DNA of 64,000 nucleotides from Pseudomonadales bacterium (GTDB lineage Bacteria; Pseudomonadota; Gammaproteobacteria; Pseudomonadales; Azotimanducaceae): positions 1 through 64,000 of the forward strand of contig JADHNU010000005.1 in the NCBI GenBank assembly GCA_016779325.1, given 5' to 3'. The notes beneath the pieces are model-generated. The model did not search any database and was not told the origin of the DNA. It saw only the letters and a list, made by a program, of their open reading frames with translations. A program made the translations under genes and the position numbers. This document shows positions 1-64,000 of the stretch, one piece after another (positions within the stretch are counted from its first letter, which is position 1; each line of letters begins with the position of its first letter).

Positions 1-491
1 AAGGGTATGACCTTGGCGCGCTCTATCAGTTCGAGGTGCTTGGGGTGGGTGTTGATCTCTCCATGAACGCCACGCGCCAGGATCAGCTCGACCTGATCGA
101 GCCGGCCAGCCCTGGGGAGCCCCCGGTGGTCAACCCGGAGCTTGGGGAAATGCGCCGGCCCGAGTGGGCGTCCCAGTTTGGGGTGGGGCTTAGCTATGGT
201 CCCTACAGCCTCTCCTGGTCTGGCGTTTACTACGACGAGATGACGCTGGGCTATGAAGATGGCGGTGAGATCGAGACCATCGAGCAGAACTACGGCGGTG
301 CCGGCGTCGCCGATGCGCGTCTTATCCAGGACATTCGCGGTGCCTGGCAGGCCAGCGATGCCGTAACCGTCTATGGCGGCGTGTCGAACCTCACCAACCG
401 TCAGCCCTACGTGTCGGAGTTTGGCTATCCCGTCAGTCCTCGGGGCGCTTACTTCTTCATGGGCGTGACGTACAACGGTGCAGCCCGCTAG
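1..491 (+). CDS. TonB-dependent receptor, C-terminal part (5' end outside window)
   Basis: The reading frame is open from base 3 (GYDLGALYQF...) to a TAG at 489-491, so the gene enters from outside the window. The visible 162 or so residues alternate polar and hydrophobic residues like outer-membrane beta strands. They include the SNLTNRQPY segment typical of the last strands of TonB-dependent receptors (NLxDxxY). Such receptors import siderophores, vitamins or glycans across the outer membrane using TonB energy. The protein ends in GAAR rather than the usual terminal Phe, so the last strand is atypical. The substrate cannot be judged from this fragment. Confidence 0.75.
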   Translation, partial: GYDLGALYQFEVLGVGVDLSMNATRQDQLDLIEPASPGEPPVVNPELGEMRRPEWASQFGVGLSYGPYSLSWSGVYYDEMTLGYEDGGEIETIEQNYGGAGVADARLIQDIRGAWQASDAVTVYGGVSNLTNRQPYVSEFGYPVSPRGAYFFMGVTYNGAAR

Positions 492-518
492 GCCAGGGGG
501 CTTTTCGAGCAAGACGAG

Positions 519-540
519 GCGCCCGGGCTTGCCCGGGCGC
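519..540. terminator. GC-rich hairpin after the receptor gene
   Basis: GCGCCCGGGC (519-528) and GCCCGGGCGC (531-540) form a perfect 10-bp inverted repeat. It lies 28 bases after the receptor stop codon. No T-run follows, so this is a terminator-like hairpin rather than a canonical intrinsic terminator. Confidence 0.45.
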
Positions 541-603
541 TGTGCGTCCGGGGTGCGGCAGCCGCCGCAGTGCAAGGTCTAAGGGAAACGGAGGCGATCT
601 GGT

Positions 604-1539
604 ATGGCACAAGCAACATTTGATACGCCAGCGATGGCGTCCACCAGCGCAGCGGCACGGCATTGGGCTTGGATGCTGCCCCAGCCCCTGCTGGTTTTGG
701 GCTCCATGGTGGCGGTGGCGACGATGGTAACGGAGCGATGGATGAATCCCGACCTGTTCACCACGATCATGATCGTGCTGCCCATTCCGCTCCTCCTTGT
801 GGCCGAGCGACTCTGGACGAAGCGGCAGGACTGGCTGCTGACCCCAAAGGAATTGGCCGAAGATGCTTTTTGGCTGGCCTTCGCGGGCCTGCTTTGGATT
901 CCCCTTTACGACGACTATTACCAAACGCCCTTGTCCGAGGGCTTTGCCTGGCTGCGGGATCGATCGCTTTTCTCCCTCGAGCTCGCCCCCACGACCGTGC
1001 TGGGGCTTCTCGGTGCCGTCATGCTCGTGAAGCTGGTGGAAAGTTTCGTTTATTACTGGTGCCACCGCATTCAGCACGAATCCCTATTTTGGTGGCGCAT
1101 GCACGCTACCCATCATCACATTACGAAGATGGGCTGCATGCGGGGCGATCGCACCCATCCCCTGGAGTATTTGGCCTTGGCCTTGGGGACGCCGATCGCC
1201 CTGGCCCTGTTCGGCGCAAGTGACGATGTCATTGCGGTCGCCGCGGCCTTTGCCTTTTGGAACGGTAACCTGAACCACGCCAATCTGCCGCTGCGCTCCC
1301 TCCCCGGCTACGACTGGGTGTTTGCCACGGCCCCCCAGCACCATGCGCATCATTCGCTGGAGATGCGTCAGAGTAATTCGAACTACGGCTGCAACATTAT
1401 TCTTTGGGATCGACTCTTCGGCACCTACTGCGGAGACGAGACCGTGGGCCGGATTGGGGCGGGCAAGGGCGTGCCGCTGAGCATCGGGCAGCAGCTTGCC
1501 CTTGCGTTTTACTCGAACAAGAAGCTAACAGACCTATAA
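604..1539 (+). CDS. Fatty acid hydroxylase / sterol desaturase family protein
   Basis: The 311-residue membrane protein has the histidine clusters of the di-iron hydroxylase superfamily: HRIQH at 154-158, HATHHH at 167-172 and HHAHH at 246-250. Hydrophobic segments flank them (about 25-45, 53-67, 88-100, 130-150 and 190-215). Family members use O2 and a di-iron centre at the membrane to hydroxylate or desaturate lipids or sterols. The start is supported by GGAG about 10 bases upstream. A lipoprotein gene follows after 18 bases and is probably co-transcribed. The substrate is unknown; lipid, carotenoid or sterol-like compounds are all possible. Confidence 0.8.
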   Translation: MAQATFDTPAMASTSAAARHWAWMLPQPLLVLGSMVAVATMVTERWMNPDLFTTIMIVLPIPLLLVAERLWTKRQDWLLTPKELAEDAFWLAFAGLLWIPLYDDYYQTPLSEGFAWLRDRSLFSLELAPTTVLGLLGAVMLVKLVESFVYYWCHRIQHESLFWWRMHATHHHITKMGCMRGDRTHPLEYLALALGTPIALALFGASDDVIAVAAAFAFWNGNLNHANLPLRSLPGYDWVFATAPQHHAHHSLEMRQSNSNYGCNIILWDRLFGTYCGDETVGRIGAGKGVPLSIGQQLALAFYSNKKLTDL

Positions 1540-1557
1540 GGTCAACCGGAGCAGACC

Positions 1558-2172
1558 ATGAATCGACGTTTTCAGTGCGGCCTTGCCAGTGTTTTGTCCC
1601 TGGCCCTCCTGGTCGGTTGTGCCCCTGCGGAAAAGGAGACCCCCATGACCAACGCAGATGCTCCCCCGCCGCCGGCAGCAGAAGTGATGGTGGCTGAGCA
1701 GTTTATTGACGCCTTTTACGCCTTCGATCGCGACGCGATGGCGGAACTGGTGAAGGACGCCGGCCCGGCGGGGGATCGCATCCTTTGGTACCAGGGCTGG
1801 GCCGAAGGCGGCAATTACAAAGTGGTTAACCGTGGCGCGTGCGAGTTGCTCGAGCCTGGGGTAGTGGAGTGCCCCATCACCGTGGATGACGATCCGGTAC
1901 TGGCGCTCAACACGGGCTTTAAGGTGACCGATACCTTCACGCTCACGGTCGAGGGCGGGCGTATTGTGGATATTAAAACCCGCTCCAATGACCAGCCCAT
2001 CTACTACACGGCGCGTAAATGGGTGGAAGCCAATCTTCCAGACCTCATTGCCGGCCCGTGTCAGGACCGGGGCACGGCGGGCGGAACGCCTGGGGATTGT
2101 GCGCGGGCCATGACGGAAGGCTACCGGCAGTTCGCCGCAAGCCCCGACTTTCCCGGCGCAGCGGGCCGCTAG
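1558..2172 (+). CDS. Lipoprotein with possible NTF2-like domain
   Basis: The 204-residue protein has a type II signal peptide with lipobox LVGC and the lipidated cysteine at residue 21, so it should be membrane-anchored. After a short Pro/Ala linker, residues about 45-150 resemble an NTF2/SnoaL-like fold (AEQFIDAFYAFDRDAMAEL and later strands), but I see no catalytic motif. Four cysteines in the mature part could form disulfides. It follows the hydroxylase gene closely. Its stop overlaps the convergent carboxylase stop in a shared CTAG. The function is unknown. Confidence 0.7.
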   Translation: MNRRFQCGLASVLSLALLVGCAPAEKETPMTNADAPPPPAAEVMVAEQFIDAFYAFDRDAMAELVKDAGPAGDRILWYQGWAEGGNYKVVNRGACELLEPGVVECPITVDDDPVLALNTGFKVTDTFTLTVEGGRIVDIKTRSNDQPIYYTARKWVEANLPDLIAGPCQDRGTAGGTPGDCARAMTEGYRQFAASPDFPGAAGR

Positions 2173-5100
2173 GCCGCGCTGCCCAGGAGTGCGATGGTCG
2201 AGCCAGGGGCCACCGGTTGGCCTGGTTCGACGGTGAAGCGCTCGAGGCGCCCACTTTCCGGTGCTAGCACGGCGATCTCTGTTTTCATGGACTCGACGAA
2301 GGCGATGGGGTCTCCAGCCACGACCTCCGTGCCCGGCGCCACGGCGTGCTTCCAAAGCGACCCGGCGACGGGGCTGTCGACGGCCGTAAGGCCCGCTTCC
2401 ACCGTCACCGGCGCCGGGGGCTCCGGTTCCGGCGCAGAGAGCCCGAGGCTGTCCTGCGCAGTCCAGCGTCCCCGCTCCGCATTGAAGGCGGCCTGCTGCT
2501 GGGTTCGAAAGGCCTCGATGCTAACGGCTTCGCGGGCTAGAAACGCTTCATACTCCGCAGGGCTGAACGTCGTGGGCGTGATGCGAAGCGGCAGGCGGCC
2601 CAGAGGGAAAGCGCGACGCATCTCGAGCAGCTCCTCATTGGAGACTTCATAGAACCTTAGCTGGTCAAAGGGCCGCAGAAGCCAGGGCTTTTCAAAGTGC
2701 GCGCCCTGCCCGTAGCGATTCCACACCTGGATGGTTCGCCCCACAAACTGGTAGCCCCCCGGTCCTTCCATGCCGTAAATACACAGGTAGGCGCCGCCGA
2801 TGCCGACGGCATTCTCCGGGGTCCAGGTGCGTGCTGGATTGTATTTCGTGGTCACCAGCCGGTGGCGGGGATCCAGAGGCGTAGCCACGGGGGCGCCGAG
2901 GTACACGTCTCCAAGCCCGAGGACCAGGTAGCTTGCGGAAAGAACGATGTCCTTGACCGCCTGCTCATCCGCAAGGCCGTTAATTCGGCGGATGAATTCC
3001 AAGTTTCGAGGGCACCAGGGCGCATCGTCTCGTACCGACTGCATATAGCGCGCCGTGGCCTCCTGCGTTGCGGGGTCGTCCCAGGCCAGGGGAAGCTCGA
3101 CGATACGGCTGGGTAGGGTGAGGGTTGTTTCCTGCTCAATGGCCGTTAAGCCTTGGTCCAGGAGTTCGAGAAGCGCTTGCCGATCGCCATGCAAGGGCAT
3201 GCGAAGCTGGAGGGAGCGCACGCCGGGCGTCATCTCCTCAATGACTTCAGCCTCCGCCGCCTCAAGCCAGCGTTGCAAAGCTTCAATTTTGATGCGCGCC
3301 GTCAGATCAAGCTCCGCGGGCCCCACTTCGACCAGCACGAAGCGATCACCCGCGGCGCGCACGGTGACGTCGCGCTTCGGGTCCCGATGGAGAATCACCG
3401 CGTCGGCGCTTCGGCGCCAGCTCCCGCCTGCCTCGCTCGCCTTGGCCTGCGGCCGCTCCTGGGGCGGTTGCGTTGCGAGGCCCTGGGCCGTTTCGAGGGC
3501 AATGGGCTCAAAGCGGATCTGATCGCCGGGGCGCAGCTGTCCGAGTTTCCAGCGATCAACCTCAGCGATGGCCGCTGGGCAGACAAAGCCGCCAAGGCTA
3601 GGACCGTCGGGGCCTAGGATAATGGGCATATCGCCCGTGAAATCGATGGCCCCAAAGGCGTAGGCGTTATCGTGGACGTTGGAGGGGTGAAGCCCCGCAT
3701 CGCCCCCATCCTCTCGAACCCATTCGGGCTTCGGCCCCTTGAGGCGAATGCCGGTTCGGGAAGAGTTGTAGTGCACTTCCCAGGCGGTGGCGTAGAAGGT
3801 GTCTAGGAACGCGGGGGTCAAAAAGTCCGGGGCCAGCAGGGGGCCCTGCACAACCCGAAGCACGGTGCGGTCGCCCAAGCACGGGGGCGGGAGGGACGAC
3901 GGCGCCGGCGCAGCGGGTTGCGACGCCATGGGGGCCAAGGGCAGGACGTCGCCGGTGCGCAGGGTCCGTCCCCCATGGCCACCAAAGCCGCCGAGCTCGA
4001 AGGTTGCGGCGCTGCCGAGCACCGGGGCGATCGCGAAGCCCCCGGCGACGGCCAGATAGGCGCGAAGGCCCACGCCGTCGTGGCCAATTTTCTTAAGCGA
4101 CAGGGTTTGCCCGGGCGCCACCGTGAAGGGCGCATGGAGGGGCACGGGAACGCCGTCGAGGCGAGCATCCAGAGCCGCGCCGCTTAGGGCGCAGCGTCGG
4201 GCCGCGTTGAATTTTAGGGTGGGCCCCTCGACGACCATTTCGAGGCCTGGGCAGTTTTCCCCATTGCCGACACAGGCGTTGGCATAGGCCAGGGCGCGGT
4301 TGTCGAAGGCGCCAGAGGGGGGCACGCCCACGTGCCAGTAGCCTAGCCGCCCCTGAACATCCTGCACCGTGCTTTGGGTGCCCGGGGCGAGGACCTCCAC
4401 AGACTCCCCAGGTAGGGCCATGGCATCGGCGGTTTTGGTGTGATGCGTTACGGTGCGGAAGCTCTCGAGCGCCAGGGCGAGATGGAGAAAGGGTAAGTTG
4501 GTTTGGATGCCGCCTACCGTGGCCTGCTTAAGCGCGCCGGCTAAGCGTGTGATGGCCTCATCGCGGGTGGGCGCCCAGGCCAGCACCTTGGCGATCATGG
4601 GATCGAAGTTTGAGGAAATGGTAAGGCCGGGGGTCACCCAGCTATCGATTCGCAGCTCGCTTCGGTCCGTTTCCACGGGCAAGGCCAGCTGCGTGATCAG
4701 CCCCGGCGCCGGGCGGAAGTCCCGCTCCGGATCCTCGGCGTAGAGCCGGGCCTGCAGGGCCGCGCCGCGAGGCGTTGGGGTTGGGGGCAGGGCGGTCTCG
4801 CCACTGCCGATGCGCAGCATCCACTCCACCAGGTCGAGGCCCGTGACCAGCTCCGTGACGCCGTGTTCGACCTGGAGGCGCGCGTTCACCTCGAGAAAAT
4901 AGACCGCCTCCCGGGCCGGATCGTAGAGAAACTCCACCGTGCCGGCATTGCGATAGTTTACCGACGCCATGAGCCGGGCTGCTGCCTCATGGAGGGTTTG
5001 CCTTAGGGTCGGCGGCAGGGCCGGCGCTGGGGCCTCCTCGATAATTTTTTGGTTTCGACGCTGGAGAGAGCAATCTCTATCCCCCAGTACGACCACCTCG

Positions 5101-5753
5101 CCCTGGCCGTTGCCGAGGACCTGGACCTCCACGTGGCGGGCCTCATCGACGAAGCGTTCAAGGAAAAGGCGGCTATCGCCAAAGTTGGTTTTGGCTTGCT
5201 GGGCCACGCTCTCAAAGGCGCGCCGGAGCGCGTCCGCATCGGCGCAACGCTGCATGCCAATGCCTCCGCCCCCGGCGCTGCTTTTGAGAATCACGGGATA
5301 GCCGGTGCTTTCGGCAAACTCGAGGGCCTCGTCCTGGGACGCAAGTACCCCCGAACCGGGTAAAAGAGGCACGCCTGCTGCCTCCGCCAAGGCGCGGGCT
5401 TCGTGTTTAAGACCAAAGCATTCGATTTGCTCCCCCGTGGGCCCGAGAAAAACCCGCCCTGCGGCCTCTACGGCGCGGGCAAAGGCCGGGTTCTCGGAGA
5501 GAAATCCGTAACCGGGATGGATGGCGTCCGCCTGCTCCGCTTCGGCGATGGCCAGCAGTTTTTCGCCATTTAAGTAGGTTTCGGATAAGGGGCCGTCGCC
5601 GAGGCTTACGGCTCGGTCCGCTAAGCGGACATGTTCCGAGCCGTAGTCCGCTTCCGCATAAACGGCAACGCTCTCCACCCCCAAGGCCTTGAGGGTACGG
5701 AGAATACGGACGGCGATGGCGCCACGATTGGCGATGAGCACGCGCTTAAGCAT
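2169..5753 (-). CDS. Biotin-dependent urea/guanidine carboxylase
   Basis: At 1194 residues this is the full carboxylase form without a fused allophanate hydrolase. In order it has a biotin carboxylase domain (about 1-450, with glycine-rich KSSAGGGGIGMQ from K157 and FLEVNARLQVEHG near 290-300), then KipA/KipI-like carboxyltransferase domains. A C-terminal biotin carrier domain carries VESMKTE, whose biotinyl lysine is K1157. The enzyme carboxylates urea to allophanate or guanidine to carboxyguanidine with ATP and bicarbonate. Two DUF1989 proteins encoded directly upstream are partners known from guanidine pathways, so guanidine is my preferred substrate. It is the last gene of the minus-strand operon, 15 bases after UAAP2. 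Confidence 0.88.
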   Translation of the reverse strand: MLKRVLIANRGAIAVRILRTLKALGVESVAVYAEADYGSEHVRLADRAVSLGDGPLSETYLNGEKLLAIAEAEQADAIHPGYGFLSENPAFARAVEAAGRVFLGPTGEQIECFGLKHEARALAEAAGVPLLPGSGVLASQDEALEFAESTGYPVILKSSAGGGGIGMQRCADADALRRAFESVAQQAKTNFGDSRLFLERFVDEARHVEVQVLGNGQGEVVVLGDRDCSLQRRNQKIIEEAPAPALPPTLRQTLHEAAARLMASVNYRNAGTVEFLYDPAREAVYFLEVNARLQVEHGVTELVTGLDLVEWMLRIGSGETALPPTPTPRGAALQARLYAEDPERDFRPAPGLITQLALPVETDRSELRIDSWVTPGLTISSNFDPMIAKVLAWAPTRDEAITRLAGALKQATVGGIQTNLPFLHLALALESFRTVTHHTKTADAMALPGESVEVLAPGTQSTVQDVQGRLGYWHVGVPPSGAFDNRALAYANACVGNGENCPGLEMVVEGPTLKFNAARRCALSGAALDARLDGVPVPLHAPFTVAPGQTLSLKKIGHDGVGLRAYLAVAGGFAIAPVLGSAATFELGGFGGHGGRTLRTGDVLPLAPMASQPAAPAPSSLPPPCLGDRTVLRVVQGPLLAPDFLTPAFLDTFYATAWEVHYNSSRTGIRLKGPKPEWVREDGGDAGLHPSNVHDNAYAFGAIDFTGDMPIILGPDGPSLGGFVCPAAIAEVDRWKLGQLRPGDQIRFEPIALETAQGLATQPPQERPQAKASEAGGSWRRSADAVILHRDPKRDVTVRAAGDRFVLVEVGPAELDLTARIKIEALQRWLEAAEAEVIEEMTPGVRSLQLRMPLHGDRQALLELLDQGLTAIEQETTLTLPSRIVELPLAWDDPATQEATARYMQSVRDDAPWCPRNLEFIRRINGLADEQAVKDIVLSASYLVLGLGDVYLGAPVATPLDPRHRLVTTKYNPARTWTPENAVGIGGAYLCIYGMEGPGGYQFVGRTIQVWNRYGQGAHFEKPWLLRPFDQLRFYEVSNEELLEMRRAFPLGRLPLRITPTTFSPAEYEAFLAREAVSIEAFRTQQQAAFNAERGRWTAQDSLGLSAPEPEPPAPVTVEAGLTAVDSPVAGSLWKHAVAPGTEVVAGDPIAFVESMKTEIAVLAPESGRLERFTVEPGQPVAPGSTIALLGSAA

Positions 5754-5768
5754 GAGGGGGTATCCAAA

Positions 5769-6383
5769 TCAGGCGTCCCAGAGGAGGAACTCCACGGGCG
5801 TGGGGTTGAAGCCGCTGCAGGGGTTATTGAGCTGCGGGCAGTTGGAAATGAGGATGAGCACGTCCATGGCGGCCACGAGCTCCACATACTTCCCGGGCCC
5901 AGAAATGCCATCGGCGAAGCGCAGCTGGCCATCGGGAGAGAGGGGCACGTTCATAAAGAAGTTGATGTTCGGTCCCAGGTCCCGCTTGCTGAAGTCCTCG
6001 TTCCAGTTGAGGAGGGCGAGGAGGAAGTTATCGCGGCAGGAATGCATGAACTTGCGGTCGTGGGCGTAGCGAACGGTATTGCTCTCGGCGGCGCAGGCGC
6101 CCCCGAGCGTGTCGTGGCGCCCGCAGGTGTCGTCGACGATGGTCAGCATCGTGCGGTCTTCGTTCGAGACCAGCTCCGTGCCCGTAGACAGGTACACGTT
6201 ACGCTGTCGCCGCACCGTATCGACGGCGGAGTAGCGCTCCCGAGAATCGTTTGCGTTGAAGAAGAAGGTGTCGACCGCTTCGTTGCCTTCCGTATCGACC
6301 AAGCGGCAGCGCTGGCCCGCTTCGATGCGGGCCATAAAGGGATCGCCGGCGCGGATGGTTTCCTGACGAAGTAGGGTGCTCAT
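5769..6383 (-). CDS. DUF1989 protein UAAP2 (carboxyguanidine deiminase subunit, CgdB-like)
   Basis: The 204-residue DUF1989 protein belongs to the urea amidolyase-associated protein 2 type. It carries [18 protein letters not shown], whose Cys and His residues are the likely metal ligands. In related clusters the two DUF1989 proteins form a heteromeric carboxyguanidine deiminase that yields allophanate and ammonia. I chose the ATG at 6383 because it forms an ATGA overlap with the stop of the upstream DUF1989 gene; an upstream extension looks unlike the family. That the pair acts on carboxyguanidine here is inferred from family and context. Confidence 0.82.
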
Positions 6384-7120
6384 GCCTTCGGGCCTCCTTC
6401 CGGTAGGGCAAACCAGGCTTCGGCGTTTTCGAAGCCGCGCTGATTCTCGCCGCAGGCGCTGCGGCAAACGTCGGACGCGCTGGCCGGCCCAGCCCAGAAC
6501 ACCCCCGCTTCGATCTCCCCCTCCGGATAGGTGGGGCCTTCTCGCAGGGGGTGGGGCGCCGTGGTCAGCAGCACGAGGACGTTGAGTTCTGCGCGCAATT
6601 CGACCCAGGCGCCGGGTTGATAGCTGTCCTCGGACAGGGCGATGTTGCCGGCCTCATCGACGGTCACGGTGCTAAAGAAATTCGCATTGGGCACCAGGTC
6701 GCGGCGGCCTAGGCCCCAGCGTCCAAGCTCCATGAGAAAACCGTCGCGGCCATTGCGGTAGTAATCGTTGCGCGCCACCTGGAAGTCCTGGGCCCCATAG
6801 GTGGCCTCGATCATGGCGCCGTTCGTGGTGCCACAAATGGTGTCGTGCCAGCCGAAGCTGTCGCCCATGATCGATAGCAGGGGACGGCCCATATCGGAAT
6901 AGAGGACATTCCCCAGGGCGAGTTTGTGCGTGTGCTGAGCCTTTAGGGTGTCCGCCATGTTGTAGCGCTCGCTGCGCTCGTCGGCATTGAAAGCCAGCAG
7001 GCCGACGTTGCCGTCCCCGCTGATATCGGTCAGGCGTAGGGCGTAGCCGCGCTTGAGTAAAAAGGCGTGGTGGCACCCCGCGGGGATTCGCTCTTCCAGA
7101 AGAAAGGCATTCGAAGGCAT
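6380..7120 (-). CDS. DUF1989 protein UAAP1 (carboxyguanidine deiminase subunit, CgdA-like)
   Basis: The 246-residue protein is the paralogue of its downstream neighbour. The N-terminal half has [20 protein letters not shown] and [16 protein letters not shown], typical of urea amidolyase-associated protein 1. The motif [16 protein letters not shown] replaces the Cys-rich motif seen in UAAP2, so the two subunits differ in metal-ligand equipment. It sits 8 bases after the ABC ATPase gene and overlaps UAAP2 by 4 bases, consistent with translational coupling. The predicted role is a partner subunit of the deiminase between the carboxylase and allophanate hydrolase steps. Confidence 0.82.
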
Positions 7121-7128
7121 GAATTCTC

Positions 7129-7893
7129 CTAAGCGCTGAGCTCCCGGGGGGCGGCCTCACGAGGGGGGAGGCCGTTATCCACGGGAATGTCGTAGGTCAG
7201 GGAAGCGCCGTAGCGCTCGGGGTTGTGCGGATCCTCGCGGGTTTTGTCGAGTACGAGGACGCGCTTGGCGAGGGTGAAGGCTTCGCTCAGATCATGAGTC
7301 ACCATGACGACGGTCATGCCGCGGTCCCGCCACAGCGTTTTAAGCAAATCGTGGGCGGCCTTTTTGTTACCCGGATCCAGGGCCCCAAAGGGCTCATCAA
7401 GAAGCAGTAGCTCGGGCTTAAGGGCCAGGGTTTGGGCCAGGGCGAGACGCTGCTGCATGCCCCCGGAGAGGGCGCCGGGAAAGCGGTCTCGGGCGGCGCT
7501 GAGGCCCACCGCGTCGACTAAGGCTTCAGCTTCCGCTCGCAGGGCGCGCCGCCGGGCCCCCCAGGTGCGGCCGAAGAGGGGGTCGCCGTGGGTGCGTTCA
7601 AGCCCAAAGCGCACGTTGTCGAGGACGGAAAGATGGGGGAAAACGGAGTAGCGCTGATAAACCACTCCGCGCTCGGGTCCGGGCTCGGGGGGCAGGGGTC
7701 GGCCCCCGAGGGTAATGGTGCCCTCGCTGGGTTGCAGCTCGCTGAGGAGCAGCTTAAGAAAGGTGCTCTTGCCAGCGCCGCTGGCGCCGACCACGGCGCA
7801 AAAATCCCCGGCCGTGAGGGTGAGGTTCAGCCGTTCGAGGACAACCGTTTCTCCGTAGCGTTTCCCGACGTTTTTTAAGACCAGCTCGCTCAT
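7129..7893 (-). CDS. ABC transporter ATP-binding protein (nitrate/taurine-type, urea/guanidine cluster)
   Basis: The 254-residue ATPase has Walker A GASGAGKST (36-44), signature LSGGMQQR, Walker B LLLLDEPFGALD and a switch histidine in VTHDLSEA. I chose the ATG at 7893 because MSELVLKNVGKRYG is the normal beginning of the family and it overlaps the permease stop as ATGA. The upstream in-frame extension lies inside the permease gene. It energises import together with the next permease and binding protein. Related transporters sit beside urea/guanidine carboxylases in many bacteria. Confidence 0.87.
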   Translation of the reverse strand: MSELVLKNVGKRYGETVVLERLNLTLTAGDFCAVVGASGAGKSTFLKLLLSELQPSEGTITLGGRPLPPEPGPERGVVYQRYSVFPHLSVLDNVRFGLERTHGDPLFGRTWGARRRALRAEAEALVDAVGLSAARDRFPGALSGGMQQRLALAQTLALKPELLLLDEPFGALDPGNKKAAHDLLKTLWRDRGMTVVMVTHDLSEAFTLAKRVLVLDKTREDPHNPERYGASLTYDIPVDNGLPPREAAPRELSA

Positions 7894-8714
7894 CGTTTGT
7901 TCCCTGCCGCCCCGTACCAGGGGAAGAGGCGGCGACTGAGAACGCGCAACCCGTAGTCGAGGAGCCAAGCCAGCAGGGTCATCCAGGCCACGTAGGGCAG
8001 AATAAGGTCCATGGCGAGATAGCGGCGCATGAGGAAGATGCGATAGCCGAGGCCCTCCGTGGAGGCAATGGCCTCGGCGGCGATGAGGAAGAGCCAGGCT
8101 GCACCCAAGGAAAGGCGGATCGCGTCGAACAGGCGAGGGGTGATCTGGGGAAGCACGACGTGCCACAGGGTCTGCCAGGTCCCCGCGCCCAGGGTTTGGG
8201 CCTTAATCAACAGTTCTCGCGGCAGCTCCCGAACCCGGCCCTCCAGATCGCGGGCGATGAAGGGCCCCACGCCGATGGCGATCAGCAGAACCTTAGCCAG
8301 TTCCCCCACTCCAAAGGCGATGAGCAAAATCGGCAGGATGGCCAGCGGTGGAATCATGGCGATGATGGCAAGAAAGGGGGAAAGGCTCGCTCCCGCCAGG
8401 GGCAGGAGCCCCGACGCGACGCCCAGGATCAGTGCCGTCAGGGCGCCTAGGCCCACGCCGAGGGCAAGGCGCTGCAGGCTGACGCGGGTATCGAGCCAAA
8501 ACAAAAGTTCCCCGGAGCGGCGATCGGGCTCCGTGGCCATGCGCAAAAGGGTATCCCCCATGGTCGAGAACGCTGGCAGCAGCCGGTCCTGGGGATTTTC
8601 TGCAAGCCGCGCGTCGGAGAAAACGAGGTAGGCGAGCAGCAAGGCGCCGAGCGGCGCAAGAAACAGCGCCAAGCGCAGGGGCTTGGAGGGCTGAAGGTTC
8701 AGTAACCGGCGCAT
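7890..8714 (-). CDS. ABC transporter permease (SsuC/TauC type)
   Basis: The 274-residue inner-membrane permease has about six hydrophobic segments and the cytoplasmic EAA-type coupling loop (IKAQTLGAGTWQTLWHVVLPQ). The predicted product is the membrane channel of the importer encoded by the neighbouring ATPase and binding-protein genes. It starts 11 bases after the binding-protein stop and its own stop overlaps the ATPase start. Substrate specificity is set mainly by the binding protein; guanidine, urea or a derivative is inferred from the operon. Confidence 0.86.
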   Translation of the reverse strand: MRRLLNLQPSKPLRLALFLAPLGALLLAYLVFSDARLAENPQDRLLPAFSTMGDTLLRMATEPDRRSGELLFWLDTRVSLQRLALGVGLGALTALILGVASGLLPLAGASLSPFLAIIAMIPPLAILPILLIAFGVGELAKVLLIAIGVGPFIARDLEGRVRELPRELLIKAQTLGAGTWQTLWHVVLPQITPRLFDAIRLSLGAAWLFLIAAEAIASTEGLGYRIFLMRRYLAMDLILPYVAWMTLLAWLLDYGLRVLSRRLFPWYGAAGNKR

Positions 8715-8725
8715 GGCGCAGGGCC

Positions 8726-9769
8726 CTACAAGGCGTCGTCGGCGGCAAGCCGCAGGATGTCGCTGGAAAACCGCAGCTGCGTGTTCCTTTCGTCACCCCA
8801 GATGGACCCATCCTCAAAGCGGATGCCCACGAAGCCCGCGTCCGGGGCGAAGGGGCCGTAGAGCCCATGGGACCAGCTGAATTCCGCTACCGATTGCATG
8901 ATGGCGCGGGGTTGTCCGCTTTCCAAAAAGGCAAGGGCCTCGGCGGGGGTGGAGAAGAGGTGGGTCGTGGTGAGCTGCCGGGCAAAGCTCTCGGCATCCG
9001 TGCCCGTTACCGATGCCATGTAGGCGAGAGCGTCTGCTCGCTCCGGGCCTTGGAGTTGGGCAAGGGTTTCATACCAAGCGCCGGTCAGGGCCTTTCCGAG
9101 TTCCGGGTGCGCTTCGAGGATGTCGCTCTTCACCACCGTTAGGTCAAGGATTTCCCCCGGCAGCGCGCTGGAATCAAAAACCAGGGCCGTATCCGCCTGG
9201 TCCTTAAGCTGCATCAGCATGGGGTTCCAGGTGACGACGGCGGGCACCGTGCCACCGGCCCATGCCGCCACGAGGTCCGCTTCCGCCATGTTGACGATTT
9301 CCACGTCGCGCTCCTCAAGGCCAAGGCCTTCCAGGGCCCGGGCCAGGAGGTAGTGCGATACGGAGAGCTCCACCAGGTGGACACGGGCCCCCGCGAGGGC
9401 GGAGAGGGGCTCGCCCGCTCGCAGGATGATGCCGTCATTGCCGTTGGAGTAGTCCCCCACCAGCAGCGCCGTACTGTCGACCCCGCTCGCGGCCGCAATG
9501 GTCAGGATGTCCATGTTGGTCGCGGTAACGGCGTCGAACTGTCCTGCCGTGTATTGATTGATCGATTCGATGTAATCGTTGACCTGCACCAGTTCGATGG
9601 CGATCCCGTAGCGGTCGGCCCACTTCGCGAGGATTCCCGTGTGCTCCGCGTAGTCCCAGGGCGCCCAGCCTACGTAGATGGACCAAGCAAGCCGGAAGGT
9701 GGGCCGTTCTTCGGCAGAAGAGAGCGGGGCGAGCGCGAGGAGCGTGACGAGGCAGAGCAATTTTTTCAT
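8726..9769 (-). CDS. ABC transporter substrate-binding protein (NitT/TauT-like)
   Basis: The 347-residue protein starts with a clear Sec signal peptide, MKKLLCLVTLLALAPLSSA, with probable cleavage before EERP. The mature part resembles NMT1/SsuA-like periplasmic proteins (WAPWDYAEHTGILAKWADRYG near the N-terminus; GVDSTALLVGDYSNGNDG in the middle). I prefer the ATG at 9769 over the GTG nine bases upstream because AAGGTG lies 6 bases before it. It is the first gene of the operon, so the promoter should lie in the gap before the divergent Rieske gene. Its ligand is predicted to be guanidine/urea-like. Confidence 0.83.
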   Translation of the reverse strand: MKKLLCLVTLLALAPLSSAEERPTFRLAWSIYVGWAPWDYAEHTGILAKWADRYGIAIELVQVNDYIESINQYTAGQFDAVTATNMDILTIAAASGVDSTALLVGDYSNGNDGIILRAGEPLSALAGARVHLVELSVSHYLLARALEGLGLEERDVEIVNMAEADLVAAWAGGTVPAVVTWNPMLMQLKDQADTALVFDSSALPGEILDLTVVKSDILEAHPELGKALTGAWYETLAQLQGPERADALAYMASVTGTDAESFARQLTTTHLFSTPAEALAFLESGQPRAIMQSVAEFSWSHGLYGPFAPDAGFVGIRFEDGSIWGDERNTQLRFSSDILRLAADDAL

Positions 9770-10128
9770 GGCGGGCACCTTGGGCCTTGAGCGGGCGGCC
9801 GCGGAGGCCGTGAGTCGCTGTTATCCGGAGTTTCTAAGCAAACCCTTTGCCAAGTCCCAATCTTGGGGCCGCTTGGGGGCCGAGGTTTCCTCTGGCGGGG
9901 GCGGGGTGCCCTGCAGCTGTGCAGCGCATAGCCAGGCGTCGGCCTGGCGCGCTAATTCAGTGCGCTCCGAAGCTGCGCTCTGGTGCATGTCGCCCCGTCT
10001 TCGCCGCCGCCCCGAGGGGCGGCGCTTTAGGAACGGTCCTTGCTTTCGATCGGTACGGGCAAATTCCAGATTGGCTTCTGGCGTGGGGACGCACGATCTG
10101 CCTTGGCGGGTCTAAGGGATGGGAAACG
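9770..10128. promoter_or_regulatory. Divergent control region between the two nitrogen operons
   Basis: The 359-base gap has no convincing gene and should hold both operon promoters. Two strong hairpins are visible. GCCAGGC/GCCTGGC lies at 9931-9948 with a 4-base loop, and a 9-bp GC-only stem spans 10005-10024. I searched both strands by eye for guanidine-I (ykkC) core elements, and for paired hairpins with ACGR loops (guanidine-II), and found neither. No sigma-54 GG-N10-GC element was obvious to me either. Control is therefore unexplained. Confidence 0.4.
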
Positions 10129-11220
10129 ATGACTCAGGGTTTAGGCTACGCCCTACCGCCGCGGGCTTTTCGCGATCCCGCCTGGTTCGACGCCGAGCAG
10201 CGCCTCGTTTTTGGGGGCCAGTGGGGCTTTGTCGCCCACGCTCAGGCGCTCGCTGAGCCCGGCACCTTCCGTGCGGTACAGCTTGGGCCCTATGCGCTGC
10301 TCCTCGTTCGCGACCGGCGGGGCGTGCTGCGCGCCTTTCATAATCTGTGTCGCCATCGCGGGGCGCCCCTTAAGGCCGGGGCGGGGCGCTGCGCGTCCCT
10401 CACCTGCCCCTATCATCGCTGGAGCTTCGGCCTCGACGGCGCCCTTCGGGGCGTGCCCCAGGCGGAGGCGTTCCCGGAGTTGGATCGGGAGGCCTTGGGT
10501 CTTTTCCCCGCCGCCGTTGGGGAATGGCACGGCTTGCTCTTTGCTCATCCCGATCCCAATCCGCCCCAGTCCCTTGACGCCGCGCTGGCGGGCACGGAGG
10601 CGGCGCTGGCGCCCTTCGAGCCCGGCGCCCTCACCCTGTTGCACGAGGAGCGCTTCACCTTTGCAGCGAATTGGAAGCTCTACGTCGAAAACCACATCGA
10701 CTGGCTTCACCTCTGGTACCTCCACGAAGACACCCTAGGCGCCTTCGACCATCCCCGGGGCGAAATCACTCTAGCGGGTCCGCACTGGATGTCCTTCGAA
10801 ACCCTCCGCGGAGACGCCGCGGCCACGGGGTTTGGCGGGGTGGATGAGGGCCTGGCGGTGCTGCCTTCCTTGGCCCGGGCCGATCCGAAGGTTCGCGGCA
10901 TTGGCGCCCATTATGTGTTCCCGAATTTGCTGCTCTTTTCTGGGGAGCGCTTTTTTATGTCCGGGGTTTTGCAGCCCCTCGGGCCCCAGGAGACCGCGCT
11001 TGAACTGCAGCTTTACGGGGTGGCGGGGGGTGATCCTGAGGCCACCCTGGCGGCGTTCTATGCCATTACCAAGGACGAAGACATCCCCATGATCGAGTCG
11101 CTTCAGGGCGCCATGGCGCACGACCGCTTTGTGCCCGGGCCCCTAGCCCAGCCCTGGGAGGATGCCCTCGGTCATTTTCACCAACACCTGCTTGCTGTCC
11201 TTGAGGGGGCGGCGTCTTAG
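10129..11220 (+). CDS. Rieske non-heme iron oxygenase, alpha subunit
   Basis: The 363-residue protein has the N-terminal Rieske [2Fe-2S] motif CRHRG...CPYHRW (about 74-99). A C-terminal catalytic domain has NWKLYVENHIDWLHLWYLH, whose two histidines are iron ligands, and DEDIPMIESLQ, which supplies the aspartate ligand. Such enzymes hydroxylate or N-dealkylate small substrates and need a separate reductase, which is not present here. I chose the ATG at 10129, behind AAGGGATGGG, because earlier in-frame sequence does not resemble the family. It is the first gene of an operon with allophanate hydrolase, so its substrate may be an alkylated guanidine, urea or amine. That is inference. Confidence 0.82.
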   Translation: MTQGLGYALPPRAFRDPAWFDAEQRLVFGGQWGFVAHAQALAEPGTFRAVQLGPYALLLVRDRRGVLRAFHNLCRHRGAPLKAGAGRCASLTCPYHRWSFGLDGALRGVPQAEAFPELDREALGLFPAAVGEWHGLLFAHPDPNPPQSLDAALAGTEAALAPFEPGALTLLHEERFTFAANWKLYVENHIDWLHLWYLHEDTLGAFDHPRGEITLAGPHWMSFETLRGDAAATGFGGVDEGLAVLPSLARADPKVRGIGAHYVFPNLLLFSGERFFMSGVLQPLGPQETALELQLYGVAGGDPEATLAAFYAITKDEDIPMIESLQGAMAHDRFVPGPLAQPWEDALGHFHQHLLAVLEGAAS

Positions 11221-11229
11221 GAGCGTTTT

Positions 11230-12963
11230 ATGGTTGACCATCTTTCCCTCGCGGCAATCGCCGACGCCTATGGGGCCGGCGAGACGCCGGCGGCCCTGCT
11301 GGGGCGCTGCCGCGAAAATATCGCAGCAGATGCGGCCTTCAATGCGTGGATTTATGTGATCTCGGAGGCGGAGCTGGCGGCCTATATCGCGGCCCTGGAA
11401 AGCCGGCCCCGGGGGCCGCTGTGGGGCGTACCTTTCGCGGTTAAGGACAATATTGATGTGGCGGGCTTACCCACCACGGCAGGCTGCGACGCCTTCGCCT
11501 ATACGCCGACAACCTCCGCCCCCGTGGTGGCGGCGCTGGTGGAAGCGGGAGCCATTCCCCTTGGGAAAACGCACCTCGACCAATTTGCTACCGGGCTCGT
11601 GGGCACCCGGGCCTTCTCCGGGCCCTGCCTCAATAGCGTCGATCCCGCCTATTTGAGCGGCGGGTCGAGCTCGGGCTCCGCGGTGGCGGTGGGCCGGGGC
11701 CATGTTGCCTTTTCCCTCGGCACGGATACGGCCGGCTCGGGGCGGGTGCCTGCGGCCTTTAACGGCCTTTTCGGCTATAAGCCTTCCCGGGGCCTCCTCA
11801 GCACGACGGGGGTGGTGCCGGCCTGCGCCTCCCTGGATTGCGTGAGTATTTTTGCGCCGGACCTGGCGACCCTTTCCGCCGTGGTCGACGTGGCCGGAGC
11901 TCGGCGGCCGGAGGACGCCCGGCAGCAGCCCTTTCCCCAGGGCCTGCGGGCCCTGCCCCAGGGCAAGCGCGGCCGCCTAGCCGTTCCCGAGGGTCCGCAG
12001 CTGGAATTCGACGGCGCCTATGGGCTGGAAGACTGGCAGGCAGCCCTTCGCCAGGCGGAAGCGGCGGGTTTTGAACTGGTGCCCTTCGACCCGGAGCCCT
12101 TGCTGGCGGCGGGACGCTTGCTTTACGAGGGGCCGTGGGTCGCGGAGCGCTACGGCGTTGTTGCGGAGGTGCTGGCTTCCGATCCCGAGACCCTTTTCCC
12201 CGTCACGCGATCGATTTTGGCGCCCGCGGCGGATTTAACGGCCACGGCGGCCTACGCGGCCCTCGATCGTCTGAAGGCCCTCGGCCACGCCCTCGCTCGA
12301 GCCACGGAGGGCACGGAGGCCATGCTTCTGCCCACGGCGCCGGGGCTGTATACGCAGGTGGACGCCGCTGCGGAGCCTGTGGCCCTGAACACCCGCTTGG
12401 GCACGTGGACGAACTTCATGAATCTCCTTGGGTACTGCGGCGTGGCGGTGCCCACGGGGACCACGGCAGCGGGCCTGCCCTTTGGCATCACTTTGGCCCG
12501 ACCGGAAGGGGAGGATTGGTCCCTGTTGGCCCTTGCGGCCCAGTGGAAGGGGGCGGCGCCGCCGCGCTTTTCCCATCGGGATGAGGGGCTGACCGTGGCC
12601 GTGTGCGGTGCCCACATGAGCGGCCTACCGCTGAATGGTCAGCTTTTAGGCCTTGGCGGCATTTTCCTTGAAGCCACGGAGAGCGCCCCGACCTATCAAT
12701 TTTGGCATTTGCCTGGCGGCCCGCCGGAGCGCCCGGGCATGGTTCGGGTCGCCGCCGGCTCCGCCGTGGCCCTCGAGCTTTGGCATCTCCCTTTTGCGGG
12801 CATCGGCCCGCTCCTGGAGAAAATTCCCTCGCCCCTTGGCCTGGGCACCGTGCTCCTGGCCGATGGTCGGCAGGTGAAGGGCTTTATCTGTGAAGCCTTT
12901 GGGACCGAAGGGGGTAAGGACATCAGTGCGCACGGCGGCTGGCGGGCCTACTTGACCTCTTAG
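11230..12963 (+). CDS. atzF: Allophanate hydrolase
   Basis: The 577-residue protein has an N-terminal amidase-signature domain with VKDNIDVAG (catalytic Lys), GGSSSGSAVAVG (Ser of the Ser-cisSer-Lys triad) and GTDTAGSGRVPA. The C-terminal domain (about 455-577, AVCGAHMSGLPLNGQL to SAHGGWRAYL) is the extra domain that distinguishes allophanate hydrolases from simple amidases. It converts allophanate to ammonia and CO2, the last step after the carboxylase and deiminase encoded on the other strand. AGGAG lies 7 bases before the ATG, and the gene starts 9 bases after the Rieske stop. The split from the carboxylase operon is a notable layout. Confidence 0.9.
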   Translation: MVDHLSLAAIADAYGAGETPAALLGRCRENIAADAAFNAWIYVISEAELAAYIAALESRPRGPLWGVPFAVKDNIDVAGLPTTAGCDAFAYTPTTSAPVVAALVEAGAIPLGKTHLDQFATGLVGTRAFSGPCLNSVDPAYLSGGSSSGSAVAVGRGHVAFSLGTDTAGSGRVPAAFNGLFGYKPSRGLLSTTGVVPACASLDCVSIFAPDLATLSAVVDVAGARRPEDARQQPFPQGLRALPQGKRGRLAVPEGPQLEFDGAYGLEDWQAALRQAEAAGFELVPFDPEPLLAAGRLLYEGPWVAERYGVVAEVLASDPETLFPVTRSILAPAADLTATAAYAALDRLKALGHALARATEGTEAMLLPTAPGLYTQVDAAAEPVALNTRLGTWTNFMNLLGYCGVAVPTGTTAAGLPFGITLARPEGEDWSLLALAAQWKGAAPPRFSHRDEGLTVAVCGAHMSGLPLNGQLLGLGGIFLEATESAPTYQFWHLPGGPPERPGMVRVAAGSAVALELWHLPFAGIGPLLEKIPSPLGLGTVLLADGRQVKGFICEAFGTEGGKDISAHGGWRAYLTS

Positions 12964-13008
12964 GCAAAAATCCGTTTCCTCGCGCTCCCCATGCCGAGGA
13001 GACGAACG

Positions 13009-13296
13009 ATGATTAACGCTTTCATCTGGGCCGCCCGCTTAGAAGCCCTTACCTGGGCGGGGCTCCTCCTGGGCATGGGCTTTAAGTACGGGCCGCCCGC
13101 CGTTGATATCGGCGTTTGGGTCTTCGGCCGCCTTCACGGCGCGGCCTTCCTGATCTACGTGCTGGTCACCCTTGCGGTGGCCGCCTCCCAGCGCTGGCCC
13201 TGGTGGGCCTGGCTCCTGTCCCTCTTCGCCGCCGTACCCCCCTTGGTGACCGTGCCCCTGGAATTCCTCCTGCGCCGTCGGGGGCTTTTGGCCTAG
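13009..13296 (+). CDS. DUF3817 small integral membrane protein
   Basis: The 95-residue protein has about three hydrophobic helices and the pattern ARLEALTWAGLLLGMGFKY plus GRLHGAAFLIYV found in DUF3817 (YdzA-like) proteins. The ATG at 13009 is chosen because GAGGAG lies 8 bases upstream; an in-frame ATG 18 bases earlier lacks a site. It follows allophanate hydrolase by 45 bases and may be the last gene of that operon. The function of the family is unknown. Confidence 0.75.
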   Translation: MINAFIWAARLEALTWAGLLLGMGFKYGPPAVDIGVWVFGRLHGAAFLIYVLVTLAVAASQRWPWWAWLLSLFAAVPPLVTVPLEFLLRRRGLLA

Positions 13297-13405
13297 GGAA
13301 ACGGTCGTCATTTGTTCAAGGGACTGTCACGGAACTGGCACCGCACCTTCATCTTCCCCCGGCTAGATCGCGCTTGCCTAATTTACTCCTTAGGAGACGC
13401 AACCC

Positions 13406-15763
13406 ATGCAAGTTAGCAAACTCAGTTTGGCCATCGCAGCGCTGATGAGCAGCGCCGCCGCGCTCGCGGCAGACAGCGCCGACGGCCAGGCGCCCGCGCT
13501 AGAAGAAATCGTGGTGCTCGGCAAGGCGGCGGTGTTCGCCAACAATGCCGTTTCCGACTCCATGATCGCGCAGCAAGCGCCCATTACGAGCGTCACGGCA
13601 GTCATCGACAATTTGCCGGGCGTGAGCGTGCAGGAAGGGGACACCTTCGGCTTTGACGATTGGTCAACCACCATTTCCATCCGCGGCTTCCAAACCAGCC
13701 TTGCGGATCAGCAGATCGGCATGACCATCGATGGTATGCCCAATGGCAACTCCAATTATGGGGGCGGTGCGAAGGCGAACCGCTATATCGATTCGGCAAA
13801 CCTGGGCGGCGTAAACGTGTCGCAGGGCACCGCAGATATCGCTTCCCGGTCCAACGAGGCCTTGGGGGGCACCCTCGATTTCCAGACCGCCGATCCCTAT
13901 CAGGATTCGCGGGTGACGCTGCAGGGCACGGCGGGGGAGTTTGATGCCCAGCGCCAATATGTGCGCTATGACACGGGCACGCTTTTTGAGGGCACCACCC
14001 GGGCCTGGGTGTCGGCTTCGCATCAGTCGGCAACGGACTGGGTGAACAGCTCGGCAGAAAACGAGCGCGACCATCTGGCCGCGAAATTCGTCTCCGAGTT
14101 TGATCGCTTCCAGCTGTCCGGTTACCTCTCCTACGACGATACGCACGAAGACAACTATCAGCGCCTCTTCAGCCCCGAAGAGTTCGCAGAAAACGACGCC
14201 TGGGATCGGCTCACGGCCGATTGGACCGGCGTGCCCTACGTTGATCAGCTTTATCGCAAGGGCTGGTCCACGCTGCGGGAGAACACCCTGGGCTATTTGA
14301 AAGGCGCCTTCCAGGTGACGGACGGGCTTCGACTCCAAGCGGGGATTTACTTCCACCAGAACGAAGGCCGCGGCGACTGGGTGCCGCCCTATGTCATTAA
14401 CCTGGTGGACGATCAGGGCGGCCCGGAATCGGAGCTGGCCTCCGGACCCCAGGTGGAAGGCGGTGGGCCGATCGGCCTGATCTACTTCGTCGACGGCACG
14501 GGCCAGGCCCTGAGCGCCACGGCCGGATGCGTCTCTTCCATCACCTTCCCCTACGGTGGCGCTGGCCCCGCTTATGATCCGGCGTGCTATCCCGATGGCG
14601 CTATCGCCGTGCAGTCCTATCGCCACACTCATTACCAAAAGCAGCGACGCGGCCTCACGGCTGATTTTGACTGGAACGCATCCCTCGGAGGCTACGACAA
14701 CACCCTTCGCGGCGGGATTTGGTACGAAGACACGGAGCGGGATGAGTGGCGGGATTGGCATAAAATCACCGATACCCGGGTGGGCTACGAGTTCAATAAT
14801 CAGCCCTACTGGCGTCAGTACGATCGCACCTACCCCCAGGACACCTTCAAGTGGTATCTCGAGGACACGGTGTCCTTCGGCGCGCTGGATCTGACCTTCG
14901 GGGCGAAGCAGTTCCTGGTGAACGTCGACCGGAAGGACAACTTCGGCGAAACCCCGAACGCCGGCGTGAATTCCGATTCTGACGTGCTGTTTTCCGGGGG
15001 CGTGCTCTACCGGACCCCGGTGGAAGGCCTAGAGGTGTTCGCGGGTTACGCCGAGAACTTTAAGGCGCTGGGCGATGAGATCCTCGAGCGGCCCAGCTCC
15101 GATCTTGGCGGCTTGTCCCCGGAGACGGCGGAGAATGCGGAGGCCGGCTTCCGCTACACGGGCGATTGGGTCACCTTGTCGGCCGTGTACTACGACATCC
15201 AGTTCGAGAATCGGATCATCTTCCTCGATAACTCCGTGGCGTCTGGGCCGAACTACTTGATCGGAACCAATGGCACCTATTTCAACGCGGGCGGTATCGA
15301 TTCCAGCGGCTTTGAGCTGTCCGGCCTCATCCAGCCGACGGATAGCCTCTCCGTCTATCTGGCCTATAGCCGCAACCGTTCGGAGTACGTTGGCACCGGC
15401 GATGCGGCGGTGGACACGGCCGTGGGCATTATCCCGGGGAACGACGTGGTGAATATGCCATCGAGCCAGTACGTGGCAACGCTGGACTACGTGCGCGGGC
15501 CGTTCAGCCTGGGCTTTTCGACGAAGTACACGGACCAGCGGGAAGTGAACTTCGCGAACACCTGGACCGCCGATGATTATCTGCTAACGGACCTGTATAT
15601 GACCGTGACCGGAGAAGGCTTAGGCGGCATGCTGGAGAACGCATCGCTTGATCTGGTGGTGAATAACCTCGCGGACAAGACCTACCTTGGCGGTATTTCT
15701 GGAAACGGCGCGTGGATTGGGGCGCCGCGGACGGTCACGCTTACGGGTACGATTCAGTTCTAA
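13406..15763 (+). CDS. TonB-dependent receptor
   Basis: The 785-residue outer-membrane protein has a signal peptide MQVSKLSLAIAALMSSAAALAA with cleavage near 22/23. A TonB box EEIVVLG follows at 33-39. A plug domain contains VIDNLPGVSVQEGD and SIRGFQ, and the rest is a 22-strand barrel ending in the canonical aromatic IQF. AGGAG precedes the ATG by 10 bases. The PhoD-type phosphatase gene starts 16 bases downstream, so the pair is probably one transcription unit. The pairing suggests the receptor imports the phosphate-containing substrate or product of that enzyme; iron chelates remain an alternative. Confidence 0.88.
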   Translation: MQVSKLSLAIAALMSSAAALAADSADGQAPALEEIVVLGKAAVFANNAVSDSMIAQQAPITSVTAVIDNLPGVSVQEGDTFGFDDWSTTISIRGFQTSLADQQIGMTIDGMPNGNSNYGGGAKANRYIDSANLGGVNVSQGTADIASRSNEALGGTLDFQTADPYQDSRVTLQGTAGEFDAQRQYVRYDTGTLFEGTTRAWVSASHQSATDWVNSSAENERDHLAAKFVSEFDRFQLSGYLSYDDTHEDNYQRLFSPEEFAENDAWDRLTADWTGVPYVDQLYRKGWSTLRENTLGYLKGAFQVTDGLRLQAGIYFHQNEGRGDWVPPYVINLVDDQGGPESELASGPQVEGGGPIGLIYFVDGTGQALSATAGCVSSITFPYGGAGPAYDPACYPDGAIAVQSYRHTHYQKQRRGLTADFDWNASLGGYDNTLRGGIWYEDTERDEWRDWHKITDTRVGYEFNNQPYWRQYDRTYPQDTFKWYLEDTVSFGALDLTFGAKQFLVNVDRKDNFGETPNAGVNSDSDVLFSGGVLYRTPVEGLEVFAGYAENFKALGDEILERPSSDLGGLSPETAENAEAGFRYTGDWVTLSAVYYDIQFENRIIFLDNSVASGPNYLIGTNGTYFNAGGIDSSGFELSGLIQPTDSLSVYLAYSRNRSEYVGTGDAAVDTAVGIIPGNDVVNMPSSQYVATLDYVRGPFSLGFSTKYTDQREVNFANTWTADDYLLTDLYMTVTGEGLGGMLENASLDLVVNNLADKTYLGGISGNGAWIGAPRTVTLTGTIQF

Positions 15764-15779
15764 CTTAAGGAGATACACC

Positions 15780-17453
15780 ATGACCGTTCGCCTCACTCGT
15801 CGGTCGCTGGTGCAAGGGTTGGCCGCTGGGGGGCTTTTGCCCTGGTGGGTCGGGCTCGGGATGCCGGCGGCCGCGGCGGCGGAAGCGGCGTTCGGTCATG
15901 GCGTGGCCAGTGGCGATCCCACGGATCACTCGGTGGTGCTTTGGACTCGGGTACGTTCCGAGGGCGGCGCCCGCCGAGTGACCTGGACGCTGGCGGAAGA
16001 TCCCGCCTTTACCCAGGTCCTGCAGAAGGGGGCGGTGCAAACCGGCCCGGAGCAGGATTTCACCGTGAAGGTTTTGGTGGCGGGCCTGGCGCCCGGCCAC
16101 CGCTACTTTTATCGCTTCAACGATGGGGCGGCCACGTCGCTGGTGGGGCGAACGCGCACCTTGCCCGTGGGTTCGGTGGCGAAACTCACCCTGGCCGTGG
16201 CGTCCTGTTCCAATTACCCCTTTGGCCATTTCAACGGCTACGATGCCATCGCTCGGGATCCGGCCGTGGACGTGGTGCTTCACCTTGGCGACTACCTTTA
16301 CGAGTACGGGCAGGACGGCTACGGGGGCGCGACCGGGGCACGCTTGGGTCGGGCCCATGAGCCCAGCTGGGAGATCCTTTCCCTGGCGGACTATCGCACC
16401 CGCCATGGGCAGTACAAGGCCGATCCCGCAAGCATTCTGATGCACGCGGCGCATCCGCTGATTGCGATCTGGGACGATCACGAATCGGCGAATAACCCCT
16501 GGCAGGGGGGGGCGGAAAACCACCAGCCCGACAGCGAGGGCCCCTGGGCGCCCCGACGCGCGGCCTCCCTACAGGCTTATTACGAGTGGATGCCCCTTCG
16601 CGACGCCGTCTCCCCCGAGGCCCGGGCCGACTACTGGCGCCATTTTCGCTTTGGGGATTTGGCGAGCCTGGTGAGCCTGGAAACGCGCCATACAGGGCGG
16701 GCGGAGCAAATTGATTATCGCCAACATCTGAGCGAGACCAGCGATGCCGCGGCCATCGAGGCCTTTCGCCAGACCGTGCTGGCGGCACCGGGGCGGCGCA
16801 TGATGCCGGCGCGGCAAGAGGCGTTTCTTCGTGATGCGCTGAAGGAAATGGTGAAGGCCGAGCGCCCCTGGCGGCTGCTGGCCAACCAGATTCCCATGGC
16901 GCGGGTACACGTGCCGCCGCTGCGCGATGAGGCCTTCGCGGCCGTCTCTTCGTCGCCAGAGCACCCGGCGAAGGCGCACTGGGATGGCTTGGCGGCCCTT
17001 GGCGATGCCAATCTGCCCATCTATCTGGATACCTGGGACGGCTACCCTTGGGCTCGCCAGCGCTTCTACGATTTGCTGACGGGGGCGGGTGTCGCCGACG
17101 CCCTGGTGCTCACCGGCGATAGCCATGCCTTTTGGCTCAACGCTCTTTTCGATGACCGGGGCCAAGCGCGAGGCCTCGAGCTTGGCACCACGGGCATCAC
17201 CTCGCCCGGCGATTTTGCGGCCTTTGGACCCGAGCTGGGCGCGCTCATCGATCAGCGCTTAGCCGATCACAATCCCGAAGTGCTATGGACCGACAACATT
17301 CCCCGGGGCTGGCTGAAGGTGACGCTGGAGCGGGCGCAGGCCACGGCGGAGTATTTAGCGCTGTCCACGGTCACCGGCACGAACTACACGCAACGCGTGC
17401 ATAAGCGGGTGGTGCTTACCCGCGAGGGCGGCACGCTGAAGGTGGCGGGGTAA
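15780..17453 (+). CDS. phoD: Alkaline phosphatase D family protein (PhoD-like)
   Basis: The 557-residue enzyme carries a twin-arginine type leader (TRRSLVQGLAAGGLL, R7-R8) for folded export. It then has the PhoD N-terminal domain (FGHGVASGDPTDHSVVLWTRV) and the metallophosphatase core with CSNYPFGHFNGYDAIA, HLGDYLYEYG, DDHESANN and GDSHAFWLN. PhoD enzymes use Fe3+/Ca2+ to cleave phosphomono- and diesters outside the cytoplasm. I chose the ATG at 15780 since AAGGAG lies 8 bases upstream; the longer frame overlaps the receptor gene. It is probably coupled to the upstream TonB receptor. I saw no Pho box, but none was searched for rigorously. Confidence 0.85.
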   Translation: MTVRLTRRSLVQGLAAGGLLPWWVGLGMPAAAAAEAAFGHGVASGDPTDHSVVLWTRVRSEGGARRVTWTLAEDPAFTQVLQKGAVQTGPEQDFTVKVLVAGLAPGHRYFYRFNDGAATSLVGRTRTLPVGSVAKLTLAVASCSNYPFGHFNGYDAIARDPAVDVVLHLGDYLYEYGQDGYGGATGARLGRAHEPSWEILSLADYRTRHGQYKADPASILMHAAHPLIAIWDDHESANNPWQGGAENHQPDSEGPWAPRRAASLQAYYEWMPLRDAVSPEARADYWRHFRFGDLASLVSLETRHTGRAEQIDYRQHLSETSDAAAIEAFRQTVLAAPGRRMMPARQEAFLRDALKEMVKAERPWRLLANQIPMARVHVPPLRDEAFAAVSSSPEHPAKAHWDGLAALGDANLPIYLDTWDGYPWARQRFYDLLTGAGVADALVLTGDSHAFWLNALFDDRGQARGLELGTTGITSPGDFAAFGPELGALIDQRLADHNPEVLWTDNIPRGWLKVTLERAQATAEYLALSTVTGTNYTQRVHKRVVLTREGGTLKVAG

Positions 17454-17520
17454 GCTTTGGTGGGGGTGGCAAGGCCTCGCTAAAGGCTGCCCTCGCGCTC
17501 CACCACGAGCCCCCGGGCTT

Positions 17521-17745
17521 CTTGTTGAACTGACGGGCGATGCCATCTGGCGTGAACCGAAGACGGGTTGGTCTGCGCCCGATCGGGGAGATGACCATCT
17601 TTGGGCGCTGTTGAGCGCCTACCCGGGAAGCATTCTGGTCACTGGTGATCGCTTGCTGCTGGAAAATCCACCGCCACGAAGCTCGGTGATCTTGCCCGGT
17701 ACCTGGCTCAGCGAATTTGGCAGTATCGGGGGCCGTTTTCGTTAG
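17521..17745 (+). pseudogene. Remnant of a PIN-domain-like protein (C-terminal part)
   Basis: One plus-strand frame without a start codon reads LLVELTGDAIWREPKTG, then GDDHLWALLSAYPGSILVTG and DRLLLENPP, ending at a TAG at 17743-17745. The D-D-H...LVTGD.LLL pattern is typical of the C-terminal half of PIN-domain ribonucleases (VapC-type or COG1569). The N-terminal half with its first catalytic Asp is missing, and upstream similarity seems to continue in another frame. I read it as a decayed toxin-like gene between phoD and ssrA. The identification rests on motif memory only. Confidence 0.4.
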
Positions 17746-17876
17746 GTCCTTTGCGTTGCAGCGGCTTTTCGCGTCACGAGGCACGGCTGAGGGACCAAGC
17801 GCCTGACGCGAGCTTACCGCTCAGGGCATAGACTGACGCCCACCCCAATAACTTCATAGCTTATTGGTTTTTTAAG

Positions 17877-17906
17877 AAAAAGGCCCTGATGGATCAGGGC
17901 CTTTTT
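17877..17906 (-). terminator. Intrinsic terminator of ssrA
   Basis: AAAAAGGCCCTGAT and ATCAGGGCCTTTTT form a 14-bp stem with a 2-base apex. It lies 10 bases past the mature 3' end of tmRNA on the minus strand. The symmetric A/T tails make it usable from both sides. Confidence 0.85.
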
Positions 17907-17915
17907 AGAGTTGTC

Positions 17916-18275
17916 TGGTGGAGGCGGCGGGAATCGAACCCGCGTCCGCCAGTATTCAGCCTTCGGCTCGTCACATGCTTAGTCGCGTTATTTGTTTTAA
18001 CGGCTTCCACGCCAACGGACAGGCTTGGAAGACGCGATCCCGATAAGTTTTAACGATTTGGCCTCGGTCCAGACCGCCTCGCGAGCCTATGTTTAGCGAC
18101 CCCAGGACTTAGCCCATAGGCAGGCGTTCCGTGGGGCTCACAGCCGCTTAGGCTGCGAGAGCGTAGTTGTCGTCGTTGGCAACTATATTTTTTGTAGGCT
18201 TTTTTTAACGAGAGTGTCTACCCTCTCGGCATGCACCTAGGGCCTCCTCCCCGACGTCGAAGCCAGGTCGCCCCC
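17916..18275 (-). ncRNA. ssrA: tmRNA (10Sa RNA)
   Basis: The 360-nt gene begins GGGGGCGACC and ends GATTCCCGCCGCCTCCACCA, so both halves of the tRNA-like acceptor and the encoded CCA are present. The tag frame at 18180-18148 reads ANDDNYALAA followed by TAA. tmRNA rescues stalled ribosomes and adds this tag for proteolysis; its protein partner SmpB is encoded just upstream on the same strand. The 3' half is the T-arm that integrases of genomic islands often target. Confidence 0.97.
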
Positions 18276-18304
18276 AATCTGGCCAAAGAAAAAGCCAGAG
18301 CGGG

Positions 18305-18310
18305 ATTATA
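18305..18310 (-). promoter_or_regulatory. Probable -10 element of ssrA
   Basis: On the minus strand TATAAT lies 29 bases before the mature 5' end of tmRNA. This leaves a short leader containing TCTGGC/GCCAGA that RNase P would remove. No good -35 hexamer is seen at 16-18 bases. Confidence 0.5.
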
Positions 18311-18348
18311 GCATAGAGGCGCGGGGAAAAGGGGGGCTGGGAGGCCGC

Positions 18349-18834
18349 TTAGCCGTTAGCGTGGGCTTTCATGATGCGGGATTTCTCCCGCTGCCAGTCG
18401 TGGTCCTTCTTATCCTGGCGCTTGTCGAATTCTCGCTTGCCCTTGGCCAGGGCGATCTCCGCCTTCGCAAGGGGGCCTTTCCAGTAAAGGCTGGTGGCCA
18501 CGCAGGTGTAGCCCTTAGCGCTCACCGCGCCGTGGATCCGGGCGAGCTCCTTACGATGGAGCAGGAGCTTGCGTTGCCGGTCGGGCTGGGCGATCTCGTG
18601 GGTGCTGGTGCTGACGCTGGGATTAATGCGGGCGCCCAGGAGCCAGGCCTCGCCATTCTGCAGGAGCACGTAGGATTCAACGAGCTGGCCCCGTCCTTCC
18701 CGGAGGGCTTTTACTTCCCAGCCCTCAAGGGCCAGCCCCGCCTCGAAACGCTCCTCGAGATGGTAGTCGAACTTCGCGCGCCGATTGAGGGCGATGGTAT
18801 TGCCCCCGGGAGATTTTTTCTTCTTTCCGCTCAT
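18349..18834 (-). CDS. smpB: SsrA-binding protein
   Basis: The 161-residue protein matches SmpB in length and motifs: [40 protein letters not shown], and the basic tail [15 protein letters not shown] that enters the mRNA channel. It binds tmRNA and delivers it to stalled ribosomes. The ATG at 18834 gives the standard beginning [11 protein letters not shown]; a longer frame runs into the divergent promoter region. It lies upstream of ssrA on the same strand, a common arrangement, but ssrA has its own -10 box. Confidence 0.95.
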
Positions 18835-18955
18835 GGCGCGAAGTATACGCCCTCCCTCGCCTAAAGGCTTCGCCCTTCCCTTGAGAGGGGGTGCGAAACC
18901 CCGCACAATCTTTGGCTTCGCTCCCGAGGGAGCGCTCAGCAGAAAGGCAGGTACC

Positions 18956-20323
18956 ATGGCCCTCGGAGGCGAGACTTCTCAGCACGGGATGTGGAGTAGC
19001 CGCTGGATGTTCATTCTTGCGGCGGCAGGTTCTGCGGTGGGCCTCGGGAATATCTGGAAGTTCCCCTACATGGCAGGGGAGAACGGCGGCGGCGCCTTCA
19101 TCCTGGTCTACCTCGCCTGCATCTTCCTTATCGGCATCCCTATCATGATGGCGGAAGTGCTCATGGGGCGGGAAACGCGCCAGAGTCCCATCAACACCAT
19201 GCGCAAGCTGGTTAAGCTGTCGAAGGCCTCGCCGGCCTGGACTCTTATTGGCTGGATGGGCGTGGCGGCGGGTTTCCTGATTCTCTCCTTCTACGGCGTC
19301 ATTGCGGGCTGGTCCCTTTATTACCTCTTTGAGGTGAGCGCCGGCACTTTCCAGGGCACCAGTGGCGAAGCCGCGGCGGCGGCCTTTGAGGGCCTTCTGG
19401 CCGATCCCCTGCTCATGATCGGGCTGCAAACGGCCTTCATGGCGGTGACGATTTTCATCGTCGCCCGGGGCGTGTCTGGCGGTCTTGAGCTGGCCATTCG
19501 CTGGTTCATGCCCTTGCTGCTCCTCCTGCTCTTAGTGCTCCTTGGCTATTCCCTCACCTCCGGTGGCCTCCAGCAGGGCCTCGATTTCATGTTTTCTTTC
19601 CACCCCGAGCGCCTCGGCGTGGAGGGGGTGCTCGATGCCATGGGCCAGGCCTTCTTCACCCTGTCCCTGGGCATGGGCGCGATCATGGCCTATGGGGCCT
19701 ATGTGCCTTCGAATGCCTCCGTCACCTCGACGGTGCTCACCATTGCCCTGCTCGATACCTTCGTCGCCGTGGCATCGGGGCTGGTCATTTTTCCGTTGGT
19801 GTTCGCAAACGGGTTGAACCCGGCGGAAGGGCCGGGGCTCATGTTTGTGACCCTGCCCCTGGCCTTCGGGCAGATGCCCATGGGGGCGATTTTCGGCGGG
19901 GTGTTCTTTCTGCTGGTGAGCTTCGCCGCCCTGACGTCGGCCATTTCCCTTACGGAACCGGCCTTGGCCTGGCTGGTGGAGGACTACAACGCTAAGCGGG
20001 CGCGGGTGGCGGTCACCCTTGGGGTGATCTCCTGGGCGCTGGGGCTCGGCACGGTTTTCTCCTTTAATATTTGGGCCGATGTGCAGATCTTTCTCGGCAA
20101 GAACTTCTTCGACACCGTGGACTTCCTCGCCAACAACACGCTGTTGCCCTTGGGTGGCATGCTGATTGCGCTCTTTGTGGGGTGGGTCATGCCGAAGGCC
20201 ACGGTGGTGGGGCAGCTCGGCTTCGATGGTGGGCGCTACGGCCTGTGGCTGATGCTGAGCCGCTTCGTGGCCCCGGCGGGGGTGCTCGTGGTCTTCGTCT
20301 ATACCGTGCTCTCCACCCTCTAG
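18956..20323 (+). CDS. Sodium-dependent transporter of the neurotransmitter:sodium symporter (NSS) family
   Basis: The 455-residue LeuT-fold protein has the hallmark first helix [26 protein letters not shown], containing the sodium and substrate site, and about 11-12 transmembrane helices. NSS proteins import amino acids or similar compounds with Na+. I chose the ATG at 18956 with AAAGG upstream; the longer frame covers the intergenic region. Hairpins in the 121-base gap before it (for example CGCTCCC/GGGAGCG at 18919-18934) may belong to the divergent promoter area. Its substrate cannot be told from sequence. Confidence 0.87.
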
Positions 20324-20327
20324 CGCC

Positions 20328-20759
20328 GTGGCCACCATTGAGCGCAGCGCCCTGGTGCCCTACAGCGCTGAGCGCATGTTCGCCTTGGTCAACGACGTCC
20401 TGCGCTACCCGGAGTTTGTGCCCTGGTGCGCCGGGGCTGAGGTCCTGGCGGAGGATGCCACCCGCATTGAGGCCACGCTCCGCCTCCGCCGGAGCGGGAT
20501 GGAGCACACCTTCACCACCCGCAATGCCTTAACGCCGCCCACGGCCATGCGCCTCGAGCTGGTGGATGGCCCCTTCGATCTCTTCACGGGCGATTGGTCC
20601 TTCAAGCCGCTGGCGGAGGATGCCTGCAAAATTGGCCTGCTCCTCACCTTCCAGTATCGCGGCCGCCTGGCCACGGCAGCCCTTAGCGCGGTGCTCAGTA
20701 GTAGCGCCGATACGCTAGTGGAGGCCTTCTGCCAGCGGGCGAAAGCCCTCTACGGATGA
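20328..20759 (+). CDS. ratA: RatA-type START-domain protein (COQ10 family)
   Basis: The 143-residue protein has the RatA/COQ10 pattern: ERSALVPYSAERMFALVNDV, then YPEFVPWCAGAEVL, then FQYRGRLATAALSAVLSSS. The family binds ubiquinone or, as RatA in E. coli, interferes with ribosome subunit joining; which applies here is unclear. It starts with GTG 4 bases after the NSS transporter stop and ends in an ATGA overlap with rnfH. The smpB-ratA-rnfH-bamE neighbourhood is widely conserved in gammaproteobacteria. Confidence 0.88.
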   Translation: MATIERSALVPYSAERMFALVNDVLRYPEFVPWCAGAEVLAEDATRIEATLRLRRSGMEHTFTTRNALTPPTAMRLELVDGPFDLFTGDWSFKPLAEDACKIGLLLTFQYRGRLATAALSAVLSSSADTLVEAFCQRAKALYG

Positions 20760-21028
20760 TTTCCGTCACCGTTGTTTCCGTGCCCGAGCCGCGCCGCTGG
20801 GAGATCGACCGGCTTACCCTCGCGGAGGGCACGACGGTGGGTGGGGCGCTGGCGGCCTCGCGCCTTGGCGCGGCGCTGCGGGAGACGGAGGGCGAGCCCC
20901 TGGTGGGGATTTTTGGGGAAGCGGTGGACTTAGATCATGTGCTTCGGGAAGGAGATCAGCTAGAACTCCACCGCCCCCTAACGCGGGACCCTAAGGATCA
21001 GCGGCGCCTCCGGGCGAGCCGGGGTTAG
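20756..21028 (+). CDS. rnfH: RnfH/RatB family ubiquitin-like protein
   Basis: The 90-residue protein shows the beta-grasp pattern [19 protein letters not shown], the segment [21 protein letters not shown], and the family ending YRPLxxDPKxxRRxRA (here [16 protein letters not shown]). Its function is not established. It overlaps ratA by 4 bases. Its TAG stop overlaps by three bases the TAA of the convergent bamE gene (21025-21028), so neither gene has room for a separate terminator. Confidence 0.87.
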
Positions 21029-21477
21029 GCGTCAGGCTGGCCGGCTTCCTTCTTGGCCGGTTCTGCGGGGCGCGTTTCCAAGCTGCCGGGGAGGGCGGCG
21101 TTGGGTTCTTGGGTGGCGTTCTGGGCCTCGGCCACGGGGGTGGGGATGAAGTCCCCTTCGAAGCCCACCAGGGCGTCGGCTTCAAAGTACAGCGTTAACC
21201 GCTGGGCCAGCCGTTCCCCGCCGCCCGGTTGAATCGTATAGACGTAATCCCAGCGATTCGGCCGGAAGGTGTTGCTGATCACCGGCTCCCCCATGATGAA
21301 ACGCACCTGCCGGCCGGTCATGCCGGGCTTGAGGCGGTCGACCATGTCCTGGGTGATCACGTTCCCCTGCTGCACGGTCACGCGGTAGACCCCGGGAAAG
21401 CGAAAATCCCGAGGGTCTGGAAGGCTGCAGCCCGCCAGCAAGCAGGCGGATGCCAAAGCGATGAGCGTGCGTGTCAT
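21025..21477 (-). CDS. bamE: Outer membrane assembly lipoprotein BamE (SmpA/OmlA)
   Basis: The 150-residue lipoprotein has signal and lipobox LLAGC (lipidated Cys15) and the BamE core: [42 protein letters not shown] and [17 protein letters not shown]. BamE stabilises the BamA-BamD complex that inserts outer-membrane barrels. The start at 21477 is chosen for the signal peptide. The core ends near residue 115. A 35-residue Pro/Ala/Glu-rich tail follows and is longer than in E. coli. recN lies 53 bases upstream on the same strand, where many relatives have fur. Confidence 0.93.
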
Positions 21478-21530
21478 AGACCGGAACCCCAAGCGTAGGG
21501 GCGCGATGATACGGGCTTGGGGCGCTTGGG

Positions 21531-23189
21531 TCACGAGCCGAGTGCGCGCAGCTCCGCGGCGTGGGCGCGGGTTTGCGCCGTGATTTTGACCCCCCCCAGC
21601 ATGCGTGCCAGTTCCTCAATGCGTTCCGCCTCCGACAGGGTGTCGATGGCGGCTTGCGTGCCGTCTTGCCGAACGCGCAGGTGGTGCGTGCCCTGGGCGG
21701 CCACCTGGGGCTGGTGGGTAACCGCCAGCACCTGGGCGTGATTGCCCAGGGTTTTGAGGAGTTGGCCGACGATCTCTGCCGTGCCGCCGCCGATGCCCAC
21801 GTCTGCTTCGTCGAGCACCAGGCAGGGGGTTTGGGCGGACGCGGCGGTAACCACCAGGATGGCCAGGCTAATGCGGGAAAGTTCGCCGCCGGAGGCGATC
21901 TGCCCCAGGGGGCCCGGGCTGGCGCCCTTCCGGGTGGCGATTTGAAATTCGATCTGTTCCTGCCCATGACGGCCTGGCGCAGGCAAGGGCGTAAGCGCCA
22001 CGGAGAACTGGGCGGCTTTCATGCTCAGCCGCTGCAGCTGAACCGTCACCTGCCCCGCGAGGGCTTCCGCGGCGTGCTTTCGCGCCTGGCTTAAAGCGTC
22101 CGCGGCCTTTTGCAGGGCCTTGGCTTCCTGGGCTTGCGTCGCCTCCAGCGCTTCGAGGGCGCTGTCGTCGGCATCCAGCGCTGCGAGTTCGTTGCTCAGG
22201 CGGCCTTGGAGTGGGGCCAAGTCGTCGACCTCTACCCGATGTTTGCGCGCGGCATCGTGGAGGGTGGACAGGCGTGCATCGGCTTCCGCCAGGGCTTCCG
22301 GATCCGGTTCAAGGCCGTCTTCATAGCGGCGCAGCGCGTCGACCGCTTCCTCGATATTCACGCGGGCTTCGGCCAAAAGGTCCCGGGCCGTGCCGAGGGC
22401 TGGCGCCGGGTCCTGGAGCGTGCCGAGGCGCTGTTCCAGGTGGCGAAGGCGGTCCGTGAGGGCGTCGTCCTCTCCGGCGAGCGCGGCTTGGGTCTGGCCC
22501 AGAGTGCGCAGCGTTTCCTCGGCGTGGGCCAAGCGTCTTTGTGTGCGCTCTAGGGCGTCTGCCTCCCCGGGTTCCGGGGCGAGGGCTTCCAGCTCCTCAA
22601 GCTGATAGCGGAGCAAAGCCTGGCGGTCTTGCCGCTCCGCCTGGGCGGCGCGGAGCTGCTCGAGAGTCCGGGTGCTTTCCTGGCATCGGTCGAAGGCTTC
22701 GTTGACGGCCTGGGCCAGGGCTTCGTGCTGGCCGAAGCTGTCGAGCTGCTCCCGCTGCATCGCGGACCGCAGGAGCGATTGGTGCGCATGTTGCGCGTGG
22801 ATATCGATCAGCAGCTCGGCCAGCTGGCGCAGTTCCCCTAGGGTGACGGCCCGGCCATTGATGTAGGCCCGGGAGCGGCCATCTTCCGTAAGGGTACGGC
22901 GAAGCAAGCAGCGGTCGGGCTCGTCGGCATCGGTCAGGCTTTGCGCCGCCAGCCACCCTTGGGCCTTGGGGATTTGGGTGACGGAAAATTCTGCGGAAAG
23001 GTCCGCGCTGGGGCGTCCCTCTCGCACCCAGCGCCCCTGGGCCCGGTCGCCCAGCACCAGGCCGAGGGCATCGAGCATGATCGACTTGCCCGCGCCCGTT
23101 TCCCCGGTAATGGTGGTGAAGCCGCCGCTGAAGCTGATGGAAAGGGCCTCAACGATGGCAAAGTCTTGGATTTCAAGGTGGCAGAGCAT
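21531..23189 (-). CDS. recN: DNA repair protein RecN
   Basis: The 552-residue SMC-like ATPase has Walker A GETGAGKS (29-36), a long coiled-coil middle rich in Leu/Glu/Arg (about 150-370), signature SGGELSR and Walker [14 protein letters not shown]. RecN helps double-strand-break repair by holding DNA ends or sister chromatids together. The ATG at 23189 gives the canonical [14 protein letters not shown]. It is divergent from hrcA with 150 bases between them. I saw no CTGT-N8-ACAG LexA box there, although recN is SOS-controlled in many relatives. Confidence 0.96.
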
Positions 23190-23339
23190 GCCTAGGCTCC
23201 CGGCGCCGTGGCCAGTACGGCGCTAAATAGTGTGCGCCGGCGCCCGGAGGCGAGCAAGGTCGGGCATCAGCCGTTGCGCTTCTCTGCGGAGTTCGGTAAA
23301 CCGGAGCTTATGTTAAGCGACGCCCCCTAGCCCTGCCCC

Positions 23340-24416
23340 ATGGACAAAGCGACTGCGAAGCGAGAAGACCGTTCCGCCGACCCCCGCGCCGATCGGGCTA
23401 ATGTGCTGCTTAAGCTGTTGGTTGAGCACTACATTGAAAAGGGTGCCCCCATTTCGTCCAAGCAGCTGGCGACGGATTCGGCGCTGAAGATTTCCTCGGC
23501 GACCGTGCGAAATGTCATGGCCGATCTCGAGGCCATGGGGCTCGTGACCTCGCCCCACACTTCCGCAGGCAAGGTGCCGACGGCGCAAGGGCTTCGCTTT
23601 TTCGTCGATTCCCTGATCCAAGTTCAGCCGCTCGGCCCCGATGCCCTCTCGCTGATCCAGCACGAGCTGCTTTCCGACCGCAGCGCGAAGGAGTTGGTTT
23701 CGACCGCTTCGTCCCTGCTGTCAGGTATTACCCGCATGGCGGGCGTGGTGACCCTCCCGCGACGGGAAATCACCACCCTGCGCCAGGTCGAGTTTCTGCC
23801 CCTGTCCGGGGACCGGATCTTGGCGGTGCTGGTGGTCAATGAGTACGAGGTGGAGAACCGGATCATTTCCTGCCCCCGGCCCTTCGAGCGAGAGGAGCTT
23901 CAGCAGGCCGCGAACTTTATCAATTGCCACTGCGCAGGAGCCTCCGTGGCCACTCTTCGGGGCACGCTCCTGCGCAGCATGGAGGCGGACAGGAGCCGGA
24001 TGAACACCTTGTTGACGGAGATGCTCGAGGTGACGGCGGACGCCTTTGATGATCCCGCTGCGAGACAGGATGGCGACTATGTGGTGGCCGGGGAGGGGAA
24101 TCTCCTGAATTTCGTTTCCGGCGACGACATGGAGACGGTCCGGGCCCTCTTTGACGCCTTTGGACGAAAGCGGGACGTGCTGCGGCTGCTCGACCGGAGC
24201 CTTGATGCCGAGGGCGTTCATCTATTTATCGGCGATGAGTCTGGCTACAAGCCCTTTATGGATTACTCCATGGTGACGGCCCCCTACGAAGTCGACGGCC
24301 AGCCCGCGGGCGTCCTCGGCGTGATCGGGCCGACGCGCATGGCCTATCAGCGGGTCATCCCCGTCGTGGATGCCACAGCGCGCATCCTTAGCGCAGCCCT
24401 GCGCCACCACCCCTAA
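23340..24416 (+). CDS. hrcA: Heat-inducible transcription repressor HrcA
   Basis: The 358-residue protein has an N-terminal winged helix (about 20-85, with ISSKQLATDSALKISSATVRNVMADLE and TSPHTSAGKVPTAQGLRFFVD) and the HrcA dimerisation domain ending in GVLGVIGPTRMAYQRVIPVVDATARIL. HrcA represses chaperone genes at CIRCE operators and needs GroEL for activity. It stands just before grpE-dnaK-dnaJ. No CIRCE (TTAGCACTC-N9-GAGTGCTAA) is visible ahead of grpE, dnaK or itself. The ATG has no strong ribosome site. Confidence 0.94.
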   Translation: MDKATAKREDRSADPRADRANVLLKLLVEHYIEKGAPISSKQLATDSALKISSATVRNVMADLEAMGLVTSPHTSAGKVPTAQGLRFFVDSLIQVQPLGPDALSLIQHELLSDRSAKELVSTASSLLSGITRMAGVVTLPRREITTLRQVEFLPLSGDRILAVLVVNEYEVENRIISCPRPFEREELQQAANFINCHCAGASVATLRGTLLRSMEADRSRMNTLLTEMLEVTADAFDDPAARQDGDYVVAGEGNLLNFVSGDDMETVRALFDAFGRKRDVLRLLDRSLDAEGVHLFIGDESGYKPFMDYSMVTAPYEVDGQPAGVLGVIGPTRMAYQRVIPVVDATARILSAALRHHP

Positions 24417-24444
24417 GTTCCCTTGGGCGATCCTTCGCGGACCC

Positions 24445-24473
24445 CTTGAAGTGTCCGCTCGCCACCCCCATAT
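24445..24473 (+). promoter_or_regulatory. Sigma-32 heat-shock promoter of grpE
   Basis: CTTGAA (24445-24450), a 15-base spacer and CCCCATAT (24466-24473) match the RpoH consensus CTTGAA-N13-17-CCCCATNT exactly. It lies 63 bases upstream of the grpE start. Confidence 0.85.
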
Positions 24474-24536
24474 CGCTTTCTCAGCGAGCGGCGCCATCGG
24501 CCGCTTACCCGCCCCTTAAGCGAAAGGAAGCACATC

Positions 24537-25145
24537 ATGACCGAGCAGCCCGGGGAAGCAGGGCAAGACGGCAACGAAGCCCGGGCAGAAGCCTCGGCTA
24601 AGGCTTACGAGGACGTGGCGAAGGCCGCGCAGGCAGAAAGCGAGGGAGAGTCGGCGGATGAAGCCGCGGCAGATGCCCTCGATCCCGCTCTGGTTAAGGC
24701 GCTTGAGGAGGCCGCGACCTACAAAGATGTCGCGCTTCGCGCCCAGGCGGAGACGGAGAACATCCGCCGCCGTGCTGCGCGAGACGTGGAGCAGGCCCAT
24801 AAGTTCGCCCTCGAGAAGTTCGCCGGCGAGCTCCTCCCGGTGCTCGACAGCATAGAGAAGGCCGTAGAAGCGGCTGGCGCCCTGGCGGAAGGCGAGGAGA
24901 CGAAAGCCATGGCCGAGGGGGTTTCCCTGTGCCACCGCCTTTTCCTCGACACCTTCGGCAAGGCGGGCATCATGCCCATCGACCCCCACGGCGAGCCCTT
25001 CGATCCCGAGCAGCACCAGGCCATGGCCATGATTGAGGCGCCCCACGCGGCCCCCAATTCCGTCGTCGATGTGCTGCAGAAAGGCTATCAGCTGAATAGT
25101 CGCCTGCTGCGCGCGGCCATGGTGGTGGTGGCAAAAAATAGCTAG
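24537..25145 (+). CDS. grpE: Nucleotide exchange factor GrpE
   Basis: The 202-residue protein has an acidic disordered start, a long coiled coil (about 50-125, KDVALRAQAETENIRRRA), then the beta wing with HGEPFDPEQHQAMAMIE and YQLNSRLLRAAMVVVAK. GrpE releases ADP from DnaK as a dimer. AAAGGA precedes the ATG. It heads grpE-dnaK-dnaJ under its own heat-shock promoter. Confidence 0.97.
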   Translation: MTEQPGEAGQDGNEARAEASAKAYEDVAKAAQAESEGESADEAAADALDPALVKALEEAATYKDVALRAQAETENIRRRAARDVEQAHKFALEKFAGELLPVLDSIEKAVEAAGALAEGEETKAMAEGVSLCHRLFLDTFGKAGIMPIDPHGEPFDPEQHQAMAMIEAPHAAPNSVVDVLQKGYQLNSRLLRAAMVVVAKNS

Positions 25146-25147
25146 CC

Positions 25148-25176
25148 CTTGAAAGCGCGCTAGCCCGCACCGATAT
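25148..25176 (+). promoter_or_regulatory. Sigma-32 promoter of dnaK
   Basis: CTTGAA (25148-25153), a 15-base spacer and ACCGATAT (25169-25176) fit the RpoH consensus, with two mismatches in the -10. The -35 box starts 3 bases after the grpE stop. dnaK can thus be transcribed separately. Confidence 0.7.
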
Positions 25177-25237
25177 AGGGAACAGATAACTTGGTGAGGC
25201 CTAAAAGGCCCGCCCCCCACAGTTTGGAGACGCTCTC

Positions 25238-27163
25238 ATGGGCAAGATTATTGGCATCGACCTCGGCACCACGAATTCCTGCGTCGTGGTCCTGGAGGGC
25301 GGAAACCCGAAGGTGATCGAGAACGCCGAGGGGGATCGTACGACCCCCTCCATCGTGGCTTACACGGAAGACGGGGAGATCCTCGTCGGCCAGTCGGCGA
25401 AGCGCCAGGCGGTCACGAATCCCACGAACACCCTCTTCGCGGTGAAGCGCCTCATTGGGCGTCGCTTCGATGACGGCGTCGTGCAAAAAGACATTGGCAT
25501 GGTGCCCTACAACATCGTGAAGGCCGACAACGGCGATGCCTGGGTGGAAGCTAAGGGCCAGAAGATGGCGCCCCCGCAGATTTCTGCGGAGGTGCTGAAA
25601 AAGATGAAGAAGACCGCCGAGGATTACCTCGGGGAGAAGATTACGGAGGCGGTGATCACGGTCCCCGCCTACTTCGATGACTCGCAGCGCCAGGCCACCA
25701 AGGACGCCGGGCGGATTGCCGGTCTTGAGGTAAAGCGGATTATTAATGAGCCCACGGCCGCAGCGCTGGCTTACGGCATGGATAAGAAGCGCGGCGATTC
25801 GAAGATCGCGGTGTACGACCTCGGTGGTGGGACCTTCGACGTGTCCATCATCGAGATTGCAGAAGTGGACGGGGAGCATCAGTTCGAGGTGCTGTCCACC
25901 AACGGCGATACCTTCCTCGGCGGGGAAGACTTCGACATCGTGCTCATCGACTATTTGGCTGACGAGTTCCAAAGCACGAACGGCATGGATCTGCGTAAGG
26001 ATCCCCTAGCGAAGCAGCGCCTGAAGGAGGCCGCGGAGAAGGCCAAGATCGAGCTGTCTTCGAGCCAGCAGACGGAGGTGAACCTGCCCTACATCACGGC
26101 GGACAGCACGGGGCCGAAGCACCTGGTGACCAAAATCACCCGGGCCAAGCTCGAGTCCCTGGTGGAGACCCTGGTGGAGCGGACCATCGCCCCCTGCCAG
26201 ACCGCGCTTCAGGACGCGGGCCTTGGGGTATCCGACATCGACGACGTGATCCTCGTTGGCGGACAAACGCGCATGCCCCTGGTGCAGGAGCGGGTAAAGG
26301 CCTTCTTCGGCAAGGAGCCCCGGCGTGATGTGAACCCCGATGAAGCGGTGGCCCTTGGCGCCGCCATTCAGGGCGCCGTGCTTGCGGGGGATGTGAACGA
26401 CGTGCTCCTGCTCGACGTCACGCCCCTGTCCCTGGGCATTGAAACCCTGGGCGGCGTTATGAGCCCGCTCATTGAGAAGAACACGACGATCCCGACAAAG
26501 AAGACTCAAACCTTCTCGACGGCCGACGATAACCAGACCGCCGTGACCATTCACGTGCTGCAGGGTGAGCGGAAGCAGGCGACGCAGAATAAGTCCCTCG
26601 GACGCTTCGATTTGTCTGATATTCCGCCGGCGCCCCGGGGCATGCCGCAGATTGAGGTGGCCTTCGATATCGATGCCAATGGCATTCTGAACGTGTCCGC
26701 GAAGGACAAGGCCACGGGCAAGGAGCAGTCCATCGTCATCAAGGCCTCTTCCGGGCTTTCCGACGAGGAAGTGGAAGCCATGGTGCGGGATGCGGAGTCC
26801 AACGCCGAGGAAGATCAGAAGTTCGAGGCGCGGGTGAATCTGCGTAACCAGGGCGATGGCCTCCTGCACGCCACCAAGAAAACCTTGGCGGAGGCGGGTG
26901 ATAAGGTCGATCAGGCCGAGCGCAGCAAAGTGCAGACGGCAATCGATGAGCTGGATGCCGCGCTCAAGGGCGACGATAGCGATGCCCTCGAAGCGAAGAT
27001 GAGCGCCCTGTCCGAGGCCTCCGCGGGCCTCGCGCAGAAGCTTTACGCCGATGCGGGGGCGGCCGACGGCGCCCCGGGTGCCGGCGCGGCGTCTGGCAAC
27101 GGCGATGACGACAACACTGTCGACGCCGAGTTCGAAGAGGTGAAAGACGAAGACAAGAAGTAA
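25238..27163 (+). CDS. dnaK: Chaperone DnaK (Hsp70)
   Basis: The 641-residue Hsp70 has phosphate-1 motif [12 protein letters not shown], phosphate-2 [13 protein letters not shown], and adenosine motif [11 protein letters not shown]. The linker [18 protein letters not shown] leads to the substrate-binding domain, and the tail ends in [14 protein letters not shown]. It folds and protects proteins with DnaJ and GrpE. GGAG lies before the ATG. Length and ends are normal. Confidence 0.98.
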
Positions 27164-27173
27164 GCGGAGCCCA

Positions 27174-28392
<1,219 letters not shown>

Positions 28393-28419
28393 GGCGTAAA
28401 TGCGGAGGATTAGAGCGTC

Positions 28420-28447
28420 AAAGCGGCCCCCGAGGCCGCTTTTTTTT
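28420..28447 (+). terminator. Intrinsic terminator after dnaJ
   Basis: AGCGGCC (28422-28428) and GGCCGCT (28434-28440) form the stem, followed by a run of T to 28447. It ends the heat-shock cluster. Confidence 0.9.
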
Positions 28448-28479
28448 CGCCGGCTAATTGCTTAGGATCGGTTTATATA

Positions 28480-28497
28480 AAAGACCGGTCGGTTTAA
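28480..28497 (+). promoter_or_regulatory. Probable TetR-family operator and promoter
   Basis: AAAAGACCGGTCGGTTTA contains the palindrome GACCGGTC (28483-28490), the kind of site bound by LmrA/YxaF-like TetR repressors. A related half-site ATCGGTTTATA lies just upstream at 28468-28478. The operator ends a few bases before the ATG, so strong autorepression is likely. Confidence 0.55.
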
Positions 28498-28500
28498 TAA

Positions 28501-29076
28501 ATGGGTAGAAAGGCGCAACATCGCAGCGCGCTGCTTCGGGCGACTCAGAACCTGCTTCGGCAAAAGGGCTATCTGGCCATGGGGGTGGCGGATATCTTGC
28601 GGGCCAGTGGGGCGCCCCGAGGGTCCCTCTACCACCACTTCCCCGAGGGTAAGGTCGCCCTGGCCGCGGAGGCGGTGCGCGTGGAAGGGGAGACGGTCCG
28701 CCGTCACCTCCTGCGCCTCATGCAGGATCACCCGACGCCCGAGGCCTTCTTTGCTGCGTACGCAGCCCGCCTGGGGGCGTGGATGGCCGCCTCCGATTTT
28801 CGCGACGGGTGCCCCCTGGCCACGGTCATGCTGGAAACGGCATCGGAAGATCCGCCCTTGCAGCAGGCGGGGCAGGCGGCCTTTGCAAGTTGGCTTTCCG
28901 TTTTTTCGGCGCTATTTACGCATGGCGGCCTTCCGCCGGAGGCCGCCCAGCGCCGAGCGCTGCAAAGCCTCGCGATCATTGAAGGCGCCCTTTTGCTCGC
29001 GCGCGTGCAACAATCCACCGTCCCGTTGGCGACGCTGATACCCGCCTGCGGACGCCTATCCCTTGATGCGGCCTAA
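28501..29076 (+). CDS. TetR/AcrR family transcriptional regulator
   Basis: The 191-residue repressor has an N-terminal helix-turn-helix (about 22-50, MGVADILRASGAPRGSLYHHF) and a C-terminal ligand domain resembling the YxaF/LmrA group (GCPLATVMLETASEDPPL). A palindromic operator lies directly before the start, so it probably represses itself. No divergent target gene is present; dapB starts 10 bases after its stop and could be on the same transcript. Its ligand is unknown. Confidence 0.85.
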   Translation: MGRKAQHRSALLRATQNLLRQKGYLAMGVADILRASGAPRGSLYHHFPEGKVALAAEAVRVEGETVRRHLLRLMQDHPTPEAFFAAYAARLGAWMAASDFRDGCPLATVMLETASEDPPLQQAGQAAFASWLSVFSALFTHGGLPPEAAQRRALQSLAIIEGALLLARVQQSTVPLATLIPACGRLSLDAA

Positions 29077-29086
29077 GGTGCGTACG

Positions 29087-29869
29087 ATGCAACAAAACGC
29101 TTCCCTTCCCTTAGCGATCCACGGTGCCGCCGGGCGTCTGGGTTCGGCCCTGGTGGACATGGCGCTTAAAGAGGGTTCGTGGGCGCTTGAAGGGGCCACC
29201 GTGAGCCCTGCATCGCGCCTGCTTGGGCAGCCCCTGAGCCCGAATGAGTTAGCGCTCACTTATCAGGCGGAGCTTCCCCCTAAGCTGCCTGCAGGAACGG
29301 TGGTGATCGATGTGTCCCGCGCGGAGGCCGTGGCGGCCCATGCGGCGCAGGCGGCGCAGGCCGGCTGGCCATTGATCGTCGGCGTAACGGGCCTCGATGC
29401 CGTCACCGAGGCGGCCCTCGCTGCGGCGGCGGAGCGCATCCCGGTGCTGCTAGCGCCTAATTTCAGTTTGGGGGTCGCCCTGCTTCGTCAGCTCGTTCAG
29501 GACGCAGCACTGGTGCTGGGCCCCGACTTCGATATTGGCATTCTGGATGTCCACCATCGCCATAAGCGAGATGCGCCGTCCGGTACTGGGCGGTCTCTTA
29601 GCGAGGCGCTTGCCGCGGTGGGACGTTCCGCAGAGATCGTCTCCCAGCGCCTGGGGGCCGTGATTGGTGATCACACCGTGAGTTTTGCGGGCCCCGGGGA
29701 GCGCCTGGTGCTCAGTCATCAGGCCGAGGACCGCGCTCTGTTTGCGCGGGGGGCGCTTGCGGCGGCGCAGTTCCTGCGGGCCCAGCCCCCGGGGACCTTT
29801 GAGATGGCCGATGTTCTTGCTGCGCGCCGCGCTCTCCAGAGCTTTGCCGTGGACAAAAGGCCGTCCTAG
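29087..29869 (+). CDS. dapB: 4-hydroxy-tetrahydrodipicolinate reductase
   Basis: The 260-residue enzyme has the nucleotide-binding start AIHGAAGRLG, the segment GVTGL, LAPNFSLGVALL, and the active-site stretch VHHRHKRDAPSGTG containing the catalytic His and Lys. It reduces HTPA to tetrahydrodipicolinate with NAD(P)H for lysine and peptidoglycan. The residue before VHH is Asp where most DapB have Glu (EAHH). The C-terminus MADVLAARRALQSFAVDKRPS is longer and less conserved than usual. I chose the ATG at 29087 behind AAGGTG over an upstream TTG. Confidence 0.9.
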   Translation: MQQNASLPLAIHGAAGRLGSALVDMALKEGSWALEGATVSPASRLLGQPLSPNELALTYQAELPPKLPAGTVVIDVSRAEAVAAHAAQAAQAGWPLIVGVTGLDAVTEAALAAAAERIPVLLAPNFSLGVALLRQLVQDAALVLGPDFDIGILDVHHRHKRDAPSGTGRSLSEALAAVGRSAEIVSQRLGAVIGDHTVSFAGPGERLVLSHQAEDRALFARGALAAAQFLRAQPPGTFEMADVLAARRALQSFAVDKRPS

Positions 29870-29929
29870 TCGTATCCTACGCGCCGATGAACAGACCAAG
29901 CGGCCAACCCTGAGCGTGGGCCCGATAAG

Positions 29930-29962
29930 AGCGGGGCGGAAGCAATTCCCCCCGCTTTTTTT
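29930..29962 (+). terminator. Intrinsic terminator after dapB
   Basis: AGCGGGG (29930-29936) and CCCCGCT (29950-29956) form the stem, followed directly by seven T. It separates dapB from carAB. Confidence 0.85.
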
Positions 29963-30029
29963 CAACCTCACGCCGGGCCGTCTCTGCATCACCCTAAACC
30001 ACTTCACCCAGCGTAAGCGGCCCTAACGG

Positions 30030-30050
30030 GCCGGCCAAGGGATGGCCGGC
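30030..30050 (+). promoter_or_regulatory. carAB leader hairpin
   Basis: GCCGGCC (30030-30036) and GGCCGGC (30044-30050) form a perfect 7-bp stem in the leader of carA. No T-run follows. It may take part in leader control or be a transcript-stabilising element; I could not identify a pyrimidine- or arginine-responsive site. Confidence 0.35.
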
Positions 30051-30103
30051 AGCGGTAGAAGCGCGCGCGCAGGCTGGGCGAAAAACAAGAAAAGGGGACG
30101 CAT

Positions 30104-31255
30104 GTGACCAAGCCAGCCCTCCTCGCCCTTGAAGACGGCAGCCTGTTCCCCGGTCTTTCCCTCGGAGCTGAGGGAGAATCGGTGGGAGAGGTGGTGTTTA
30201 ACACGGCCATGACTGGCTATCAGGAGATCCTCACGGATCCCTCCTACGCGCAGCAGATTGTGACGCTCACCTACCCCCAGATTGGCAATACGGGCTGTAC
30301 GGAGGAAGACTGCGAATCTGATCGGATTTGGGCGTCAGGCCTCGTCATTCGTCAAGCCACCCGCCGCATTTCGAATTTTCGTTCCCAAGAAAGCCTGAGT
30401 GCCTTCCTCGAGCGTCAGGGGGTGGTGGCCATTTCCGACGTCGATACGCGGCGTCTAACGCGGCACATTCGCGAGCACGGCGCCCTGGGCGGAGCCCTCG
30501 TGGCTGGCCCGGCGGCGCTTGATACGGAGGCTGCGGTGGCTAAAGCGCGGGCCTTCCCGGGCCTGAAGGGGGCGGATTTAGCAAAGGTCGTTTCCACGAC
30601 AACCCAGCGCCCCTGGACTGAAGGGATTTGGCGCCTGGGGCAGGGCATGGCCGACCACAGCACGGCGGCGAAGCCCTATAAGGTGGTGGCCTATGACTTC
30701 GGGGTGAAGCGCAACATTCTCCGGCTCCTCGTAGACCGGGGATGCGATGTCACGGTGGTGCCCGCCCAAACCCCGGCGGAGGCGGTGTTGGCGATGAACC
30801 CCGATGGGGTTTTCCTCTCTAACGGCCCGGGGGACCCGGAGCCGTGCACCTACGCGGTGGAGGCCATTCGCGCCTTCCTGGCCGTGAAGATGCCCCTTTT
30901 CGGCATCTGCCTTGGCCACCAGCTACTGGCGCTGGCGAGCGGTGCCCAGACCCTTAAGATGCGGCTCGGACACCACGGGGCGAACCATCCGGTGAAGGAC
31001 CTTCAAACCGGTCGGGTAATGATTACGAGCCAGAACCACGGCTTTGCCGTCGATCTCGAAACCTTGCCGGCGCACCTTGAGGCGACCCACGTTTCCCTCT
31101 TCGATGGCACGCTCCAGGGGCTTGCGCACCGGGAAGCGCCGGCCTTTGGCTTTCAGGGTCATCCCGAGGCGAGTCCTGGGCCCCAGGATGCGGAAGGCCT
31201 CTTCGATCGATTTACAGCGCTGATGGATCAAGCGCGCCGGTCAAAGGAAGGGTAG
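30104..31255 (+). CDS. carA: Carbamoyl-phosphate synthase small subunit
   Basis: The 383-residue glutaminase subunit has the N-terminal CarA domain ([35 protein letters not shown]) and a class I amidotransferase domain. Its nucleophile is Cys269 in FGICLGHQ, with the His/Glu of GHPEASPGP completing the triad. It feeds ammonia to CarB for arginine and pyrimidine synthesis. It starts with GTG, five bases after AAAGGGGA. carB follows after 4 bases. Confidence 0.97.
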
Positions 31256-31259
31256 GGTC

Positions 31260-34200
31260 ATGCCAAAGCGTACCGACATCAAAAGCATCCTCGTGCTTGG
31301 CGCGGGCCCCATCGTTATCGGCCAGGCCTGCGAGTTCGACTATTCGGGTGCCCAGGCCTGTAAGGCGCTGCGGGAAGAGGGTTACCGAGTCATCCTCGTG
31401 AACTCCAACCCCGCCACGATCATGACCGATCCCACCATGGCCGATGCCACTTACGTCGAGCCGGTGGATTGGCCCACGGTGGCCAAGGTGATTGAGCGGG
31501 AGCGTCCCGATGCACTTTTACCCACCATGGGCGGTCAAACGGCCTTGAACTGTGCTCTCGACCTCGCCCGAGAGGGCGTGCTGGAGCGTTTCGGCACGGA
31601 GCTCATCGGCGCCAGTCGCGACGCCATTGATAAGGCTGAGGACCGGGAACTGTTCGATAAGGCCATGAAGGCCATTGGCCTCGACACGCCTCGCTCGGGT
31701 ATCGCTCACTCGATGGAAGAGGCACTGCAAGTGCAGGCGGCCATGGGCTTCCCCTGCATCATCCGTCCCTCCTTTACCCTCGGCGGGTCCGGTGGGGGTA
31801 TCGCCTACAACGCTGAAGAGTTCGAAGAAATCTGCAAGCGCGGCTTGGATTTGTCGCCCACCAAGGAACTCCTGATCGACGAGTCCCTCATCGGGTGGAA
31901 GGAGTACGAGCTCGAAGTGGTGCGGGATAAGCAGGACAACTGCATCATCGTGTGCACGATTGAGAACGTGGATGCCATGGGGGTGCACACGGGGGATTCC
32001 ATCACCGTGGCCCCAGCGCAAACGCTCACGGACCGGGAATACCAGATCCTGCGTAATGCCGCCATTGCCGTGCTTCGGGAGATCGGCGTCGAGACCGGAG
32101 GCTCCAACGTGCAGTTCGGCATCGACCCGGAAACGGGCCGCATGGTCGTGATCGAAATGAACCCGCGCGTGTCTCGCTCTTCCGCTCTGGCCTCCAAGGC
32201 GACGGGCTTCCCCATTGCCAAGGTCGCCGCCAAGCTGGCCGTGGGCTATACCCTCGATGAACTGATGAACGACATCACGGGCTGCACCCCCGCGTCCTTC
32301 GAGCCCACCATTGATTATGTGGTAACGAAGATTCCTCGCTTTACCTTCGAAAAGTTCGAGCAAGCCGATGCCCGGCTGACCACGCAGATGAAATCCGTGG
32401 GGGAAGTCATGGCCATCGGCACGACTTTCCAGGAATCGCTGCAGAAAGCGCTGCGGGGTCTGGAGGTGGGCGCTACGGGTCTGGATGAAAAGCTCGACCT
32501 CGCCGAGCCTGACAGCCGCCGGCGGCTGCTCGGCGAGCTCACCGTGCCGGGCCCGGAGCGCATGTGGTATCTCGGCGACGCCTTCCGCGCGGGCTTCAGC
32601 GTGGAAGAGGTGTTTGACGCCAGCCGGGTTGACCCCTGGTATTTGGCGGAAATTGAAGACTTGGTGCGGGAAGAGGCAGCGCTTAAGGGCGTGCCCCTGG
32701 CCGCGGTAGATGAGGCTCAGCTGCGGCGCCTGAAGCGTAAGGGCTTCTCCGATGCACGCTTGGCTAAGGTCCTGGAAGTTGAGGAGCAGGCACTGCGCGC
32801 CCATCGGCATAATTTGGGGCTCCGTCCGGTCTACCGGCGCGTCGATACCTGCGCCGCCGAATTCCCCAGCGCCACGGCCTATCTCTACTCCACCTACGAG
32901 ACGGTCTGTGAAGCTGCGCCCTCGGATCGGAAGAAGATCATGGTCCTGGGCGGGGGGCCGAACCGCATTGGCCAGGGCATCGAGTTCGACTACTGCTGTG
33001 TTCATGCGGCGCTCGCCATGCGCGAGGATGGCTTTGAAACCATCATGGTGAACTGCAACCCGGAGACCGTTTCCACTGACTACGACACCTCCGATCGGCT
33101 CTACTTCGAGCCTGTCACCCTAGAGGACGTGCTTGAAATTGTTGCGCTCGAGCAGCCGGCGGGGGTGATCGTGCAGTTTGGGGGGCAAACGCCGCTCAAG
33201 CTCGTAGAAGCCTTGGAGGATGCCAAGGTGCCGGTGATCGGGACCTCCGCCGACGCCATTGACCGCGCCGAGGATCGCCAGCGATTCCAAGCCTTGATTC
33301 GCCAGCTCGGCCTGAAGCAGCCCCCGAACCGCACGGTCATGAGCGAGGGCGAAGGGCTCGCGGCGGCGGAGACCATCGGCTATCCCATCGTGGTTCGCCC
33401 CTCCTATGTGTTGGGCGGCCGTGCTATGGAGATCGTCTATCAACCGTCGGAGCTGACGCGCTATCTCCGCACCGCCGTGGTGGCGTCTGCCGCCTCCCCC
33501 GTGCTGCTTGACCATTTCCTCGATCAAGCGGTGGAGGTGGACGTGGACGCGGTGAGCGATGGCACGGACGTGGTCATCGGCGCGATCATGGAGCATATCG
33601 AGCAGGCCGGCGTCCATTCCGGCGACTCAGCCTGTGCCTTGCCGCCCTACCGCCTGTCGCCGGAGCTGCAAGACGTCATCCGTGAACAGGTGCGGGCCAT
33701 GGCCCGGGAACTCGGCGTTGTGGGCTTGATGAATGTCCAGCTGGCGGTGCAAAACGGCGAGGTCTTCGTCCTCGAGGTGAATCCCCGCGCGTCCCGCACC
33801 GTGCCCTTCGTATCGAAGTGCATTGGCGTTTCGCTGGCGAAGGTGGCGGCGCGCTGCATGGCGGGCCAGTCCCTTGAGTCCCAGGGCTTTACCCAGGAAA
33901 TCATCCCGAACTACGTTAGCGTCAAAGAGTCCGTCTTCCCCTTTGTGAAGTTCCCAGGGGTTGATCCCATCCTTGGGCCGGAAATGAAGTCCACGGGCGA
34001 GGTCATGGGCGTAGGGGATAGCTTCGCAGAAGCCTTTGCCCGCGCCACCCAGGGCGCGGGGACGCGCCTGCCGACGGGCGGTACGGTCTTCCTCTCCGTA
34101 AAGGACTCGGATAAGCCTTTCGTTGCGCCCCTGGCTGAAGAGCTCCGGGAGCTCGGATTCCGCATTGTGGCCACGCGCGGGACGCGAAGCTGCCTCCAGG

Positions 34201-34478
34201 CGGCGGGCATTGAGGCAGAAGTGGTCAATAAGGTCACGGAAGGTCGCCCTGACATCGCGGATATGCTGAAGAACGGCAAGATTGACTTTATTGTGAACAC
34301 TACGGAAGGGCGCCAGTCCATTGCGGACTCGGCCGTCATTCGTCGTCTCGCGTTGCAGCACCGCGTGTGCTACTCCACGACCCTTACGGGCGGCGAGGCG
34401 CTTTGTAAAGCCATGCGCTTCGGAAGCGGTGACAAGGTGCGCCGCCTCCAGGAGCTCCACGCAGGACTCACAGCATGA
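31260..34478 (+). CDS. carB: Carbamoyl-phosphate synthase large subunit
   Basis: The 1072-residue protein is two homologous ATP-grasp halves, each beginning with a [17 protein letters not shown]-type or [15 protein letters not shown] segment. The C-terminal MGS-like allosteric domain (about 940-1072, [27 protein letters not shown]) follows. It makes carbamoyl phosphate from bicarbonate, ammonia and two ATP. Length is within a residue of E. coli CarB. Its stop overlaps the greA start as ATGA. Confidence 0.98.
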
Positions 34479-34948
34479 AGACCCCCATGACCGTGGAGGG
34501 CGCGGAAGCCCTCCGGCAAGAGCTCCAGAAGCTCAAGCAGGAAGATCGCCCCCGGGTAGTGAAGGCCATCGCGGAAGCGCGGGAGCACGGCGACCTCAAG
34601 GAAAACGCCGAGTATCACGCGGCGAAGGAAGAGCAGGGCTTTATTGAAGGCCGGATTCAGGAGATCGAGGGCAAGCTCTCTAATGCCCAGGTCATCGACG
34701 TGACCAAGCTGGCGCCTTCGGGCAAGGTGATTTTCGGCACCACGGTCTCCCTGCTGGATCTAGAAAAGGATGCGCGCCGGGTTTACAAGATCGTTGGTGA
34801 TGACGAGGCGGACCTAAAGCAAAACAAGGTTTCCGTGTCCTCTCCCATCGCCCGCGCCCTCATTGGCAAGGAAGAGGGGGACGTGGTCATCGTGCAAGCG
34901 CCGAGCGGCCCCGTCGAGTACGAAATCGAGGAAGTGAAGCACTGCTAG
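34475..34948 (+). CDS. greA: Transcription elongation factor GreA
   Basis: The 157-residue protein has the N-terminal coiled coil with the acidic tip motif [16 protein letters not shown] that reaches into the RNA polymerase secondary channel, and the C-terminal FKBP-like domain ([18 protein letters not shown]). It triggers cleavage of backtracked RNA. It is coupled to carB by a 4-base overlap. The inverted repeat GCTAGC...GCTAGC around its stop (34944-34973) may slow convergent transcription. Confidence 0.97.
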
Positions 34949-34968
34949 CGCGCCCCCGGCGCGCGCGG

Positions 34969-35289
34969 CTAGCGAGCGAGATGCTGGTGGCGTAGCAGGT
35001 TTGACGTTTTCGGGTTCGGCTTGGCGGCTGCGCGAAAGAGCAGGGCCGTGCGGCCGATCTTTTGCACGCACTGGGCCCCAGTGGCCTCGCAGAGCGCCTC
35101 AATGAGGGCGTGGCGACCGTCCCGATCCCCGGCGGGGGTTCGGATTTTAATCAGCTCGTGGTCTTCGAGGGCGCGCGTCGTTTCCGCGATCACGCCCTCG
35201 CTGACGCCGCCATCCCCCAACAGAATGATGGGGTCGAGGTGGTGACCGATCGCGCGGAGCTGGCGTTGGCGTTGAGCAGTTAGGGCCAT
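34969..35289 (-). CDS. yhbY: YhbY/CRS1 family RNA-binding protein
   Basis: The 106-residue protein carries the CRM domain signature: LRAIGHHLDPIILLGDGGVSEGVI, a basic segment, then the GxxG-like loop in GDRDGRH. E. coli YhbY associates with pre-50S particles. The ATG at 35289 yields the standard MALTAQRQRQLR start. It is convergent with greA and divergent from rlmE, exactly as in many gammaproteobacteria. Confidence 0.93.
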   Translation of the reverse strand: MALTAQRQRQLRAIGHHLDPIILLGDGGVSEGVIAETTRALEDHELIKIRTPAGDRDGRHALIEALCEATGAQCVQKIGRTALLFRAAAKPNPKTSNLLRHQHLAR

Positions 35290-35358
35290 AGCGGTCTCCA
35301 AAAAGGGAGCGCAGTGTACGCCCCCGGCGCGCCAAGGCCCAGCAGCAAGGAGCATGAG

Positions 35359-35973
35359 ATGGCAAAGGGTCGTCGCGGTCGCTGGATCGATGATCACCTA
35401 TCCGATCCCTTTGTGCAGAAGGCCCAGCAAGCGGGTTACCGCTCCCGTGCCACCTTCAAGCTCCTTGAGCTGGATGAAAAACATCGCTTTCTTCGGCCCG
35501 GGCGGGTCGTGGTGGACCTCGGGGCGGCCCCCGGGGGCTGGTCCCAGTTGGCAGCGCAGCGCGTGGGATCGCAAGGGGCCGTTCTTGCGCTTGATCGCTT
35601 AGCCATGGCGCCCCTCGAGGGGGTCCAGATCCTGGAGGTGGATTTCGAGACGGACGCGGGCTTGGCCGCGCTGCGCGCGGCCCTGCCGAAAGCGGGAGCG
35701 GACGTGGTGCTCTCGGACATGGCCCCTAATCTTTCTGGTATCCATGCGGCTGATCAGGATCGCGCGATCGCTCTGGCCGAGTTAGCCCTAGAGCTGGCGG
35801 CGGAGGTGCTCGCGTCCCCAGAGGTTCTGGTGGTGAAACTGTTTCAGGGCTCGGGCTTTGACCCCTGGTTGGCACAGGCCCGGGAACGCTTCGCTAAGGT
35901 GACGGTCCGAAAGCCCAAGGCCTCACGCCCTCGATCTCGAGAGGTATACGCCGTCGCCGAGGGGCGGCGCTAA
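35359..35973 (+). CDS. rlmE: 23S rRNA (uridine-2'-O-)-methyltransferase RlmE (FtsJ)
   Basis: The 204-residue enzyme has the SAM motif VVVDLGAAPGGWSQ, motif VVLSDMAPNLSG, catalytic Lys residues including the one in FKLLELDEKH, and VVKLFQGSG. It methylates U2552 of 23S rRNA in the 50S subunit. The ATG at 35359 is preceded by AAGGAG. In E. coli it is a heat-shock gene with ftsH; here ftsH has its own sigma-32-like promoter downstream. Confidence 0.96.
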   Translation: MAKGRRGRWIDDHLSDPFVQKAQQAGYRSRATFKLLELDEKHRFLRPGRVVVDLGAAPGGWSQLAAQRVGSQGAVLALDRLAMAPLEGVQILEVDFETDAGLAALRAALPKAGADVVLSDMAPNLSGIHAADQDRAIALAELALELAAEVLASPEVLVVKLFQGSGFDPWLAQARERFAKVTVRKPKASRPRSREVYAVAEGRR

Positions 35974-36063
35974 GCACGATGCAATCGGTGACAAAGCTGG
36001 CGCCCTGAGCTCCCAATGAGTAAGGTCTTGTGTTGAGTACGGGCGCGGGCGCCCGGGCCGGGG

Positions 36064-36092
36064 CTTGTAATTGCTTGCCACCGGTCCCATAT
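36064..36092 (+). promoter_or_regulatory. Sigma-32 promoter of ftsH
   Basis: CTTGTA (36064-36069), a 15-base spacer and TCCCATAT (36085-36092) give one mismatch in each box to the RpoH consensus. It is 57 bases upstream of the ftsH start and has the same spacer length as the grpE and dnaK promoters. Confidence 0.7.
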
Positions 36093-36148
36093 CCCCACCT
36101 ACGCGCGGCGCCATTTGGGTCGCCGCGCACCAAAGCGAGGTAGCTCCC

Positions 36149-38056
36149 TTGAACGATATGGGCAAGAACCTGCTGCTGTGGCTCGTCATTGCTGCAGTGC
36201 TGTTGACCGTCTTCAACAACTTCAGCCCGAAGACCACCTCCCAGGAGCTGCTCTATTCGCAGTTTGTGGAAGCGGTCCAGCGTGACCGAGTTCGGGAAGT
36301 GGTGATCGACGGCCTCGTCATTAGCGGCGAGTTCCGCGATGGAGACCGTTTCGAAACGGTCCGGCCCCAGGTCGACGATCCGAAGCTGATGGACGACCTG
36401 ATCGCCCACGGCGTCTCCGTGCAAGGGGCGCGGCCCGAGCAGCAATCCCTTTGGGGTCAGCTCCTGGTGGCCAGTTTCCCCATTTTGGTGATCATCGCCG
36501 TCTTCATGTTCTTTATGCGCCAAATGCAAGGCGGCTCCGGCGGTCGGGGCGGCCCCATGAGTTTCGGGAAGTCCAAGGCTCGCCTGCTTAGCGAAGACCA
36601 AATCAAAACTACCTTTGCCGACGTGGCGGGGGTGGACGAGGCGAAGGATGACGTCCAGGAGCTCGTGGAGTTTCTCCGCGATCCCGGGAAGTTTCAGCGC
36701 CTGGGCGGCCATATTCCTCGGGGGGTGCTGATGGTGGGTTCCCCGGGTACGGGTAAAACCCTGCTGGCGAAGGCCATTGCGGGGGAGGCGAAGGTGCCCT
36801 TCTTCTCGATTTCGGGCTCGGACTTCGTGGAAATGTTCGTTGGCGTGGGCGCCTCCCGCGTTCGTGACATGTTTGAGCAAGCCAAGAAGCAAGCGCCTTG
36901 CATTATTTTCATCGATGAAATCGATGCCGTGGGCCGGCACCGGGGCGCCGGTCTCGGGGGCGGTCACGACGAGCGGGAACAAACGCTCAACCAGCTTCTG
37001 GTGGAGATGGACGGCTTCGAGCCCAATGACGGGATCATTGTTATTGCGGCCACCAACCGCCCCGACGTCCTCGACCCGGCGCTGCTGCGCCCGGGGCGCT
37101 TCGATCGGCAGGTGGTGGTCCCTCTCCCCGATATTCGGGGGCGGGAACAGATCCTGAAGGTTCACTGCCGTAAGGTGCCTATTGCCGATGATGTCGACCC
37201 GCAGGCGCTTGCGCGGGGCACCCCGGGCTTCTCCGGCGCCGATTTAGCGAACCTCGTGAATGAAGCGGCCCTCTTCGCCGCCCGGGCAAGCCGACGCCTT
37301 GTGGGCATGGAGGAATTCGAGCGCGCGAAAGACAAAATCATGATGGGTGCCGAGCGCAAATCCATGGTCATGAGCGAAAAGGAAAAGCGCACGACGGCAT
37401 TCCACGAGGCGGGCCACGCCATTGTGGGTCGGATGTCGCCGGATCACGACCCGGTCTACAAAGTCACGATTATTCCGCGAGGGCGAGCGTTGGGGGTCAC
37501 CCAGTTTCTCCCCGAGCAAGATCGCTACAGTCACTCTCGGCAGTATATTTTAAGTTCGATCTGCAGCCTCTTCGGGGGGCGCATTGCCGAGGAAATGGTG
37601 CTGGGTTTAGATGGCATCACTACCGGAGCGTCGAATGATATTGAGCGGGCCACCTCCCTGGCGCGAAATATGGTCACGAAATGGGGCCTGTCGGAAAAGC
37701 TTGGGCCGCTGAAGTACGACGAAGATGACGATCAGCCGTTCCTAGGCCGTGCCGCTTCGTCTCGGTCCTTGGCGGTCTCGGAAGAGACTGCCCGTAAAAT
37801 TGACGAAGAAATTCGCTCTATCATCGATGAGTGTTACGGGCGGGCAAAGGCGATTCTCGAAACCCACAGCGACAGGCTGCACGCGATGGCTGATGCGCTG
37901 ATGGAATACGAAACGCTCTCCAGCGATCAGATCAACGACATCATGGAAGGCATGCCGCCCCGGCCGCCGGAAGATCCGAATAATCGTCGCCCGCCCAGCG
38001 CGCCGGAAGCGACCGATACGCCCCCGGGCGCGGCGCCGGATCCCGCGGGCGCCTAA
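36149..38056 (+). CDS. ftsH: ATP-dependent zinc metalloprotease FtsH
   Basis: The 635-residue membrane AAA protease has two transmembrane helices (about 7-24 and 103-122) around a periplasmic domain. It then has Walker A GSPGTGKT (197-204), Walker [11 protein letters not shown], arginine fingers in RPGRFDR, and the zinc site HEAGH (419-423). It degrades sigma-32, LpxC and damaged membrane proteins. I chose a TTG start at 36149 because GAGGTAG lies 6 bases before it and MNDMGKN matches relatives; an ATG 9 bases later is possible. A proline-rich tail (last 35 residues) is unusual but harmless-looking. Confidence 0.97.
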
Positions 38057-38061
38057 GCCCC

Positions 38062-38916
38062 TTGTCCTGGGATGGAAAGACCCTGCCGGTGCGCTGGCAG
38101 GGTGCCCCAGCGCTGATGGGCGTTCTGAACCTTACGGCGGATTCCTTCTCTGACGGGGGCGAGCTGCTCGCTCCCAATGGACGGTTGAAGCGCGAGGCGC
38201 TGCTTCGGCGTGCCGACGCCTTCGTGGCCGAAGGCGCCACCTATCTCGACCTTGGTGCCGAATCCACTCGGCCGGGCGCGCGGGGGCTCGGGGCGGAAGA
38301 GGAGTGCGCCCGTATCGAAGAGGCCCTCAAGCTCCTTGCACCCCGCTTCGATGTAGCGCTGTCGGTAGACAGCAGCACCCCAATGGTTTTTGAGTGCGCA
38401 GCGGCCCTTGGGGCGACACTGATCAACGACGTGCGGGCGCTCGGGCGGCCTGGCGCCCTTGCGGCGGCGGCGGCAAGCGGCGCGACAGTTTGCCTCATGC
38501 ATATGCAGGGTTCTCCCGAGTCAATGCAGGACGCCCCGCACTACGAGGATGTGGTGGCGGAGGTGATCGCCTTTCTGGAGGCGCGGGTTCAGGCAGCTCG
38601 GGAAGCGGGGATCGACGATACGCGCATCGTGCTCGATCCGGGCTTTGGGTTTGGGAAAACCCTTACTCACAACCTTGCCTTGTTTCGGGCGCTGCCCCGC
38701 TTCGTGGGCCTGGGTTATCCCGTGCTGATTGGTGTGTCCCGCAAACGCATGCTCGGGCAACTGACCGGGCGGGAGGCTGCGAAGGATCGCGTGGTGGCCG
38801 GTTCCGTGCTGGCCGCGGAGGCTGCGCGGCAGGGCGTAGCCATTATTCGAACCCACGACGTTGGAGCGACGCGCGATGCGCTCGCGGTGATCAAAGCGCT
38901 CGAGGCCACACTCTAG
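38062..38916 (+). CDS. folP: Dihydropteroate synthase
   Basis: The 284-residue TIM barrel has GVLNLTADSFSDGG (pterin loop), YLDLGAESTRPGA, SVDSSTPMVFE, INDVRAL, LDPGFGFGKTLTHNL and GVSRKRMLG. It joins p-aminobenzoate to dihydropterin pyrophosphate for folate. It starts with TTG 5 bases after the ftsH stop. The ftsH-folP-glmM order is standard in gammaproteobacteria. Confidence 0.96.
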   Translation: MSWDGKTLPVRWQGAPALMGVLNLTADSFSDGGELLAPNGRLKREALLRRADAFVAEGATYLDLGAESTRPGARGLGAEEECARIEEALKLLAPRFDVALSVDSSTPMVFECAAALGATLINDVRALGRPGALAAAAASGATVCLMHMQGSPESMQDAPHYEDVVAEVIAFLEARVQAAREAGIDDTRIVLDPGFGFGKTLTHNLALFRALPRFVGLGYPVLIGVSRKRMLGQLTGREAAKDRVVAGSVLAAEAARQGVAIIRTHDVGATRDALAVIKALEATL

Positions 38917-38928
38917 CTGGGACGGGTC

Positions 38929-40266
38929 ATGGAAAGACGGTATTTCGGAACGGACGGCATTCGGGGGCGGGTAGGCGATGCGCCGATTACCCCGGATTTT
39001 ATGGTGCGCCTAGGTTTTGCGGCGGGATCGGTGCTGGCACCGGACGGGGGGCTTGTGGTCCTGGGTAAGGACACGCGCATCTCGGGCTATATGCTTGAGT
39101 CGGCGCTGGAAGCGGGCTTTGCCGCGGCCGGGGTTGATGTGCGCCTAACCGGCCCCATGCCTACGCCGGCCATTGCCTACCTCACCCGGAGCCTACGCGG
39201 ACGGGCGGGGGTGGTCATCAGTGCTTCCCACAATCCCTATGACGACAATGGCATCAAATTCTTCTCGTCGAAGGGCGATAAGCTCAGTGACGAGGAAGAG
39301 CTCCAGATCGAGCGCGCCCTAGAGGGCCCGTTGCAGACTCGGCCCTCCGCGGCCCTCGGGCGGGCGGCGCGGGTCAATGATGCGGAAGGGCGCTACCTGG
39401 AGTTTTGTAAAAACACCGCACCGGAGGGTTTTCATCTCCGCGGGCTTCGCTTGGTGGTGGACTGCGCTCACGGTGCGACCTATCACCTTGCGCCGGTGCT
39501 CTTCCGGGAGCTGGGCGCAGAGGTAGTTGCCCTGGGCGTTGATCCAGACGGTCTAAACATCAACGAAGGGTGCGGGGCGACGGCTCCGGAGGCCCTTCGG
39601 CAGCGGGTGCTGGCAGAGGGGGCCGATCTGGGTCTCGCTTTCGATGGTGACGGGGACCGCTTGATCATGGTCGACGGCCAGGGTGTCGTGCGAGACGGTG
39701 ATAGCCTCCTGTATGTGCTGGCCTGTCACCAGCAGCGCACGGGCGCGCTGGCAGGTGGGGTGGTGGGTACGCTGATGTCGAACCTTGGCCTTGAGCAGGC
39801 GCTTGCGGCAAGGGAGATTCCCTTTGCCCGGGCGGGGGTGGGTGATCGCTATGTGCTGGCGGAATGCCAAAGCCGCAACTGGCGCTTGGGGGGAGAAAGC
39901 TCGGGCCATCTTCTGTGCTTAGACGCCCACAGCACGGGAGACGGCATTATCGCGGCGCTCCAGGTGCTCGTCGCCCTGCGCGCGGCAGATCAGGGCCTCG
40001 GGGAGGCGGTTGCCGCCATGCCCTATTGTCCCCAGCGGTTGCTGAATGTTCCGGCGCCGGCGAGGGTGGTTGGCGGGCCTGAGGTCAGGGCTGCAGTCCA
40101 GCATTACGAAACGGTCTTAGGGCGCCGGGGACGCATCCTCCTGCGGGCCTCGGGCACCCAACCTTTGGTGCGGGTGATGGTGGAAGGTGAAGACGCCGGG
40201 GAGATCGATACGGTCGCTAAGGCCCTTGCCGCAGTGGTGGCGGAGGCGGCTTCCGCCGCGTCCTAG
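38929..40266 (+). CDS. glmM: Phosphoglucosamine mutase
   Basis: The 445-residue enzyme has the phosphoserine loop [12 protein letters not shown] (Ser100), the metal loop DGDGDR, sugar-binding GESSGH and C-terminal phosphate loop [12 protein letters not shown]. It converts glucosamine-6-P to glucosamine-1-P for UDP-GlcNAc. It starts 12 bases after folP and probably belongs to that operon. Confidence 0.97.
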
Positions 40267-40325
40267 GTGAATTGCCTCCCTCGACCCCCTTGTCTACCAT
40301 ACGCGCCCCTAACGGCTGCGATGAG

Positions 40326-41069
40326 ATGGGGTGCGCGGTGCTAATCGCAGCAAATTGGAAAATGCATGGCAGCCTGGCCTTCGCGGACGCGTATTTTACA
40401 TCCGCGGCGGCCCTCCGCTGGCCTGAGGCGCAGCAGCGCATCGTGTTCCCACCGGCGACTTTGCTGGGCCCCGCGCGCGCTGGCGCGGCGGCCGCGGGCA
40501 TGGTTCTTGGGGCGCAGAGCATTCATGGCGCGGCTGAGGGCGCCTTTACGGGAAGCCTGTCCGCGGAGCAGGTCGCGGAGGTGGGCGCCGCCTGGGCGCT
40601 TCTTGGGCACTCGGAGCGGCGCGCCCAGGGCGAGACGGATGAAGACGTGGTGGCCCAGCTGGGCGCCGCGGCGCGCGCGGGGCTTCGGGCCATGGTTTGC
40701 TTGGGAGAACCCCTGGCTGCGCGGAACGCCGGTCAGGCCGAGTCCTTCGTCCTCGCCCAGCTGGCGGCGCTATTAGCGGCTCCCGGGGCGGCGCTTGGCG
40801 CGCTCGGTGCTGTGGCTTATGAGCCGCTTTGGGCGATTGGAACGGGTGAAACGGCTACCCCAGAGGCGGCTCAGGCGATGCATCGGTGTCTTCGCGAAGC
40901 GCTGCACGCCCAGGGCTTGGGTGCCCTGCCCCTGCTTTACGGGGGAAGTGTGAAGGCGGAAAACGCGAGAGCCTTGCTCTCGCAGAACGATATTGATGGT
41001 GCGCTGGTGGGCGGCGCGTCCCTAAACCTTGAAACTTTTCATGCCATTGCAAGGGCGGCGATAGAATGA
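40326..41069 (+). CDS. tpiA: Triose-phosphate isomerase
   Basis: The 247-residue enzyme has ANWKMHG (Asn10 and Lys12), LGHSERR (catalytic His), AYEPLWAIGTG (catalytic Glu) and YGGSVKAENA. It interconverts DHAP and glyceraldehyde-3-P. I chose the ATG at 40326 because it places Asn/Lys at the canonical positions; the frame extends 54 bases further without similarity. It overlaps secG by 4 bases. Confidence 0.96.
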   Translation: MGCAVLIAANWKMHGSLAFADAYFTSAAALRWPEAQQRIVFPPATLLGPARAGAAAAGMVLGAQSIHGAAEGAFTGSLSAEQVAEVGAAWALLGHSERRAQGETDEDVVAQLGAAARAGLRAMVCLGEPLAARNAGQAESFVLAQLAALLAAPGAALGALGAVAYEPLWAIGTGETATPEAAQAMHRCLREALHAQGLGALPLLYGGSVKAENARALLSQNDIDGALVGGASLNLETFHAIARAAIE

Positions 41070-41431
41070 ATATGGAAACGCTGGAACTGGTGCTGCGTGT
41101 GCTGTTGGTCCTCGATGCGCTCGCCTTGATTGGATTGGTTTTGCTGCAGCAGGGCCGGGGCGCGAGCATGGGGGCTGCGTTTGGCAGCGGTGCGTCGACC
41201 ACGATGTTCGGTTCCGTGGGGGCGTCGGGCTTCCTGACCCGCCTTACTACCTATTTGGCCATCGGCTTCTTTGTCCTCACCTTTGCCCTAGCCTGGTCTG
41301 CTAAGGCGCGCAACGAGGCGGCCTTGGACCTTTCCCTACCCAAAGCGGTGGCGCCTGCGGCGGAGCTTGAGGTCCCCGTGGTCCCCGAGGAAAGCCCTGC
41401 GGACGCGGCAGAGGTGCCAGAAGCGCCCTAA
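41066..41431 (+). CDS. secG: Protein-export membrane protein SecG
   Basis: The 121-residue protein has two transmembrane helices (about 7-24 and 55-72) around GRGASMGAAFGSGASTTMFGSVG, the SecG cytoplasmic loop. A Pro/Glu/Ala-rich tail follows. It assists SecYE translocation. It is translationally coupled to tpiA by ATGA and is followed by the tRNA-Leu gene as in E. coli and Pseudomonas. Confidence 0.95.
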   Translation: MNMETLELVLRVLLVLDALALIGLVLLQQGRGASMGAAFGSGASTTMFGSVGASGFLTRLTTYLAIGFFVLTFALAWSAKARNEAALDLSLPKAVAPAAELEVPVVPEESPADAAEVPEAP

Positions 41432-41440
41432 ATTTTATCT

Positions 41441-41485
41441 TTAGGCGTTTTCAGGTATTGAAATCGTCGAGCGAACGCCTAAGAT
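41441..41485 (+). promoter_or_regulatory. tRNA-Leu promoter inside a 9-bp inverted repeat
   Basis: TTGAAA (41458-41463), 16 bases and TAAGAT (41480-41485) form a sigma-70 promoter. TTAGGCGTT (41441-41449) and AACGCCTAA (41474-41482) are perfect inverted repeats spanning it. They could be a secG terminator-like hairpin or an operator. Confidence 0.6.
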
Positions 41486-41497
41486 ACGCATCCCCTT

Positions 41498-41584
41498 GCC
41501 GAAGTGGCGGAATTGGTAGACGCGCTAGCTTGAGGGGCTAGTGGGCATTAGCCCGTGGAGGTTCAAGTCCTCTCTTCGGCACCA
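41498..41584 (+). tRNA. tRNA-Leu (anticodon GAG)
   Basis: The 87-base type II tRNA has acceptor GCCGAAG/CTTCGGC, an anticodon stem CTAGC/GCTAG with loop TTGAGGG (anticodon GAG), a long variable arm and an encoded CCA. It reads CUC/CUU codons. Its place after secG is conserved. Confidence 0.95.
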
Positions 41585-41620
41585 TTCTCCAAGCGGCCTG
41601 CAATACCTAGGTGCAGGTAG

Positions 41621-41649
41621 TTGTTCAAAAGTTCGCGGTTCTGTATAAT
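41621..41649 (+). promoter_or_regulatory. Sigma-70 promoter of tRNA-fMet / rimP operon
   Basis: TTGTTC (41621-41626), a 17-base spacer and a perfect TATAAT (41644-41649) lie 15 bases before the initiator tRNA. By analogy with E. coli metY it may also serve rimP-nusA-infB by read-through. Confidence 0.8.
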
Positions 41650-41663
41650 CCGCGTCCCTTAGG

Positions 41664-41740
<77 letters not shown>

Positions 41741-41800
41741 ACGTATAAGAGGTTCTAAGGGTGAACCTCGGTGCCAGCGGTAACGCGAGGCATCACGGAA

Positions 41801-41823
41801 ATGGGCCTTGTGCCCATTTTTTG
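41801..41823 (+). terminator. Terminator between tRNA-fMet and rimP
   Basis: ATGGGC (41801-41806) and GCCCAT (41812-41817) form a short stem followed by six T. It lies before rimP and probably partly terminates the tRNA transcript. Confidence 0.75.
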
Positions 41824-41846
41824 TTTCTGGAGCAAGCGGAGCAGGC

Positions 41847-42326
41847 GTGCCAGCGGAAAGCGGAAGTCAGCGCTTGGGGGTGGATGCCTTAAAAACCCTC
41901 TTCTCCCCGGCGATCAGCGCGCTGGGCTGCCGCCTTTGGGGTATTGAGTTGATGAACCCCGGGCGCCAGCCTCTCCTCCGTGTATTCATCGATCGCGCCG
42001 ACGGCGTCACCATCGAGGACTGCGAAGCGGTGAGCCGGCGTCTCGGGGCGCTCATGGACGTCGAAGATATGATCGCCGGCAAATATACGCTGGAAGTTTC
42101 GAGTCCAGGGATGGATCGGCGGCTTTTTGAGCTGTCTCAGTACGAAGAGAGCGTCGGAGAACAGGTTTCCGTGCGCCTAGAGCAGCCCTTTGAGGGGCGA
42201 CGAAAATTGGTGGGTGTGCTGCAGGCTGTGGAAGGGGACGAGATCGTCTTGCGGGTAGAAGACGATGAATACGTTTTGCCTTTCGAGTGGATTGCAAAAG
42301 GGCACATCGTCCCTACCTTTGCGTAG
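41847..42326 (+). CDS. rimP: Ribosome maturation factor RimP
   Basis: The 159-residue protein has FSPAISALGCRLWGIELMNPGRQPLLRVFID, DCEAVSRRLGALMDVED, and YTLEVSSPGMDRRLF, all typical of RimP, which helps 30S maturation. I chose the GTG at 41847 with GGAG upstream. The longer frame starts inside the preceding terminator; a later GTG at 41879 cannot be excluded. It leads the nusA-infB-rbfA-truB group. Confidence 0.93.
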   Translation: MPAESGSQRLGVDALKTLFSPAISALGCRLWGIELMNPGRQPLLRVFIDRADGVTIEDCEAVSRRLGALMDVEDMIAGKYTLEVSSPGMDRRLFELSQYEESVGEQVSVRLEQPFEGRRKLVGVLQAVEGDEIVLRVEDDEYVLPFEWIAKGHIVPTFA

Positions 42327-42353
42327 CGCATGCGCTGCCGGCGAGGATGAGAA

Positions 42354-43871
42354 ATGAGTAAAGAAATCCTTCTGGTCGTTGAGTCCGTCTCGAACGAGAA
42401 GGGCGTTGATAAAGGGGTCATCTTTGAGGCCCTAGAGCTGGCCCTAGCGTCTGCCACGAAGAAGCGGTACACGGAAGAAGCGGACGTGCGCGTAGCGATT
42501 GATCGCGCCACGGGCGAGCACCGAGCCTTTCGCCGCTGGACCGTGGTGCCGTCGGAAGCAGAGATGGAAGTGCCTGCCGCCGAGCTGAGCTTTGCCGCAG
42601 CGAAGGAAATCGACCCCTCCCTTGAGCTCGGCTCGGTCTACGAAGAAGAAATTGAGCCGGAAGCCTTCGGCCGTATTGCCGCGCAAACGGCGAAGCAGGT
42701 CATCGTGCAGCGGGTTCGGGAAGCGGAGCGGGCGAAGGTGGTGGAGCTTTACACCCCGCGCCTGGGTGAGCTCGTAAGTGGCACCGTGAAGAAGGTCACC
42801 CGGGAAGTGGTCATCGTTGATTTGGGCAATAACGCTGAGGCCGTACTCCCCCGGGACCAAATGATTCCCCGGGAAACCTTCCGCATCAGTGATCGCGTCC
42901 GCGCGCTGTTGCAGCGCATCGAGCCGGAAGCGCGGGGCCCCCAGCTGATTCTGTCCCGCACCGATGCTCAGATGCTGGTGAAGCTCTTTGAGCTAGAGGT
43001 GCCGGAGATCGCAGAGCAGGTCATCGAAATCAAGGGCGCCGCCCGCGATCCTGGCTCCCGCGCGAAGATTGCCGTGAAGACCAACGATGGCCGTATTGAT
43101 CCCGTGGGCGCTTGCGTGGGGATGCGCGGGTCGCGGGTGCAGGCCGTCTCCGGGGAGCTCGCGAACGAACGGATCGACATCGTGCTGTGGGATGACAACA
43201 TCGCTCAGCTTGCCATTAATGCCATGTCCCCAGCGGACGTGGCTTCGATCGTTGTTGACGAAGACACCCACGCCATGGATATCGCCGTAGCCGAGGACAA
43301 CCTGGCTCAGGCTATTGGCCGAGGGGGGCAGAACGTCCGCCTTGCCTCCGAGCTCACGGGTTGGACTTTGAACATCATGACCGAAGAGGAGGCCGGCCAG
43401 AAGCAGGAGGCCGAGATGGTGGATCTCCTCGAGCGTTTCATGGGCGCCCTTGATGTCGACGAGGACGTCGCCGGGGTACTTATCGAAGAAGGTTTTGGTT
43501 CTCTCGAGGAGGTGGCCTACGTGCCGCTCGAAGAGATGTTGGCCATTGAGGGCTTCGATGAAGAGATTGTTCTTGAGCTTCGCAACCGGGCCAAAGATGC
43601 GTTGCTGACGCAAGCACTGGCCTCGGAGGAGGCGCTAGACGGTGCCGAGCCTGCGGAGGACCTCAAGGCCCTCATTGAAGCGGAGGGCTATGAAGCCCGT
43701 TTAGCTTTTATGCTCGCTAAGCACGAAATCGTGACCCAAGAAGACCTAGCGGAACAGGCCACCGATGACTTGGTGGAGCTTGAAGAGCTGGATCTTGATG
43801 AGGCCCAGGCCTCGGCCTTGATCATGGCCGCGCGCGCGCCCTGGTTTGCGGAAGAGGCGGGCGAAGCCTAA
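42354..43871 (+). CDS. nusA: Transcription termination/antitermination factor NusA
   Basis: The 505-residue protein has the N-terminal RNA polymerase domain (1-125), S1 domain (about 135-200, [18 protein letters not shown]), two KH domains ([15 protein letters not shown] and [15 protein letters not shown]), and two C-terminal helix-hairpin-helix AR repeats. It controls pausing, termination and rRNA antitermination. The arrangement rimP-nusA-infB is canonical. Confidence 0.97.
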
Positions 43872-43921
43872 GCCTCGCCCCAATCCAGCCTGCGCAGCAA
43901 CAGAATTTCCGGAGAAGTCAG

Positions 43922-46504
43922 ATGGCAGAAGTTACCGTCAAGCAGCTCGCCGAATCCGTAGGCGCCCCAGCGGAGCGTCTTTTGAAGCAGATGGAGGAGG
44001 CAGGCTTGCCCCAGCGCGGTCTCGATGACGCGGTGACCGAGGAACAGAAGCAAACGCTGCTGACCTTTCTCAAAAGCGCGCACGGCCAGGCCGACGAAGG
44101 GCCGAAGAAAATCACCCTAAAGCGGAAAACCGTGAGCACCTTGCGCACGGACCGGGGTCGCGGTAAGGCCGTGGCCGTTGAGGTGCGGAAGAAGCGCACC
44201 TACGTGAAGCGTGATCCCGCGGCGGCTGCGCCGGAAAGCGCTGAGTCGGAACTGGCGCGCTTGAAGGTGGAGGAAGCGGAACGGGAGGCTGAGCGGCAGG
44301 CGGCAGAAGTGGAGCGCCGGGCCGAAGAAGAGCGTCGTAAGGCTGAAGCCCAGGCCCGAGCAGAAGCGGAAGCGGCCGCGCGGGCGGAAGCCGAAGCGCA
44401 GGCGCAGGCGGAGGCTCAAGCGGCGCCCGGCGCGGCCACCGGCAAGAAAGCCCAACCGGCAGTGCCCGTTTCCGAAGAGGAGGCCCGCGCAGCTGCGGCC
44501 GCGGCCATTGTTGATGCCGAGGCCGCGACGGTTAAAAGCGAAAAGCGGGGCGGTAAGGTCGGAAAGCGGCGCGATGATGAGGAACGTCCTAAGAAGGGAC
44601 GGCGCCTTGATGCAGACGATCAGCGCGTTGAGGGCGGTCGCAAGCGGGCCGGAACGCTCTCCCGGGATCGGCTTGCGGAGCGCAAGCGGCGAGCCGCGCC
44701 CAAGGGCAGCATGCCGAAAACCCAGGGCTTTGAACGGCCCACGGAGATGGTCGTGCGCGACATTGAGGTGCCCGAAGCAATTTCCCTTGGGGAACTTGCT
44801 CAGCGAATGTCCGTGAAGGCCGGTGACGCCATTAAGAAGCTCATGGGCATGGGCGTGATGGCGACCATCAATCAGGTGCTTGATCAAGATACGGCCAGCC
44901 TCCTCGTAGAAGAGTTTGGTCACCGGCCGAAGGCCGTAGCCTCCGACGCCATCGAGCAGGAATACTTTGAATCCCTCAAAATCGAGGGCGACGGCAAGCC
45001 TCGGGCGCCGGTGGTTACGGTCATGGGCCACGTCGATCATGGAAAGACGTCCCTGCTTGACTACATCCGGAAGACCCGCGTAGCCAGTGGCGAAGCCGGA
45101 GGCATCACCCAGCACATCGGCGCCTACTACGTCGATACGGGCCATGGCGCCGTGTCCTTCCTCGATACCCCTGGGCACGCGGCCTTCACGGCCATGCGGG
45201 CTCGAGGCGCCAAGTTGACGGACATCGTTATTCTTGTGGTCGCCGCAGATGATGGGGTCATGCCGCAAACGGAAGAAGCCGTCGCCCACGCTCGGGCAGC
45301 GGACGTCCCGATCGTGGTTGCGGTCAATAAGATTGATAAGGAAGGCGCCGATCCGCAGCGGGTGAAAACGGAGCTCGCCGGCCGCGATGTGGTTCCGGAC
45401 GATTGGGGTGGCGATACGCAGTTTGTGCACGTCTCCGCTATGACCGGTGAAGGCATCGATGCGCTCCTTGAAGCGCTCTTGCTGCAGGCCGAGCTCCTTG
45501 AGCTCACGGCCGTCGACGATGCCCCGGGGCAGGGGTCGGTGGTGGAGTCTCGCCTAGACCGCGGCCGCGGCCCCGTAGCAACCGTGCTTGTTCGCAACGG
45601 CACGCTCCGGAAGGGCGATTTTATTGTCGCCGGCGAGCATTTCGGCCGGGTTCGCGCCATGGTGAACGATGCGGGGGAGAACGTGGATTCCGCCTTGCCA
45701 TCCTATCCCGTGGAGATCCTAGGCCTTTCCGGTACCCCCGATGCCGGCGATGAGTTCTCCGTGGTGGAAAATGAGCGGGGCGCTAAGGAGCTGGTGGAGT
45801 TCCGCCGTAGCCGGTCTCAGGAAGCTCGAATCAAGCAGCAGCAGGCCGCTCGCCTCGATAGTCTCTTTGACAACATGGGCGAGGGTGAAAAGCCCACCAT
45901 CAACTTGGTGCTGAAGACCGATGTCCGCGGTTCCCTCGAAGCGCTCATCGCAGCGGTGGGGGATCTCTCCAACGACGAAGTGAAGGTTAAGGTGGTTTCT
46001 TCTGGGGTGGGCGGCATTAACGAGTCCGACGCCAACCTGGCGGTCGCCTCGAGTGCGGTGGTGCTGGGCTTTAACGTTCGCGCCGACGCCTCTGCGAAGA
46101 AAATTATCGAGCGGGAAGGCCTCGATCTTCGCTACTACAGCGTTATTTACGAGCTTCTCGACGATCTGAAGGATGCGCTCTCTGGCATGTTGGCGCCGGA
46201 GTTGCGGGAAGAGATTGTGGGCATCGCGGAAGTGCGAGATGTCTTTCGGTCGCCGAAGTTTGGCGCCGTTGCCGGCTGCATGGTTGTGGAAGGGACGATC
46301 TACCGCAACAAGAAGATCCGCGTGCTTCGTCAAAACGTGGTCATTTACGAGGGTGAACTGGAATCGCTCCGGCGCTTTAAGGATGACGTGCAGGAAGTCC
46401 GAAATGGCTTCGAGTGCGGCATTGGGGTTCGCAATTACAACGACGTTCGCGAAGGGGACAAGATCGAAGTCTTCGACGTGAAGGAAATTGCGCGCTCCCT
46501 TTAA
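43922..46504 (+). CDS. infB: Translation initiation factor IF-2
   Basis: The 860-residue GTPase has an N-terminal IF2 domain (about 1-55), a long Ala/Glu/Arg-rich low-complexity linker (about 95-200), and a second IF2N region. The G domain has G1 GHVDHGKT (369-376), DTPGHAAF and [11 protein letters not shown]-terminal domains bind fMet-tRNA. It recruits initiator tRNA to the 30S subunit. GGAG lies before the ATG. Internal ATG starts for shorter isoforms are possible but not shown. Confidence 0.97.
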
Positions 46505-46519
46505 GCGCTGCGAGGGCCT

Positions 46520-46915
46520 ATGCCGAAGGAATATGGGCGCGATCAACGCGTCGCCGATTTTATCCAGCGCGAGCTGGCGGCGGTTCTGCAAAACGAAATG
46601 CGAGACCCTCGGGTGGCTATGGTCTCTATCAATGAGGTTCGGGTCTCCCGAGATTTGGGCTACGCGGACCTTTACGTCTCCTCTCTCCAGGCGGAAGACG
46701 AGGCAACCCAAGATGAGTTACTTAAGGCGCTGCGTGGCGCCGCGGGGTTCCTTCGCACGGCGCTCGCAAAGCGCAGTGCGCTGCGCACCACGCCTCAGCT
46801 CCGCTTTCACTGGGACGCCCTGCCAGGCCGCGCGGGGGCCTTGAGCGCGCTTATCGACCGCGCATTAGCGGAAGATCGCGCGCGGGCCCAGGCCGATGAC
46901 GAGGACACGCCATGA
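46520..46915 (+). CDS. rbfA: Ribosome-binding factor A
   Basis: The 131-residue KH-type protein has RVADFIQRELAAVLQNEMRDPRV, SINEVRVSRDLGYADLYVS and LRFHWD, typical of RbfA, which matures the 16S 5' end and aids cold adaptation. It starts 15 bases after infB and overlaps truB by 4 bases. Confidence 0.95.
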   Translation: MPKEYGRDQRVADFIQRELAAVLQNEMRDPRVAMVSINEVRVSRDLGYADLYVSSLQAEDEATQDELLKALRGAAGFLRTALAKRSALRTTPQLRFHWDALPGRAGALSALIDRALAEDRARAQADDEDTP

Positions 46916-47874
46916 GTGCGGACGCTAAACCCCGCGGGGGACGGCGGAAGCCGCGGCGGCCTTCTGGTCGGGATGTGACGGGGATTTTATTGCTCGATAA
47001 GCCCTCCGGCATGACGTCCAATGGGGCTTTGCAGGCGACTAAGCGAATTTTTGGGGCCGCGAAGGCAGGCCACACGGGCGCCTTAGACCCCCTTGCGACG
47101 GGAGTTTTGCCGCTTTGCTTTGGTGAGGCAACGAAGTTTTCCCAATATCTCCTGGATTCGGATAAGCGCTACTGGACCGAGATCCGCCTGGGCGTGCGCA
47201 CGGACAGCGGCGACGCCGATGGCGAGGTGCTAGCAACCCGTCCCGTGCCGGCGCTTACGGAGGCCGCTGTGGACGCGGCCCTTGAGGCGTTCCGGGGCGA
47301 CATTCAGCAAGTCCCCTCCATGTATTCGGCGCTGAAGCATAAGGGGCAGCCGCTCTATAAGCTGGCGCGCCAGGGCATCACCGTTGAACGAGAGGCGCGT
47401 ACGGTCACGGTCTATGAGAATCGGTTGCTGGGCCTCAAGGGCGATCGCCTCACCCTAGAAATTGCCTGCTCTAAGGGTACCTACGTGCGCACCATCGCCG
47501 AGGACCTCGGCGAAGCACTTGGCTGTGGCGCCCATGTGACGGCGCTCCGGCGGACTGCCGTGGGGCCCTTTAGGCTTGAGCAGGCCGTTGCCCCCGGGAC
47601 CCTTGAGGCCGCGCGCAGCGAAGGCGGCTTTGAGGCGGTGGATGCGTTTTTGCTCCCCCTTGCTTCCGCAGTGGGGCATTTCCCCGAAGTGCTGCTGCCA
47701 GAGGCTACGGCCTATTATCTGGGGCAGGGGCAGGCGGTGCAGATTTCCGGAGCCCCGACAGTCGGCTGGGTGAAGTTGATGTTGCGCGATGATCCCGCGC
47801 CCACCTTCCTTGGCGTCGGTGAAGTTATTGATGATGGACGCATTGCGCCGAGGCGCCTTGTCGTCGGAAAATAG
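46912..47874 (+). CDS. truB: tRNA pseudouridine-55 synthase TruB
   Basis: The 320-residue enzyme has an extra basic N-terminus (about 20 residues). It then has GILLLDKPSGMTSN, the catalytic loop GHTGALDPLATG (Asp59), and KGTYVRTIAEDLGEALGCGAHVTALRRT. A C-terminal PUA-like domain follows. It makes pseudouridine 55 in the T loop of tRNAs. It is coupled to rbfA by ATGA. Confidence 0.96.
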   Translation: MSADAKPRGGRRKPRRPSGRDVTGILLLDKPSGMTSNGALQATKRIFGAAKAGHTGALDPLATGVLPLCFGEATKFSQYLLDSDKRYWTEIRLGVRTDSGDADGEVLATRPVPALTEAAVDAALEAFRGDIQQVPSMYSALKHKGQPLYKLARQGITVEREARTVTVYENRLLGLKGDRLTLEIACSKGTYVRTIAEDLGEALGCGAHVTALRRTAVGPFRLEQAVAPGTLEAARSEGGFEAVDAFLLPLASAVGHFPEVLLPEATAYYLGQGQAVQISGAPTVGWVKLMLRDDPAPTFLGVGEVIDDGRIAPRRLVVGK

Positions 47875-48011
47875 CGCCGCGCGAAGGCGCTAGACCGAAG
47901 TAGGTGAACGGCATCCTTGGGGATGCATCGAAGTGCCACTGTAATCATGCGCGGTGGCCCAGGGTAAGGCATGGGGCGTTACCTTGTTGAGCATGTTCGG
48001 AGTCCAAAACC
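47875..48011 (+). promoter_or_regulatory. rpsO leader with hairpins
   Basis: Visible stems are AGCGCC/GGCGCT overlapping the truB stop (47873-47891), GCATCC-TTGG-GGATGC (47911-47926), and GGTAA/TTACC closer to the gene. S15 represses its own translation through a leader structure in E. coli; whether this leader does the same is inferred. Confidence 0.4.
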
Positions 48012-48281
48012 ATGGCACTAAGTACGCAGACGAAAGCTGAAATTCTCAAGGAGTATCAGCTCGCGGAGGGGGATACGGGTTCGCCGGAAGTGCAGGTTGC
48101 CTTGCTTACGGCCAACATCAATGGTCTTCAGGGTCACTTTAAAACCCACGCCAAGGACCACCATTCGCGTCGGGGCCTGATTCGCATGGTGAATCAGCGT
48201 CGTCGTCTCCTCGACTATCTCAAGGAGAAGGACACCGCTCGCTACGCAAAACTCATTGAACGGCTTGGTCTGCGTCGCTAA
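48012..48281 (+). CDS. rpsO: 30S ribosomal protein S15
   Basis: The 89-residue protein matches S15 throughout: [35 protein letters not shown] and [12 protein letters not shown]. It binds 16S rRNA helix 22 early in assembly. Length is standard. pnp follows as in most bacteria. Confidence 0.98.
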
Positions 48282-48343
48282 GCGCGCGGCAGCCAGCGGG
48301 TGCCCATGCGGGTGCTCGTGGCCTATGAGATTGCAAGCATGAC

Positions 48344-48405
48344 GGCCGTCCCTGACGGCCACTTGTTGAGACGGGCTGCCCCGCAAGGTTGCGGAGCGGG
48401 CCCGT
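48344..48405 (+). promoter_or_regulatory. rpsO-pnp intergenic hairpins (terminator-like and pnp leader stem)
   Basis: GGCCGTC-CCT-GACGGCC (48344-48360) is a terminator-like stem without a T-run. A long stem follows at 48371-48405, with outer ACGGGC/GCCCGT and inner CCGCAA/TTGCGG. A long leader stem cut by RNase III is the known basis of pnp autocontrol in E. coli, so this second stem is a good candidate for the same role. Confidence 0.55.
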
Positions 48406-48426
48406 TTCCTATTGGAGGATAGACTG

Positions 48427-50556
48427 TTGTCAGCTGTTGCGAAGAGTTTTAAGTGGGGTGATCACCAGATCACGTTAGAAACGGGAAAAATCGCGCGCCA
48501 GGCCACCGGGGCCGTAATGGCGCATATGGACAACACCACCGTGCTTTGCACCGTGGTCGGGATGAGGGACGCCAAACCGGGCCAGCCCTTTTTTCCCCTG
48601 ACGGTAAATTACCAGGAAAAGACCTACGCCGCGGGTAAGATTCCCGGCGGGTTTTTCCGTCGCGAGGGGCGGCCCTCGGAGAAGGAAACGCTCACGAGCC
48701 GACTCATCGATCGGCCCATCCGTCCCCTTTTTCCTAAGGGGTTCATGAACGAGGTGCAGGTCATCTGCACGGTCATGTCGGCAGACAAGGACCAGGATCC
48801 GGACGTCATCGCCATGATCGGTGCGGCGGCGGCGCTGGCCATCTCCGGCATTCCTTTCAGCGGTCCTTTGGCTGCGGCTCGCGTGGGTTTTTCCGACGGT
48901 CAGTATCTGCTCAACCCGGGCTTTGCGGCGCTCAAGACTTCCGCTTTGAATATGACCGTGGCCGGTACCCGGCAGGCGGTGCTCATGGTGGAGTCGGAAG
49001 CCCAGGAGCTCACGGAAGACCAAATGCTGGGTGCGGTTCTGTTCGCTCACCAGCAAATGCAGCCGGTGCTGGATGCGATCGATGCGCTCGTTGCCGACGC
49101 GGGCAAGCCCCGGTGGGAATGGACGGCTCCGGAGATTGACCAGGCCCTCGCCGACCGTATCGGCGAAGCCTTCGCCGAGCCCATGGCCGCGGCCTATCGC
49201 ATCACCGATAAGCTCGAGCGTCAGGACGCGGTAGCGGCGCTAAAGGCTCAGTGCCTTGAGCAATTCGCCGGGGAAGCCCTAGGCGAAGAAGCTGCGGACA
49301 GCAAAACGGTGGCAGGGCTCTTTGGACGCCTGGAGAAGTCCGTGGTCCGCAACGCCATCATCGATGGTGCACCGCGTATTGATGGTCGCGATCTGAAGAC
49401 TGTCCGGCCCCTGGCCATGGAAGTGGGCATGCTGGCCAAAGCGCATGGTTCCGCCCTCTTCACGCGGGGGGAAACGCAAGCCATTGTCGCGGCCACGCTC
49501 GGCACGAATCGCGACGCGGCGATCGTTGACGCCCTCGAAGGTACTTACCGCGAAGGCTTCATGCTGCATTACAACTTCCCGCCCTTCTCCGTCGGCGAAG
49601 CTGGCTTTATGGGGGGGCCGAAGCGCCGGGAAATCGGCCATGGGCGTTTGGCTCGCCGCGGTGTGCAGGCAGTGCTGCCGAATGCGGAAGATTTCCCCTA
49701 TACCCTTCGGGTGGTCTCTGAGATCACGGAATCGAACGGGAGTTCTTCCATGGCCTCCGTGTGCGGCACCAGCCTGGCGCTAATGGATGCGGGGGTGCCG
49801 ATTAAGGCGCAGGTGGCAGGTATCGCCATGGGCCTGGTGAAGGAAGGGGATCGCTACGCGGTCATCACCGACATCCTCGGCGACGAAGATCATCTCGGCG
49901 ATATGGACTTCAAGGTGGCCGGGACGGCGAAAGGCGTGACCGCGCTGCAGATGGACATCAAGATCGAAGGCATCAACGAAGAGATTATGGAGAAGGCCCT
50001 CGCGCAGGCTTACGAGGCACGCTGCCATATCCTCAACCAGATGAATGAGGTCATTGCCGAGCCCCGCGCTGCGGTGTCCGATAACGCCCCCAGTATTGCG
50101 ACCATCGAAGTCAATCCGGATAAGATCCGCGATGTCATCGGCAAAGGTGGGGTGACGATTCGGGCCATCCAGGAAGAAACGGGTGCCCAGATCGACATCG
50201 ACGACTCGGGCCTTATTCGCGTCTACGGCGAGAACGCCGACAGCCGTGATGCGGCCATCGCCCGCATTCAAGCCATTACGGCGGAGGCGGAAGTGGGTCA
50301 GGTCTATCTCGGTACGGTGTCCAAGATCGTCGACTTTGGCGCGTTCGTGAACATCATTCCTGGCAAAGACGGTCTGGTGCACATTTCCCAGATCGCCCAG
50401 GAGCGGGTCGAAAATGTTGAGGACTACCTCAAGGAAGGGCAGCAGGTTCGCGTGGTCGTGCTCGACGTCGACGCGCGCGGCCGGATCAAACTTTCCATGA
50501 AGGAAGTCCCCGAGGAAGAGGGCGGCGAAGCCGCAGAGGACGCCGCCGAAGCCTAG
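48427..50556 (+). CDS. pnp: Polyribonucleotide nucleotidyltransferase (PNPase)
   Basis: The 709-residue enzyme has two RNase PH domains ([17 protein letters not shown]; second domain with [13 protein letters not shown] and [15 protein letters not shown]), a KH domain ([15 protein letters not shown]) and an S1 domain ([29 protein letters not shown]). It degrades RNA 3'-5' with phosphate. An in-frame TTG at 48412 overlaps the GGAGG site and cannot be the start. The TTG at 48427 (or CTG at 48424) lies at proper distance, so the start is non-ATG. Confidence 0.97.
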
Positions 50557-50583
50557 CCTTCCCGGTTGTTCTGGTACGAACCC

Positions 50584-50608
50584 AAAGCCCGGCTCTGCCG
50601 GGCTTTTT
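50584..50608. terminator. Bidirectional terminator after pnp
   Basis: AAAGCCCGGC and GCCGGGCTTT with a 3-base loop and T-run end pnp. The same element ends the convergent acetyltransferase gene. Confidence 0.9.
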
Positions 50609-50610
50609 CG

Positions 50611-51081
50611 TTAGGGCAAGCGTTTAAAGAACTGATGAGGGTAGGCGGGTTCCTGCGTGGTTGCGGGCAGAGGTTCAAAGCCAAGCGCCTGGAAGAAGCC
50701 TATGGCGTCGCGCTGGGCACGCACGGTGAGTGCGCGGACGCCTGCCCTTTGAGCCGTCTCCTGCACCCAAGCGAGAAGCGCCCGCCCAACCCCTGATTTT
50801 TGCGCGGTCGGGGCGACGTAGATGCCGTGGAGGCGCCAGGCCGGCTGCAGCGGCGCTTCGCCTACGCCTGTTGTTTCTAGGGCAACCAGGCCCAGGGCTT
50901 GGCCATCCTCTGCGGGGAGAAAGGCGATGTGCATGGTTTTCAGGTCGATTTCGTCGTAGCAGTGGCTTGGGCCCGTCAGCCGCTTCACCCGCGCGGGGAG
51001 CGCCCAGCCGTCAATCGCCTGAAGAATGAGCGCGTTGAGGGCAGGCAGATCGGCAGCCCGGGCCGGGACTAGGGAACGCAT
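50611..51081 (-). CDS. GNAT family N-acetyltransferase
   Basis: The 156-residue protein has the GNAT core: HGIYVAPTAQKSGVGRALLAWV (acetyl-CoA loop Q/RxxGxG/A) and VRAQRDAIGFFQALGFEP. It transfers acetyl groups to an unknown amine. The ATG at 51081 has GGAG upstream; a longer frame runs through the divergent promoter. It is divergent from the YkvI-like gene with 63 bases between. Confidence 0.85.
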   Translation of the reverse strand: MRSLVPARAADLPALNALILQAIDGWALPARVKRLTGPSHCYDEIDLKTMHIAFLPAEDGQALGLVALETTGVGEAPLQPAWRLHGIYVAPTAQKSGVGRALLAWVQETAQRAGVRALTVRAQRDAIGFFQALGFEPLPATTQEPAYPHQFFKRLP

Positions 51082-51144
51082 GGCGGAACTCCATTTTGCG
51101 CTGGGGGAACGCCCGAGGCATGCTGCTCGAAGAGGAGGCATGGC

Positions 51145-52254
51145 ATGGGCAATGTACAACGACTCTTGATCCCCGGGGCAGTGCTTCAATCGGTCATGAT
51201 TGGCGGCGGCTATGGCACCGGGCGTGAGGTTGTCGAATTCTTTACGCGCTTTGGCGCCCTGCCGGGCCTCGCGGGGCTGGTGCTTGCCGCGGCGGGGGTA
51301 GCTTTGGTCTTTGCCCTCTCCCTGGAGCTTGCTCGGCGCACCCAGGCCTTTGATTACCGAAGTTTCTTCAAGGCGCTGCTGGGCCCGTTCTGGGTGAGCT
51401 ATGAGCTCTTGCTGCTGCTTCTGGTGATGCTGGTGCTAGGGGTGATTAGTGCCGCAAGTCATGGCATGTTGCAGCGGTTCTGGCCCACGGTCCCGTCCTG
51501 GGCATCTTCCCTTCTGTTCATTGCAGTGGTGGTGGGGCTGACGTTTTTTGGCCGCGCCGTGGTGACCTGGCTGCTCACCTTCTGGAGCCTCGTATTGTAT
51601 GCGGCCTTTGCCACCCTCACGGCTGTCGTGCTTTACGCGCACGGTACGGAGCTCGCGCTTGCCCTGGCGGGCGGGGCGCCTAGTGCGTCCTCGGACGGCT
51701 GGGCCCTGAGCGCCCTGCGCTATGTGGGCTACAACGTCACGGCCATTCCCGTAGTGCTGTTTGCCGCTCGGCAGCTCAGCTCCCGCCGGGAAACGCTTGT
51801 CGCCGGCTTTTTCGGTGGGCTCCTTGCCGTATTGCCGGCGGTGGCTTTGCACCTGTGCTTTGTGGCGCTTGGGGCTGAAGTCTATGAAAACCAGGCCCTG
51901 CCTTTGTTTCGCGTTCTCGATGGCCTGGGCCTGCCCTGGCTGACGCTCTGGCTTAGCGTGGTTTTGCTGGGCACCTTCCTCGAGACGGCCCTCGGCGATA
52001 TTCAAGGCATCCTGGAGCGCATGGATCGTTGGCGCGAAGAACAAACGGGTCGGGGTTTCAGCCCCTGGACGCACGGCGCGATGGCGCTGAGCCTATTGGG
52101 CGTTGCGGCGTATCTGGGACAGCTGGGCGTGGTGGCTTTGATTGGTGAGGGTTATGGCACCCTCTCCTGGGGCTTTTTGCTGGTCTATATCCTGCCCCTA
52201 CTGCTCTGGGGGCTTCGCACCGCCCTAGCGGGCAAGGCCCCCGGAGGCCAGTAA
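51145..52254 (+). CDS. YkvI-like membrane transporter (COG3949, LeuT-fold)
   Basis: The 369-residue protein has about ten transmembrane helices and begins with VMIGGGYGTGREVVEFF, a conserved feature of YkvI-like proteins, which are distantly related to APC/NSS transporters. The first helix is broken by glycine at a probable substrate site. GAGGAGG lies before the ATG. No substrate is known. It is convergent with ggt. Confidence 0.8.
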   Translation: MGNVQRLLIPGAVLQSVMIGGGYGTGREVVEFFTRFGALPGLAGLVLAAAGVALVFALSLELARRTQAFDYRSFFKALLGPFWVSYELLLLLLVMLVLGVISAASHGMLQRFWPTVPSWASSLLFIAVVVGLTFFGRAVVTWLLTFWSLVLYAAFATLTAVVLYAHGTELALALAGGAPSASSDGWALSALRYVGYNVTAIPVVLFAARQLSSRRETLVAGFFGGLLAVLPAVALHLCFVALGAEVYENQALPLFRVLDGLGLPWLTLWLSVVLLGTFLETALGDIQGILERMDRWREEQTGRGFSPWTHGAMALSLLGVAAYLGQLGVVALIGEGYGTLSWGFLLVYILPLLLWGLRTALAGKAPGGQ

Positions 52255-52257
52255 GCG

Positions 52258-53961
52258 CTAGTACCCAGCGGCGCCGCCGTTGGGTGCGCGACCATCGACG
52301 CCCCCTTCGAGTACGCCCGTTTCCGGGTTCACGACGATCACCTCAGCGACGCCTTGCCGACCCTGGGCGCGGGTTTCATGGCCCATGGCTTCCAGCAGCC
52401 GTAGCGTGTCGGGAGAGAACAGCTGAGCCTCGTAGCTGATGCGATCCGGGAGCCACTGGTGATGAATGCGTCCCGCATCCACCGCAGCTTGGGCATTCAT
52501 TCCGTGATCGACCACATTCAGAATAGTTTGCAGCGTGGTGTTGATGATCGTGCGACCGCCTGGGGATCCGGTCACCATAAACAGCGCACCATCCTTAGCG
52601 ACGATCGTTGGGGACATGCTTGAGAGCATGCGCTTCCCAGGCTCGGCCACGTTGGGTGCCGTGCCAATCAGCCCGCTCTCGTCCGTGAGGCCGGGCTTGC
52701 CATTGAAGTCGCCCATCTCGTTGTTCAACAGGAAGCCTGCGCCGGGGACCACGATGCCCGAGCCATAGCTGTATTCGAGCGTGTAGGTGACGGAGACGGC
52801 GTTGCGATCTCCGTCGACTACGGAAAAGTGCGTGGTTTCAGGGCTCTCGAAACCCCATTCGAAGCTGGCCGGGTCCGATACGGAGGCCTGGCCTTCATCG
52901 ATGGAGTTTCGCAGGGTATCCGCGTAGGCCTTGGACAACAGCCGGGGCAAGGGCATTTCCGGGTTGAAGTCCGGGTCGCCCAGATAGCGCGCCCGGTTAG
53001 CGTAGCCGCGGCGCATGGTTTCCGTCATGAGGTGGAGCGTCCGGGCGGAACCAAAGCCGGAAGCCTTCAGGTCGTAGCCCTCTAGAACGTTGAGCATTTG
53101 CACCATGGTGACGCCGCCGGAGCTGGGCGGCGGCATGCTGATGATTTCGTAGCCACGATAGGTGCCAAGGATGGGGGCACGCCGTACGGCCTCGTAAGCT
53201 TTCAGGTCGTCATGGGTGATAATGCCGCCGTTCGCCGCCATTTCCGCCACGAGTAAATCGGCCGTTTTGCCCTCGTAAAAGCCCTTCGGACCGGCCTTCG
53301 CAATGCGCTCGAGGGTGGCGGCGAGTTCACTTTGCACGAGCGTATCGCCGGCCACGAAGGGGGCGCCTTCGTTGGTGAACTGAGCCACGGACGCCGGGTA
53401 GGGCTCGAAGCGGCGCATCCCCGTGGTGTTTAAGGACTTGGCGAGGCCGTGGGTGACCGTGAAACCCTCGCGGGCTAGGGCAATGGCCGGGGCAAGCAAG
53501 CGGGCCCAGGGCAGGGTTCCGGCGTCTTCCCAGGCAGCAAAGAGCCCGGCGACGGTGCCGGGTACGCCCACGGCCAGGTGGCTGGAGTGATGCTTTTCAT
53601 CGTCGTAGTTGCCGTCCGCATCGAGCCACATTTCCGGATGGGCCGCCGCCGGCGCCTTCTCGCGGAAATCGTAGGTGAGGGCCTGGCCGTCGGCGGTGCG
53701 ATGGATAAGGAATCCGCCGCCGCCAATGTTGCCCGCCGTGGGATGGGTAACGGCTAAGGCAAAGGCCGTGGCCACGGCGGCATCAATGGCGTTGCCGCCG
53801 TCCCGAAGGGCCTGCACCCCGGCTTCGGAGGCGAGGGCATTCTGCGAAACCACCATGCCCTGGCTGGCGTAGTGGGGCCCGTTAGCGGCAAGCGCGAGAT
53901 TGCAGAGCGCCAGCGCAAGAAGCCACGCAAGCGCGTGGCGTAGGGTCAAACGACGAATCAT
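52258..53961 (-). CDS. ggt: Gamma-glutamyltransferase
   Basis: The 567-residue Ntn-hydrolase has a signal peptide (LAWLLALALCNLALA) for the periplasm and the autocleavage site ETTHFSVVD, in which Thr377 becomes the N-terminal nucleophile of the small subunit. Other motifs are FREKAPAA (gamma-glutamyl binding) and PPPSSGG. It hydrolyses glutathione and transfers glutamyl groups. The ATG at 53961 with GGGAG is chosen over an upstream frame. It begins 33 bases after acs and may end that operon. Confidence 0.94.
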   Translation of the reverse strand: MIRRLTLRHALAWLLALALCNLALAANGPHYASQGMVVSQNALASEAGVQALRDGGNAIDAAVATAFALAVTHPTAGNIGGGGFLIHRTADGQALTYDFREKAPAAAHPEMWLDADGNYDDEKHHSSHLAVGVPGTVAGLFAAWEDAGTLPWARLLAPAIALAREGFTVTHGLAKSLNTTGMRRFEPYPASVAQFTNEGAPFVAGDTLVQSELAATLERIAKAGPKGFYEGKTADLLVAEMAANGGIITHDDLKAYEAVRRAPILGTYRGYEIISMPPPSSGGVTMVQMLNVLEGYDLKASGFGSARTLHLMTETMRRGYANRARYLGDPDFNPEMPLPRLLSKAYADTLRNSIDEGQASVSDPASFEWGFESPETTHFSVVDGDRNAVSVTYTLEYSYGSGIVVPGAGFLLNNEMGDFNGKPGLTDESGLIGTAPNVAEPGKRMLSSMSPTIVAKDGALFMVTGSPGGRTIINTTLQTILNVVDHGMNAQAAVDAGRIHHQWLPDRISYEAQLFSPDTLRLLEAMGHETRAQGRQGVAEVIVVNPETGVLEGGVDGRAPNGGAAGY

Positions 53962-53994
53962 AGGTAAGACTCCCGGAGGGGCTGAGCCCAAGGG

Positions 53995-55953
53995 TTAGCG
54001 ATGAATGCGCTGGCTAACCAGTGCATCGACGACGCTGGGATCCGCGAGCGTGCTCGTATCGCCCAAGGCATCGATTTCGTTGGCGGCAATTTTTCTTAGA
54101 ATGCGCCGCATAATTTTTCCTGAACGGGTTTTCGGCAGGCCGGGGGCCCACTGGAGGACCTCGGGCTTGGCGAAGGGCCCAATTTCCTGGCGCACGAGCG
54201 CAATCAGTTCGCCTTCCAGGGCCGTGAGGCTCTCCGCATCCTTCGCCGCTTCGGCCATGAGCGTGACATAGGCATAAATGGCCTGGCCTTTAACGTCATG
54301 ATCAAAGCCCACCACCGCCGCTTCCGCCACCGCGGGGTGGAGAACGAGAGCGCTTTCCACCTCCGCCGTCCCAATGCGGTGGCCGGATACGTTGATGACG
54401 TCATCGACCCGGCCCGTGATCCAGTAATCCCCGTCTTCGTCTCGACGGGCACCATCGCCCGTGAAGTACACCCCAGGGTAGGTGCTGTAATAGGTGTCGA
54501 TCACCCGTTGGTGATCGCCGTACACCGTCCGAATTTGGCTTGGCCAGCTGCTTTCGATGACCAGATTGCCTGAGGCGGCGCCCTCATCGGGAAGGCGCTT
54601 GCCGTCTGCGTCCATGAGCGCCGGGCGTACCCCGAAGAAGGGGCGCGTCGCGGAGCCCGGCTTCAGCGTGGTGGCGCCCGGCAGGGGCGTAATCAATACC
54701 GCGCCCGTCTCCGTTTGCCACCAGGTATCCACAATGGGGCAGCGCTTTTCGCCGACCACGGTGTAATACCAATTCCAGGCTTCCGGGTTGATGGGTTCTC
54801 CTACGGAGCCAAGGAGGCGCAGGGAGGTGCGCTGGCTTCGGGTCACGTAGCGGTCGCCCTCGCCCATGACCTGGCGAATCATAGTGGGGGCGGTGTAAAA
54901 AATGGCCACCTGGTGCTTATCGATCACGTCCCAGGCTCGCCCTGCGTCGGGCCAGGTGGGCACGCCCTCGAACATGAGGGTGGTGGCGCCATTGGCGAGA
55001 GGGCCGTAGACGATATAGCTGTGTCCCGTGATCCAGCCCACGTCCGCCGTGCACCAGTAGACTTCACCGTCCCGGTAGTCGAAGACATAGCGGAACGTCA
55101 TGGTGGCCATGAGCAGGTAGCCTGCCGTGCTATGAAGGACCCCTTTGGGTTTTCCCGTAGATCCGGAGGTGTAGAGAATGAAGAGGGGATCTTCAGCGTC
55201 CATGGGTTCCGCAGGGCAGGCTGGGGATGCGGCCTCCGTGGCCTCGTGATACCAGACGTCTCGCCCTGCTTGCCAGGGCACCTCGGCGCCGGTGCGCTTC
55301 ACCGTGAGCACCGTGTGCACCCCGGGGCAGCGCTTGAGGGCAGCTTCGACGTTCGCTTTCAGGGGCACGCGCTTGCCGCCCCGTACCCCTTCGTCAGCGG
55401 TAATGACTACGCCGCAGTCGGCATCGAGGATGCGGTCCTGCAGCGATTGCGGGGAAAAGCCGCCGAATACCACGGAGTGAATCGCTCCCAGGCGCGCGCA
55501 GGCCAGCATGGCGAAGGCCGCTTCCGGGATCATGGGCATGTAGATGCACACCCGATCTCCTTTCTTCACGCCGCGGTCCTTCAGCGCATTACTGAGGCGG
55601 CCAATGGCCTCGAAGGCTTCCTGGTAGGTAATGGCCCGGCTCTCTTCCGGGTTGTCCCCTTCCCAAAGGAGCGCGGTTTGGTTCGCGCGCTCTGGGAGAT
55701 GACGGTCGATGCAGTTGACACAGGCGTTGAGGGTGCCGCCGGCGAACCAGCGCACCTCGCCCCGGGCCATGTTCACATCCGACACCCGGTCCCATTGGTC
55801 ACTGAACCAGGACAGATGGGTGCGCGCTTGCCGATCAAAAAAGCCTTCCGGGTCCTGGATAGACTCGGCATAAAGGGTTTCGTAGCGTTCCGCATTGATT
55901 TGGGCCGTCTCCGCCAGAGCGGCGGGTACGGGGTAGCGTTGCACCTCGGACAT
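53995..55953 (-). CDS. acs: Acetyl-coenzyme A synthetase
   Basis: The 652-residue adenylate-forming enzyme has the P-loop [22 protein letters not shown], the hinge region [14 protein letters not shown] and the C-terminal [11 protein letters not shown], whose Lys613 is the catalytic, acetylation-controlled lysine. It activates acetate to acetyl-CoA. It starts 24 bases after pgi. In pseudomonads acetate use is under CbrAB/Crc-type control, which fits the regulator at the head of this region. Confidence 0.96.
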
Positions 55954-55977
55954 GAATTTCCCCCTTGTGTTTCGGTC

Positions 55978-57603
55978 TTAGCGGGCCTCGCCGTCGCCCA
56001 GAGCGGCAGCCAAGGAGGCGCGCGCACTAAGGCCAAGCGTTTCGGCGAGCGCCGTCTCCCCTTGCGCCGCATAGAGCGTGTCGCCAAGCACTTTGCCGAA
56101 CTCCACGCCCCACTGGTCGAAGGAATTGATCCCCCAGAGCATACCGTGGCAGAAGACCTTGTGCTCATGGAGCGCCAGCAAAGCCCCCAGGCTCTCGGCA
56201 TCCACTTGGTCCACGATCAGCAGGTTTGAAGGATGATTGCCCGGTAGGCGCTTGTGCGGGGCTAGGCGGGCGGCGGCTTCGGGGTCTGCTCCCTTGGCCA
56301 GGAGGGCGCGCTCCGCTTCTTCCGTGGTCAGCCCTCGGGCGAAGGCTTCGGCTTGGGCGATGCAGTGGGCGCGAAGCCAGCGGTGGTGATCCGCAAGGCC
56401 TTGCGCGCCCCGGCGAGCCAGTACAAAGGTTGCGCTAAAGGGTTGGGTGCCCTGATGCAGCAGCTGGTGCGTTGCGTGCTGCCCGTTGGTGCCGACGGTG
56501 CCCCAAAGAATGGTGCCCGTGGGTCCTTCGACGGGCGCGCCGGCGACGGTGGTCGATTTTCCGTTGCTTTCCATCTCAAGCTGCTGCAGGTAGGCCGGTA
56601 GCTGGGTAAGCGCCTCCGCATAGGGGAGGAAGGCATGGGACTGGGTCCCGAGGACCTGCTGGTTCCAGTATTCAAACAGCGCAAGCAGCACGGGCAGGTT
56701 TTCTTCCGGTGCCGCGTGTTGGAAATGCTCGTCCATGGCGTGGGCGCCCCCTAGGAGGGCCTGGAAGGCCTCCATGCCGTGGCTGAGCGCAACGGGAAGG
56801 CCGATAGGAGACCAAAGGGAGAAGCGACCGCCCACCCAATCCCAAAGGGGTAAGCATTGCTCCGGCGGAATCCCAAAGGCGGCCGCCGCGCTGTGATTGG
56901 TGGTGACCGCGACGCAGTGGTGCTTGAGTTGCCCTTCGCTCAGGCCTCGCGCCAAAAACCAGCGGCGCACGGTCTGCGCATTCACCAGCGTTTCTAAGGT
57001 GCTGAAGGACTTGGACGCGATGATAAGAAGGGTGCGCGTGGGATCGAGGTCGGCCAAAACGTGCTGAGCGGCGGCGCCGTCGACGTTGGCGAGGAAGTGC
57101 ACGGTGGGGCCCGTGGGCGGCCCAAGGGCCTCGCAGGCCAGCGCCGGGCCGAGGTAGCTGCCACCAATGCCGATATGTAGCACGTCCGTGATACTTGCGC
57201 CGGTGGCGCCGCGCCAGCGCCCGGAGCGAATTGCGTCTGCCAGCTCCGCCATGCGAGCGAGGGCCTCACCGATGGCCTCGGAGATATTTTCCCCCTCAAG
57301 CCAAAGGGGCGGAGCGCCCTTGGGGCGGCGCAAGGCCGTGTGCAGGACGGCGCGCTCCTCCGTGCCGTTCAGCTGATTTGCCTGAAATAGCTGATCCCGG
57401 GCGGTAAAAAGCCCCTGGGCTTCGGCAAAGCGGAGGAGTGCGTCGCGGTCCTTGAGGCGCACGCGCTGTCGGGAGAAGTCCGCATAAAGGCCGGCGCCCT
57501 CGCAGTGGAGGGCGCCCAGTCGCGTGGCGTCATCAAGGAGCGTGCGCAGTGCCGGGAGATCCTGGGCCCGGGCCTGAAGATCGACAGAAGGGCTTTGGCT
57601 CAT
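55978..57603 (-). CDS. pgi: Glucose-6-phosphate isomerase
   Basis: The 541-residue enzyme has GIGGSYLGPALACEAL, SKSFSTLETL, VGGRFSLWSPIGLP and NSFDQWGVEFGK, whose Gln/Trp/Lys belong to the active site. It interconverts glucose-6-P and fructose-6-P. It lies 8 bases after panC. The panC-pgi-acs run is typical of Pseudomonas-like genomes. Confidence 0.96.
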   Translation of the reverse strand: MSQSPSVDLQARAQDLPALRTLLDDATRLGALHCEGAGLYADFSRQRVRLKDRDALLRFAEAQGLFTARDQLFQANQLNGTEERAVLHTALRRPKGAPPLWLEGENISEAIGEALARMAELADAIRSGRWRGATGASITDVLHIGIGGSYLGPALACEALGPPTGPTVHFLANVDGAAAQHVLADLDPTRTLLIIASKSFSTLETLVNAQTVRRWFLARGLSEGQLKHHCVAVTTNHSAAAAFGIPPEQCLPLWDWVGGRFSLWSPIGLPVALSHGMEAFQALLGGAHAMDEHFQHAAPEENLPVLLALFEYWNQQVLGTQSHAFLPYAEALTQLPAYLQQLEMESNGKSTTVAGAPVEGPTGTILWGTVGTNGQHATHQLLHQGTQPFSATFVLARRGAQGLADHHRWLRAHCIAQAEAFARGLTTEEAERALLAKGADPEAAARLAPHKRLPGNHPSNLLIVDQVDAESLGALLALHEHKVFCHGMLWGINSFDQWGVEFGKVLGDTLYAAQGETALAETLGLSARASLAAALGDGEAR

Positions 57604-57611
57604 GAGGCGTC

Positions 57612-58472
57612 CTACAGCTGAAAGCAGAGGTTATCGATCAATCGCGTCGTGCCGAGTTTCGCCGCCACTAGGGCGACCAGTGCCCGGTCCTCCGCGGATG
57701 GCCGTAGCAGATCGGCTTGCCGGCGTACGGTCAGATAGTCCACCACAAACCCGAGCGCCTCAAGGGCGTGCTCAGCCTGTCCACACACCGCGGGCCAGTC
57801 CGGGGGCTGGGTTGAGGTTTGGGCCTTGGCCACGACCCTTTGCAAGGTTTGCTGAAGGGCTGCCGCCCGCATCCGCTCCTGCTCGCTTAAGTAGCCATTG
57901 CGCGAAGACAGGGCAAGGCCTCGCGCATCGCGGGCGATGGGGGCGCCGAGAATCTCCAGGGGGAGGGCCAGGTCCGCAGCCATCTGACGGATGATCAGGA
58001 GCTGCTGAAAGTCCTTTTCCCCAAAGATCGCCAGGTCCGGCTGCGTCAGATTAAAGAGGCGCAGCACCACAGTGGCGACGCCTTCGAAATGGCCTCGCCG
58101 ATGGGCGCCGCAAAGATCGTCGGCGAGGGGCCCGGGGGTCACGCGGGTACGCGGAGGCAACCCGTCGGGGTAGATGGCATTCACGGCCGGAACAAAGACG
58201 CCGTCGCAGTCCACCCTGGCCAGGGCCGCCAGGTCTTCCGGCAAGGTGCGCGGGTAACGCTCAAAATCCTCACCGGCTCCGAACTGGCTTGGATTCACAA
58301 ATATCGTTGCGAGCACGCGATCCGCACGCTGCTTGGCGAAGGCAATCAGCCCCAGGTGTCCCTCGTGAAGATTGCCCATGGTTGGCACCAGGGCCACTCG
58401 CTCCCCGGCCTCGCGCCAGCGTCGCCGCTGGGCTGCGAGGGCGTCCCGATCCTCAAAAACCGTCGGGCTCAC
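57612..58472 (-). CDS. panC: Pantothenate synthetase
   Basis: The 286-residue enzyme has [15 protein letters not shown] (ATP HIGH-like site), [27 protein letters not shown] and SSRNGYLS. It joins pantoate and beta-alanine with ATP. It starts with GTG overlapping the panB TGA (GTGA), so the two are translationally coupled. Confidence 0.96.
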
Positions 58473-59287
58473 AGGAAACAGTGCTCCGGGGCGGGGAAGG
58501 TGCCCTGCTTCACCGCTGCTCCGTAGCCTTCGAAGGCCTCCCGTATGCCCGCCGCGTCGGCCATGAAGTTCTTCACGAAGCGGGGCACCTTAATGCCGGG
58601 CGGCGTGATGCCGAGGAGGTCGTGCATCACCATGATTTGGCCGTCCACGTGGGGGCCGGCGCCGATGCCAATGACCGGAATGGAGAGGGCTTCCGTAAGG
58701 GTTTTTGCCAGCCCCAGGGGCACGCACTCGAGGAGGAGCAGGCTGGCGCCAGCGTCTTCCAGGAGCTTGGCCTCATCAATGATGGCCTGGGCCTTGGCCG
58801 TGTCGCGCCCCTGCACGCGATAGCCCCCCAGACGATTGATCGCCTGGGGGGTTAGGCCCATGTGCGCGCAGACCGGAATGCCCCGTTCCGAAAGCTTGCT
58901 GGTGGTGTTGGCCAGCCAGGCGCCGCCTTCGAGCTTCACTACATGGGCGCCGGCGCGCATGAGTGCCGCTGCGCTGTCGAGGGCCTGCTGCTCATGGCCG
59001 TAGCTCATGAACGGGAGGTCCGCCATGATCAAAGCGCCACGGTTACCCGCGCGGACGCAGCGCATGTGATAAACGATGTCGTCGAGGGTCACTGGCAGCG
59101 TGCTGTCATGGCCTTGAAGGACCATCCCGAGGGAGTCGCCAACGAGGATCACTTCCACGCCGGCACTCGAGATCATTTCGGCAAAGCAGGCGTCGTAAGC
59201 GGTGAGGGCGGCAAACTTTTCACCACGCTGTTTCATTTTTTGGAGCGTCGTTAGATTCACGCGCCGCACATCGGTTTGGCTGCTCAT
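58469..59287 (-). CDS. panB: 3-methyl-2-oxobutanoate hydroxymethyltransferase
   Basis: The 272-residue TIM-barrel enzyme has [33 protein letters not shown] (Mg2+ Asp), [14 protein letters not shown] and [14 protein letters not shown]. It adds a hydroxymethyl group from methylene-THF to ketoisovalerate, the first step to pantothenate. It lies 21 bases after the deoxynucleoside kinase gene. Confidence 0.97.
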
Positions 59288-59308
59288 GGGGACTCCTGTG
59301 GGGTAGGG

Positions 59309-59968
59309 CTAAAGCAGGCTGGGGTGGGGGTTAAAGTATTGGCGGGCGCTCAGGGGCCCCTTGATACGCGTCAAAAGGGCATCAAAGTGCTCCGAATTGT
59401 TCACCCAATCGAGTTCGGCTGCGTTCACGATAAGGAGTGGGGCCTCATCGTAGAAATGAAAGAAGCGGGCGTAGGCGTCGCTTAGGCCCTCTAAATAGGC
59501 ATCGTCTAAGCCTTGCTCCGCAGGGCGTCCACGCAAGCGAATGCGATCTTGGAGCACGCCCAGGGGCGCCTGGAGGTAAATCACGAGGTCGGGCTTCGGC
59601 GCTTCCACCGTGAGGCGCTCATAGACCGCGTTGTAGAGCGCGAGTTCCGCCCCATCCAAGGTGAGTTCCGCGAAGAGCCGGTCCTTGGCCATCAGATAGT
59701 CGGCAATGCAGCGCGGCTTGAAGAGATCGTTCTCCGTTACCCCCTGAAGTTGCTGGGCCCGTTGCAGGAGGAAATGGAGTTGGGTGGCTAGGGCATTGCG
59801 ACCTTGGTCGAGGTAGAAGCGTTCGAGGAAGGGGTTATCCTCGGCCTTTTCGAGTAGCACCTGATAACCCAGGGCCTCCCCCAGGCGCAGCGTAAGGCTG
59901 GTTTTCCCGACGCCAATGGGCCCCTCCACGGCGATGCTGGCGGGCGCGGAGCTTTCCCCCTGGGTCAT
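59309..59968 (-). CDS. Deoxynucleoside kinase family protein
   Basis: The 219-residue kinase has P-loop GPIGVGKTS near residue 16, the ED.NPFLERFY segment of the dCK/dGK family, the DR..E-like LMAKDRLFAELTL, and the lid region RIRLRGRPAEQG. It phosphorylates a deoxynucleoside, exact specificity unknown. It overlaps pcnB as ATGA. It occupies the position where folK is usually found between pcnB and panB; no folK is present in the window. Confidence 0.85.
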   Translation of the reverse strand: MTQGESSAPASIAVEGPIGVGKTSLTLRLGEALGYQVLLEKAEDNPFLERFYLDQGRNALATQLHFLLQRAQQLQGVTENDLFKPRCIADYLMAKDRLFAELTLDGAELALYNAVYERLTVEAPKPDLVIYLQAPLGVLQDRIRLRGRPAEQGLDDAYLEGLSDAYARFFHFYDEAPLLIVNAAELDWVNNSEHFDALLTRIKGPLSARQYFNPHPSLL

Positions 59969-61356
59969 GCCTCGCCGCCCTGGTTGGGCCCCCGGCGCCG
60001 CCGGCGGCGGCGCGGACGCCGCCCCTCCGCAGGATGCTCGTGGGGGACGGGCGTTTCTCGGTCCGCTTGATAGGCCGTCCACCATGCGCCCATGCCTTCC
60101 GTGGCCTCGCCCACGCCTTCCCGGAGGACGAGGAAATCGTAGGCGGCGCGAAAGCGCGGGTGGAGCACCAACTTCTCTGCCCGTCGAGCGCCGCGCTGGA
60201 GCCGGCTCTGGAGCGTCCAGGTTTCCTGCATGAAAGTGGTGAGGCGGCGGGGAATGGTGGTGTGTTGCTGCTGGGCGTGAAGCACATCCCGCATGGCTTC
60301 CTGAAGGGCTTCCAGAGGACGAAGGCCTTCGCTCTTCAAGGCGCTGGCGCGGGTTTGGAGCGGTGCCCACAGAAACGCTGCCAGGAGAAAAGCGGGGGTA
60401 ACGGGCTTGCCCTCCACGATGCGGCTATCGGTGCTGGCGAGCGCGGCTTCCGCCAGGGCCAGGGCCGAGGGCTGAGCTTGGAAAGCCGCTTCCACTTCCG
60501 GGAATAGCAACCCGAAGAGGCCGTGCTGGCGGAGCAGGGTTAGGCTCTTGACGCCGTGGCCGTGGAGAAAGAGCTTGCCCACCTCATCGAAGAGTCGTGC
60601 CGCGGGAACATCGAGCAGGCGTGCCTTGACCGGGGCGATGGCCGCCTCCGTGGCGAGCTCCAGGGTAAAATCAAGCTTCGCCGCAAAGCGGATGGCCCGA
60701 AGCATGCGCACCGGATCCTCTCGGTAGCGGCCCTCCGGCTCGCCGATGAGGCGTAGCTGTCGCGCCTTGAGGTCCTTAAGGCCGCCTGCAAAATCGTAGA
60801 TCGCGAAGTCCGCGGGCGTGTAGTACAAGGCGTTGATGGTGAAGTCCCGACGAAGCGCATCGTCCTCAATGGTGCCGTAGACGTTGTCGCGCAGGATCAT
60901 GCCCTCTTCGCTCAGGGCCGACGCCGGCTCATCGCTATGCCTGTCTCGTCGTTTGGGAAGGGCGCTGGCCGCCACCGTAGGCGCCTGGGTGCCATCGCTC
61001 AGGGCCCGGAATGTGGCTACTTCGACAATTTCCCGGCCAAAGCGCACGTGAACCAATTTGAAGCGTCGCCCAATCAGCTGGGCGTTGCTGAATAGGTCGC
61101 GGACCACCTCTGGGGCGGCGTCCGTGGCCACGTCGAAATCCTTCGGCTCGCCACCGAGGAGCAAGTCTCGAACGCCGCCGCCCACTAAGAAAGCCTGATG
61201 GCCGGCGCCTAACAAGCGGTAGAGCACCTTCATGGCGCCGCTGCTAATGGCCTTTCGGGAGATGGGGTGGTCTTGCCGGGGAACGATTGTCGCGTGCGTG
61301 GTCGCGATAGCCGGTGGCCGGGGTGCGTCCTGAGCTTGGGGTCCGTTTTCCGTCAC
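59965..61356 (-). CDS. pcnB: Polynucleotide adenylyltransferase (poly(A) polymerase I)
   Basis: The 463-residue enzyme has the nucleotidyltransferase motif LVGGGVRDLLLGGEPKDFDVATDA, RRFKLVHVRFG, RRDFTINALYY, EGRYREDPVRMLRAIRFAAKLDF and a basic C-terminus (RRPRRRRRRRGPNQGG). It adds poly(A) tails that promote RNA decay. The start is uncertain. GTG at 61356 gives a length like E. coli PcnB and leaves a possible TATGCT -10 box (61390-61385) upstream; an in-frame ATG at 61419 would overlap that box. Confidence 0.9.
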   Translation of the reverse strand: MTENGPQAQDAPRPPAIATTHATIVPRQDHPISRKAISSGAMKVLYRLLGAGHQAFLVGGGVRDLLLGGEPKDFDVATDAAPEVVRDLFSNAQLIGRRFKLVHVRFGREIVEVATFRALSDGTQAPTVAASALPKRRDRHSDEPASALSEEGMILRDNVYGTIEDDALRRDFTINALYYTPADFAIYDFAGGLKDLKARQLRLIGEPEGRYREDPVRMLRAIRFAAKLDFTLELATEAAIAPVKARLLDVPAARLFDEVGKLFLHGHGVKSLTLLRQHGLFGLLFPEVEAAFQAQPSALALAEAALASTDSRIVEGKPVTPAFLLAAFLWAPLQTRASALKSEGLRPLEALQEAMRDVLHAQQQHTTIPRRLTTFMQETWTLQSRLQRGARRAEKLVLHPRFRAAYDFLVLREGVGEATEGMGAWWTAYQADRETPVPHEHPAEGRRPRRRRRRRGPNQGGEA

Positions 61357-61457
61357 CGATGCTGGCGTCCCACAAAAAGGAAAAGCATAGCAGGCTTGAG
61401 GCGTTGCAAGGACCCTCATTGTGCGGCCAAAGCGGTGGGTAAGTTCCTGAAAAGAAA

Positions 61458-61488
61458 AAAGGGAAAGGCCCCCACGACCTTTCCCTTT
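61458..61488 (-). terminator. Intrinsic terminator of the putative sRNA
   Basis: AAAGGGAAAGG and CCTTTCCCTTT form an 11-bp stem with a 9-base loop. On the minus strand TTTTTTC follows. It would end a transcript coming from the sigma-54 promoter before it reaches pcnB. Confidence 0.85.
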
Positions 61489-61736
61489 CATGCTGCCCTT
61501 GCCGATTTCTTCTTTTCACCCTTTCGGGTGCGGCTGCGAGGCAGCGACGGGCCCTATCCCGTCCAGGCAAGGCGCTGGAGTCAAGCGCCGGTGCCCTTAG
61601 AGGACAACTCGACTATCTTTCGATAGGGCCCTGGCTCTTCGGCTTTCGGGCGGCGGTCGAAACCGCTGAGTTGACCTCCGATCAGCCCCTCCCCCCCAAG
61701 AGTTGGGCTGAAAAGCAACGCCCCACGCGTCGCTGT
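61458..61736 (-). ncRNA. Putative sigma-54-dependent structured small RNA (CrcZ position)
   Basis: The region has no credible open frame, a sigma-54 promoter at one end and a strong terminator at the other, giving about 280 nt. Stems seen are CAGCCC/GGGCTG (61683-61710), GCGGT/ACCGC with UUCG loop (61653-61666), CTATC/GATAG with GAAA loop (61613-61626), GGCGCT/AGCGCC (61571-61589), GACGGG/CCCGTC (61546-61563), GCTGC/GCAGC (61533-61545) and CACCC/GGGTG with GAAA loop (61517-61530). A single A-rich stretch GAAAAGAAGAA (61506-61516) matches the AAnAAnAA Hfq/Crc-type motif. Its place between cbrB and pcnB equals that of Pseudomonas crcZ, which has several such motifs. Function is inferred. Confidence 0.6.
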
Positions 61737-61745
61737 AAGTAACAA

Positions 61746-61761
61746 AGCGAAGACCGTGCCA
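61746..61761 (-). promoter_or_regulatory. Sigma-54 promoter of the putative sRNA
   Basis: On the minus strand TGGCACGGTCTTCGCT has the invariant GG (61760-61759) and GC (61748-61747) exactly 10 bases apart, and a perfect -24 TGGCACG. The -12 is TCGC rather than TTGC. Initiation is expected near 61736. Confidence 0.65.
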
Positions 61762-61779
61762 GTTTTTGCACTAATCTGG

Positions 61780-61915
61780 TGTTACCAATAATTACAATGA
61801 CTTACGTGTATTCTGGCGAGCTAAGGGGGCTCGAACGGGGAAAGTGTTACCGGAAAAAGTGTTACTTAGATGCCTAAAAGTGTTACTTCCCAACAAAGTG
61901 ATCCGTTTGGTAACA
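61780..61915 (-). promoter_or_regulatory. Cluster of TGTTAC/GTAACA activator sites (putative CbrB enhancer)
   Basis: TGTTAC occurs at 61780-61785, 61845-61850, 61860-61865 and 61881-61886, and the inverse GTAACA at 61910-61915. Two copies are 21 bases (two helical turns) apart. A further GTAACA lies at 61739-61744 near the start site. As I recall, CbrB of Pseudomonas binds TGTTAC/GTAACA half-sites upstream of crcZ. The main cluster lies 110-180 bases before the predicted start, a normal enhancer distance. Confidence 0.65.
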
Positions 61916-61927
61916 CTTCGCGGCGGG

Positions 61928-63304
<1,377 letters not shown>

Positions 63305-63354
63305 AACCAGCTGTCCAGCGCTTCGAAGCGGCCTGATGGTAGCAGAATCCGGGC

Positions 63355-64000
63355 TTAGTCGAGGGCCTCGGATAGGAAGAGGGGCCCCTGGGGGAGCTGC
63401 GTGGGATTCCAGTGCGCCTGGGCCACCTGGAGCTGTTCCTCGCAGGGAAGGGCTGGCGTGCTTGGGAGATTAAGCAGGGCGAGCGCCTGAGCCAGATTGG
63501 CCTCCGGTTGGGTAAGGTTGAGCCCCGGGGCTCCGGTTTGCTTGGCCCATTTATGCCCCGCGGCATCGACGATGAGCGGAAGATGAAGGTAGCGCGGGGT
63601 GGGTACGCTAAGGCATTGCTGTAGATAAATTTGCCGTGCCGTGGAGGTCAGGAGATCTTCCCCTCTCACGATGTCCGTGACCCCAAGGGCGCCGTCGTCC
63701 ACAACCACGGCCAACTGGTAGGCCCACAGGCCATCGCGGCGACGGATCACAAAGTCCCCGGGGTCCCTTTGCAGCGCACTGACTTGAAGGCCCCGGAGGC
63801 GGTCCCGAAAGGCGACCTGATCCGCGCCCAGCGGGGGCGCGCAAAGGCGAAGCGCGTGGGCGCCGGGGGGCGGATTTCGGCGGTTTCGGCAGGTCCCGGG
63901 GTAGGGGCCGCCCTGGGCGCGAAGGACCTTTCGCGGGCAGTCACACTCATAAACAAGACCCGCCTCCTGCAGCGTGGCCAGGGCGGCTTCATAGGCGGCC
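63355..64000 (-). CDS. gluQ: Glutamyl-Q tRNA(Asp) synthetase, C-terminal part (5' end outside window)
   Basis: The frame continues off the right edge. The visible 214 residues include the zinc site YECDCPRK...YPGTCR and DIVRGEDLLTSTARQIYLQ. HKWAKQTGA follows, a KMSKS-like loop. The enzyme glutamylates queuosine in tRNA-Asp. The stop is TAA at 63357-63355. It lies upstream of cbrB on the same strand; in Pseudomonas gluQ also precedes the cbr genes, but with cbrA in between. Confidence 0.9.
   Translation of the reverse strand, partial: AAYEAALATLQEAGLVYECDCPRKVLRAQGGPYPGTCRNRRNPPPGAHALRLCAPPLGADQVAFRDRLRGLQVSALQRDPGDFVIRRRDGLWAYQLAVVVDDGALGVTDIVRGEDLLTSTARQIYLQQCLSVPTPRYLHLPLIVDAAGHKWAKQTGAPGLNLTQPEANLAQALALLNLPSTPALPCEEQLQVAQAHWNPTQLPQGPLFLSEALD

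Follow-up and report, generated by a model that had tools for sequence, protein, structure and literature searches.

The small RNA CrcZ is an RNA sponge that controls the choice of food (carbon). In P. aeruginosa, it is described as a transcript of 407 nt that contains six A-rich stretches (PMC4063720). For P. putida CbrB, another study gives the forward subsite F1 as TGTTAC and the reverse subsite as GTAACA, with contiguous sites lying 20–25 bp apart (PMC6296734). The Cbr system and CrcZ are called unique to Pseudomonadaceae in a 2022 review (PMC8871633). No account of CrcZ-locus RNAs outside this family was found in the literature, which was covered in part and with few subscription journals.

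The stretch of DNA analysed here, referred to as the window, comprises 64,000 nucleotides of a contig from a bacterium of the order Pseudomonadales. The original prediction proposed that a locus near its end encodes an undescribed relative of CrcZ with a different mechanism. This proposal is supported by the presence of a single A-rich motif and a compact fold at the crcZ place, together with the control elements known from crcZ. Other structured small RNAs with a sigma-54 promoter are the Vibrio Qrr RNAs, which depend on the NtrC-family activator LuxO. The RNA of the window resembles them in being structured and in having a promoter and an activator of these types, but the activator itself, the genomic place, and the sequence are different, and no Rfam match to Qrr-type families was obtained at the window or the scanned loci. 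The reading preferred here, to which a probability of roughly three in four is given, is that the crcZ position is occupied by a retooled small RNA, and that the sponge was retooled after the loss of cbrA.

Gene Order and Control Elements

Sequence and domain searches gave the order CbrB-like activator gene, folded RNA gene candidate, and pcnB, all on the minus strand (Table 1). The predicted position between a CbrB-like gene and pcnB was borne out by the NtrC-type domain architecture of the upstream gene product and by the TIGR01942 match downstream. The start of the RNA was inferred at 12 nt past the GC of the −12 element, and its end was set at the U tract.

Table 1. Features of the crcZ-like locus, listed in the direction of transcription (window positions).
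Feature	Positions	Strand	Basis and remarks
gluQ-like gene, tRNA-synt_1c domain (named gluQ by synteny)	63355..63999	-	adjoins activator upstream; cbrA absent in between
CbrB-like sigma-54 activator	61928..63304	-	receiver altered; GAFTGA present in AAA+ domain; C-terminal end TETALAEKLGISRKSLWERRQRLGIPR conserved
TGTTAC, CbrB-type forward subsite	61910..61915	-	in 4/5 genus genomes; aligned G003 stretch begins downstream of the site, G003 site count one lower
GTAACA, CbrB-type reverse subsite 1	61881..61886	-	invariant, 5/5 genus genomes
GTAACA, reverse subsite 2	61860..61865	-	invariant, 5/5; 21 bp from reverse subsite 1
GTAACA, reverse subsite 3	61845..61850	-	invariant, 5/5 genus genomes
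GTAACA, promoter-proximal site	61780..61785	-	invariant, 5/5 genus genomes
Sigma-54 promoter TGGCACGGTCTTCGC, TGGCACG-N3-TTCGC, −24/−12, GG-N10-GC	61747..61761	-	sequence; GG and GC invariant in 5/5 genus genomes
Small RNA gene candidate, about 281 nt	61455..61735	-	conservation in 5 genomes, fold z −5.0, pair retention
Hairpin 1, loop GUGGG	61714..61734	-	predicted fold and alignment; pairs invariant
Hairpin 2, contains G-rich segment	61682..61711	-	predicted fold and alignment; pairs invariant
GGGGAGGGG, G-rich segment	61686..61694	-	its GGGGAGGG core common to four other genera at the same locus
Multibranched domain including UUCG-capped stem	61599..61679	-	predicted fold and consensus
Stem 8	61565..61596	-	3 pairs with changes on both sides
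Stem 9, loop AUAGGG, complementary to upstream CCCUAU	61546..61563	-	predicted fold, alignment, consensus
3' domain with A-rich stretch	61492..61545	-	predicted fold and consensus
Single AANAANAA (Hfq/Crc-type) motif AAGAAGAA	61507..61514	-	a single match per genome in all 5 of the genus
Intrinsic terminator, 14-bp stem and U6	61455..61489	-	sequence, fold, consensus
pcnB, conserved part	59965..61233	-	TIGR01942 473.9 bits against a cut-off of 305.65; true start probably lies further upstream

The GG-N10-GC sigma-54 promoter with TGGCACG is present as described at 61761–61747 (minus strand), and its −12 block reads TTCGC, not TTTGC. By sequence, the locus thus carries a sigma-54 promoter with CbrB subsites upstream, as crcZ does. 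Three features go beyond the original prediction: the four GTAACA sites and one TGTTAC site upstream, the missing cbrA, and GGGGAGGGG at 61694–61686. The arrangement of sites and promoter was searched for in the five genomes of the genus and gave six matches, five of which are the RNA locus itself and one of which occurs in G000 alone; the reversed pattern gave four.

A Compact Predicted Fold of the Genus

The predicted fold of 61735–61455 has an energy of −141.4 kcal/mol, compared with −114.6 ± 5.4 kcal/mol in 200 dinucleotide shuffles (z −5.0), none of which was as low. With a query of 471 bases, the RNA region was found in 5 of 58 genomes, namely its own and all four others of the genus, at 82–84% identity, and the 53 genomes of other genera gave no match. 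A lack of conserved stems or promoter in relatives had been named as an outcome that would count against the RNA; both are kept in all four of the other genus genomes. The alignment shows no variation in the GTAACA sites, the promoter GG and GC, the terminator, and most of the stems. Across the five genomes, the consensus has 94 pairs in 13 helices, so the earlier count of at least seven hairpins was a fair one, and 99.6% of the alignment cells are paired. Four pairs are changed on both sides, a modest amount of covariation from five close sequences; this number was reached by 1 of 500 shuffles, and structures slid along the alignment pair in 37–48% of cells. The strong terminator was also confirmed, as a 14-bp stem with U6. 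Both GAAA loops and the single UUCG loop that had been described are present in the window; the UUCG loop alone is invariant in the genus, and the GAAA loops are UACG or CAUG and GUGA, GUAA, or GCAC in the relatives.

The segments GGGCCCUAUC and GAUAGGGCCC (window 61631–61622 and 61558–61549, minus strand) are perfect 10-nt complements within the RNA, with one A–U pair changed to G–U in relatives. It is possible that these segments, with the loop of stem 9, form a switch or a loop–loop contact. Two candidate functions were rejected. A match of 33–35 nt between window 61667–61633 and G000:C24:7053–7085 (L002; 89% identity, E 6e-5), antisense to a gene of the same genome named pilC-like by eye, was treated as chance because it was not reported in the four sister genomes. 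A small open reading frame after the G-rich segment has no conserved start codon by eye, and an indel breaks its frame between members of the genus.

With a covariance model of the genus core (61680–61546), all six sources from the genus scored at least 138.9 bits. Of the 26 sources in total, the one that ranked next had an E value of 0.061, on the opposite strand of the same gene. Convincing matches to this model were confined to the genus, and a fold shared between genera was not found with it. The sister genus g56, represented by six genomes, carries a structured RNA unlike that of the window, 326–404 nt long and with 76 predicted pairs, 10 of them changed on both sides; its longest run of invariant columns, by eye, is GGGGGGAGGG. 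Because the fold is not common to the genera, the kinship of their RNAs rests on the locus and the promoter. As far as can be judged from sequence, what the RNAs of the GGGGAGGG genera have in common is an address, a switch, and a G-rich segment, with no detectable common fold.

Reduced Number of A-Rich Clusters

The statement that only one A-rich stretch of the Hfq/Crc type is visible proved correct: there is one AANAANAA match, AAGAAGAA at 61514–61507. The number of such clusters is six in Pseudomonas otitidis (the control, L103), five in both Marinobacter and Halomonas, and three in each of four cbrA-positive genomes of the same family. Among the genera without cbrA, it is two in g19, one in the genus of the window, and zero in g23. 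The two g19 genomes carry two A-rich clusters and the G-rich segment together, and this RNA is possibly an intermediate between the A-rich and G-rich types.

The same gene order, the same promoter form, and RNA stretches rich in AANAANAA are seen in Pseudomonas, Marinobacter, Halomonas, and others. Loci with cbrA–cbrB, a sigma-54 promoter, and A-rich clusters were observed in L047, L090, L060, L078, L091, L092, L110, L111, and further records, from Marinobacter, Halomonas, Pontibacterium, Nitrincola, Marinobacterium, Porticoccaceae, Oleiphilaceae, and Cellvibrionaceae. In four loci (L044, L056, L061, and L071), at least two site clusters with sigma-54-like promoters stand in a row between cbrB and pcnB, which suggests tandem copies of CrcZ-like RNAs.

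No known Rfam family fits the RNA, as judged from scans of the window and of 13 loci. In window positions 60000–63500, CrcZ was not matched up to an E value of 5, and the lone match (M23, E 1.9, other strand) is at the level of chance. Over the 13 loci, up to an E value of 0.5, the CrcZ model matched L103 (3.4e-91), Marinobacter L047 (2.7e-10, below the gathering score), and the same-family A-rich L019 (0.025). There was no match at this threshold in six GGGGAGGG loci (L008, L009, L010, L018, L026, and L032), nor in the A-rich L090 (Halomonas), L012, L013, and L017. Since these A-rich loci are also without a match, a missing match to the CrcZ model is unspecific and says little, and the cluster count tells more.

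Compared with CrcZ (RF01675, together with CrcY and CrcX), the RNA of the window is alike in its position between cbrB and pcnB, its sigma-54 promoter, its similarly spaced TGTTAC and GTAACA sites, its own terminator, and the presence of Hfq in the genome. It differs in length, at about 281 nt rather than the 407 nt of the P. aeruginosa transcript, and in having one A-rich motif instead of six. The RNA also has a compact fold and the GGGGAGGGG segment, and the CbrA partner was not found in the genome, where the CbrB receiver is altered. Kinship to CrcZ is supported by position, promoter, activator, and the graded loss of A-rich clusters, and not by likeness in sequence or structure to the Rfam CrcZ model. 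A mechanism different from that of CrcZ is likely.

The alternative that fares best is a minimal sponge of the CrcZ type, which would titrate Hfq through the single A-rich motif and the U tail and would be folded for stability only. The AANAANAA motif is kept in 5/5 genus genomes, an Hfq gene was found by a search of the window genome, and the promoter and place are those of crcZ, so that some Hfq titration is possible. However, one cluster compares with six in the Pseudomonas control, and 5 of the 15 GGGGAGGG loci have none; the loss of such repeats speaks against the RNA acting chiefly as an Hfq/Crc sponge. Crc was not found in the two genus genomes searched (E 1e-15), although across the family the presence of Crc is not correlated with the type of RNA. 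As an explanation of the RNA type, Crc was rejected because G028, G058, and G062, genomes of the same family with A-rich RNAs, lack a Crc match at 1e-15, while G026 and G030, with GGGGAGGG RNAs, have matches of 47% and 41%; weaker matches (27–38%) were not separated from exonuclease III. A minimal sponge also leaves the GGGGAGGG segment unexplained, and this alternative is considered unlikely.

Three-Way Association over 115 Loci

The survey covered 115 loci, made up of the window, the fetched loci of the family, and the best 80 of 560 confirmed named loci. Named loci were searched for with the last ~100 residues of the regulator, which were aligned over 23 family members and are conserved there. 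A promoter was counted when the GG-N10-GC form occurred after cbrB with a CbrB-type site at most 150 nt upstream. Two entries in the tally, L038 and L149, apparently come from one genome.

Loci with cbrA and a promoter numbered 62. At least three A-rich clusters were present in 57 of them, and GGGGAGGG in 0/62; the remainder were L055 with no cluster, L074 with one, and L061, L086, and L092 with two each. The loci with a promoter and without cbrA numbered 15, from five genera of one family. All 15 carry GGGGAGGG, three of them (L171–L173) having been found through the GGGGAGGG pattern and the other 12 not being selected on it, although L178–L180 were fetched for sharing the genus of a pattern match. 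None of the 15 has more than two A-rich clusters, and five have none. A further 20 loci have neither cbrA nor a promoter that could be found, and 10 have cbrA and no promoter by these criteria, among them L146, which has an A-rich RNA stretch and a promoter with imperfect sites. Four loci are without a CbrB match, and four were unscored for cbrA; three of the latter have a promoter, with 4, 4, and 13 A-rich clusters and GGGGAGGG in 0/3. The pcnB gene lies downstream in 58/62 cbrA-positive promoter loci, in 15/15 cbrA-less promoter loci, and in 20/20 cbrA-less promoterless loci. L055 (Ectothiorhodospira) and L074 (Sedimenticola) have cbrA, CbrB-type sites, and a promoter, but no pcnB in the fetched stretch.

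Of 206 family genomes, 11 contain the pattern GTAACA–promoter–GGGGAGGG, always at this locus, and none contains its reversed control. Across the order, the pattern occurred in 7 of 390 genomes, four of them in the family. The three matches outside the family were judged to be chance because the reversed pattern gives two. In a quick tree of 56 regulators, built from the AAA+ and DNA-binding part, the window genus groups with g56 (SH-aLRT 89), and the GGGGAGGG label needs three changes. The GGGGAGGG state may have a single origin. The association is clear in the loci surveyed, but it comes from one family and may reflect one or few events.

A Regulator Whose Kinase Was Not Found

At the 15 GGGGAGGG loci, a gluQ-like gene lies less than 600 bases from the regulator and cbrA is absent between them, whereas the four same-family A-rich loci have cbrA. 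Whole genomes were searched with the 625-residue C-terminal part of Pseudomonas CbrA, which gave E values below 1e-150 in the four same-family A-rich control genomes. In 12 GGGGAGGG genomes, cbrA was not found, the best match (E 4.7e-40) being to the kinase region alone. In the genus genomes G000–G004, which are 79–95% complete, there was no match to CbrA at 1e-20. Some of the genomes searched are incomplete (G002, 79%; G026, 72%).

The receiver lysine is replaced by R or Y in 14/14 GGGGAGGG-type regulators, compared with K in 23/23 comparison regulators (22 with cbrA, and L072, which was unscored), and 11 of these 14 retain the receiver Asp. The 19 cbrA-less regulators without a promoter retain K in two cases. 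Among the cbrA-less loci, L159–L170, L045, L048, L049, L054, L062, and L068 have receivers that often lack the usual Asp and Lys, and a sigma-54 promoter with CbrB-type sites is missing downstream of these regulators. In the CbrB-like protein of the window, the Asp is kept, the Lys is changed to Arg, and the acidic pocket is altered by eye, which departs from a canonical phospho-receiver; perhaps it is not a normal phospho-receiver. The AAA+ domain and C-terminus are those of CbrB, and because the GAFTGA motif and the DNA-binding end are intact, the regulator can probably still work with sigma-54 at the same sites. The claim that the locus has the same place and control logic as CrcZ therefore stands for the place, the promoter, and the CbrB sites, but not for the input, which must differ from that in Pseudomonas, given the altered receiver domain and the search for CbrA that found none.

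The G-Rich Segment and a Possible Mechanism

GGGGAGGGG is identical to a strong Shine–Dalgarno sequence. As the sole segment common to the five genera, it is pointed to as the active part of the RNA. When single RNAs are shuffled with their dinucleotides preserved, 0.7–6.5% of the shuffles contain GGGGAGGG. The mean predicted unpaired probability of the segment is 0.22–0.23 in the window genus, where it is mostly paired, and 0.22–0.56 in the other genera. Nothing was found in the literature on GGGGAGGGG and small RNAs.

Complementary targets were sought through AGCCCCTCCCC in the five genus genomes G000–G004, which contain 94 sites compared with 50 for the reversed sequence (9/7, 20/16, 20/9, 21/9, and 24/9 per genome). 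This excess perhaps comes from Shine–Dalgarno use on the other strand. Besides the RNA gene, there are 89 sites, and 24 of 54 site clusters occur in at least two genomes. The sole cluster shared by four of the five genomes is GGGGAGGGG just ahead of the ATG of a putative gene encoded on the opposite strand. As raw counts without a chance estimate, GGGGAGG stands 3–13 nt ahead of a potential start codon at 22 of the 89 sites, and the complement lies near an ATG at 8 of the 89. Among these sites, no conserved complementary target of the G-rich segment was found.

According to the preferred reading of a retooled RNA, cbrA was lost and the CbrB-like activator would act without phosphorylation by CbrA. 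The RNA would be transcribed from the sigma-54 promoter and would no longer mainly soak up Hfq (or Hfq/Crc) through A-rich repeats. Instead, it would act in trans through the Shine–Dalgarno-like G-rich segment, pairing with RNA of the CCUCC type. The candidate partners are a C-rich mRNA or small RNA, or the anti-Shine–Dalgarno tail of 16S rRNA, probably with the help of Hfq. Free pairing is counted against by the prediction that the segment is mostly paired in the genus, where it would have to be opened by Hfq or by the partner. This pairing step is tentative and is given somewhat less than an even chance. A bolder and rather doubtful version is that a new type of regulatory RNA arose when the bait was swapped: after the loss of the kinase, a protein sponge that mimics A-rich ribosome-binding regions would have become a structured decoy that mimics the Shine–Dalgarno sequence itself and captures C-rich RNAs or the 16S tail, with CbrB independent of phosphorylation.

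The segment might instead be bait for a protein. RNAs that titrate CsrA by mimicry of its binding sites are known, and the segment could in this way bind a CsrA/RsmA-like regulator of translation, a kind of protein that recognises GGA close to ribosome binding sites. The segment does contain GGA, and by eye it can lie within loops or beside them in g56, g19, and g23. However, the recognition core of CsrA is ANGGA, which GGGGAGGGG lacks; conserved GGA motifs are few per RNA by eye, and the segment is largely paired in the window genus. A decoy for such a protein is regarded as still less likely than the minimal sponge. That the region is a leader or spacer element of pcnB, structured for read-through control and not a free RNA, would suit its position directly before pcnB on the same strand, but is very improbable given the strong terminator between them, the conservation of most stems upstream of that terminator, and the 20 cbrA-less loci that have pcnB without such a promoter.

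Implications for the Family and the Order

The three-way association of cbrA loss, GGGGAGGG gain, and few A-rich clusters at promoter-bearing loci is new. The survey also gives A-rich RNA candidates after cbrA–cbrB in several other families of the order, contrary to the description of the system as restricted to Pseudomonadaceae. Within one family, a series is available that combines a missing kinase and an altered receiver with few A-rich clusters and another conserved segment. At this locus, it seems that the address and the on-switch of a sponge for carbon choice were kept, the sponge repeats lost, and a G-rich tag gained, so that the RNA probably works in a new way. Together, the survey and the one-family series make it testable how a global regulatory RNA switches its mechanism while its address and switch persist.
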